From: Methanobrevibacter sp.
Lineage (GTDB): Archaea; Methanobacteriota; Methanobacteria; Methanobacteriales; Methanobacteriaceae
Assembly (NCBI RefSeq): GCF_017468685.1
Contig: NZ_JAFUHT010000084.1
Location: forward strand, 1-40,251
Length of the DNA: 40,251 nucleotides
Direction of reading: 5' to 3'
The position numbers were made by a program, and so were the translations under genes. The notes beneath the pieces were generated by a model that saw only the letters and a list, made by a program, of their open reading frames with translations, made no database searches and was not told where the DNA came from. Within the stretch, counting starts at the first letter, position 1. Each line of letters starts with the position of its first letter. Positions 1 to 40,251 of the stretch are shown here, one piece after another.

Positions 1-2189
1 ATGATGAGCATGAGCATGAAAAAGTAGATGTTTGTACTGATGATGATTGTGGTTGTCATGATGAGCATGAGCATGAGGAAGCTGATTCCTGCAGTGATCC
101 TGACTGCGATTGCCATGACCATGACCATAATCATGAACATGAAAAGGAAGACACATGTTCCGACCCTGACTGCGGCTGTCATGACCATGACGATGATGAT
201 ATTGAAATAAACATCTGCGGTTGTCCGGACTGTGCAGATGATGATCATGACCACGACCATGAACATGAACACTCTCATGGCAGCGAAGAGCTATTGGCGG
301 AAGGCAAACCTTTAATTGCAAACAGGCCAATTCAAATAATCGTTGCAAGTGGAATCTGTTTTGCAGCAGGTCATATTATGGAATGGTTATCAGTCAACCC
401 AACAATCGTAACATTGGTATTTATGTTGGGTGCAATTATTGCAGGTTATGAAATAGCAATTCTTGCTTACAGGTCTTTGGTTAAAAGGCACACTGTTGGT
501 CCGGCAATGCTGATGTGTATTGCATGTGTTGCTTCATTCATTATTGGACATCCTGAAGAGGGTGCAGCAGTAACATTCCTGTATTATATTGCAGAGTTCC
601 TTGAAGACTATGCTGAACACCGTGCAAAACGTTCAATCAAATCATTGGTTGAAATCGCACCTGAAACCGCAAGGGTGAAAGTTGGTGATTCAGAAGAGCT
701 TAAACAAGTTGATGATGTAAAAATTGGAGATATTGTAATCGTAAAACCAGGGGACAAGGTTCCATTGGACGGTAATGTCATTTCAGGTTCATCTTCAATC
801 AACCAGGCTTCAATCACTGGTGAAAGCGTACCTGTACTTAAGGAAATTGGCGATGAAGTGTTCTCAGGTACAGTTAACGTTGACGGATACCTTGAAATTG
901 TCGTAACCAAAAGGGCAAAAGATTCAGTCATCTCAAAAATCGTCACTTTGGTTAAAAGATCACAACTCAACAGGTCCGAAACAGAGTCCCTTGTTGAAAA
1001 GGTTGCTAAATACTACACTCCTGTAATGATGGTTGCAGCAGCTTGTGTTGCATTCATTCCACCGTTACTGTTCGGTCAACCTTTGGTTGATTGGGTTTAT
1101 AAGGCACTTTCACTGCTTGTAATTTCATGTCCATGTGCATTTTTAATATCCACACCTGTAGGTATGGTGTCTGCAATTACTTCAGCTACCAAAAACGGTG
1201 TATTGATTAAGGGAAGTACATATGTTGAGGAAATGCGTGGCGTTAAAGCAGTCATCTTTGACAAGACCGGTACTTTAACTGAAGGGAAACTTGAATTGAG
1301 TGATGTTGAAGTATTGGATGAAAATTGCTCAAAAGATGAAATCGTTAAAATCGCAGCTTCTCTGGAACACAATTCCTCCCACCCAATTGCACAGGCAATC
1401 GTGAATCATGCAACAATGAATGATATTGAATTTGAAGAAATTGAAGACTTCAAAAACGTGCCTGGTAAAGGAATCGTTGGAACAATTGATGGTAGTGAGT
1501 ATTATGCAGCTAATGAATCCCTGATTGAAGGAAGCAGCTTCGACATTTCAAGAGATGAAATAAACCGGTATTCAAGTGAAGGAAAAACCATAGTATTCAT
1601 CGGTAATAGTGAAAAAGTATTGGGTATAATCACAGTATCTGATAAAATCAGATCAAACGCTTCAGAAGTAATCAATGACCTTAAAGATAAGGGAGTTCAA
1701 ACAGTAATGCTTACCGGGGACAATAAGCTTGCTGCCAAAAGCGTAGCGGATGAAATCGGAATCGACTATGTATATTCCAACCTCCTGCCTGAAGACAAAT
1801 TGAACATACTTGATACAATAAGAAACAAATTCGGGGATGTTGCAATGGTTGGTGACGGAATCAATGATGCACCGGCACTTGCACGTGCAAACATAGGTAT
1901 TGCAATGGGTGCAGCAGGTTCTGATGTGGCTATTGAAACAGCAGATGTTGCTCTGATGCAGGATGACATCTCAAAACTCCCATACTTGTTCTCATTGTCT
2001 CATAAGACTATGGGAATCATCAAGCAGAACATTACTGTTGCTATTGCAGTTAAACTGCTATGTGTAATACTTGCAATTTTAGGTATCATCACACTGATGA
2101 TGTCTGTAGGTTTCGGGGATTTAGGATTGACATTATTGGTAATTTTAAATTCATTCAGAATCGGAATGGTGAAAGACCCACTATTCTAA
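1..2189 (+). CDS. Heavy-metal-translocating P1B-type ATPase, 5'-truncated by window edge
   Basis: A membrane pump that exports or moves soft or divalent metal ions (Zn/Cd/Co/Cu class) using ATP. The frame is open from base 3 to the stop at 2187-2189, giving 728 visible residues; the true start lies outside the window. Visible residues 1-97 are a hydrophilic metal-binding tail with three C-x4-C-x-C-H-D units (bases 33-62, 90-119, 156-185), a CGCPDC motif and His-Asp/His-Glu runs. Family hallmarks follow: membrane segments, the ion-binding CPC (1128-1136), the phosphorylated Asp of DKTGT (from 1260), an HP motif (SSHPIAQA) and GDGINDAP (1851 on). The CPC motif and His-rich tail suit a Zn/Cd/Co exporter (ZntA/CadA-like), but copper cannot be excluded. 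Two small DUF6110-like genes follow, a neighbourhood I associate with such ATPases. Confidence 0.93.
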   Translation, partial: DEHEHEKVDVCTDDDCGCHDEHEHEEADSCSDPDCDCHDHDHNHEHEKEDTCSDPDCGCHDHDDDDIEINICGCPDCADDDHDHDHEHEHSHGSEELLAEGKPLIANRPIQIIVASGICFAAGHIMEWLSVNPTIVTLVFMLGAIIAGYEIAILAYRSLVKRHTVGPAMLMCIACVASFIIGHPEEGAAVTFLYYIAEFLEDYAEHRAKRSIKSLVEIAPETARVKVGDSEELKQVDDVKIGDIVIVKPGDKVPLDGNVISGSSSINQASITGESVPVLKEIGDEVFSGTVNVDGYLEIVVTKRAKDSVISKIVTLVKRSQLNRSETESLVEKVAKYYTPVMMVAAACVAFIPPLLFGQPLVDWVYKALSLLVISCPCAFLISTPVGMVSAITSATKNGVLIKGSTYVEEMRGVKAVIFDKTGTLTEGKLELSDVEVLDENCSKDEIVKIAASLEHNSSHPIAQAIVNHATMNDIEFEEIEDFKNVPGKGIVGTIDGSEYYAANESLIEGSSFDISRDEINRYSSEGKTIVFIGNSEKVLGIITVSDKIRSNASEVINDLKDKGVQTVMLTGDNKLAAKSVADEIGIDYVYSNLLPEDKLNILDTIRNKFGDVAMVGDGINDAPALARANIGIAMGAAGSDVAIETADVALMQDDISKLPYLFSLSHKTMGIIKQNITVAIAVKLLCVILAILGIITLMMSVGFGDLGLTLLVILNSFRIGMVKDPLF

Positions 2190-2218
2190 TTCTTATTTTT
2201 TTATTTATTTTTTTCGGA

Positions 2219-2292
2219 ATAACTAAATTTTTAAATAATTTAGACAAGCTTAAATTTGGTATAACTAAATAATTATTCTTAGATTAACCTAA
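2219..2292. promoter_or_regulatory. Candidate metal-responsive operator region with DtxR-like palindrome
   Basis: TTAGATTAACCTAA at 2279-2292 is a 14-bp palindrome with one mismatched pair. It resembles the TTAGGTTA half-sites bound by DtxR/IdeR-family metalloregulators. Upstream, ATAACTAAAT occurs twice as a direct repeat (2219-2228 and 2261-2270), and CTAAAT/ATTTAG forms an inverted repeat (2223-2243). The region precedes the TATA-like sequences of the small DUF6110-like gene. The similarity to DtxR boxes is seen; regulation is inferred. Confidence 0.4.
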
Positions 2293-2295
2293 AAA

Positions 2296-2323
2296 ACTAT
2301 ATAAAACCGATTAATTTATATAC
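2296..2323 (+). promoter_or_regulatory. TATA-box region of the DUF6110-like gene pair
   Basis: Two TATA-like stretches, CTATATAAAA near 2297 and TTTATATA near 2315, lie just downstream of the DtxR-like palindrome. Either would place transcription start about 100 bases before the first small gene at 2448. Which one is used cannot be told from sequence. Confidence 0.4.
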
Positions 2324-2447
2324 TAGTTTTAATTTAATTTTATAGTAGATGAGACTACTTATTGAGGATAAAAAAATTTAGGTGCAATAAATAATATATT
2401 ACACAATTGGGGAATGACTAAAAAATTAAAAAAAGGATGGTTTAAAT

Positions 2448-2675
2448 ATGGTATACAAAAAAATAATGGATCACGCAATCGAACACAGATACGCATTAGT
2501 TTTCGCAGGCGGAGTAGCAGCTGCAATCATAGGAAAAAAAGTACTCGAATCAAAAGCAGTAAAAGAAGCAACAACCAATTGCGTTGCAGAAGCATTAGCA
2601 GTTAAAGCAGATGCAGAAGAAAAACTCGCTGAAATCAAAGCGGATGCAGAAGAAAAAGTCGCAGATGAAGAATAA
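2448..2675 (+). CDS. Small DUF6110-like protein, copy 1
   Basis: A 75-residue protein of unknown function. It has a short charged N-terminus (MVYKKIMDHAIEHRYALVF), one hydrophobic glycine/alanine-rich segment at about residues 17-30 (FAGGVAAAIIGKKVL), a single Cys near residue 45, and a Lys/Glu/Ala-rich amphipathic tail. This layout matches what I recall of the DUF6110 family, often found beside heavy-metal P-type ATPases. The start was chosen for the purine-rich AGGATGG sequence about ten bases upstream. The next gene is a paralog starting 17 bases after this stop, so the two are probably cotranscribed. A role in metal handling is inferred from context only; the family name is from memory. 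Confidence 0.7.
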   Translation: MVYKKIMDHAIEHRYALVFAGGVAAAIIGKKVLESKAVKEATTNCVAEALAVKADAEEKLAEIKADAEEKVADEE

Positions 2676-2691
2676 TCAATCGGGTGATTTG

Positions 2692-2958
2692 ATGGTACAC
2701 AGAAAAATAGCTCCATTTGTGGAGCAACACAAACACGCTCTTCTCTTTGCCGGAGGAATTGCAACAGCAGTTATTGGAGCAAAAATCCTAACTTCACAAA
2801 CTACAAAAGACTTGGCTACAAAAGGAATGGCTGGCGTTATCTCAGCTAAAAAAGATGCAGAAGAAACATTTCAGGACATGAAAGAAAACGCTGAAGACAT
2901 TGTTTATGATGCATCTGCTCAAAATGGCCAGGAAATCTATGTTGAGAAAAAAGAATAG
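2692..2958 (+). CDS. Small DUF6110-like protein, copy 2
   Basis: An 88-residue paralog of the preceding gene with the same plan: a His-containing N-terminus (HRKIAPFVEQHKHALLFAGG), a glycine/alanine hydrophobic segment (FAGGIATAVIGAKIL), then an amphipathic acidic/basic tail. It lacks the Cys found in copy 1 after the hydrophobic segment and has a longer C-terminus. The ATG at 2692 is preceded by GGTGAT (2683-2688). The same frame is open further upstream, but that part overlaps copy 1 and is not a plausible extension. Function is unknown; metal handling beside the P-type ATPase is inferred. Confidence 0.7.
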   Translation: MVHRKIAPFVEQHKHALLFAGGIATAVIGAKILTSQTTKDLATKGMAGVISAKKDAEETFQDMKENAEDIVYDASAQNGQEIYVEKKE

Positions 2959-3219
2959 TTAAATCTATTCTTTAATCACTTATTTTTAATTTAAACTTAT
3001 TTTTTAACTAAATATTCTTTATACATTCTATTTTTCTCATTTGCATGAAAAGTTGTCTACTTTGTAAAATTATTAACTTGTTAAATTTCATTATTGGAAA
3101 ATTTGATAATTTTGAACAATTCTTGATGATTTTAAAGCCAATTTTTAGGAGTTGGATGAGGAGTCTAGAAAAATAATTAGTAATTAAATTTATATTTGAA
3201 TAAATTTTAATTATTAGTT
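2959..3219. promoter_or_regulatory. Intergenic region with promoter of the MATE gene, probably leaderless
   Basis: No gene is visible here. A TATA-like ATTTATAT lies at about 3188-3195, some 25-30 bases before the ATG at 3220. Transcription would therefore start at or next to the ATG, giving a leaderless message; this fits the lack of a ribosome binding site. An imperfect inverted repeat (TAATTAAATTTA / TAAATTTTAATTA) surrounds the TATA box and could be an operator. Confidence 0.45.
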
Positions 3220-4578
3220 ATGAACAGTAATGATAATTCAAATAATGTGGAGGTAATGCTTGGAAATCCAAAGCAGGCATTAATAAAGATGTCTATACCT
3301 TTGATTGTATCATTACTAATCACCAGTTTTTATAACTTAATTGATGCCGCTTGGGTGTCCGGTCTTGGAGCAGATGCCCTTGCAGGAGTCGGATTTTTCA
3401 CACCAATATTCATGATTCTTGTTGGCTTTGGAAACGGTTTAGGGTCTGGTGCGGCATTTGCAATATCAAAATATTTGGGTGAAGAAAATAAACAAAAAGC
3501 AGATAATGCTTCAATTCATTCAATTTTAATCGATATTGTCATTTCAATAGTTATAACAGCTCTATTGCTGATTTTCCTAAATCCAATACTTGAGGTTATG
3601 GGTGCCGGTCAGACCATCGGTTATGCGACAGATTATGGTTTAATCATTATTTCAGGTTCAATACTGGTTATTCTTTCAAATGCATTGTATGGGATTTTCA
3701 GAGGTGAGGGGGACACTACAAGGCCGATGTATGCCATGATTGCATCAGCAATACTTAACATGATTTTAGATCCTATTTTTATCTATACTTTAAATTTGGG
3801 AGTTGAGGGTGCTGCTGTTGCAACACTAATTTCTGCTCTATTTGTAATTTTGATTTTAATCTATTGGTTTTACGTTAAAAGGGACACTTATCTGAAACCT
3901 AATTTAAGCAATTTCAATTTTAAAAGAGGTATTTCAATTGATATTGTAAAAGTGGGTTTGCCTGCAAGTATCCAGCTTTTAAACAACGCATTTTTTGCAG
4001 CAGTATTTTCAGCCCTTCTTGCCTTTGTCGGCTCAACAGATTCCGTGGCGGTCTACTCAACCGGATGGAGGATTGTAATAATTGGAACAACACCGATTTT
4101 GGCTATTGGAACAGCACTTATAAGTGTTATTGCAGCAAACTATGGTGCCCGCAATTTTAAAAACATTCAGATTGCCCACAGGTACGCAATGAAAGTATCT
4201 CTGGTTTTAGGCATAATCGTTATGATTTTAACCAACGTCTTTGCAGGACAAATTGCATCCATCTTTGCTTCATCAGGAAGCAGTGTCAGGATTGCAGGTG
4301 AGCTTACGGCATTCCTTGCATGGATTGTAATCTATTATCCGACCATGGCTGCAGGAGTGCCATCAACTTATGTTTTCCAGGGCATTGGTAAAGGGATAAC
4401 TGCAATGTTTCAGACAATAATAAGAGAAACAGGTTTTACAATATTTTTTGCTTATCTTTTGGCTGTTGTTTTGGGTTATGGTGTGTGGGGAGCCTGGATG
4501 GGCATTGTACTGGGTGAAGTTGTTTCTAATAATCTTACCATGCTTTGGGCTGATTGGGAGATTAAGAAATTATTTTAA
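3220..4578 (+). CDS. MATE-family multidrug/metabolite exporter
   Basis: A 452-residue polytopic membrane protein of the MATE family (NorM/DinF type), which exports cationic or amphiphilic small molecules using a Na+ or H+ gradient. The sequence shows about twelve hydrophobic segments and two homologous halves. It has family-typical stretches such as the N-terminal LGNPKQALIKMSIP, GDTTRPMYAMI at the end of the first half, and GLPASIQ at the start of the second. ATG 3220 was chosen over Met13, because the GGAGGT before Met13 is only one base away and the promoter fits a leaderless start. It lies between the metal-efflux genes and the nickel/opine-type importer. A role in exporting the metallophore is possible but unproven. 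Confidence 0.85.
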   Translation: MNSNDNSNNVEVMLGNPKQALIKMSIPLIVSLLITSFYNLIDAAWVSGLGADALAGVGFFTPIFMILVGFGNGLGSGAAFAISKYLGEENKQKADNASIHSILIDIVISIVITALLLIFLNPILEVMGAGQTIGYATDYGLIIISGSILVILSNALYGIFRGEGDTTRPMYAMIASAILNMILDPIFIYTLNLGVEGAAVATLISALFVILILIYWFYVKRDTYLKPNLSNFNFKRGISIDIVKVGLPASIQLLNNAFFAAVFSALLAFVGSTDSVAVYSTGWRIVIIGTTPILAIGTALISVIAANYGARNFKNIQIAHRYAMKVSLVLGIIVMILTNVFAGQIASIFASSGSSVRIAGELTAFLAWIVIYYPTMAAGVPSTYVFQGIGKGITAMFQTIIRETGFTIFFAYLLAVVLGYGVWGAWMGIVLGEVVSNNLTMLWADWEIKKLF

Positions 4579-4893
4579 ATAATCTATATTTCATATAATC
4601 TTTTTCATGATTTAATGAATTCATTTATTTTAATTGTATCATCGTAACTTTTTAGCATACATTAATCAATTAACTTATTTTTTAACAGTTGTATTTTCAA
4701 TTTAATGCATGTTTTTGTTTCATCATTTTTTGTATTTGAAAATTTTCAATAGTAATTATTAAATACTTTAAGATTAATATTATTTATTGTAATATCATTT
4801 AATAAATAAGTATTACTAATTACATAATTTTAAACAAAAAAGTAATACAATCATGGATATTACTTTAATTTAATATTTAATGAGGAATATAAA
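4579..4893. promoter_or_regulatory. Regulatory region of the metal/peptide ABC importer
   Basis: About 315 bases without a gene. It contains a TATA-like AATAAATA just upstream of the 39-bp operator (4810-4848), an extra half-site ATATTACT (4857-4864), and a ribosome binding site TGAGGA (4881-4886) before the ATG at 4894. The operator lies where polymerase would start transcription, as expected for a repressor site. Confidence 0.6.
4810..4848. promoter_or_regulatory. 39-bp operator, copy 1 (GTATTACT-N23-AGTAATAC)
   Basis: A perfect 8-bp inverted repeat with a 23-base spacer. The identical half-sites and spacing recur twice at 10923-10961 and 10983-11021. The arrangement recalls the long-spaced palindromes of the nickel regulator NikR, but the spacer is longer than the 16 bases in the E. 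coli site. The regulator is therefore not certain. Confidence 0.7.
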
Positions 4894-6498
4894 ATGGACA
4901 CAAAATATATTATAGCAGCAGTTGTAGCAGTTATTGCAGTGATCGGTATAGCTGCCTTCGCATTAGGTGGGGGAAGCACTGAACATGCAGCTAACGAATT
5001 AGTTACATGTGTTGCTGCTCACGGTGAAGAACCAGAATTTGGTTTCGACCCAATGCACGGTTGGGGATACCATGATTCCGGAACAGAACCTCTTATACAA
5101 AGTACAATTCTTAAAAGAGATAAAGACAATAATTTCGTAAATGACTTGGCGACCGATTACAGCATATCAGACGATTTCAAAGAATACACAGTAACAATCC
5201 GTGACGATGTAAACTTCACAGACGGTTCAAAATTAACAGCAGATGATGTAGCATTCTCATACAACAAAGCTAAAGAACTAGGTGAAGGAGCAGATTTAAG
5301 CTCATTGGATGAAGCCAAAGCGGATGGAGATAAAGTTGTATTCAAACTCAACAAAGCGGATTCAACATTCATAAACAAATTGACTGATGTGGGAATCGTT
5401 CCTGAAGAAGGATATGACGAAAACTCTTACGGTCAAAACCCAATCGGTTCAGGACCTTATAAACTAGCTCAATGGGATAAAGGTCAACAATACATCCTTG
5501 AGAAAAACCCTGACTATTATGGAGAAGAACCATACTTTGAAAAAATAACCAACTTATTCCTTGATCCGGATGCAGCATTTGCAGCAGTTAAAAACGGTGA
5601 TGTTGACATTGCTGAAGTGCAAGTGTCATATGCAGATGAAAAAGTTGACGGTTACCATATGGAATACTTCGACTCCATTGATGTACGTGGTATATCCTTG
5701 CCAACACAAATGGACACCGGTAAATTAAGTGAAGACAACATCACTATCGGTAACAATGTAACCGGAGACCCTGCAATAAGAGAAGCATTAAACATTGGAA
5801 TCAACAGAGAAACATTGCTCGAAGGAGCATTAAACGGTTATGGTGATGTAAACTACAATGGTGTAGCTGATCAATTAGCATGGTCCTTTGAATCAACCTA
5901 TAAAGACGGCGATGTTGACCAAGCAAAAGAAGTTCTCAAAGCAGCAGGATGGGAAGACACTGATGGTGACGGAATCGTGGAAAAAGACGGTCAACCTGCA
6001 GCATTCGATATATACTACAACTCACAGGCATCTGAAAGACAAGCAATTGCAGTGGCTGTAGCTGAACAAGCTAAAGACATCGGTATTGATATTAATCCTG
6101 TTGGAGGAAGCTGGGATGACATCGACCCTAACAAATACAGTCAAGGTGTAGTATGGGGATTCGGTTCAGCAGATCCAATGGAAATCCAACACCAATATGA
6201 CTCAGAAGTAGCAGCAGTAGGTTATGACAACCCTGAAGCACTTAACGACACTGCTGTAGATTCATTGATTGATGCGGCAATGGCTCAAGACCTTAATGCT
6301 TCATACTCCACTTGGTCACAAGCTGCTCAACAAGCAAATTCCAACTATCCATTCCTATGGGTTGGAACAATGGACTACACCTACTTCGTAAGTGACGACT
6401 TGGACATTTCCAACAGCACTCACCTCATCTATCCACACGGTGGAGATATCTGGGGTAACATCTACGATTGGAAACGTGTAAACGAAACTGAAGCATAA
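4894..6498 (+). CDS. ABC transporter substrate-binding protein, nickel/peptide/opine family (SBP family 5)
   Basis: The 534-residue extracytoplasmic receptor of the importer encoded downstream. Residues 4-27 form a hydrophobic N-terminal segment that probably anchors it in the membrane; there is no lipobox Cys. The mature part is a family-5 solute-binding protein: FGFDPMHGWGYHDSG near the start, the IRDDVNFTDGSKLTADDVAFS stretch typical of NikA/DppA/OppA proteins, NPIGSGPYKL, and AIREALNIGINRETLL. His residues cluster early (HGEEPEF, MHGWGYH) and could help bind a metal complex. Its promoter carries the same operator as the nicotianamine synthase region, which suggests the ligand is a metal-chelate rather than a peptide. 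Nickel or nickel-metallophore is the best guess; peptide cannot be excluded from sequence. Confidence 0.88.
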   Translation: MDTKYIIAAVVAVIAVIGIAAFALGGGSTEHAANELVTCVAAHGEEPEFGFDPMHGWGYHDSGTEPLIQSTILKRDKDNNFVNDLATDYSISDDFKEYTVTIRDDVNFTDGSKLTADDVAFSYNKAKELGEGADLSSLDEAKADGDKVVFKLNKADSTFINKLTDVGIVPEEGYDENSYGQNPIGSGPYKLAQWDKGQQYILEKNPDYYGEEPYFEKITNLFLDPDAAFAAVKNGDVDIAEVQVSYADEKVDGYHMEYFDSIDVRGISLPTQMDTGKLSEDNITIGNNVTGDPAIREALNIGINRETLLEGALNGYGDVNYNGVADQLAWSFESTYKDGDVDQAKEVLKAAGWEDTDGDGIVEKDGQPAAFDIYYNSQASERQAIAVAVAEQAKDIGIDINPVGGSWDDIDPNKYSQGVVWGFGSADPMEIQHQYDSEVAAVGYDNPEALNDTAVDSLIDAAMAQDLNASYSTWSQAAQQANSNYPFLWVGTMDYTYFVSDDLDISNSTHLIYPHGGDIWGNIYDWKRVNETEA

Positions 6499-6521
6499 AT
6501 GATTTGTTTTCACAAATCATT
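6498..6521 (+). terminator. Intrinsic terminator/attenuator between binding protein and permease
   Basis: A perfect hairpin with stem ATGATTTGT / ACAAATCAT (6499-6507 and 6512-6520) and a 4-base loop, followed by a long T-rich tract, directly after the stop codon. It probably ends most transcripts after the binding-protein gene, leaving read-through for the permeases. Confidence 0.8.
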
Positions 6522-6551
6522 CTTTTTTCTTTTTTTTAATAATTATTAGAG

Positions 6552-7547
6552 TTGATTAAAATTAATACAAAAAAATTAGTGAAATTTTTAGGATTTAAAG
6601 CCGTAAGATTACTAATTTTATTAATTGTCATTGCAGCAATAAGTTTTATAATCGTACAACTCTCTCCAATAGATCCTGTAAAAGCATATCTTGGCCAAAG
6701 AATAGTCAGCCAGGAACAGCTTGCAATTGTCGGGGAGTATTGGGGAACAAATTTAACATTAACCGAAAGAGTATTGGGCTGGCTTCAGACATTGGCATCC
6801 GGAAGCATGGGATTTTCATTGATTTACAGGGTGCCTGTTACTGAAGTGATTGCACAAAAGTTCACCGCATCATTTACTCTTATGATAGTGTCTTGGGTAA
6901 TATCTGGAATTGTTGGTTTTGGATTAGGAGTAATTGCCGGTGCTAAAGAAGGAACATGGATTGATAAGGCAATTAAAACTTATTGTTACATTTTACAGTC
7001 TTCACCTACATTCTGGATAGGTTTAGTAATCTTAATGGTATTTTCAGTGTATTTGGGATGGTTCCCAATAGGGCTTTCAGTTCCGATTGGACAGCTTTCG
7101 GATACTGTAACATTCTGGCAATGGCTGTATAGGCTGATTCTTCCTGCATTCACATTAAGTATTGTTGGAATAGCGTCCCTTACAATGTATACAAGAGATA
7201 AGCTTATAAGCGTTAAGAAAAGTGATTATTTCCTTTTCTCAAAAGCAAGAGGTGAAAGCTTTTGGGGAATGATTAAAAACCATGGAATAAGAAATATTCT
7301 GCTTCCCGCAATATCAATACAGTTCTTGTCATTCAACGAACTTTTCGGTGGAACAATACTTGTAGAACAGGTATTCGCATATCCTGGAATAGGTCAGGCA
7401 ACAGTGGCTGCAGGACTCAGGTCTGATGTTCCATTATTATTGGGTATTGTTATTGTAAGTACAATATTCGTTTTTGCAGGAAATTTCATTGCAGATATCA
7501 TTTATAAATATGTTGATCCGAGAATAAGGAGTGAGGACGATGAGTGA
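6552..7547 (+). CDS. ABC transporter permease, NikB/DppB type
   Basis: A 331-residue inner membrane subunit of the importer. It starts with a hydrophobic segment (residues 17-37) and the LSPIDPVKAYLG stretch typical of the DppB/NikB N-terminal domain. About five further membrane segments follow. SPTFWIGL and the EAA-type coupling loop (FSKARGESFWGMIKNHG, ILLPA) are present; this loop contacts the ATPases. The chosen start is TTG at 6552 because no ATG lies near the N-terminus; no clear ribosome binding site is seen, so the start is uncertain. It overlaps the next permease gene by 8 bases, so the two are translationally coupled. Confidence 0.88.
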   Translation: MIKINTKKLVKFLGFKAVRLLILLIVIAAISFIIVQLSPIDPVKAYLGQRIVSQEQLAIVGEYWGTNLTLTERVLGWLQTLASGSMGFSLIYRVPVTEVIAQKFTASFTLMIVSWVISGIVGFGLGVIAGAKEGTWIDKAIKTYCYILQSSPTFWIGLVILMVFSVYLGWFPIGLSVPIGQLSDTVTFWQWLYRLILPAFTLSIVGIASLTMYTRDKLISVKKSDYFLFSKARGESFWGMIKNHGIRNILLPAISIQFLSFNELFGGTILVEQVFAYPGIGQATVAAGLRSDVPLLLGIVIVSTIFVFAGNFIADIIYKYVDPRIRSEDDE

Positions 7548-8391
7548 AATGCCATGGTACAACAGGGGATTGTTTGCATCCCTTAATTTAAGGCAGAAAA
7601 CAATATTGACTATAGCACTCACTGCACTTGTTTTAGCGATAATTTTCATTAGCGGAACATTAATCGATGCTAATTTGCCGACAGATTTTACTATAAAAAT
7701 GCAGGCACCTTCATTCGCACACCCATTCGGTACCGATTGGATGGGAAGGGACATGTTCATAAGAACCCTGAAAGGTTTAAGTCTAAGTATTGTCATTGGT
7801 CTTGGGGCTTCAATACTTTCAAGTATAATTGCAACATTATTGGCGTTTCTTGCAAGTGTCAACAAATACACTGACACATTCGTTTCATGGCTGATTGACC
7901 TGTTTGCTTCAATACCTCATATCCTGCTGATTATGATGATTTCAATCGGTTTCGGTAAAGGGGCATTCGGTGTAACAATGGCAGTTGCATTCTCACACTG
8001 GGTAAACCTTACAAGAGTTTTAAGAGCAGAGGTGCTGCAGATTAAAACATCAGAATTTGTGGAATTATCTTCAAAATTTGGAAGAAGCAAATTATGGATT
8101 GCAAAGGAACATATCCTGCCTTTGATATTGTCCCAGATATTTGTAGGAACATTGCTTGTATTCCCTCATGCAATCATGCACGAGTCAAGTGTAACATTCC
8201 TCGGCTTCGGTTTGTCACCGCATGAACCTGCAATCGGTATCATATTGTCAGAATCAATGTCATATCTTGCAATGGGTGCCTGGTGGCTTGCATTCTTCCC
8301 AGGTGTTTCACTGCTGATTGTGGTATTACTGTTTGATATAATGGGAGATAATCTGAAACGATTGTTTGACCCTTCAGAGGCAAATAACTAG
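7540..8391 (+). CDS. ABC transporter permease, NikC/DppC type
   Basis: A 283-residue second permease. The N-terminal membrane segment is followed by the PSFAHPFGTDWMGRDMFIR motif that marks DppC/NikC proteins. About five more membrane segments follow, with an EAA loop (FVELSSKFGRSKLWIAKEH, LPLILS). ATG 7540 was preferred to the upstream GTG at 7531 because GGAG (7528-7531) sits eight bases before it. The start overlaps the end of the first permease gene. Confidence 0.88.
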   Translation: MSEMPWYNRGLFASLNLRQKTILTIALTALVLAIIFISGTLIDANLPTDFTIKMQAPSFAHPFGTDWMGRDMFIRTLKGLSLSIVIGLGASILSSIIATLLAFLASVNKYTDTFVSWLIDLFASIPHILLIMMISIGFGKGAFGVTMAVAFSHWVNLTRVLRAEVLQIKTSEFVELSSKFGRSKLWIAKEHILPLILSQIFVGTLLVFPHAIMHESSVTFLGFGLSPHEPAIGIILSESMSYLAMGAWWLAFFPGVSLLIVVLLFDIMGDNLKRLFDPSEANN

Positions 8392-8400
8392 GGTGGTATT

Positions 8401-9348
8401 ATGGGAATCTTATTGGAAGTAAATAACTTATCAATATCCTTCACACAATACGTGGAAGGATTGAACAGGCACGATTTGAAAGTAATATCTGATTTGACAA
8501 TTGATGTTGATGAAGGAGAAATTGTAGCAATACTGGGCTCAAGCGGTTCAGGTAAAAGTCTTTTGGCTCACTCAATCCTGGGAATTTTACCATACAACTC
8601 CCATGTGACAGGTGAAATAAAATATAAAGATGCAGTCTTAACACAATCATTGAAGGAAAAATTACGGGGCAGTGAAATATGTCTGATTCCACAGTCTGTG
8701 AATTTCCTTGATCCTCTTATGAAAGTTTCAGAGCAGGCAATTGGAGAATGCAAGGATGATGATGAGCATGACGCTAAAAAAATCAAACAAAGGGAAATCT
8801 TTGCCCGTTATGGATTGGATGAAAGCGTTGATGATTTATATCCCTTCGAGTTATCCGGTGGAATGGCCCGTAAGGTATTGCTCTCCACTGCACTGATTGA
8901 TGATCCGACATTGTTAATTGCAGATGAGCCAACACCAGGTCTTGATTCACAAAGCGTAAAGGAAACTATTGAGGACATTAAAAACTTAAAAGAACAGGGC
9001 AAAGGCGTTTTACTTATTACTCATGAGATTGATGTTGCCTTAAAAACAGCGGACAGGATTGCAATATTTTATTCAGGCTATGTGATTGAAGTCAACACTG
9101 CCGAAAACTTCAAAAATCAAAAGAATATTCTGCATCCATATACTAAGGTTTTGATTGATGCATTGCCAAGAAACGGTTTCAATTATGCTGAAGGAGTACA
9201 GCCATTGGATGAGGTTGCAGGATGTCCGTATTATGAAAACTGTTCCGTACGTCTGGACAAATGCAGAGATGAAAAACCGGAATTAATCAACCATGAAGGC
9301 ATTATGATAAGATGCTTTAATTTCAAGGAGGTTAATGATGAATCTTAA
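8401..9348 (+). CDS. ABC transporter ATPase, NikD/DppD type
   Basis: A 315-residue nucleotide-binding subunit. It shows Walker A (GSSGSGKS), a Q-loop (IPQSVNFLDPLMKV), the ABC signature variant LSGGMARK, Walker B (LLIADEPT) and an H-loop (LLITHE). The C-terminal extension has four Cys (CPYYENC, KC, RCF), the typical tail of oligopeptide/nickel ATPases, where it may bind an iron-sulfur cluster or metal. The start has GGTGGT six bases upstream and follows the permease stop by nine bases. It pairs with the next ATPase. Confidence 0.9.
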   Translation: MGILLEVNNLSISFTQYVEGLNRHDLKVISDLTIDVDEGEIVAILGSSGSGKSLLAHSILGILPYNSHVTGEIKYKDAVLTQSLKEKLRGSEICLIPQSVNFLDPLMKVSEQAIGECKDDDEHDAKKIKQREIFARYGLDESVDDLYPFELSGGMARKVLLSTALIDDPTLLIADEPTPGLDSQSVKETIEDIKNLKEQGKGVLLITHEIDVALKTADRIAIFYSGYVIEVNTAENFKNQKNILHPYTKVLIDALPRNGFNYAEGVQPLDEVAGCPYYENCSVRLDKCRDEKPELINHEGIMIRCFNFKEVNDES

Positions 9349-9949
9349 GGCAGAAAACATTTCATTTTCCTACAATAAAAAAAGACAGATACTGAAGGAT
9401 ATTTCCCTATCCCTTGACAGCAATAAAATAATTGGATTGATTGGAGATAGTGGAAGCGGTAAATCAACATTATGTAAAGTAATGGCGGGTTACATTACCA
9501 ATTATTCAGGTAAAGTATCTCTTGACGGTGAAAAGATATCTGATAAGGATTTCTATCCTGTGCAGCTGATTTTCCAGCATCCTGAAAAGACCATGAATCC
9601 AAAATGGAAAATGGAAAAGGTACTGAAGGAATCATGGAATCCTCCTCAGGAGCTAAAGGACACTTTCGGTTTGAAAGAAAACTGGCTGACACGTTGGCCA
9701 AATGAACTGTCCGGTGGTGAACTTCAGCGTTTCAGCATATTGAGATCACTTAATCCAAAAACAAAATTCATCATTGCCGATGAGATAAGTACCATGCTTG
9801 ATGCATTGACACAAGTGCAGATATGGGAAGCACTCATCAATCATGCAAAGGCAAATAACATTGGAATACTGGCTGTTAGCCATGATATTGAATTGCTTGA
9901 AGTAATATGTGATGATATTTTGTATTTTAATGAGATTAATGGTGTTTAA
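9338..9949 (+). CDS. ABC transporter ATPase, NikE/DppF type (short)
   Basis: A 203-residue second nucleotide-binding subunit, with Walker A (GDSGSGKST), Q-loop (LIFQHPEKTMNPKW), signature LSGGE and Walker B (FIIADEISTMLD), where the usual DEPT is changed to DEIST. H-loop: AVSHD. It is shorter than typical NikE/DppF proteins because it ends soon after the H-loop and lacks the C-terminal Cys-rich tail. The second of two ATGs (9335, 9338) has the better spacing from GGAGGT (9327-9332). It overlaps the end of the preceding ATPase gene. Confidence 0.88.
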   Translation: MNLKAENISFSYNKKRQILKDISLSLDSNKIIGLIGDSGSGKSTLCKVMAGYITNYSGKVSLDGEKISDKDFYPVQLIFQHPEKTMNPKWKMEKVLKESWNPPQELKDTFGLKENWLTRWPNELSGGELQRFSILRSLNPKTKFIIADEISTMLDALTQVQIWEALINHAKANNIGILAVSHDIELLEVICDDILYFNEINGV

Positions 9950-9985
9950 TTAATTCATTCTCTTTTTTTCCTTTTTTAGTTATTT

Positions 9986-10008
9986 GTTCGCCAATAATTT
10001 TGGCGAAC
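9986..10008. terminator. Bidirectional hairpin terminator between importer and nicotianamine synthase
   Basis: A perfect 8-bp stem GTTCGCCA / TGGCGAAC with a 7-base loop, between two convergent genes and preceded on the + strand by T-runs (9962-9977). It is placed to stop transcription from both sides. Confidence 0.75.
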
Positions 10009-10020
10009 GAACTATAAATT

Positions 10021-10842
10021 TTAATCGATTTTTCTAATAAGGACTGATGTGTTATTTGTTTTGCCTGAAGGAAGCATCATAACCTCCTTATGAAAACCCC
10101 TGGTGTCCTTGTCAAGAACCGGAGAATATAATATTGCTCTCATTCCAGTGTAGGTTCTGTAAATCACCGGTGTTTTTTCACTAACATATTCCCAGATATT
10201 TGCAAACACTCTGTCTTTTGGCTCAGCCAATGCAGCAACCATTAAAATATCATAATCCAAATCCTTGATTGTGGTTTCATCACCAACAACAATCTCAATA
10301 TCATTGTCAAGTTCTAATTTCTTTAAAACTTTTCTTGAAAGTTCTGCAACATCTTCCTGCTGCTCGATACCGATACATTTGCATCCGAAAACCATATTGA
10401 ACATTATCAATGTTAAAGGCAATGGTCCTGATCCTAAAAATACGAAAGTTTTATCTTCATTGAATTTGGCCAATTGGCTTTCGTTTTCAACAAGTCCAAT
10501 ATAACGGTCATAGAAATGAAATGAATCAAGGGTTTCTTTTGGATTTTCAGATTCCAATATCTTCAAGGCGTTTTCTGTTTCAAGTCTGGCTCCAATGTAG
10601 ACATAGAATTTACGAATCAGCTTTAAAGCCCTGTTCATCTTCTCATCATCCAGGATGTGCTTTGCAGAATCAAAGTCAATTGTCTTGTCGTGGGCAATGA
10701 TTTCAACATCATCCAGGATTTCAATGATTTCATCAATGTTTATGTCGTCAAGTTCTGAATTACCGTATTTGTCCAAATCACCATATGATGATAATTTGTT
10801 AGCAATTTCTTCTAGTTTTCCCCAATATTTGTAACAGCTCAT
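10021..10842 (-). CDS. Nicotianamine synthase (archaeal thermonicotianamine type)
   Basis: A 273-residue enzyme that should join aminocarboxypropyl groups from S-adenosylmethionine into a nicotianamine-like metal chelator; the Methanothermobacter homolog makes thermonicotianamine with glutamate as acceptor. The sequence shows an N-terminal helical domain, then a Rossmann methyltransferase-like domain with the hallmark FLGSGPLPLT (about residues 135-144). It also has VAALAEPKDRVF, YRTYTGMRAILYSPV and LPSGKTNNTSVL, which match my memory of the Methanothermobacter enzyme. E88 and Y114 keep the 26-residue separation of its catalytic Glu and Tyr (E81, Y107 as I recall). ATG 10842 was chosen; a GTG at 10851 is possible. 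It lies beside a nickel/opine-type importer and shares that importer's operator element. Confidence 0.9.
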   Translation of the reverse strand: MSCYKYWGKLEEIANKLSSYGDLDKYGNSELDDINIDEIIEILDDVEIIAHDKTIDFDSAKHILDDEKMNRALKLIRKFYVYIGARLETENALKILESENPKETLDSFHFYDRYIGLVENESQLAKFNEDKTFVFLGSGPLPLTLIMFNMVFGCKCIGIEQQEDVAELSRKVLKKLELDNDIEIVVGDETTIKDLDYDILMVAALAEPKDRVFANIWEYVSEKTPVIYRTYTGMRAILYSPVLDKDTRGFHKEVMMLPSGKTNNTSVLIRKID

Positions 10843-10865
10843 TTTTACCACACTATAAATAACAA

Positions 10866-10878
10866 ATTTTATATATTA
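10866..10878 (-). promoter_or_regulatory. TATA box of the nicotianamine synthase gene
   Basis: Read on the minus strand, AATATATAAAATT lies about 30 bases before the ATG at 10842. Transcription would start very near the start codon. The two 39-bp operators lie 45-155 bases upstream of this box. Confidence 0.5.
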
Positions 10879-10922
10879 TTTTATTCATTATCATTATTAA
10901 AGTTGTTTAAATTTAAAATAGA

Positions 10923-10961
10923 GTATTACTAAATCTTTAAATTTAGTTAAAAAAGTAATAA
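10923..10961. promoter_or_regulatory. 39-bp operator, copy 2 (GTATTACT-N23-AGTAATAA)
   Basis: Same half-sites and same 23-base spacer as copy 1, with the last base C changed to A. The inner part also contains CTAAAT/ATTTAG, nested inside the main repeat. It lies upstream of the TATA box of the acetyltransferase gene and upstream of the synthase promoter on the other strand. Confidence 0.7.
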
Positions 10962-10974
10962 CTTTATAATTTTA
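10962..10974 (+). promoter_or_regulatory. TATA box of the GNAT acetyltransferase gene
   Basis: CTTTATAATTTTA sits between operator copies 2 and 3. The expected transcription start, about 25 bases downstream, falls inside operator copy 3, a classic repressor geometry. Confidence 0.55.
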
Positions 10975-10982
10975 TTTTTAAA

Positions 10983-11021
10983 GTATTACTAATTCGTTAA
11001 ATTTAGTCGAAAAAGTAATAC
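10983..11021. promoter_or_regulatory. 39-bp operator, copy 3 (GTATTACT-N23-AGTAATAC)
   Basis: A perfect 8-bp inverted repeat with a 23-base spacer, exactly 60 bases after copy 2. It covers the predicted transcription start of the acetyltransferase gene and ends seven bases before its ribosome binding site. Confidence 0.7.
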
Positions 11022-11040
11022 TTTTTTGGAAGGTTTTAAT

Positions 11041-11619
11041 ATGGATATTTCAATTAAAACATTGGAAAATAATTTGGATCAAATAAATAATGTTCAAAAA
11101 TTATTGTTTTCTCAAATTAAAAAAGAATTTGGATATGATTATGTTCCGGAGTTTCATATGGACATAAAAAATTTAAATGAATATTATATTTCTCCTCAAA
11201 GAAATAATTTTTACATTGCAACAAATGAAAATGATGAAATCATTGCCACTATAGGACTTAGGGCATATGATAAGAATTTCAATGAATTCAAAGGAAAATA
11301 CTCAAAAGAAACTACCTCCAGTATTTGGAGATTATTCGTAGATGAAAAATACAGAAGATGTGGCATTGCATCAATGCTTTTTAGAATAGTTGAAAGATTT
11401 TCATGTGAAAATAATTACAATGAAATTTACCTTCACACACACAAAACTCTTCCGGGAGCCATTGATTTTTGGAAAAAAATGGGATTTAATATAACAATCG
11501 ATACAAACAATGAACTGCAAACAGTACACATGGATAAAGCTATTCTCAATCAAAAAATTAACTACTCTTTAGTTTCAACTTCAATTCAAAATCATAACAA
11601 TTATGTTATATTAATTTAA
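11041..11619 (+). CDS. GNAT-family N-acetyltransferase in the metallophore regulon
   Basis: A 192-residue GNAT enzyme, which would move an acyl group from acyl-CoA to an amine. The acetyl-CoA binding motif A is visible as WRLFVDEKYRRCGIASMLF (about residues 106-124), followed by the C-terminal strand LPGAIDFWKKMGF. The substrate is unknown. The start is ATG 11041, with GGAAGG (11028-11033) seven bases upstream; a TTG at 11026 overlaps that site and is unlikely. Two operator copies flank its TATA box, and the same element controls the importer and probably the divergent nicotianamine synthase. It might therefore acylate the metallophore or a precursor; an unrelated metal-stress role is also possible. 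Confidence 0.8.
   Translation: MDISIKTLENNLDQINNVQKLLFSQIKKEFGYDYVPEFHMDIKNLNEYYISPQRNNFYIATNENDEIIATIGLRAYDKNFNEFKGKYSKETTSSIWRLFVDEKYRRCGIASMLFRIVERFSCENNYNEIYLHTHKTLPGAIDFWKKMGFNITIDTNNELQTVHMDKAILNQKINYSLVSTSIQNHNNYVILI
11606..11613 (+). promoter_or_regulatory. TATA-like box of truA, probable leaderless start
   Basis: TTATATTA lies about 23-26 bases before the ATG at 11632, and no ribosome binding site is present. A leaderless transcript is likely. Confidence 0.4.
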
Positions 11620-11631
11620 AAATAATTATTA

Positions 11632-12495
11632 ATGAAAAGAACAGCACTAAAAATCGGATATATTGGAACAAATTTTCATGGTTTTCAAAGACAGCCTAAT
11701 CTAAGGACCGTGGAAGAGGAATTGATTTACCATCTAAGAAAACTGGATTACATTGATGATTTGAAAAAATCCCGTTTCAGAATTGCAGGACGAACCGATG
11801 CGGGAGTTCACAGTCTAGGTAATGTAATCAGCTTTCAGTCAGAAAAGGAAGTAAGAGTTAATGAGATTAACAATTCCTTGCCGGATGATATTCAAATTCT
11901 TGCTAGTGCTCCTGTCCGATATGCTTTTAAGCCAAGGTATGCTCAGATGAGGCAATACCGCTACATGTTATTTCAGGACCTTGACATCGATAAGCTAAAT
12001 GAATGTGCTGAAGTCTTTAAGGGAACTCATAACTTCACCAATTTCACAAAACGATTCCAGAAAACAACCACACGTACAATTGATGACATTAAAATCAATA
12101 AGGTTGAATTGAATGATTATCACAAGAGAGAATTCCCTAATCTCCATGATACAATAACTCCAATTTTTGTTGACATTTACGGGGAGTCATTTTTATGGAA
12201 TATGGTTCGTAAAATGATGCGTGTCTTTATAGATGTTGCAAACGGTAAGATGGATTTGGATGAAGTTGAAAGATTACTGAATCCGAGAGAAGATGAGCCA
12301 AGGGCATATATAAAGGTTACTGAACCTGATTACTTGATTTTGATGGACATTCAATATGATGGAATCAAATTTACATATGATGATTATGCATGTGAGAGAT
12401 TTAGAAGGAATCTCACTGATTCTCTTACAAATTTACAAAAAAAATATGCAATTCGCGAATCAATGATAAAAAGTTTAAATGATTTATGTAAATAA
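11632..12495 (+). CDS. truA: tRNA pseudouridine(38-40) synthase TruA
   Basis: A 287-residue enzyme that isomerises uridines at positions 38-40 of the tRNA anticodon arm. The catalytic Asp lies in the family motif GRTDAGVHSLGNV (about residues 50-62). The second half has MRQYRYMLF, THNFTNFTK and FLWNMVRKMM, all typical of TruA. Length is normal for the family. It starts at ATG 11632, twelve bases after the acetyltransferase gene, with what looks like its own leaderless promoter, so it need not belong to the metal regulon. Confidence 0.93.
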   Translation: MKRTALKIGYIGTNFHGFQRQPNLRTVEEELIYHLRKLDYIDDLKKSRFRIAGRTDAGVHSLGNVISFQSEKEVRVNEINNSLPDDIQILASAPVRYAFKPRYAQMRQYRYMLFQDLDIDKLNECAEVFKGTHNFTNFTKRFQKTTTRTIDDIKINKVELNDYHKREFPNLHDTITPIFVDIYGESFLWNMVRKMMRVFIDVANGKMDLDEVERLLNPREDEPRAYIKVTEPDYLILMDIQYDGIKFTYDDYACERFRRNLTDSLTNLQKKYAIRESMIKSLNDLCK

Positions 12496-12513
12496 TTAAT
12501 ATTGAGGTTATTT

Positions 12514-12840
12514 ATGGATATAATACAAAAAGCTAATGAAAAATTAATGATTATTACAATTATTGTAGGTTTTGCATTAGGAATTTATCTGGGAATCGGT
12601 CATGATAATCCGGATTTATGGTTCATTATTGTCCAATGGATTGTAATAACTACTCTTATCATGACATTCATCTCAACATTGGTTGGAGTATATGCGAAAT
12701 TGCGTAATGATGAAGTGGAATTCGATAAGTTTTCCCCGTTAAGGATTCTTATTTTAAATCTTGCAATAATTGCAGTCTGCACATCTTTTGGATTTGTATT
12801 CTGTTCAATATTAATCGGTAATTATAATACTGCAAATTAA
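12514..12840 (+). CDS. Small hypothetical membrane protein
   Basis: A 108-residue protein that I do not recognise. It has three hydrophobic segments (about residues 12-29, 36-60 and 80-101) separated by short charged loops; a loop with [16 protein letters not shown] probably faces the cytoplasm. ATG 12514 is preceded by GAGGTT at 12504-12509; a TTG at 12502 would overlap that site. It sits between truA and wecB in the same direction with short gaps, so it may be cotranscribed. No function is suggested. Confidence 0.7.
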
Positions 12841-12853
12841 TCTAGTGATATTT

Positions 12854-14176
12854 ATGAAAATAGCAACAATTTTAGGAACAAGGCCAGAAATCATTAAAAT
12901 GGCACCAATTATTGATGAAATATCAAAAAGAGGCATTGATCAGATTGTTTTACATACTGGTCAGCATTATGACAAGGAAATGTCTGATAATTTCTTTAGA
13001 GATTTGGAAATACCTACTCCGGATTATAATATTCATGTTGGATCAGGCACTCATGGAAAACAAACAGGGCTGATGATGCAAGGGATTGAGGAAGTTCTTT
13101 TAGAAGAAAAACCTGATATTGTACTTGTTCAGGGAGATACAAATGCAGTTTTAGCAGGTGCGCTTGTTGCATCTAAACTGCACATTGCAATAGGTCACGT
13201 TGAAGCGGGACTTCGCTCATTTGACATGACTATGCCTGAAGAGGTGAATCGTAGGGTGGCAGATGTAACTTCCGCAATGTATTTCATTCCAACAGAACAA
13301 TCAGCAATCAATCTTTTGGCTGAAGGATTTTCACATGAAAACTTGATTATCACAGGAAACACTGTTGTTGATGCCTGTTTTAGACACTTGGAAATTGCTA
13401 AAAAAAGAGGTTTTGAAGAGGAATCTCTTGCAAGTTTGGATATTGAGAATATGGATAATATCTTAACATTGACCATGCATAGGGCAGAAAACGTTGATGT
13501 TAAGGAGAGGGTGATTAATATAATCGGCGCTTTAAAGGAATTAAGTGACATGAACATTATTTTCCCTATTCATCCAAGAACTAAAAATACTCTTGAAAAC
13601 TTTGGACTTTTTGATGAATTGAATGACCTTGAACATGTTCATATTGTAAAGCCTTTAGGATACTTGGATTTCCTGCTTTTAACTTCCAAATCTACACTAA
13701 TATTAACAGATTCTGGCGGGCTTCAGGAAGAGGCAATCACACTGGATGTTCCTGCATTAACATTAAGATACAATACTGAACGTCCAGAAACTGTAACTGC
13801 TGGAGGAAATATTCTTGTCGGTTCCAATAAGCAAGCAATCCTTGAAAATGCAAACAGAATATTGAATGATAAGGAATTTGCAGAAAAAATGAGAAATGCA
13901 CCAAACCCTTATGGTATGGGGGATTCAGCTAAATTGACTGTTGATGCAATTGAGGATTATTATGAAAGAGGATTGTTGAACATCACTGCTCCGGAAGACA
14001 TAATGACTTCATTTACACGAAAAATGGCAAATGTCACTGAAGACATAACTGTTGGTGAATTTGAAGAAAATGAAAATGCATTGATTCATATGGTGTATGA
14101 TGGTGATGAAATGCGTTTTCCAGCAGAAGATTTGAACTTAAATGGAATGATGATTACTTATGACAAAAGAGAATGA
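12854..14176 (+). CDS. wecB: UDP-N-acetylglucosamine 2-epimerase (non-hydrolysing) with C-terminal extension
   Basis: A 440-residue enzyme that interconverts UDP-GlcNAc and UDP-ManNAc, feeding surface polysaccharide, pseudomurein-related or glycoprotein sugar synthesis. Visible family motifs are [13 protein letters not shown] at the start, [40 protein letters not shown]-type [15 protein letters not shown] and [12 protein letters not shown] 12854 has GTGAT four bases upstream; a GTG at 12845 lies in that site. The epimerase core ends near residue 375. A tail of about 65 residues with two short acidic segments follows, which ordinary WecB proteins lack. The 3' end overlaps the start of mfnD by 17 bases. 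Confidence 0.9.
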
Positions 14177-15248
14177 TTCAATATTGGTATTTGAATATTT
14201 CACTGCTTCCGGTGAAAAGGACAAATGTATAATTTCAGAAGCTGAAGAGCTTATTTTTGCACTTTTAAATGATTTGTCTGATTTTGAAATTGATTTGGTC
14301 ATAAACAGATCATATGAAAAAACCGTTGAAAAATATGAAAATGTCAATCCAATACTCATTGATGAAAACATTATCGATTGGCTTTCAGACAATGCAGTAA
14401 ACTATAATAAAGCGATTTTCATAGCTGCAGAAAACGACAATAATCTCTACAATATTACAAAGATTTTACAAGACAGCAATGTTATGACATACACTTCATC
14501 TGCTGAAGCTTGCCTTAAAACATCAGATAAGTATGAAACATATGAGTCTCTTCCGCTTAATGTGCCTCAGCCAAGATCATTCAGAATTAAGATTGACCCA
14601 AAGGGATACTGGAAAAGGGCAATCGAAAACCTTCATGAAAAATGGCAGTCAGAAGACCCATTGACTCCATTGAAACTGATAATAAAACCGTTGATGGGCG
14701 TGGATTGTGAAGATATTGTAATTATAGAAAAGATTGAGGATTTAACCATTGATTTGGATAAGATATTCAAGCCGGGCTCACGTGTTCTTGTTCAGGAATA
14801 TATTGATGGAGTTGACATCAGCGTCAGTTTAATCTCAGATGGCAAAAAGGCAATTCCAATCAGCTTAAACCAGCAGTTTGTTGAACTCAAAGATGATAAG
14901 GGAAGATATCTTGGAGGTAAAATACCTTATCAGAATAAATTTAAAGATGAGGCTTTTGAAATTGCAGTTAATGCAGTTGAGGCAATTAAGGGTCTTAAAG
15001 GATTTGTCGGTGTTGATTTGATAATCAATAATGATGAAAAGGACATATATTCCGTGTATCTTTTGGAAATTAACTCAAGATTCACAACTCCTTATGTGGG
15101 TTTGGCAAAGATTACAAACTTTAACATTGCCAAAAGCATAATAGATGTGATTGACGGTAAAACAACAATTGATGATTTGGATATTTCTCTAGATGGTGAG
15201 GTTGAATTTAAAAAATCTGGAGAATCATTGGAAATTAGGAGAATATAA
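14160..15248 (+). CDS. mfnD: Tyramine--L-glutamate ligase (methanofuran biosynthesis), ATP-grasp
   Basis: A 362-residue ATP-grasp ligase. It probably joins tyramine to the gamma-carboxyl of glutamate, giving the gamma-glutamyltyramine unit of the C1 carrier methanofuran. The N-terminus has [11 protein letters not shown], typical of MfnD. The ATP-grasp part shows [32 protein letters not shown] and the metal-binding end [20 protein letters not shown] 14160 lies inside the end of wecB. The next gene, two bases after this stop, is mfnF, which uses the product of this step, and that strongly supports the call. The protein is slightly longer than the M. jannaschii enzyme as I remember it. Confidence 0.85.
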
Positions 15249-15250
15249 TT

Positions 15251-16273
15251 ATGAAAATAGCTGGTTTTGACATTGGCGGTGCTAATACAGATTTGGCAAT
15301 AATTGACTTTAATGATGGTGAAATAAAAAACATTGAAGTTGATTTTGCATACCTTCCAATGTGGAGCAATAATGATGACTTATCAACAGTTTTAATTGAA
15401 TTGATTGAAAATATCTGTCCTGTATCAGAAATTGATGCTGTGGGAATATCAATGACTGCAGAGCTGGTTGATGCATATGACACCAAAAAGGATGGTGTAT
15501 TGGATGTTGTAAAAAAATGTGAAGAAACATTCACATGTCCAATTGCTTATGTCGGAGTGGATGGAATGCTTTCAAAAGCAGAAATTGAAAAAACTCCACT
15601 TAAGGCAGCAGCTGCCAACTGGATTGCAACCGCTCAAATTGCCACATTGATATCAGACAACTGCATTTTCATAGATACTGGAAGTACTACTACTGACATC
15701 ATACCAATTAAGGACGGTAAGGAATGTGCAATCGGAAAATCAGACTTTGACAGATCCGCTACCGGAGAGCTGGTATATACTGGTACATTAAGAACCAATC
15801 TTGCAAGTTTTCTGGATAAGGTTGAGTTAAATGGCAGGCAGTATCGTGTAGCTAGTGAATTATTTGCACAAACCGCTGACGTTTACATGGTCTTGGACTT
15901 AATCACCGAAAAGGATTATATCTGCGATACCTTTGACGGTGAAGGCAAATCCAAAGTTGATTGTGCAAGAAGAATCGCACGTGTGGTATGTGCTGATTTG
16001 GAAATGCTTTCAATGGATGACATTGTTGAGATGTCTGAGTTCATTCATCAAAAGCAAGTTGAACAAATCGCAGATGGACTCAAGCAGGTAGTTGAAACTC
16101 AAAACCTGGATTTAATCGTAACCACTGGTTTGGGCAAGGATATTTTGGATAAAAAGGCAGCTGAACTTTTAGGTTTGGAAGTCAAATCCATGGGCGATAT
16201 TTTATCTGATGATGAGTGTACTGTTGCACCGGCTGTTGGGACAGCTGTAATGATGGAAAAGTATTTAAATTAA
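15251..16273 (+). CDS. mfnF: Methanofuran biosynthesis protein MfnF (hydantoinase/oxoprolinase-like fold)
   Basis: A 340-residue member of the ASKHA-type 'H4MPT-linked C1 transfer pathway' family. MfnF condenses the activated aminomethylfuran phosphate with gamma-glutamyltyramine to build the methanofuran core. The nucleotide-binding motifs are FDIGGANTDLAIID at the N-terminus and FIDTGSTTTDIIPI in the middle, with TTGLGKDIL and a VGTAVMM ending. It starts two bases after mfnD, so the genes are coupled. Its end faces the carS gene. Confidence 0.87.
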   Translation: MKIAGFDIGGANTDLAIIDFNDGEIKNIEVDFAYLPMWSNNDDLSTVLIELIENICPVSEIDAVGISMTAELVDAYDTKKDGVLDVVKKCEETFTCPIAYVGVDGMLSKAEIEKTPLKAAAANWIATAQIATLISDNCIFIDTGSTTTDIIPIKDGKECAIGKSDFDRSATGELVYTGTLRTNLASFLDKVELNGRQYRVASELFAQTADVYMVLDLITEKDYICDTFDGEGKSKVDCARRIARVVCADLEMLSMDDIVEMSEFIHQKQVEQIADGLKQVVETQNLDLIVTTGLGKDILDKKAAELLGLEVKSMGDILSDDECTVAPAVGTAVMMEKYLN

Positions 16274-16304
16274 TATTTTTCTATTTTAACTTTTTTTATA
16301 AAAA

Positions 16305-16865
16305 CTAATACCACACATCTTTTAAACCAAGCAGGTATGCTCCGCTATTGGCTATTAGATGAATCACTAATGTTAAGGCAATTGCAATCACTAAAAATAA
16401 CCAATCAAATCTAACAATTGGATAAACAAGTATCAATGCAACGATTATGAAATCTAGTTGATCAAGGATTGGTGCAGGTTTTCCTCTGCCGATTCCAAGT
16501 CTTCTTTTTAAGAAACTGCCTAATGCATCCCCTAGCAATGCTCCGAAACCTAATAGAAATCCTATTAATATTCCACTGTTTACATCGGTTATTATGGGGG
16601 TGATTATGTATTGGCCAATTTCTGAAATAATATCTGGAGCAAGATATCCCTGTACTGCACCGGTTATTATACCAATTATTGTTCCGGCAATAAGTCCTCT
16701 CCATGTAACTCCATCTCCTATCCAGTGGTTACCTTTTTTGTCGCTTTTACCAAAGTCAAGTGGTGTTCCTCCTCCAAAAGCCAGCGCTCCGCCATTTGAA
16801 AAGTATGCTGGAAGTATAAAATACAATGTTGTAAGACATGCCAGTAGGAATATTTCTATTTGCAT
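16305..16865 (-). CDS. carS: CDP-archaeol synthase
   Basis: A 186-residue membrane enzyme that activates digeranylgeranylglyceryl phosphate with CTP to CDP-archaeol, the branch point of archaeal polar lipid synthesis. It has about five membrane segments. Family signatures are LPAYFSNGGALAFGGGTPLDFGK near the start (the region 15-40), GDGVTWRGLIAG, and GDALGSFLKRRLGIGRGKPAPILDQLD in the second half, where the catalytic metal and CDP-alcohol-like contacts lie. The ATG at 16865 has GGAG about nine bases upstream. The tetraether synthase-like gene is transcribed divergently from the same intergenic region, so two membrane-lipid steps share control sequence. Confidence 0.93.
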   Translation of the reverse strand: MQIEIFLLACLTTLYFILPAYFSNGGALAFGGGTPLDFGKSDKKGNHWIGDGVTWRGLIAGTIIGIITGAVQGYLAPDIISEIGQYIITPIITDVNSGILIGFLLGFGALLGDALGSFLKRRLGIGRGKPAPILDQLDFIIVALILVYPIVRFDWLFLVIAIALTLVIHLIANSGAYLLGLKDVWY

Positions 16866-17009
16866 TAATTTTTCTCCAAATATATTTTACTATAACTTTG
16901 TTTAAACTACTATATATAATATTAATTAACTTTAAATATGACAATAATTTAAATATATAATATTATAAAGTTTATGCTAGTATTGCAATTTTGCTAGAAA
17001 GGTGATTTT
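16866..17009. promoter_or_regulatory. Divergent promoter region carS / tes
   Basis: AAATATATAATATT (16951-16964) is a TATA candidate for the + strand radical SAM gene. ACTATATATAAT (16909-16920), read on the minus strand, serves carS. GGTGAT at 17001-17006 is the ribosome binding site for the TTG start at 17010. Confidence 0.55.
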
Positions 17010-18518
17010 TTGAAAATAAAAGATACAAAAAGTTTATGTCCGGAATGTGGTAAACCTCTTGATGCAGAAGTTTACGACGAAGACGGCAAAATCTTAATTA
17101 AAAAAACATGTGATGAACATGGGGAATTTGTAAATACATATTGGAGTGATGATAAACTATATGATAAAATGGAAAATTTCATTCCAACAGTAACAAAAGT
17201 CGAAAATCCTTGTGTGGAAGGTGAAGCGGCTTGTCCAAGCAATTGCGGATTATGTTCTAAACATGAAACCTCCACAGTTTTAGGTTTGATTGATGTAACC
17301 AACAGATGCAACTTAAGATGTCCAATTTGTTTTGCTAATGCGGCAGTTGCAGGATACAAATATGAACCTACACAGGATGAAATCAGACAAATGCTTAGGA
17401 ATTTAAGAAACCTTAAACCTCATCCATGTCCAGCAATCCAATATGCCGGTGGAGAACCGACAGTTAGAAAAGACATTGTTGAACTTGTTAAAATGGCAAA
17501 AGAAGAAGGTTTTACTCATGTTCAAATTGCAACCAATGGTATAAGATTGGCTAAAAGGGAAAATCTTGCAAAAGAATTGAAAGAAGCTGGATTGAATACA
17601 GTTTACCTTGCATTTGATGGTGTAACTCCAGAACCATACATTAACAATAGAGGTAGAGATTTACTTCCAGATAAAATTCAGGCTATAGAAAACTGTAGAA
17701 AAGTCGGACTGGGAGTTGTACTTGTACCGACTTTAGTTAAAGGAATAAATGATCATCAAATTGGAGATATCATCAAATTCGCATTTGACCACAATGAAAA
17801 CATTTATGGAGTAAACTTCCAGCCTGTTTCATTTGCAGGAAGAACACCTTCAGACCATGTGGAAGAACAAAGGATAACTATTCCTGACTTCGTAAAGGCT
17901 ATTGAGGAAGTTACTGACGGTCAGGTTCCAGTGGATGCATTCTATCCACCTTCATTTGTTGAACCAATTGCGGAGTTCATTTCATTGCTTGATGGGGAAG
18001 ATTCAGCTAAAGTTACATTAAACTGTCATGAACATTGTGGAATTGCAACTTATGTCTTCAGAGACAGAACTGAAGGTCCTGGCAAGGATAAACTAATTCC
18101 AATTACAGACTTTATTGATGTTGAGGATTTGGCTAATAAATTAAAAGAATATAATGAAAAACTTAAATCAGGTAAGTTCGGTTCACGTAAAAGGGTTTTA
18201 GCAGGTTTAACCGGTAATCTTCCAAAGATGGTTCACACTAGCAGAACTCCTGAAAATCTTGATATTACAAAGATTTTATTAAACGTTTTTGCAAAAGGTT
18301 CTTACGATGCATTAGGAGATTTCTCAAAAGATTCAATGCTCATTTCATGCATGCACTTCATGGATCCATTCAACTTTGATGAAGACAGAGTTAAAAAATG
18401 TGTTATTCATTATGCAACTCCTGATGGAAGAATCATTCCGTTCTGTACCATGAATTCAATGTATCGTGAAAGTGTAGAGCAAAAATTCGCTCAACCTTTA
18501 AAACAAAAAAGTGAATAA
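17010..18518 (+). CDS. tes: Radical SAM tetraether lipid synthase-like protein (Tes/GDGT-MAS family)
   Basis: A 502-residue radical SAM enzyme of the MJ0619 family. Members join two archaeol chains through a C-C bond to give tetraether (GDGT) lipids; the family was earlier linked to methylation in methanopterin synthesis. An N-terminal Cys-rich region (CPECGKPL, CDEHGEF, CPSNCGLCSKH) is followed by the radical SAM motif CNLRCPIC (C-x3-C-x2-C, near residue 105). The SAM-binding YAGGEPTVRKDI comes next, and further Cys (CHEHCG, CMHF, CVIHY, CTMN) may bind extra clusters. TTG 17010 is the chosen start, three bases after GGTGAT. Chorismate mutase in this window uses the same 16-base start context. 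Divergence from carS supports a lipid role. Confidence 0.85.
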   Translation: MKIKDTKSLCPECGKPLDAEVYDEDGKILIKKTCDEHGEFVNTYWSDDKLYDKMENFIPTVTKVENPCVEGEAACPSNCGLCSKHETSTVLGLIDVTNRCNLRCPICFANAAVAGYKYEPTQDEIRQMLRNLRNLKPHPCPAIQYAGGEPTVRKDIVELVKMAKEEGFTHVQIATNGIRLAKRENLAKELKEAGLNTVYLAFDGVTPEPYINNRGRDLLPDKIQAIENCRKVGLGVVLVPTLVKGINDHQIGDIIKFAFDHNENIYGVNFQPVSFAGRTPSDHVEEQRITIPDFVKAIEEVTDGQVPVDAFYPPSFVEPIAEFISLLDGEDSAKVTLNCHEHCGIATYVFRDRTEGPGKDKLIPITDFIDVEDLANKLKEYNEKLKSGKFGSRKRVLAGLTGNLPKMVHTSRTPENLDITKILLNVFAKGSYDALGDFSKDSMLISCMHFMDPFNFDEDRVKKCVIHYATPDGRIIPFCTMNSMYRESVEQKFAQPLKQKSE

Positions 18519-18553
18519 TTAAAATTTAGAAAAATCACCTAATAACTTATTTT

Positions 18554-18575
18554 GTATTTGGGGCCTCCCAAATAC
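18554..18575 (+). terminator. Hairpin terminator after the tes-like gene
   Basis: A perfect 9-bp stem GTATTTGGG / CCCAAATAC with loop GCCT, followed by TTCG and seven Ts. It lies between the radical SAM gene and the homoaconitase-type gene. Confidence 0.8.
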
Positions 18576-18614
18576 TTCGTTTTTTTATTAATCAATTTTT
18601 TTATAGTGATATTT

Positions 18615-19100
18615 ATGGAAATTATTAAAGGAAAAACATGGACTTTCGGGGAAAATATCGATACGGATGTAATCATTCCTGGAAGATATCTAAGAACATT
18701 CAATCCTCAGGATTTGGCGGACCATGTCTTGGAGGGGGAACGTCCGGATTTCACTGAAAACGTTCAATCAGGAGATATTATTGTCGCTGATGAGAACTTC
18801 GGTTGTGGATCATCCCGTGAACAGGCACCGGTAGCTATCAAAACAGCAGGGGTAAGTGCAATTGTTGCAAAATCATTTGCAAGAATTTTTTACAGAAATG
18901 CGATTAATATTGGACTTCCGGTTATCGTTTCAGATATTGGGGCTAATGATGGAGACATTATCAGTATTGATTTGTCAAAAGGAACTTTAGTTAATGAAAC
19001 CACTGGCGAGTCAAAGACATTTGAACCCTTTAAAGAGTTCATGTTGTCTATTTTAGAGGATGGTGGATTAGTCAACCATTATTTAAATGATTCTGATTAG
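18615..19100 (+). CDS. hacB: Homoaconitase / 3-isopropylmalate dehydratase small subunit (YLRT type)
   Basis: A 161-residue small subunit of an aconitase-family hydro-lyase. It swivels onto a large iron-sulfur subunit that is not in this window. It has [18 protein letters not shown] at the N-terminus and [15 protein letters not shown] in the middle. The substrate loop at residues 25-28 reads YLRT. In M. jannaschii this version marks the homoaconitase subunit of the 2-oxosuberate pathway (coenzyme B), while isopropylmalate isomerase carries YLVY/YLVM-type loops. I therefore prefer HacB over LeuD; a dual role is possible. ATG 18615 has GTGAT four bases upstream; the frame is open further upstream but that part has no homology I recognise and overlaps the terminator. 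Confidence 0.85.
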
Positions 19101-19112
19101 GGAGGTGTGAAA

Positions 19113-19733
19113 ATGGATTGTCCAATTTGTGGTTCAGATGACATTGAAATTTTAAATTCAAAACAAAAAACAACAAAGAAAAAATTAACTGAGGAATATT
19201 TGCTTAAATGTGAAGATTGCGGTCATGTTTTCAAGGATATTATTTCATTAAAAAAACCTAGACCTTACAGACTAATCATTTCCGAGCAGGATAAATCTCA
19301 TAAAACTACAATTGATTTATCTCCAAGCGATGAACTTAGAATTGGTGATAATTTATTAACCGAATTTGGTCAGGTTGAAGTTTCAGGTATTGAAGTAGCA
19401 GATAAAAGGGTAAACGAATCAAAATTGGAAGATGTTAAAACTATTTGGGCAGCTTCTGTTGAAATTCCTGCACGTATTGGGTTTTCAGTGGATTTGCATG
19501 GTGAAGTTGACTCCTATAAGCTTGACCTTGAAAGAGATTTTGAAATAGCACCTGGAGATGTTGTTAAAATTGACAAACACATAGTTAAAGTGCATGTTAT
19601 TAAAACTCAGGAAAGAAAACTGACTTCTGGTTTTGCAAAAGCGAATGTAATTAAAAGGGTTTATTCAAAACCGGTTAAATTCAATAATTATGATTATGAT
19701 TTAACAAAAAATATTTTCAAAAAAACAGAATAA
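19113..19733 (+). CDS. HVO_0476-family archaeal zinc-finger protein
   Basis: A 206-residue protein of the uncharacterised archaeal zinc-finger group (COG1326, as I recall). The N-terminal zinc ribbon has CPICGSDDIEI and, about 30 residues later, CEDCGHVF. The rest is a beta-rich domain with Lys/Glu-rich strands that might bind nucleic acid; function is unknown. ATG 19113 follows GGAGGTG (19101-19107) by five bases; the GTG at 19107 is part of that site. It begins 12 bases after hacB and ends nine bases before the tRNA methylthiotransferase gene, so the three may form one operon. Confidence 0.8.
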   Translation: MDCPICGSDDIEILNSKQKTTKKKLTEEYLLKCEDCGHVFKDIISLKKPRPYRLIISEQDKSHKTTIDLSPSDELRIGDNLLTEFGQVEVSGIEVADKRVNESKLEDVKTIWAASVEIPARIGFSVDLHGEVDSYKLDLERDFEIAPGDVVKIDKHIVKVHVIKTQERKLTSGFAKANVIKRVYSKPVKFNNYDYDLTKNIFKKTE

Positions 19734-19742
19734 TGGGATAAA

Positions 19743-21017
19743 ATGAAAGTTTTTATAGAATCTTACGGTTGTACTTTTAATCAGGCTGACGGACAAATCA
19801 TTGCAGGAAATCTGCAGGAAAATGATATTGATATTGTTGACAGTATTGAGGAAGCAGATGTTGTTATTGTGAATACATGTTATGTTAAGTTGCCTACTGA
19901 AGATAAGATGACCTATAGGATTCAGAAACTTCAAAAGGAACATCCTGATAAGAAAATCATTGTTGGCGGATGTATGGTTGAAATTGATCCTGAAAAATTG
20001 GATAAGATTGGTCCGAACATTTCTTGGATTGGTCCGCATCAATTAAACAAATCTGCTGATGTCGTTAATTCCACTTATTGTGGAGATATTGTTCGTGAAA
20101 CAGGTTTTTCTAAAGAATCTAAAGTTAATGTTCCAAAAGTGATGGATGATAGTTTAATTCATATCATTCAAATTTGTGAAGGTTGTCTTGGAGCATGTAC
20201 ATTTTGCTGTACTCGTTTTGCTCGTGGACCTTTAAACAGTTATCCAATTGCCGATATTGTTGCTGAAGCGCAAAGAGCTATTGATAATGGGGCATGTGAG
20301 ATACAGTTAACTGCTCAGGATACTGCAGCATTTGGTCGGGATAGTGGTGAAAAACTATCTGATTTAATTAAAGAAGTGGCTAATTTAAAAGGAGATTTTA
20401 AAGTTCGTGTTGGAATGATGCATCCTAAAAATATTTTAAATGATGTTGGAGAAATAATCGATGCGATGAAACATCCGAAGGTATATGATTTTATACATTT
20501 GCCGGTGCAAAGTGGAAGTGATAAGGTACTCTCTGAAATGAGAAGAGGTCATAATATCTCCCAATATAAGGATATTGTCTCAAAATTCAAAAATGAAATT
20601 CCGGGCATTGCACTTGCAGTCGACATTATTGTAGGTTATCCGACAGAAAGTGACGATGATTTTGATGAAACTGTAAAATTGCTTGAAGAAATCAAACCAA
20701 GTCTGATACATTTGTCAAAATACCAACATAGGAAAGGAGCAATTTCATCATCACTTGAAGAGATTCCTCGTGATGTAATGAAGAAAAGATCAAAATTTTT
20801 ATCTCAAATCAAATCACAGATAACTGAAGATGAAAACAAGGAATTAATTGATTCTATCCAAAATGTGCTTGTTGTAGAAAAAGGTTCAAAAGGTGGATTT
20901 ATAGCTAAAACAAATTCATATATTCCAGTGATTGTTGATGATGCTCAATTAGGAACTTTTGTTGATGTAAAAATCACTGAAGCCACCTCAACTTATCTTA
21001 AAAGCGAATTATTGTAG
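19743..21017 (+). CDS. mtaB: tRNA t6A37 methylthiotransferase (e-MtaB type)
   Basis: A 424-residue radical SAM enzyme that adds a methylthio group to threonylcarbamoyladenosine at position 37 of tRNAs that read A-starting codons. The N-terminal UPF0004 domain carries the three cluster Cys (YGCTFNQAD, VNTCYVK, VGGCM). The radical SAM motif CLGACTFC lies near residue 148, followed by RGPLNSYP and IHLPVQSGSDKVL. The C-terminal 60 residues match a TRAM RNA-binding domain (NVLVVEKGSKGGFIAKTNSYIPVIV). The archaeal form is about 420 residues, as here. The ATG follows the zinc-finger gene closely. Confidence 0.92.
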   Translation: MKVFIESYGCTFNQADGQIIAGNLQENDIDIVDSIEEADVVIVNTCYVKLPTEDKMTYRIQKLQKEHPDKKIIVGGCMVEIDPEKLDKIGPNISWIGPHQLNKSADVVNSTYCGDIVRETGFSKESKVNVPKVMDDSLIHIIQICEGCLGACTFCCTRFARGPLNSYPIADIVAEAQRAIDNGACEIQLTAQDTAAFGRDSGEKLSDLIKEVANLKGDFKVRVGMMHPKNILNDVGEIIDAMKHPKVYDFIHLPVQSGSDKVLSEMRRGHNISQYKDIVSKFKNEIPGIALAVDIIVGYPTESDDDFDETVKLLEEIKPSLIHLSKYQHRKGAISSSLEEIPRDVMKKRSKFLSQIKSQITEDENKELIDSIQNVLVVEKGSKGGFIAKTNSYIPVIVDDAQLGTFVDVKITEATSTYLKSELL

Positions 21018-21058
21018 GAAAAATTTTTAATTTTTCTAAGTATTCTTATTTTTATTTT

Positions 21059-21077
21059 AAGGTTAATTTTTAACCTT
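21059..21077 (+). terminator. Hairpin terminator after mtaB
   Basis: Stem AAGGTTA / TAACCTT with a 5-base loop, followed by TAAATTTTTATAA. A second A/T-only hairpin (GAAAAAT / ATTTTTC) lies closer to the stop codon. Confidence 0.55.
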
Positions 21078-21179
21078 TAAATTTTTATAATATCTATATT
21101 TTTTTTCAATATTCAAAAGTATATTCTAATAGTTCATATGGTATAATATGAGCGATTAATATTGAGTTTTACCGATACC

Positions 21180-21187
21180 TTTATATA
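21180..21187 (+). promoter_or_regulatory. TATA box of the histone gene
   Basis: A clear TTTATATA with a purine/cytosine-rich upstream element (CCGATACC), about 43 bases before the ATG. Transcription would start near 21210, just before the GGAGGTG ribosome binding site. Confidence 0.65.
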
Positions 21188-21222
21188 CTATTGGGTACTA
21201 TCTTTTAATTGGAGGTGTAATT

Positions 21223-21423
21223 ATGAGTGAATTACCAATCGCACCAGTCGGTCGTATCTTAAAAAATGCTGGCGCACAAAGAATTAGTGATGATGCAAAA
21301 ATTGCATTAGCTGAAGCATTAGAAGAAAAAGGTGACGAAATCGCACAAAAAGCTGTAAATTTCGCACGCCACGCTGGTAGAAAAACTGTAAAAGCTGAAG
21401 ATATCAAATTAGCAATCAAATAG
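21223..21423 (+). CDS. Archaeal histone (HMf family)
   Basis: A 66-residue histone-fold protein that wraps DNA as dimers or longer stacks. The sequence follows the HMf pattern: [20 protein letters not shown], then a central helix, then [20 protein letters not shown]. Conserved are the Arg of PVGRI, the helix-capping RIS, and the RKT loop-2 residues that contact DNA. There are no N- or C-terminal tails. A strong ribosome binding site GGAGGTG (21211-21217) and a good TATA box suggest high expression. Confidence 0.96.
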
Positions 21424-21471
21424 ATTTGTTAGTTGTTTATTTTCAAAAAAAGCTTTATATAATAAAATCTA

Positions 21472-21491
21472 TTGGCCATTTTCTTGGTCAA
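21472..21491 (+). terminator. Hairpin terminator after the histone gene
   Basis: Stem TTGGCCA / TGGTCAA (one G-T pair) with a 6-base loop, followed by a run of eight Ts. Confidence 0.65.
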
Positions 21492-21553
21492 TTTTTTTTA
21501 TTTTATTCAAATTTATTTTTTTTCACTTCTTGTTCTATCACAACTGAGAAAAC

Positions 21554-21561
21554 TTTATATA
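21554..21561 (+). promoter_or_regulatory. TATA box of the tRNA pair
   Basis: TTTATATA lies about 32-39 bases before the first tRNA, the usual distance for an archaeal tRNA promoter. Confidence 0.6.
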
Positions 21562-21592
21562 TTAGTTTAACCTAACTATATTATGTTGTATA

Positions 21593-21664
21593 GGACCGGT
21601 GGTCTAGGGGTATGATTCCTCTTTGACGTGGAGGAGATCACGAGTTCGAATCTCGTTCGGTCCA
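21593..21664 (+). tRNA. tRNA-Val (GAC anticodon)
   Basis: A 72-base cloverleaf. The acceptor stem GGACCGG pairs with TCGGTCC, with discriminator A. The anticodon stem-loop CCTCT-TTGACGT-GGAGG gives anticodon GAC (Val). The T-arm holds GTTCGAATC. No CCA is encoded. It is followed three bases later by tRNA-Phe, so one transcript probably carries both. Confidence 0.95.
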
Positions 21665-21667
21665 TAT

Positions 21668-21740
<73 letters not shown>

Positions 21741-21832
21741 TTCTATTTTACTAATTTTGTTTTATTTTAGCAATTATTTTAAAATCAGTTTTTTTTTAAA
21801 AAATTAATTTTGGTGATGGGTTTTTTTTTAAT

Positions 21833-22564
21833 TCAGTCCTTTTTGGTTAGTGTTATTGGTTTGGGTTTTACTTGAGTGTTTTCTCTTAAATCCTTGTATC
21901 TTTTGACGATTTCATAACCTTTGTTACTGCCAATTAAATCAGCTCCTCCGGTTAATATTTGATTTGCAAATTTATACTCGTCAATTCCGCCGTAAATTTC
22001 GATTTTTATTTTTGGAGCATATTTTTGTATAAGATTGATGTCATTCACATTTTCAAAGATATGATTAGGTGAAACAAATCCAGTTGAATTTTTTATGAAA
22101 TCTGCTCCAGATTTTTCAGCCGCTTTAGCAGCATTAGCTTTTTCATAGTCTTCAAGTGCTTTACTTTCAATAACTACTTTTAATATCTTATCTCCCATAA
22201 TCTCTTTAATTTGTGAAATCTCATTTTCGATTAGGTCATATTTTTCATCTTTAAGATGACTTAAATTTATAACCATTTCTATTTCATCTACACCTTTTTT
22301 AAGCAGTTCCTGGGTTTCTGCAATTTTACTTTCGGTGTCTTCAAAACCTAATGGAAATCCTACAACACTTCCAACTTTAATGTCACTGTCTGCTAATACT
22401 TCTTTTGCTAACGGTACATATGTTGGTGAAATAACTACTGAATTAAAGTTTAATTCCTTTGCTTTTTCGAGAAATTCCTTCATTTCACTTTCAGTAATCA
22501 TATTGTTCAAATTAGTGTAGTTAATTAAACTTGCTAATTGTTTTGAATTTTTTATATTATACAT
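21833..22564 (-). CDS. deoC: Deoxyribose-phosphate aldolase-like protein (DeoC family) with altered active site
   Basis: A 243-residue TIM-barrel protein of the DeoC/FbaB aldolase class. DeoC joins acetaldehyde and glyceraldehyde 3-phosphate through a lysine Schiff base. Recognisable family stretches are VVGFPLGFEDTESKIAET, VDEIEMVINLS, LKVVIESK and DFIKNSTGF, whose Lys158 is the expected Schiff-base residue. Several other positions differ from the canonical enzyme: the helper Lys (E. coli K201, usually K-P-A-G-G) is Glu189 in EIYGG, the Asp of EIDMVI (D102) is Glu96, the DHT-type N-terminal motif reads NYT, and the SVCV Cys is lost. It may be a DeoC with shifted chemistry. It faces the tRNA genes and is transcribed in the same direction as elp3. 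Confidence 0.75.
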   Translation of the reverse strand: MYNIKNSKQLASLINYTNLNNMITESEMKEFLEKAKELNFNSVVISPTYVPLAKEVLADSDIKVGSVVGFPLGFEDTESKIAETQELLKKGVDEIEMVINLSHLKDEKYDLIENEISQIKEIMGDKILKVVIESKALEDYEKANAAKAAEKSGADFIKNSTGFVSPNHIFENVNDINLIQKYAPKIKIEIYGGIDEYKFANQILTGGADLIGSNKGYEIVKRYKDLRENTQVKPKPITLTKKD

Positions 22565-22618
22565 AATAACACTCTCTCAATTAGTTAGTATATATACGAA
22601 CATATTATTTAAATATTT

Positions 22619-24283
22619 TCATAATAATGTTTTCATCATATAAGGACCAATCTTTTCATAACCAAATTTACGATAGTAATTTCGAGATCCGATTCCACTG
22701 ATGATTGCCATTTGATCTTTTCCATTTTCAATAGCAATATTTTCAGCTTCTTTAAGTAATCTCTCACCAAATCCGGTATGTTGGCCAATTTTAGGATTTT
22801 TACCACCTATTTTAATCATATTTCCATAAACGTGTAATTCACGAACAAGTGCGGTGGTGTCGGTGATTTCTTTTCGGAAATGATTTTTTGAAGGTAAACG
22901 TAATCTTAAAAATCCTGCTATACTTTCTTCATTAACATCTTCAATTGATAGGAAAAATTCATCCCCTTCACATGCTTTATAGCTTTCTCTAAATAGTTCA
23001 AAATCATCTAAATTATATTCTCTAGATGTTTTTTTATGGCCTATTTCACGGCAACGTATGCATTGGCAATTGATGTGTTCTTTTTCTAAATTATTGTAAA
23101 CAAGTTCTCCAAGGTTGGATTTCTTAACGCCGGCTTCAATAAGGGTTGATGGAATATCTCTTTGAATTCTCATAGTCCTTACCCATTTTGGCAGGATAGC
23201 TTTAACTTTTGTAATTAACTCAATGGCTTCCTCATCATTATATGGTTCATATTTTCTTTCTTTCCATAAATCATATAATTCGCTTCCCTTGGTAACAAGA
23301 CATGGGTAAATCTTAAGCATGTCTGGTTTGAAATTGTCGTCACTAAACAATTGCTTAAACATTTTCAAGTCCTGCTTTTGATTTGAAAATAATCCTGGCA
23401 TCATGTGCATGGCCACTTTGACTGCAGAATCTCTTAAAAGCTGATTTGCTTCGATAACGTCTGCAATACTATGTCCACGTTTGATTTTTTGGTATAATTC
23501 ATCAGATAATGTTTGAACACCTAATTCAACTCTTGTTACTCCAAAATCAAGCATTCGATTAATATGTTCTTTTTTACAGTAATCGGGGCGTGTCTCAAAT
23601 GTCATTCCAACACATCTTACTTTGGAGTTTTCATTAACTCTTTGAGCTTCGTCAATTAAAACATAATCATTTGGAGGATATGTCTTTAAAATTCCATTTT
23701 CAAATGTTCTAATTTCATTGTAATCAAGGTTATATTCATAATTTGTAGGTTTATTTTCCATTATCAAACCAAAATCACACATTGCTTTTAAGCATTGTGA
23801 TACGAACCATTCCTGATAGCATAAATCTCTTGAAGGAAATGTTCCGCCCATTATTATCAATTCAACTTTATCAATTGGATGTCCAATTTTTTTCAATTGT
23901 TTTAAGCGATTAAAACATTGGACATATGGATGATATTCATACATTCTTCCTCTAAGCGCTGCAGGCTCTTCACCAGTATAACTTGGTGGTGCAATATCGC
24001 TTTCAGGACAATAAAAACATCTTCCATGAGGACATTTATGTGGATGGCACATTACAGCAACGATTGCTACTCCTGACATTGTTCTTGTTGGCTTTTTCTT
24101 TAAAATTCCTGAAACAATCTCTTTTTCTTCAGGCTTAGCAAATTCCAAAATATCTGCATTGCTCATGAATTTGGACAGTTTTAAATCACGACACAATTGT
24201 CTTTTTTCAACTTCCAATTCTTTTCTAGTTGTGATTTTACCATCAAGGATATCTTCAATAATAATTCGACATGCTTTTTCCAT
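22619..24283 (-). CDS. elp3: tRNA uridine-34 modification enzyme Elp3 (radical SAM / acetyltransferase)
   Basis: A 554-residue enzyme that makes the carboxymethyl group on wobble uridine of tRNA from acetyl-CoA and SAM. The radical SAM domain has the Elp3-type Cys set in [17 protein letters not shown] (near residue 90), GGTFPSRD, and [15 protein letters not shown] Cys-rich zinc/hinge region ([13 protein letters not shown]) follows. The last 170 residues form the GNAT domain, ending [15 protein letters not shown] and [12 protein letters not shown] 24283 was chosen because TGAGGATT lies about seven bases upstream; an in-frame ATG at 24298 is possible. Size is normal for archaeal Elp3. Confidence 0.94.
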
Positions 24284-24380
24284 TTTTTTAATCCTCATAA
24301 TTTAATGGTTAAATTTATATAATGGTTTTATTTAAATATTTAATGATTTATATATTATAATATAAATGAAAGGTGATATT

Positions 24381-24662
24381 ATGAAAATTAAAGAATTCAT
24401 AGGATCTACTGTTTTAGATAAAAATGCAAATGTAGTTGGTAAAGTTGAAAATGTTGATTTTAACACTGAAACTGGTAAAATTGAAACTATCAATTTAACT
24501 TTACAAAAAAATATCTTCTCAAAAGATGAACTTGAAATCTCCTTTGACGATATTGCTACCATTGGTGCATATGTTATTTTAAACAAAGAAATCGAAAAAG
24601 AAGAAGAAGTTGAAGAAGCTGATGAAGCTGAAACTGTCGAAGTTGAAATCGAAGACGAATAA
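24381..24662 (+). CDS. PRC-barrel domain protein
   Basis: A 93-residue protein. A single PRC-barrel fills the first 70 residues (KEFIGSTVLDKNANVVGKVE, then VDFNTETGKIETINL); the last 20 residues are a highly acidic Glu/Val tail. PRC-barrel proteins of this kind bind RNA or protein partners in archaea; the partner here is unknown. ATG 24381 is preceded by GGTGAT (24372-24377); the earlier ATG at 24366 lies before that site. An A/T-rich TATA candidate (ATTTATATATTATAATATAA) lies at 24345-24364. The DUF2098 gene follows 12 bases later, so the two form an operon. Confidence 0.85.
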   Translation: MKIKEFIGSTVLDKNANVVGKVENVDFNTETGKIETINLTLQKNIFSKDELEISFDDIATIGAYVILNKEIEKEEEVEEADEAETVEVEIEDE

Positions 24663-24674
24663 ATAGGTTTTAAA

Positions 24675-24980
24675 ATGGTTTTTGATGCAAGAGGATTAGA
24701 AATTACTCTTGATTCTCATGTCAGATATGTGGATACTGGAACAATGGGTAAAGTCATTGACTTAAAAACACAGGATGGCATAGAATGGGTACAACTTGAT
24801 AAAACCGAATTATGGTATCGTTCTAATTTAGTTGAATTGCTTGATGAAAAAGACATTAAAAAATCCACATATTATGATAAAGAGGATGATGGAGAAATTG
24901 ATGTCGAAGCAATGAAAGAAAAAGCAAATGCATTAGAAGACATGCAAATGGATTCTAGTGTAGCTGAAGGTGGAGGTTAA
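24675..24980 (+). CDS. DUF2098 family protein
   Basis: A 101-residue archaeal protein of unknown function. The family pattern VRYVDTGTMGKVIDL followed by WVQLDKTELWYRSNLVEL (residues 16-55) matches DUF2098 as I recall it. The remaining 45 residues are acidic and low-complexity, ending VAEGGG. It follows the PRC-barrel gene by 12 bases. A terminator hairpin overlaps its stop codon. Confidence 0.75.
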   Translation: MVFDARGLEITLDSHVRYVDTGTMGKVIDLKTQDGIEWVQLDKTELWYRSNLVELLDEKDIKKSTYYDKEDDGEIDVEAMKEKANALEDMQMDSSVAEGGG

Positions 24981-24990
24981 ATCCCACCTT
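24967..24990. terminator. Hairpin terminator between DUF2098 and hel308 (convergent)
   Basis: Stem AAGGTGG (24967-24973) / CCACCTT (24984-24990) with a 10-base loop containing the DUF2098 stop codon, followed by Ts on the + strand. It lies between convergent genes. Confidence 0.65.
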
Positions 24991-24991
24991 T

Positions 24992-27070
24992 TTAATTATT
25001 TGCAAACAATTTTATTTTTTCAGCTAATTTAGGACCAATACCTTCTATTTTTTGCAATTCACTTTCAGAAACACCACTTAAATCAGTACCGAATATATTG
25101 ACCAGATTTCTGGCTCTTTTTCTTCCAAGTCTTTTAACACCCACAACTAATGGGATAATATCTTCCTTAACACCATAATATAATCTTGCAGATAATATGT
25201 CGAATTCTTTTAGAGTGGAGTAATTTCCCAGAACTTCTGAAGTATCTTTTGCAAATTTAACAAGGCGTGAAGCTTCATAAGCGGACCTTCTGGTGGATGC
25301 AGAGTAAACATTGTATTTGTTTTCAATTTCATATTCGTTGCGTTCATCCACCCATTCCATTAAAGATACAGCAGTCGCTTCAGGGTTTCCAATATCTACT
25401 GCAAATAATCCTGCTTCAGATAGTTTATCACGAACAGGGTCTTTGGATTTTCTTCCTTTAAATGAGATTAATGGAACATCAGGAGTTTCACATAGTGCAT
25501 AAATGAATTCATTAACATTAATTTCATTAATATTTGAAATGTATTCTTTGATTTTTACTGCTGTTTCAACAGAATAATTGGATTTGGCTATTAAATTACC
25601 AAAATCTGTAGTTTTTAACCCTTCTGGTGTTGCTCTTATTATTCCATTTTGAAGTAAGAATTCCAAAGCACTTTCAAGTTCAAATTTGATACTGTCTGCA
25701 GCAAACAATGCCATTGAGGGATTGTTGTTCATTTGATACCCATAAAGGGTTTTTCCAAAAAAGTCTGTTAATTCATCAAGATTTTTGGAAAGTGAGGAGG
25801 CAATTTGAGCAATAATCTGTTTAAATATCGCATCTTTATTATCAACAAGTTTGGAATTTGTCTGTTCAATTTCACCTTCAACATAAAATTCTTGTAGGTT
25901 TAAAGCTTCATCCATAGTCTTTGCAATTAGATATGAATATCCAACATCGTCATATTGTGGCCTTCCAGCTCTTCCGGACATCTGTTCATAATCAAAAACC
26001 GGAATGGGCTGAGGGCCATTGCCTGTCCAACGGGTATGATCTCTAATCACAACAGTTTTTGAAGGTAAATTAACTCCATACATTAAACTTGGAGTCGCAG
26101 TAATCATTAAAATGTTCCCGTTTCTAAATTCATCTTCGATAATTTCTTTTTGTTCATTAAAAAGACCTGCATGGTGAAATGCAATTCCATGTTCAAGACT
26201 TTCGGCTAATTTAAGACATGTACTTGTTGGAAGAGACCCTTTCTTTTTTGGCACATCAAGGATTTTTTCGGATACTTCCTTGAATTGTTCTCTTTGCTTA
26301 ACATTGATTTTCTTGTCGATTTTTTTGGCAACGTATGTTGCAAGGCTTTCAGTAAACCTTCTGGTTGAAACAAATGACAGTGCCTGTGAACCGTCTTTGA
26401 TTGATTTTTCAAGTACTTTGACGATTACATCATTTTTGTTTTTTGTATTGAACATTTCAGCATCCAATACTTCCTTGTGCAAAGGTACCGGACGGTAGTC
26501 GTGTTCAATGCAGGTTCCCTCAAGCCAACCTTCAATTTCTTCAATATTTTTTAAAGTCGCTGACAATGCAATTATTCTCATTGAGGGATTGATGATTTTG
26601 GCTCTGGTAATCGCAGCTTCAAGAGTTGGTCCTCTTGTAAACTCTCCAATCATATGAAATTCATCAATGATTAGTGTGTCCACATCTCTTAAAGTATTCC
26701 ATGAAAATCTTGTCAGAGCATCAAATGATTCAAAAACCATGACTGATAAATCAGAACTTGCAGGATGCTTTCCCACGTTTATTCCATGATCCTCAAATGC
26801 TTTGAATTCTTTTACTTTTTCGTTCTGAATTGATAGAAGTGGTGCAGCATAAACTGCTTTTCCACCATCTAGGATGGTTTTTAATGCAGGTAAAACTCCA
26901 AGCACTGTTTTACCGCTCGCTGTTGGAATACATATTATATAATTTGATTTGTCGTCAAGATAACCTGACTCAAGCACTGCTTTTTGAGCCGGATTAAATT
27001 CTTTAATGTAGGGATAGGCACTATTGATTATTGTTTTAATATCTTCTCTTAAATTTTCCATTTTAATCAT
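24992..27070 (-). CDS. hel308: ATP-dependent DNA helicase Hel308
   Basis: A 692-residue superfamily 2 helicase that unwinds lagging strands at stalled replication forks and forked DNA in archaea. Motifs in order: a Q-motif-like FNPAQKAVL, Walker A PTASGKT, motif Ib APLLSIQNEK, DEFH, SAT, STRRFTES, then HHAGL and QMSGRAGRPQYD. The C-terminal part holds the winged-helix and ratchet domains, followed by a helix-hairpin-helix end (LARNLVNIFG-like RKRARNLVNIFG, IEGIGPKLAEKIK). Length is normal. Met4 (27061) is an alternative start; no clear ribosome binding site is seen for either. Confidence 0.94.
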   Translation of the reverse strand: MIKMENLREDIKTIINSAYPYIKEFNPAQKAVLESGYLDDKSNYIICIPTASGKTVLGVLPALKTILDGGKAVYAAPLLSIQNEKVKEFKAFEDHGINVGKHPASSDLSVMVFESFDALTRFSWNTLRDVDTLIIDEFHMIGEFTRGPTLEAAITRAKIINPSMRIIALSATLKNIEEIEGWLEGTCIEHDYRPVPLHKEVLDAEMFNTKNKNDVIVKVLEKSIKDGSQALSFVSTRRFTESLATYVAKKIDKKINVKQREQFKEVSEKILDVPKKKGSLPTSTCLKLAESLEHGIAFHHAGLFNEQKEIIEDEFRNGNILMITATPSLMYGVNLPSKTVVIRDHTRWTGNGPQPIPVFDYEQMSGRAGRPQYDDVGYSYLIAKTMDEALNLQEFYVEGEIEQTNSKLVDNKDAIFKQIIAQIASSLSKNLDELTDFFGKTLYGYQMNNNPSMALFAADSIKFELESALEFLLQNGIIRATPEGLKTTDFGNLIAKSNYSVETAVKIKEYISNINEINVNEFIYALCETPDVPLISFKGRKSKDPVRDKLSEAGLFAVDIGNPEATAVSLMEWVDERNEYEIENKYNVYSASTRRSAYEASRLVKFAKDTSEVLGNYSTLKEFDILSARLYYGVKEDIIPLVVGVKRLGRKRARNLVNIFGTDLSGVSESELQKIEGIGPKLAEKIKLFANN

Positions 27071-27195
27071 TTAATTTTTATTTTTTTAATATATAATAAA
27101 TATTATTAGAGAGCGTTTGAAAAGTATTTGGGTAACAGTTATATATGACTAATTATAAAATATCTACAAATTAACTTATAAAGGAGACATAAATT

Positions 27196-27465
27196 ATGGC
27201 AATCAAAGTAGAAGTATTTTCAACTAGTACCTGTCCGCACTGTCCTGCAGCAATTGATGCTGCTGAAAAAGCAAAAGATAAATTAGGCGATGCTATTGAT
27301 GTAGAATCAATTAAAATTGATGATATGGAAAATCCTGACAACAGAAAAAGAGCAATGGATTATCAAATTATGGCAGTTCCTACTGTTGTAATTGATGGTG
27401 AAGTAACCTTTGTTGGTGCTCCTTCTGAACAAGAACTTATAGACGCACTTGAATCTAAATTATAG
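27196..27465 (+). CDS. Small thioredoxin/glutaredoxin-like protein
   Basis: An 89-residue thiol-disulfide oxidoreductase with the active site CPHC (residues 13-16, in STCPHCPAA) and the cis-proline in AVPTVVID. It matches the short archaeal thioredoxins of methanogens, which are reduced by F420- or ferredoxin-linked partners and reduce many methanogenesis enzymes. The ATG follows GGAG (27183-27186) and a TATA candidate TATATATG (27141-27148). A T-rich stretch separates it from cbiD. Confidence 0.92.
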   Translation: MAIKVEVFSTSTCPHCPAAIDAAEKAKDKLGDAIDVESIKIDDMENPDNRKRAMDYQIMAVPTVVIDGEVTFVGAPSEQELIDALESKL

Positions 27466-27489
27466 ATTCTTTCTTTTTTTATTTTTAAA

Positions 27490-28566
27490 ATGACTAATGA
27501 TAATTATACTGGCGTTACTACAGGAACTGTAGCTACTGCCTGCTCTTTAGCTGCAATTGATGCAATTTTAGATTCGGATGATATTGCATGCGTTAAAGTT
27601 GAAACCCCAAAAAAGACTTTGGACATCATTATAGATGAATGTAAAAAAATATCATCAACTAAAGCATATGCTGTAGCTCATAAAAATCCTTATAATGATC
27701 CTGATGTTACAGTGGATTTGGCAATAATATCTACCGTCGAGTTATTGGATAAAAATGATGGTGAAAAAGACATTATTATTACTGGCGGCGATGGTGTGGG
27801 TAAAATTACAAAACCTGGCCTTCAAATTCCTGTTGGGGATTATGCAATCAATCCCGGACCTCGCAGTATGATTGTTAAAAACCTAAAGGATAAGGTGCCT
27901 GAAGGAAAAATCATTAAAGTAACTATTTCTATTCCCGAGGGTAAAAAAATAGCTAAAAAAACTATGAATCCTAAACTAGGTATTGTTGGTGGAATCTCAG
28001 TTCTTGGAACAACTGGTATTGCACGATCAATGTCTAGTGATGCTTATAAAAACTCAATTGTCACACAACTCGATGTTGCTTTGGCTTCGAACATTGAAAA
28101 TTTGGTTTTTGTTCCTGGAAATATTGGTGAAAAGCTTGCTTTAAATCAGTTGGATATCACTAAAGAGCAAATCGTTCAAACAGGCAATTATGTTGGTTTC
28201 ATGTTTGAAGAAGCTGAAAAAAGAGGAATTACAAAATTCACATTCTTTGGACATATGGGTAAATTAATCAAGGTTGCTGGTGGAATTTTCAATACAAAAC
28301 ATGCTGTTGCCGACGGTAGGCGAGAGATAATGGTGGCCCATGCTGGACTTTGTGGGGCCAGTCAAAATGACCTTAAAAGATTATTCGATTCAAAGACAAC
28401 CGATGATATGATGGACATATTGAATGAGCTTAACATTTCTGTTGAGGTTTCAAACAGTATTGCTGATGCCATTAAAGACCGCTGCAAACAGCGTTTTGAT
28501 TTGGATTTAAATGTTATTTTAGTTGATATGGAAGGTACTTATTTAAACAATAATTTCATTATATAA
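27490..28566 (+). CDS. cbiD: Cobalt-precorrin-5B (C1)-methyltransferase
   Basis: A 358-residue enzyme of anaerobic corrin ring synthesis; it methylates C-1 of cobalt-precorrin-5B on the way to cobamides such as those used by the Mtr methyltransferase. The family signature is YTGVTTGTVATACSLAA at residues 6-22. It also has GGDGVGKITKPGLQIPVG, NPGPRSMI and TGIARSMS, then FVPGNIGEKLA and FFGHMGKLIKVAGGIFNT. The ATG at 27490 lacks a ribosome binding site but matches the usual N-terminus. No other cbi genes are in the window. Confidence 0.92.
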   Translation: MTNDNYTGVTTGTVATACSLAAIDAILDSDDIACVKVETPKKTLDIIIDECKKISSTKAYAVAHKNPYNDPDVTVDLAIISTVELLDKNDGEKDIIITGGDGVGKITKPGLQIPVGDYAINPGPRSMIVKNLKDKVPEGKIIKVTISIPEGKKIAKKTMNPKLGIVGGISVLGTTGIARSMSSDAYKNSIVTQLDVALASNIENLVFVPGNIGEKLALNQLDITKEQIVQTGNYVGFMFEEAEKRGITKFTFFGHMGKLIKVAGGIFNTKHAVADGRREIMVAHAGLCGASQNDLKRLFDSKTTDDMMDILNELNISVEVSNSIADAIKDRCKQRFDLDLNVILVDMEGTYLNNNFII

Positions 28567-28596
28567 TATTATATTGAAATTTGGAGTTTTATTTTT

Positions 28597-29682
28597 ATGA
28601 AAATAGCTATGGTTGGTCAGTTTCCTCCGCATGTTGGTGGCGTGGGAGTTCATATCCATACATTATCTAAGAAATTGGTTGAAGAAGGCCATGAAGTGTA
28701 TGTGATAACTTATCCACACAATGAAATCAAGGACATCGATGGAATACATGTCATTGGAACCAAAGGGTTGAATATTCCTGGTGTTCGAGGATTAATGTTT
28801 AAAAAGAATGCTAAAAAGGCTTTGGAAAAACTTTTAGAAAATGAGGACATCGATATTATTCATGGACATTATCTTTTCCCTGCTGGAGCTGCGGCAGTTG
28901 AAGTTGGAAAGGAACATGATATTAAAACTTATGTTACTGCTCATGGATCTGACATGTTTGAATTGTATAAATCCCAACCATTAATAAGACCAACAATCAA
29001 ATCTGTATTGAAAGATGCAGATGGTGTATTTGCTGTTAGTAACGCTTTAAAGCATGAAATTGTTGCAACAGGTGTTGTTGGTATTGCAGATAAAACTAAA
29101 ATTTCATGGAATTCTGTTGATGTTAATAAATTCTCATCTAAAAATGACGATTCATTTAAAAAGGAATTCCATCTTGAAGATAAACCAATAGTTCTTTTTG
29201 TAGGTAATCTAATTAAAAGAAAAAATGTTGATTCTCTTCTTGAAGCTAAAAAAATTGCCAACAGTGATTATTACTTGGTAGTTGTCGGTGATGGTCCGTT
29301 ATATAATAAGCTCACTAAAAAAGTCGAAGATGAAAATATTCGTGATGTAATTTTCACTGGTTCTAGAGATGATGTAGAAAACATTATTCCAAGTTGTGAT
29401 GCTTTAGTTTTGCCTTCGTTTTCAGAAAGTTTTGGCTTAGTATTAATTGAGGCATTGGCTTGTGGAAAGCCTGTTATTGGCAGTGATGTTGGAGGAATTA
29501 CTGAAATAATCACTGATGATGTGGGTCTGCTTATTAACCCTAAAAAAGTGTCAACAATTGCTAAAGCTATTGATAAACTTGTAAATGATGAAGAATTAAG
29601 ATTAATTTTATCTATGAATGCCAGAAATAGGGCATTTGATTTCTCAGAAGTTGATATTCCTTATGAGGAGGTTAAATCATGA
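28597..29682 (+). CDS. Glycosyltransferase family 4 protein
   Basis: A 361-residue GT-B retaining glycosyltransferase, which transfers a sugar from a nucleotide sugar to an unknown acceptor (lipid, glycan or protein). The N-terminal domain begins MKIAMVGQFPPHVGGVGVH, the nucleotide-sugar side of GT4 enzymes. The C-terminal half has VLFVGNLIKRKNVDSLL, VGDGPLYNKL, and the E-x7-E donor site in PSFSESFGLVLIEALACGKP, then VGGITEII. Its 3' end overlaps the shikimate kinase start in an ATGA. Confidence 0.88.
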   Translation: MKIAMVGQFPPHVGGVGVHIHTLSKKLVEEGHEVYVITYPHNEIKDIDGIHVIGTKGLNIPGVRGLMFKKNAKKALEKLLENEDIDIIHGHYLFPAGAAAVEVGKEHDIKTYVTAHGSDMFELYKSQPLIRPTIKSVLKDADGVFAVSNALKHEIVATGVVGIADKTKISWNSVDVNKFSSKNDDSFKKEFHLEDKPIVLFVGNLIKRKNVDSLLEAKKIANSDYYLVVVGDGPLYNKLTKKVEDENIRDVIFTGSRDDVENIIPSCDALVLPSFSESFGLVLIEALACGKPVIGSDVGGITEIITDDVGLLINPKKVSTIAKAIDKLVNDEELRLILSMNARNRAFDFSEVDIPYEEVKS

Positions 29683-30545
29683 AAAAAACAGTAAGATCAC
29701 CAGGTTCGGCAACAATAATTAATGCAATAGCAACAGGATGCGGTTCAGCATTTGGGATAGGATTGGACATTAGATGTGAAGCTAAAACAATTTCAAAAGG
29801 CATTGAATGTGCAAATGATGTTGGAGCAGATACTACATTAATGGATTTATGTGTTGGGAAAGTTTTTGACTTTTATAATATTAATAAAGATGATTTTGGA
29901 ATAAGCTTAAAAACAAAATCTGATCTTCCAATGGCATCTGGGCTTTCAAGCAGTAGCGCTTCATCAAATGCAATCGTTAAAGTCACATCTGAAATAATTG
30001 CTGATGAATTCGATTTAAGTCCTTTGACTGATTTGCAGACAATCAATCTGGCTATTGATGCATCTCTTGAAGCAGGAGTTACAATTACTGGTTCTTTTGA
30101 TGATGCGACAGCTTCTTATTTTGGAGGAGTTGTTGTTACTGATAATAAAAACAGAAAATTCATCATTAAAGAAGAAATGGAAGAACGTGATATTTTAATT
30201 TACATGCCCAATTTTCATTCTAAATCCGGAGAATCTGATGTTGAACGTATGAAAGTCATGTCTCCATTGGTGGAAGTGGCATATGAGTTTGCATGTAAAA
30301 AAGATTATTTCAGGGCAGTTAATTTAAATGGATTAATTTATTCCTCAGCATTAGGTTTTAATAATTCAATTGCTGTGGATGCATTGCAATCAGGGGCTTT
30401 GGCATCAGGATTGTCTGGAACAGGCTCTGCTTTTTTTGCTATTGTTGATGAAAATTCAATTAATCATGTTCATGAATCTTGGATGAAATATGAAGGTCAA
30501 GTTATAAAAACAAAAATTGATAATAATGGATGTTGTTTGTTATGA
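29679..30545 (+). CDS. aroK: Archaeal (GHMP-type) shikimate kinase
   Basis: A 288-residue GHMP-superfamily kinase that phosphorylates shikimate in aromatic amino acid synthesis; archaea use this form instead of the bacterial P-loop AroK. The ATP-binding loop is PMASGLSSSSASSNAI (residues 88-103). The N-terminus shows VRSPGSATIINAIATGCGSAFGI, and GALASGLSGTGSAFFAIV near the end is the third GHMP motif. It is coupled by overlapping ATGA sequences to the glycosyltransferase before it and the secreted protein after it. Chorismate mutase of the same pathway lies 2.5 kb downstream. Confidence 0.92.
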   Translation: MKKTVRSPGSATIINAIATGCGSAFGIGLDIRCEAKTISKGIECANDVGADTTLMDLCVGKVFDFYNINKDDFGISLKTKSDLPMASGLSSSSASSNAIVKVTSEIIADEFDLSPLTDLQTINLAIDASLEAGVTITGSFDDATASYFGGVVVTDNKNRKFIIKEEMEERDILIYMPNFHSKSGESDVERMKVMSPLVEVAYEFACKKDYFRAVNLNGLIYSSALGFNNSIAVDALQSGALASGLSGTGSAFFAIVDENSINHVHESWMKYEGQVIKTKIDNNGCCLL

Positions 30546-31750
30546 AAAAAATATATCTTATTTTTCTGCTTTTAGCGGTAGTAATGGGTATTTCTGCAGT
30601 TTCAGCAGCTGAAAATATGTCCATTTCCGATAATGTATTGGAAATTGATGACATAAGTCAGGTATCTACAATCGAGCAGTCTGATAATGTTTCACAACTG
30701 CCGACTGCTGATTCTAATCAGAATGATTTGTTAAAAGCAAATGAAAGTACTGCGAGTTCTAGTCAAAAGACACAACAGGTTCCATCAAAAGTCACTACAA
30801 AAAATATCAAAAGTACTTATGGAACCAAGGCGAAATATACCTTAAAATTATTTGATAAGTCCGGTAATGTCATTGTTGGAAAGCAAGTAACCTTTAAAAT
30901 CGGCAAAAAAGTTTATAAAGTAAACACTGATTCTGAGGGTGTTGCTTCATTAAATTTAAATTATGCTGCTGGAAAATACACAATCATATACTCCGTTGGG
31001 GATTTAACTGGAAAAAACAATTATACAGTTTCAAATAAGATTACAATGACTATCTTAAAATGGGGTAATAAGGGAGATGTTTCTAAAATTAAGTTAATCA
31101 AAAAGAACATGCCTAATAATGAATGGGTTAAAAAAGCTGTTGCAGCTACTAAAAAAGGTAATCCTCTCTTAAAATTTGTTGGGGGCAAAGGCAAAGTTAT
31201 TTTCATGACTGCGGGAGTTCATGGAAATGAATTGTCATCTCAGGTTGCAGCAATGAAATTAATTAACTATTTAAGTAAAAACCCTATAAAAGGCACTGTT
31301 TACATCATTCCATTTGTTAATATTAAAGCCATATCTCACAAAGTAAGACATACTGGTACCGATTACAATAGGGTGGCTCATAAATCCGGAACAATATCAA
31401 ACAAAATAGTTAAGCTTGTTGTAAAGTATAAATGTGATGCATATGGGGATTTCCATACCACACAACCAGGGGGTGTTCCTGGAAAAAATATCGTGATGGG
31501 ATCTAAAACTCCTGCTACAAAATGTTCTGCGATGACAAAGTATATTGCAAAGCATGCTAAAGTCAATAAAAGAATTTATAAGTATGCAGGTGAACAATAT
31601 CCTGGAGCATTAGCAGATAATGTTAATAAAAAAGGTATTCCTGGCGTTATATGTGAAGTAATGCTTCCGCATAATACTGTTACAGCAAAAACTGTTACAA
31701 CTTCATTAAAAATGATGAAATCTTTGTTGAAATTCAATTCAGTAATATGA
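30542..31750 (+). CDS. Secreted zinc-carboxypeptidase-like (M14/AstE-AspA) protein with Ig-like domain, copy 1
   Basis: A 402-residue exported protein. Residues 1-23 are a signal peptide ending SAVSAA. A Ser/Gln/Asn-rich linker follows, then an Ig-like domain (about 80-165; STYGTKAKYTLKLFD, GKQVTFKIGKKVYK, AGKYTI) common in methanogen surface proteins. The catalytic domain belongs to the zinc carboxypeptidase/aspartoacylase group: HGNE gives zinc ligands H227 and E230, DFH gives H305, N276-R277 is the substrate-binding pair, and E372 (CEV) the general base. It probably cuts or deacylates cell-wall peptides or glycoconjugates; the target is unknown. ATG 30542 overlaps the aroK stop. Confidence 0.8.
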   Translation: MKKIYLIFLLLAVVMGISAVSAAENMSISDNVLEIDDISQVSTIEQSDNVSQLPTADSNQNDLLKANESTASSSQKTQQVPSKVTTKNIKSTYGTKAKYTLKLFDKSGNVIVGKQVTFKIGKKVYKVNTDSEGVASLNLNYAAGKYTIIYSVGDLTGKNNYTVSNKITMTILKWGNKGDVSKIKLIKKNMPNNEWVKKAVAATKKGNPLLKFVGGKGKVIFMTAGVHGNELSSQVAAMKLINYLSKNPIKGTVYIIPFVNIKAISHKVRHTGTDYNRVAHKSGTISNKIVKLVVKYKCDAYGDFHTTQPGGVPGKNIVMGSKTPATKCSAMTKYIAKHAKVNKRIYKYAGEQYPGALADNVNKKGIPGVICEVMLPHNTVTAKTVTTSLKMMKSLLKFNSVI

Positions 31751-31751
31751 G

Positions 31752-32954
31752 GTGATTATTATTAAGAAAAGAATAATTTTCATCTTTTTATTTTTATTTT
31801 TAATTATTTCCACTGTTCATGCAACGGAGGACAATTCTACATTGGGAAATATTAATCAGTCTGTTTTAAATGTGCCTGAAGATTTCCAATCAGATTTAAT
31901 TGATGAAGATCATTCATTAAAATCAGACTCTACTTCTCAATCTATCTCAAATTCTAGTGAAGTTGCAGAAATTAAAAATTCAGTTGTCAAATTTAGTTCA
32001 AAAGATGTTGTATCAACCTATGGTAAAAAAGCAACATTTTCAGTTAAGGTTGTTGATGAGAATAACAATCCATTGAAAAATAAACTGGTTGTTTTTAATG
32101 TAAATAAGAAGACCTACAACATTTATTCAGATTCCAACGGTATTGCAAAACTTCAGCTTAAATTGGATGCAGGAAAATATCCTGTCACTTATTCTTGTGA
32201 TGGTTTCACATCTAAAAATACGGTGACATTTAAAAATGCATATAAAATAGTCGTATATAAATGGAAATCTGGAGCCAATGTAAAAAAGAATAAGAAAATT
32301 AAAGCAAACATTCCAAACTCTGTGCTGGTTAAAAAAATTGTCAAAGCAGCTAAAAAGGGAACTCCGATGATAAAATTCAAAGGTGGAAAAGGTAAAGTAG
32401 TATTTATAACTGCGGGAGTTCATGGTAATGAGCTTTCATCTCAGATTGCTGCAATGAAATTAATAAAGTATCTTGAAGACCATCCGATAAAGGGAACTGT
32501 TTATATTATGCCATTTATCAATCCTAAAGGAACTGCAAAAAATGTAAGGGATTACAATGGAGTTCATTTAAATCAAAAGGCTAATGTTAAGGGTACAATT
32601 TCTTATAAAACTGTTAAATTAATTAAAAAATTCAAATGTGATGCTTACGGTGATTTTCATTGTACAAAACCTGGTGGAAAACCGGGTAAAGATATAGCTA
32701 TGGGTACATATAAACCGACAGCTAAAAGTGCCACTATGGCTAAATTCATTGCAAAAACCAGTAAAGTTAAGTATTTAATATATAATAAGGCGGGCTCAGA
32801 ATACCCTGGTGCTTTGGAGGATGTCGTTAGCTTGAATCATATTCCTGCGGTGACATGTGAGGTGATTACTCCTCATGGCAAAATTGCAAAGGGGTCTGTT
32901 GGAAAGTCATTGTCAATGATGAAGTCATTATTGAAATTTAATGCATTAATTTAA
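31752..32954 (+). CDS. Secreted zinc-carboxypeptidase-like protein with Ig-like domain, copy 2
   Basis: A paralog of the preceding gene with the same order: signal peptide (ending TVHA), a Ser/Asp-rich linker, an Ig-like domain (about 75-165), and the zinc peptidase domain with HGNE (H224, E227), DFH (H303) and a CEV Glu. The substrate-binding Asn-Arg pair of copy 1 is Asn274-Gln275 here, so its specificity or activity may differ. The start is unclear. GTG 31752 overlaps the GGTGAT ribosome binding site (31751-31756), and the codon at correct spacing is ATT 31761, which would give a signal peptide starting like that of copy 1. The 5' end sits directly after copy 1, implying an operon. Confidence 0.78.
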   Translation: MIIIKKRIIFIFLFLFLIISTVHATEDNSTLGNINQSVLNVPEDFQSDLIDEDHSLKSDSTSQSISNSSEVAEIKNSVVKFSSKDVVSTYGKKATFSVKVVDENNNPLKNKLVVFNVNKKTYNIYSDSNGIAKLQLKLDAGKYPVTYSCDGFTSKNTVTFKNAYKIVVYKWKSGANVKKNKKIKANIPNSVLVKKIVKAAKKGTPMIKFKGGKGKVVFITAGVHGNELSSQIAAMKLIKYLEDHPIKGTVYIMPFINPKGTAKNVRDYNGVHLNQKANVKGTISYKTVKLIKKFKCDAYGDFHCTKPGGKPGKDIAMGTYKPTAKSATMAKFIAKTSKVKYLIYNKAGSEYPGALEDVVSLNHIPAVTCEVITPHGKIAKGSVGKSLSMMKSLLKFNALI

Positions 32955-33019
32955 AAATAAGCATATAGTTTATATACTATGATTTTAATAAATTATATTA
33001 TTATCAATTTGGTGATTTT

Positions 33020-33361
33020 TTGAAAAGTAATGATGAAATAATATCTTTTGAAAATAGAGAAGATGCTGAAATACTTCTCAAAAAGTCTAGAAAACGTATT
33101 GATGAAATTGATAATGCGTTATTTGATTTGATTTCTCAAAGAACATCTCTTGCGGAAGGTATAGTGCTTTCTAAGATGTATCTTGATATACCTATTTATG
33201 ATAAAAGTAGGGAAGATGCAATTCATAAAAAGATTGAGGGATTAGCTGTTGAGAATGATCTTGATGTTGATATTGTTAATCAAATCGTTGATATGCTAAC
33301 TATTTTAAGTAAAAACGAGCAAGAAAAAATTTTAAGGAGGAATGTTAATGGGCAATATTAG
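33020..33361 (+). CDS. Chorismate mutase (AroQ type)
   Basis: A 113-residue all-helical enzyme that converts chorismate to prephenate for Phe and Tyr. The first helix carries [21 protein letters not shown] (near residues 24-44), with the active-site Arg. Middle and last helices show [17 protein letters not shown] and [20 protein letters not shown] 33020 is chosen: GGTGAT lies three bases upstream, in the same 16-base start context as the tes-like gene. A possible TATA box (TTTATATA) lies near 32969. The last 14 bases overlap the ribosomal protein S17e start. Confidence 0.88.
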
Positions 33362-33545
33362 AACTTCATTTGTTAAACGTTTAGCAAAAGAATTAATTGA
33401 AACTCACAATGGTGTTTTCACTACTGATTTTGAAGAAAACAAAAAATTAGTACAAGAATACTCAACTGTAAGTACTAAACATTTAAGAAATAAAATTGCA
33501 GGATATGTTACAAGGCTTGTAAGGTTAGAACAAACCCAAGACTAA
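33348..33545 (+). CDS. rps17e: 30S ribosomal protein S17e
   Basis: A 65-residue archaeal/eukaryotic small-subunit ribosomal protein. It begins [17 protein letters not shown] and contains the family stretch [35 protein letters not shown] 33348 follows GGAGG (33336-33340) by seven bases; an earlier in-frame ATG at 33342 is too close to that site. It overlaps the end of the chorismate mutase gene and is followed by T-rich sequence that probably ends transcription. Confidence 0.95.
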
Positions 33546-33732
33546 GCTTTTTTCATATTTTTTACTCTTTTTTTTATTAACTCTTTTTTTGATTTTGAAT
33601 TTTTTAGTTATTTTTATCGACGTTTTAATTAAAGTTTATTAATATGGTTTAATAAAAATAGATATGTATATTTTGTTTAATTAATTTATTAACAAAATTC
33701 CAATTAATATTTTTAAGAAATAGGTGAACTTA

Positions 33733-34953
33733 ATGGATTTGGTAGTAGTAAAATTTGGTGGAACATCGGTGGGTGATGGTTCTAGAATTAAAAAAGCGGC
33801 ACAATCTGTCGTGAATGAATATATGAAAGGTAATCAGGTAGTAGTTGTTGTTTCTGCAGTTAATAAGACTACTGATGATCTCATTGGATTATCTGATGAG
33901 GCTATTGGCGGAAGTTTAACTGATAAGCAGAAGGCAGGAATCATGGCTATGGGAGAATTAACTAGTGCAAGATTATTTTCAGCAACTATAGAATCATTAG
34001 GTGTAAAATCAGAATTTATTGATCCTTATAGTGAGTTATGGCCTATTAAAACAGATTCAAATTATTTAGAAGCAAAAATAGATTTCAATATAACTGATAA
34101 AAGAACAGAAAAGATTATGCAACTTGTTAATCAAGGTATAATTCCAGTTATCTGTGGATTTTTAGGACAAGGTCCGAATGGTGAAATCACTACTCTTGGA
34201 AGAGGAGGAAGTGATGTTACTGCATTTTTGATTGGACATTGTTTAGATGCAAATGAGGTAATAATTGTTACTGATGTCGATGGTGTAATGTCTACTGATC
34301 CAAATAAAATTGAAGAAGCGGAACTATTAAATGAGATTTCCGTTGAAGAAATGAGAGATTTAGCAACTCATGGAGCACAAGTCCTACACCCACATGCATT
34401 AAGATATAAAGATCCATTAATAACTGCAAAAATTATAAATTTCAATCATGGGGACTTATCTGCAAAAGGTACACGTATTGTTGGTCCTTATGAAGGTGAT
34501 ATGATGAAATGTGTAACCAAGTACAAGAACCCTATTTCACTTATAGCAATAGTTGGCGATGCAATGGTTAAAACTACTGGATTAATAGCTAGTTTGACTG
34601 GAAGTCTCGCTGATTCAGACATAAATATTTTTGGTATTTCAGCAGGTCAAAACTCAATAACTACATTTGTTGATAAAGCAGATTCTAATCAAGCTTATCA
34701 CTTGTTACATAAAGTAGTTCTTAAAACTGATGCTTTAAGCTCTTTATCTTTGGGAAGAGATACTGCAATGATTACATTTGTAAGTCCTGATATAATTGAT
34801 ACTCCTGGAATTATTTCAGATATTACAGAACCACTTAGAAAAAATGAAATCAATATAGTCGAAATTATATCATCACAAACAGCTATTGTATTGTTTGTTA
34901 ACTGGGAAGATGGTGATAAAGCACGAGAATTAATTAATGAGGTTTTAGAATGA
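33733..34953 (+). CDS. lysC: Aspartate kinase
   Basis: A 406-residue enzyme that phosphorylates aspartate, the first step to lysine, threonine and methionine. The N-terminal kinase motif is [13 protein letters not shown]; further on are [15 protein letters not shown] and [12 protein letters not shown]. The C-terminal part holds two ACT domains ([35 protein letters not shown], then a last [12 protein letters not shown]), likely the site of feedback control by an end product. ATG 33733 is preceded by GGTGA; the GTG at 33724 lies within that site. First gene of a four-gene operon. Confidence 0.93.
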
Positions 34954-35843
34954 AATTTGAAGGAACTTATGTTGCAATGGTAACTCCATTCACACAAGAT
35001 AGGGAAATTGATGAAGAGGGATTTAGATCAAATATTAATTATTTAATTGAAAAAGGAGTGGCAGGTTTAGTAGGTGCGGGCACAACCGGTGAATCTGCAA
35101 CCGTTAGTCACGAAGAACATCAAAGAATCATTGATATTTTAGTTGATGAAGTTGATGGTAGAGTTGAAACTGTTGCAGGAACCGGAAGTAACGCAACTTC
35201 AGAAGCTCTTTCTTTAACTCAATACGCTTATGATGCTGGGGCAGACTCCGCATTATTAATTACTCCATACTATAATAAACCTCAACAGCATGGTATGGTT
35301 GAACATTATAGAACTATAGCTGAAGCAGTGGATTTGCCACTGATTGCTTATAATGTTCCATCACGTACCGGAATTAATATGGATGTTGACACTATTGTTG
35401 AATTAGCTAAAATTGATGGTGTTGACGCAGTAAAAGAAGCTAGTGGAAGTGTGGATAAAGTATCTGACATTTACAGGGCACTTACTCATGAAGGTCTTGA
35501 AGATGACTTCAATATTCTTTCTGGTGAAGATTCATTAACTTTACCTCTTATGGCAGTAGGTGCAACCGGTGTGATTTCTGCATCAGCTAATATTGATGCA
35601 AGAAGAATGGTTTTAATGGTGGACAGCATTTTGAATGATGATTATACCCGAGCAATGGAACTTCATTATGAGATGCTTGAATTAATCAGAGCGTTATTCA
35701 TTGAAAGTAATCCTGTACCAGTGAAAACTGCAATGAACATTATGGGACTTCCATCCGGACCGTTAAGACAACCTTTAGCTGAAATGAAAGAAGAAAATGT
35801 TGAAATACTTAAAAAAGCATTGAAAGATTCAGATTTAATTTAA
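34950..35843 (+). CDS. dapA: 4-hydroxy-tetrahydrodipicolinate synthase
   Basis: A 297-residue TIM-barrel lyase that condenses aspartate semialdehyde with pyruvate in lysine synthesis. It shows [34 protein letters not shown], the catalytic Tyr region [12 protein letters not shown], and the Schiff-base Lys in [16 protein letters not shown] overlap with lysC indicates coupling. Length is normal. Confidence 0.95.
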
Positions 35844-35855
35844 GTTGGTAATAAT

Positions 35856-36677
35856 ATGATTAAAGTAGCAGTAACTGGAGCTGCAGGAAGAATGGGCTCC
35901 GGAATTATTAGAAAAATCACAGAACAAGATGATATGGAAGTTGTTGCAGCTATTGAAATGCCAAATACTCCTCTTGCAGGTAAAGATGCAGGTATTCAGG
36001 CTGGTATTGATGAACTTGGTGTTGCAATCACAGGTTCTGAAAATTTAGAAGAAACTCTTAAAGAATCAAAACCTGATGTATTGGTCGATTTTACAATTGC
36101 ACCTGCTGCAGTTGAAACAATTAAAACAGCAACTTCATGCGGTGTTGGGGTAGTTGTTGGAACTACTGGATTTAGCGAAGAACAAATGGAATCAAACATT
36201 AAAAATGTTAAAGAAAATAATGTTCCTGCTGTAATTTCTTCAAACATGGCAATTGGAGTAAATGTATTTTTCAATACTTTAAAAAAGTTAGCTCCATTAT
36301 TATATGATTTTGACATTGAAATTATTGAAGCACATCACAATCAGAAAAAAGATGCTCCATCAGGAACTGCTATGACTGCTTTTGAAGTAATAGCTAAAGA
36401 ATTGGATCGTGACCCTGAAGAAGTTGGCGTTTATGGAAGACAAGGTTTAGTTGGAAAAAGAACTGCTGAAGAAATAGGTGTTCATGCGATACGTGGTGGA
36501 GATATTGTCGGAGACCATACTGTGATGTTTGTAGGTGATGGTGAAAGAATTGAGCTCAAACACCAAGCACACACAAGAGAAGTATTTATAGCTGGTGTAA
36601 TCAGAGCTATCAGATACATCCCAAATGCTGAAAAAGGAATTGTTAGTAGCATGAATGATGTTTTAGGATTAGAATAG
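35856..36677 (+). CDS. dapB: 4-hydroxy-tetrahydrodipicolinate reductase
   Basis: A 273-residue NAD(P)H reductase, the next step of lysine synthesis. The nucleotide-binding motif is VAVTGAAGRMGSGI (residues 3-16). The substrate-binding/catalytic stretch is IIEAHHNQKKDAPSGTA, which carries the conserved His pair and Lys. It also has VVVGTTGFSEEQ and AIRGGDIVGDHTVMFVGDGERIELKHQA. It starts 12 bases after dapA. Confidence 0.95.
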   Translation: MIKVAVTGAAGRMGSGIIRKITEQDDMEVVAAIEMPNTPLAGKDAGIQAGIDELGVAITGSENLEETLKESKPDVLVDFTIAPAAVETIKTATSCGVGVVVGTTGFSEEQMESNIKNVKENNVPAVISSNMAIGVNVFFNTLKKLAPLLYDFDIEIIEAHHNQKKDAPSGTAMTAFEVIAKELDRDPEEVGVYGRQGLVGKRTAEEIGVHAIRGGDIVGDHTVMFVGDGERIELKHQAHTREVFIAGVIRAIRYIPNAEKGIVSSMNDVLGLE

Positions 36678-36686
36678 GTGTTTAAT

Positions 36687-37736
36687 ATGGTTAATGTGGG
36701 AGTATTAGGCGCAACCGGAATGGTTGGTCAAAGATTTATTCAACTGCTCGAAAATCATCCTGATTTTGAAGTTACAGCATTGGCGGCTTCTTCAAGATCA
36801 GCTGGTAAAAGATATGAGGATGCTACAACATGGTATATGGATAATGAGATGCCAGAATCTGTTAGGGATATTGAAGTTATAGAAACTAATCCTGATGCAA
36901 TGGATAACGATGTGGATATTGTATTTTCATCACTTCCTGCTGATTTTGCTCTTAAAGTTGAAAAAGAGTTTGCAAAAGATTATGTTGTTGCAAGTAATGC
37001 AAGTGCACACAGAATGAAGAAAAATATTCCGTTAGTCATTCCAGAAGTCAATCCTGAATGTTTAGATATGATTGATGCCCAACAGAAGGAAAATGATTGG
37101 GATGGATTCATTGTAACCAATCCAAATTGTTCAACTATTGCATTGGCATTAACATTAAAACCAATTGTTGATAATTTTAATGTCAAATCTGTTAGAGTCT
37201 CAACTATGCAGGCTGTGTCTGGTGCAGGTTATAATGGTGTTCCTTCAATGGCTATTATTGATAATCTCGTTCCTTATATTGGTGGGGAAGAGGAAAAAAT
37301 GGAAAGTGAATCACTTTATTTACTCGGTTCATATGATGGAACTGATGTTGTTAATGCCGATTTCAAATTAAGTGCATCATGTCATAGGGTACCTGTTATT
37401 GATGGTCATACTGAAGCAGTATTTATTGAATTGGCTGATGAGTTTGACATTGCTGATGTTAGTGATAAAATGGCAAACTTCAAAGGTTTACCACAAGAAC
37501 TTAATTTATTCTCAGCTCCTGAAAATCCAGTTATTGTCAAAGAGGAATCTGATAGGCCACAACCAAGAATGGATAGAAATGCAAGTAATGGTATGGCTGT
37601 AACTGTTGGTAGGCTTAGAAAAGATGTTGCATTTGATAATAGTTTTAAATATGTTTTAGTTGGACATAATACTATTCGTGGTGCTGCTGGAGCATCAATA
37701 TTAAATGCTGAATTAATTAATGATAAAATACTCTAA
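36687..37736 (+). CDS. asd: Aspartate-semialdehyde dehydrogenase
   Basis: A 349-residue NADP-dependent enzyme that makes aspartate semialdehyde, the substrate of DapA. The N-terminal motif is [18 protein letters not shown]. The active-site Cys lies in [13 protein letters not shown], and the His region in [18 protein letters not shown]. The archaeal/fungal-type length of about 350 fits. ATG 36687 has GGTG six bases upstream, starting at the dapB stop. It closes the operon; T-rich sequence after 37736 may terminate it. Confidence 0.94.
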
Positions 37737-37861
37737 TTTTATCAATTTATTTTTTCTATTTTTTTTAATTTTTTTTAATTTTACTATCTGTTTTCTATAT
37801 GTTTTTGATTTTATTTTTTAGTTAGTTTAAGGGTTTAATTTAAATAGTATAAAATTAATAT

Positions 37862-37931
37862 TTTATATCAAGGAATTATATTGTACAATATATCGGAGTT
37901 TTCAAATTCATAAAAAATTAATAATTTGAAA
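37862..37931. promoter_or_regulatory. Promoter and leader inverted repeat before the coiled-coil gene
   Basis: TTTATATC near 37862 is a TATA candidate. About 30 bases downstream, in what would be the leader, TTTCAAATT (37900-37908) and AATTTGAAA (37923-37931) form a perfect 9-bp inverted repeat with a 14-base loop. ATTGTACAAT (37880-37889) is a separate palindrome. These could be an operator or a leader structure; nothing identifies the regulator. Confidence 0.35.
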
Positions 37932-37966
37932 TCGATATTGGGATAAAATTTTAACTAAGGGATAGA

Positions 37967-39124
37967 ATGGAAATAGGAATTGATGCTGAAAAAGATACGC
38001 TACAATCTTTAATTCGGTCTTGCCTATTAGAGCTCAATCAATTAAAATATGAATTAACTGAGCTTGAAGTGGAACGGGCAAATGATAACACTCCACAAAG
38101 GATAAAAGAACTCGAACAAGATATTGTAGATAAGGAAAAAGAAGTTTCTGTTATTAAATTTAAAGCTGAGGATGAAATTAACCTTTTAAAAAAACAGATG
38201 GAAGAAAAAGATATTCTGATTAAAAATCAGGAGGATAGAATTTATGAACTTGATTATGTTAACAATTCTCTTGATGAAATTAAAGAATATTTTGCTGAAC
38301 AACTTAGGGATTATAAAAAACAGGAATTGTCTGATGTTAATAATAGGTTAAATGAATCTTATAAAACAATTGCTGAAAAAGAAGCAGATATATCTAATCT
38401 TTCAAGACAAATTGATGAATATAAAATTAAGGTAATCAAATTAGAAAATAATGTTGAATCACAAACTCAGATTTTAGAACTTGAAAAGGAAATTGAGTTA
38501 AAAAATAATGAGATTAGAATTAAAGAAAGTGAAATTAATCAAATTAAAAATGAATTAGATATTTTAAAACAGCAAACAATTCCTAAAGATCAATATATTT
38601 CTCTTCAAACTCAATTCGAATCTGAAATTAATGCTATGAATAGTGAAATTACTACATTAAAAGAAGATACTATTCCTAAACAAGATTATGCTGATTTACA
38701 ATCTCGTTTTGATTCTGAAATTAAAAGTTTAGATAATCAGATTGTTGATTTACAACAAAGTACAGTTCCTAAACAGGATTACATTACTCTTAAAACTAGG
38801 TTTGATACAGAACTTGATGCAAGAGACAGTGAAATCCAATATTTAAAAGAAAGATCTATTCCTAAAGAAGATTATGTAAATCTTCAAAATCAATTACAAA
38901 ATGAAATTAATGCTCGTGAAAGTGAACTTCGTTTTATTAAGGAACAGACTGTTTCACGTGAAGATTATTTAAGACTTCAAAATGAGCTTCAAAGGAAAGA
39001 GGATAAAATTAAACGCTTAGAGGAGATTAATGCTTTCTTCAATGAACTGCAAGAAGAACAGGAAGCTTATGAAACTCAGGAAACTACTCCTCCATTCAGA
39101 TTGGAGAAAAAACAAGGTAGATAA
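37967..39124 (+). CDS. Long coiled-coil protein with 31-residue repeats
   Basis: A 385-residue protein rich in Glu, Lys, Gln and Leu, almost all predicted coiled coil; I do not recognise a named family. Residues 1-200 are a continuous heptad-like helix. Residues 204-327 are four repeats of exactly 31 residues with consensus (T/S)-(I/V)-P-K-x-(D/Q)-Y-x-x-L-x-x-(R/Q)-(F/L), and a degenerate fifth repeat spans 328-358. The Pro in each repeat should break or kink the helix, giving a jointed rod. The C-terminus is basic (PPFRLEKKQGR). There is no signal peptide or membrane segment, so it is cytoplasmic, perhaps structural. The start is ATG 37967 with a weak AGGGAT site. Confidence 0.75.
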   Translation: MEIGIDAEKDTLQSLIRSCLLELNQLKYELTELEVERANDNTPQRIKELEQDIVDKEKEVSVIKFKAEDEINLLKKQMEEKDILIKNQEDRIYELDYVNNSLDEIKEYFAEQLRDYKKQELSDVNNRLNESYKTIAEKEADISNLSRQIDEYKIKVIKLENNVESQTQILELEKEIELKNNEIRIKESEINQIKNELDILKQQTIPKDQYISLQTQFESEINAMNSEITTLKEDTIPKQDYADLQSRFDSEIKSLDNQIVDLQQSTVPKQDYITLKTRFDTELDARDSEIQYLKERSIPKEDYVNLQNQLQNEINARESELRFIKEQTVSREDYLRLQNELQRKEDKIKRLEEINAFFNELQEEQEAYETQETTPPFRLEKKQGR

Positions 39125-39481
39125 TTCTACCTAATTATTTTTTTATTTTTTGTAGTGTTTCATCTACATGCATTTTTCTAGATTATATTTTTTTTCACTG
39201 TATATTTCATTTAATTTATTTGTGATGCAATAATTTTATACTTGTATTGGAAATATGTTAAAATTATGATTTGATATTGTAATATTTTCGCTATTGATTT
39301 TCTTGAAGTTTTTTAATTTTTCTTTTTCTTACTTTTATTTACTTTATACCATAAAGTATTTATATAACCTTAAACTCATGTATTAAGTAGAAAGGTTTAG
39401 TCAACACTATAAACTTATTTTCTCATTGTTGATTATTAAACTGATCTAGTTATTTATAAAATATAAAAAAGGTGATTATTA
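39125..39481. promoter_or_regulatory. Upstream region of the thermosome gene, palindromic promoter
   Basis: No gene is visible in these 357 bases. TACTTTAT / ATAAAGTA with a 3-base centre (39340-39358) is a perfect inverted repeat that touches the TATA box TTTATATA (39359-39366). Transcription would start near 39390, leaving a leader of about 90 bases that ends in GGTGAT before the ATG at 39482. The position of the palindrome suggests control of transcription-factor binding, as in archaeal heat-shock genes. Confidence 0.5.
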
Positions 39482-40251
39482 ATGGCACAAGGACAACCAA
39501 TTTTTATTTTACCTGAAGGTACTAACAGGTCTGTCGGTAGAGATGCACAAAGAAATAACATTTTAGCTGGTAAAGTATTAGCTGAAACTGTAAGAACCAC
39601 ATTAGGTCCAAAAGGAATGGACAAAATGTTAGTTGACGGACTTGGTGACATTGTTGTAACCAACGATGGTGTAACAATCTTAAAAGAAATGGATATTGAA
39701 CATCCTGCAGCAAAAATGCTTGTAGAAGTAGCAAAAACCCAAGAAGACGAAGTCGGTGACGGAACTACTACTGCAGTTATCATTGCTGGAGAATTATTAA
39801 AAAAATCCGAAAATTTACTTGACTCTGACATTCACCCAACTATCATAGCTATGGGATACAGAAAAGCAGCAGAAAAAGCACAAGAAATCTTAGATGAAAT
39901 TGCAATCGATGATGTGGACTCTGAAACCTTAATGAAAGTAGCTATGACTGCTATGACTGGAAAAGGAACTGAAGCAGCACGTGAACCATTAGCAAAATTA
40001 ATCGTAGATGCTGTAGAAGCAGTAGAAGAAGACGGCGTAGTTGACACAGACAACATCAAAATCGAGAAAAAGGATGGAGCTGTTGTTGAAGAATCCAACT
40101 TAGTTGAAGGTGTAATTGTAGACAAAGAAAGAGTACACCCAGGTATGCCATCTGAAATCAAAGATGCAAAAATCGCATTAGTCAACGCACCATTAGAAGT
40201 AAAAGAAACCGAAATGGATGCAGAAATCACAATTACTGACCCTGCTCAAAT
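39482..40251 (+). CDS. Thermosome subunit (group II chaperonin), 3'-truncated by window edge
   Basis: The N-terminal 256 residues of an archaeal chaperonin subunit; the full protein is usually about 540. Group II chaperonins form double rings that fold proteins with a built-in lid. It shows [20 protein letters not shown], the nucleotide-binding [14 protein letters not shown] and [12 protein letters not shown], and the ATPase motif [19 protein letters not shown]. Then comes [17 protein letters not shown], and the start of the apical domain ([14 protein letters not shown]). GGTGAT lies just upstream of the ATG. The rest lies beyond the window. Confidence 0.95.

Follow-up and report, generated by a model that had tools for sequence, protein, structure and literature searches.

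The window analysed here is a 40,251-nucleotide stretch with a G+C content of 34%; it is contig C84 in a Methanobacteriaceae genome of 2.28 Mb. It holds a homologue of thermonicotianamine synthase (NAS), an importer encoded by five genes, and a gene for a GNAT acetyltransferase, arranged so that the importer (4894–9949, plus strand) and NAS (10021–10842, minus strand) converge and NAS and the GNAT gene (11041–11619, plus strand) diverge; the positions given to these genes in the initial annotation were all correct. The importer is of the peptide/nickel ABC class, with one substrate-binding protein, a pair of permeases and a pair of ATPases, all encoded in one run on the plus strand. The binding-protein gene (4894–6498; PF00496, SBP_bac_5) is followed by a NikB/OppB/YntB-like permease gene (6552–7547; PF00528, BPD_transp_1), which the Opp4B, nickel Opp2B and NikB models match below their cut-offs, and by a NikC/OppC/YntC-like permease gene (7540–8391; PF00528) in a frame open from 7531, for which the best model, the nickel Opp2C, is also below cut-off. 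The two ATPases are a NikD-like protein with an oligo_HPY domain (8401–9348; PF00005, PF08352) and a NikE-like protein of short form (9335–9949; PF00005), about 204 aa long in relatives too, with NikD and NikE as the respective best models, again below cut-off.

The synthase matches PF03059 with 77.8 bits (cut-off 27.1) and, over its full length, the structure 3fpe of the archaeal enzyme MtNAS (E = 8e-88). Its start was placed at a conserved MSCY within a frame open from 10851. The catalytic residues of MtNAS, Glu81 and Tyr107 (PMC10491745), correspond to E91 and Y117 of the window protein and are invariant in 14 homologues, while the score against the CntL equivalog reached 36.3 bits against a cut-off of 350. 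The enzyme is predicted to convert SAM and an amino-acid starter into a thermonicotianamine-like chelator. A crystal structure is known for the archaeal nicotianamine-type synthase, but the literature that we found gives it no established biological role.

The importer had been described as a complete NikABCDE/CntABCDF-type system. The five-gene class was rightly recognized, but the proteins reached none of the NikABCDE or Cnt equivalog cut-offs (the binding protein scored 122.1 bits against 393 for NikA and 98.2 bits against 800 for CntA), and a CntABCDF identity was rejected on these scores. The closest relative of the binding protein is instead the nickel protein YntA: a phmmer comparison with the YntA structures 3ry3 and 4ofl gave E values of about 1e-90, against 4e-37 for the next solved relative, and the two proteins have a DPMExxHxY stretch in common. 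These likenesses suggest an importer of the YntABCDE type that carries nickel. The initial annotation had named an importer shown to bind only peptides as something that would refute its proposal; this did not come true, since among solved structures the one closest to the binding protein belongs to a protein for nickel rather than for peptides.

The acetyltransferase (PF00583; alternative TTG start at 11026) is predicted by AlphaFold2 to adopt a GNAT fold, with a mean pLDDT of 85.6, and a structure search returned assorted GNATs that agree in the general fold and are uninformative as to substrate. It probably acts on the free amine of the chelator, either finishing the molecule or forcing release of the metal inside the cell.

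These genes are joined by a common operator. Copies of a 39-bp element lie at 4810–4848, 10923–10961 and 10983–11021, each of the form GTATTACT-N23-AGTAATA(C/A), and this strict pattern has three matches in the 2.28-Mb genome, all of them within the window, and zero matches when reversed as a control. The 39-bp operator of the initial annotation is real, but it is better drawn as a 41-bp element composed of two palindromic 9-mers, AGTAWTACT, spaced 32 bp centre to centre (about three helical turns); since AGTATTACT is the reverse complement of AGTAATACT, each of the two is a near-palindrome of this form. The first operator (4809–4849; AGTATTACT...AGTAATACA, 32-bp spacing) lies 44 bp 5' of the binding-protein gene, and the other two, at 10922–10962 (two mismatches) and 10982–11022 (perfect), both lie in the gap between NAS and the GNAT gene. 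The three units do have sites in common, as had been claimed, but NAS and GNAT do not have one each: they share a single gap with two. The system had also been taken to begin at 3220, that is, with a MATE transporter gene (3220–4578, plus strand; PF01554/TIGR00797). Membership of this neighbouring gene is not supported, as it has no operator in the window or in any of its seven orthologues, and, its linkage being found mainly in close relatives, it was rejected as the exporter of the set. It is at most a possible exporter.

A loose scan for half-sites was swamped by AT-rich repeats and was replaced by a test of 9-mer pairs with control palindromes. In 61 NAS regions we counted 65 AGTAWTACT pairs at 32 bp, compared with 0–2 for each of eight control AT-rich palindromes. 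The operator stands directly upstream of 18 of 21 binding-protein genes, 26 of 34 GNAT genes and 18 of 61 NAS genes, as against 14 of 675 other genes; two-thirds of NAS genes thus have no directly upstream operator, and some of these sit within operator-bearing operons. A separate genome-wide set, from which six binding-protein and three hmd loci do not weigh against the operator because contig ends had led to wrong anchoring, placed it at the binding-protein gene in 22/30 loci and at hmd in 10/30 (one overlapping the coding start), so that membership of hmd in the regulon is restricted to certain lineages.

The genome of the window has five best sites, those that deviate by no more than two mismatches at the 32-bp spacing: one at the importer, two in the NAS/GNAT gap, one in the hmdC–hmd gap and one 5' of the cbiM/nikM operon, which includes a PDGLE (NikN-type) subunit and has an additional perfect AGTAWTACT pair at 33-bp spacing. 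Across other genera the operator is found 5' of CbiM, hmd, binding-protein, GNAT and some P-type ATPase genes, and in four loci (L143, L151, L154, L160) an operator-bearing GNAT gene lies beside importer genes with NAS elsewhere. The nickel-free hydrogenase Hmd increases under nickel limitation in Methanothermobacter marburgensis (PMC12350162, PMC3087415), and CobN1 and NikR1 are reported to reach a high level only under nickel limitation (PMC12350162). Because the operator stands at hmd and Hmd rises when nickel is limiting, the regulon looks like one for nickel scarcity; and because the operator of NAS, importer and GNAT is also that of nikM/cbiM and hmdC/hmd, the initial proposal of one nickel regulon is well supported.

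NikR, present in one copy in this genome and in 138/152 relatives, is most likely the regulator that binds the AGTAWTACT pairs. Both this assignment and the repression that would go with it are predictions, since the operator at nikR itself is weak (at most three mismatches in 8/20 loci against 0.9 expected, at most two in 1/20) and one genome with NikR has no operator site.

Several further genes carry the operator. Genomes of the Methanothermobacter type have it 5' of a gene for a chelatase subunit: at L156:4699-9374 and L157:4346-6225 this is a putative cobaltochelatase subunit, and in L156 an ECF transporter comes next, so that these are a candidate nickel chelatase or transport set. Very large surface or adhesin-like proteins of several methanogens bear the operator, as if nickel-regulated, in six loci (L139, L144, L145, L148, L149, L167). 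Six others (L068, L069, L070, L082, L084, L150) encode a heavy-metal P-type ATPase of a subtype unlike that of the window, with several operators and often adjoining NAS. At L151:4917-5609 a QueG/reductive-dehalogenase-like protein of 230 aa diverges from the binding-protein gene of a second importer, with the operator gap in common, and 230-aa open reading frames of the same cluster occur in L052, L057, L060, L063, L065 and L066.

Among 152 genomes, NAS was found in 104 and the binding protein in 105. Both occur in 80, NAS only in 24, the importer only in 25 and neither in 23 (Fisher p = 0.003, uncorrected for kinship). The 24 NAS genomes without a YntA-type importer include all eight of the Methanothermobacter-type family, where GNAT lies near NAS and the operator is common to both. 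The initial annotation had called for a comparison of gene neighbourhoods, and the linkage does recur: the importer lies within about 10 kb of NAS in 15 of 61 NAS regions from four genera, and about 0.7 linked regions would be expected by chance among 48, against the 15 observed (again uncorrected for kinship). It takes several forms, with importer and NAS convergent as in the window; with AtpD, AtpE and NAS in one direction, NAS following AtpE by 19–52 bp and GNAT divergent (six genomes); or with the order SBP-B-C-D-E-GNAT-NAS in a single direction. GNAT is a commoner partner of NAS than the importer is: 27 of the 61 regions have it no more than 6 kb away. What appeared to be a pair of ABC ATPases beside NAS in seven loci (L042, L044, L047–L049, L056, L075) was rejected as a second importer, the pair being one 592-aa protein, which we take to be of the ribosome-recycling ABCE1/RLI type. 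In three genomes (G044, G068 and G015) NAS is fragmented or partial, and the importer is kept in the first two; these may be users of foreign chelators or faults of draft assembly.

Relatives of NAS were sought beyond the class by a scan of named genomes and were found in bacteria and other archaea. A Peptococcaceae genome has NAS divergent from CbiM-CbiQ-CbiO, a lake euryarchaeote has NAS followed by CbiM, and a fen euryarchaeote has NAS (its frame containing a stop in the deposited sequence) followed by CbiM, PDGLE, NikR, CbiQ and an ABC ATPase. Two tandem NAS genes adjoin a DUF4198-CbiM-NikL-like-CbiQ-CbiO set in Desulfospira joergensenii and strain NaphS2, and in D. joergensenii a racemase-like gene comes after the pair. 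In the class-level relative G001 (L036:9603-13599) a znuA-znuC-znuB-DUF3194-NAS run, its genes -8 to 12 bp apart, diverges from NikR. Taken across lineages, these neighbours show the synthase accompanying metal importers of three classes, and NikR wherever a regulator is in view (two lineages).

The NAS pair with racemase recurs in other Desulfobacterales, where the conserved tandem pair and racemase-like gene (L244:6165-12766; L246, L369, L242, L360–L364, L370) lie beside ECF nickel/cobalt transporter genes in three genomes and are apparently an undescribed nickelophore-like gene cluster. The arrangement at L036 bears on whether some proteins called NikR are zinc regulators. Syntrophic bacteria with a methanogen-like NAS (62–63%; 63% in Syntrophaceticus schinkii) have another GNAT gene just downstream (L222:3140-3439, L223:4288-4728), which tblastn did not recognise as an orthologue of that in the window.

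Parts of this picture resemble known systems. MtNAS (MTH675; PDB 3fpe, 3o31) shares the full-length match and the catalytic Glu and Tyr, and the M. thermautotrophicus locus (L051) has a divergent GNAT gene and a version of the operator; the YntA-type importer, in contrast, was not found in the Methanothermobacter-type family, whose NAS and GNAT are without it. The staphylopine, pseudopaline and yersinopine systems (CntL, CntM, CntABCDF) likewise link a NAS-like synthase to an Opp/Nik-class importer under metal-scarcity control, but the window proteins are far below the CntL, CntA, CntC, CntD and CntF cut-offs, and the window has a GNAT gene and a nickel operator instead; a search for the opine dehydrogenase (PF10100) gave matches in 0 of 152 genomes and was equally silent in the positive-control genomes. 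YntABCDE of Yersinia (YntA: PDB 4ofl, 4ofo, 3ry3) is of the same five-gene class, and no other solved structure is as close to the binding protein as YntA, matched over its full length, whereas the version in the window is archaeal and adjoins a nicotianamine-type synthase. The NikR-controlled NikMNQO of methanogens (Rodionov et al., 2006, via PMC10617489) is a nickel regulon with a CbiM/NikM transporter; the regulon here adds NAS, GNAT, a Ynt-type importer and hmd, and its site consists of AGTAWTACT pairs at 32 bp. NAS has been suggested to aid metal uptake in Methanobrevibacter in reports whose passages on it deal with presence or absence only and mention neither an importer nor an operator, a connection with nickel or a comparison of gene linkage (PMC8485483, PMC10819710). 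The NAS enzyme, the general notion that chelators of the nicotianamine type help to take up metals, YntABCDE and the predicted control of methanogen NikMNQO by NikR are already known; within a literature of partial coverage we found no paper that connects the NAS of archaea with an importer, with an operator or with nickel.

Since NAS, importer and GNAT have their operator in common with known nickel genes, the chelator of archaeal NAS most probably helps the cell to obtain nickel under scarcity, and a role in the handling of nickel, possibly of a wider range of metals, is well supported. A fuller reading, towards which we lean slightly, would run as follows. With nickel sufficient, a nickel-sensing repressor (most likely NikR) would occupy the paired AGTAWTACT sites and keep the three units off. 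At low nickel, repression would be lifted and NAS would use SAM and an amino-acid starter to build a thermonicotianamine-like chelator, which would leave the cell via a putative exporter and capture nickel; the YntABCDE-type importer would take the nickel-chelate in, and GNAT would tailor, inactivate or unload the chelator, probably at its free amine.

It is the outward leg of this cycle that invites the main rival. The view of the initial annotation, that the methanogen makes the chelator and then recovers it, is kept here as a hypothesis: the survey of upstream sequences in NAS regions found no exporter gene with an operator, and NAS lacks the importer in 24 genomes as the importer lacks NAS in 25. 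The chelator may instead be a cytosolic buffer or chaperone of nickel for the assembly of F430, hydrogenase and CODH that is never exported, with the importer separately taking up nickel bound to histidine or to foreign chelators and both merely belonging to the same regulon. Nicotianamine works mostly within the plant, Methanothermobacter-type genomes have NAS, GNAT and operator without the YntA importer, and in other lineages the partners of NAS are ZnuABC or ECF transporters, a family that takes up the free ion. Together with NAS and importer each being frequently alone and with no exporter bearing the operator, these ECF partners make the intracellular ligand a serious rival. We nevertheless consider it rather unlikely, as the linked importer is of a chelate-carrying class, its ATPase genes and NAS are closely packed in one run in the six genomes noted above, and genomes with the importer only could be users of foreign chelators.

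The metal might also be zinc, cobalt or several, the chelator then being a broad-range metallophore like staphylopine, whose metal range is broad (PMC9598555). NAS ends the znu run of the class-level relative, NikR beside ZnuABC has been suggested to respond to zinc (PMC3087415), and CbiM systems are able to carry cobalt. We regard this reading as improbable in view of the operator at hmd and at the PDGLE-containing CbiM operon of the same genome, of the nickel response of Hmd (PMC12350162), and of the two lineages in which NikR lies within or next to the genes around NAS. That an ordinary peptide importer lies beside NAS by chance and that the operator is AT-rich noise, as the mostly peptide-importing Opp/Nik family and the AT-rich region could suggest, is very improbable and largely refuted by the control palindromes, by the excess of linked regions (kinship uncorrected) and by YntA as nearest solved relative.

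Returning to the nickel-scarcity reading, we put forward tentatively, and with some doubt, that it reflects an old nickel-directed metallophore module of the nicotianamine type, common to methanogens and to bacteria that are syntrophic or reduce sulfate; the synthase would be constant, the importer would be swapped (YntABCDE, CbiMNQO or ZnuABC) and an acetyltransferase would replace the opine dehydrogenase as the tailoring or release enzyme. If true, this would be, to our knowledge, the first archaeal metallophore system in which a single nickel switch governs both synthesis and import. Through the operator and the linkage, the archaeal nicotianamine-type synthase gains a concrete role that is testable in cultured strains, and the response to nickel limitation comes to include a chelator and an acetyltransferase. 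Operator and linkage also suggest that there is competition for nickel in methane production in the rumen and gut, including strains that import the chelator but do not make it.
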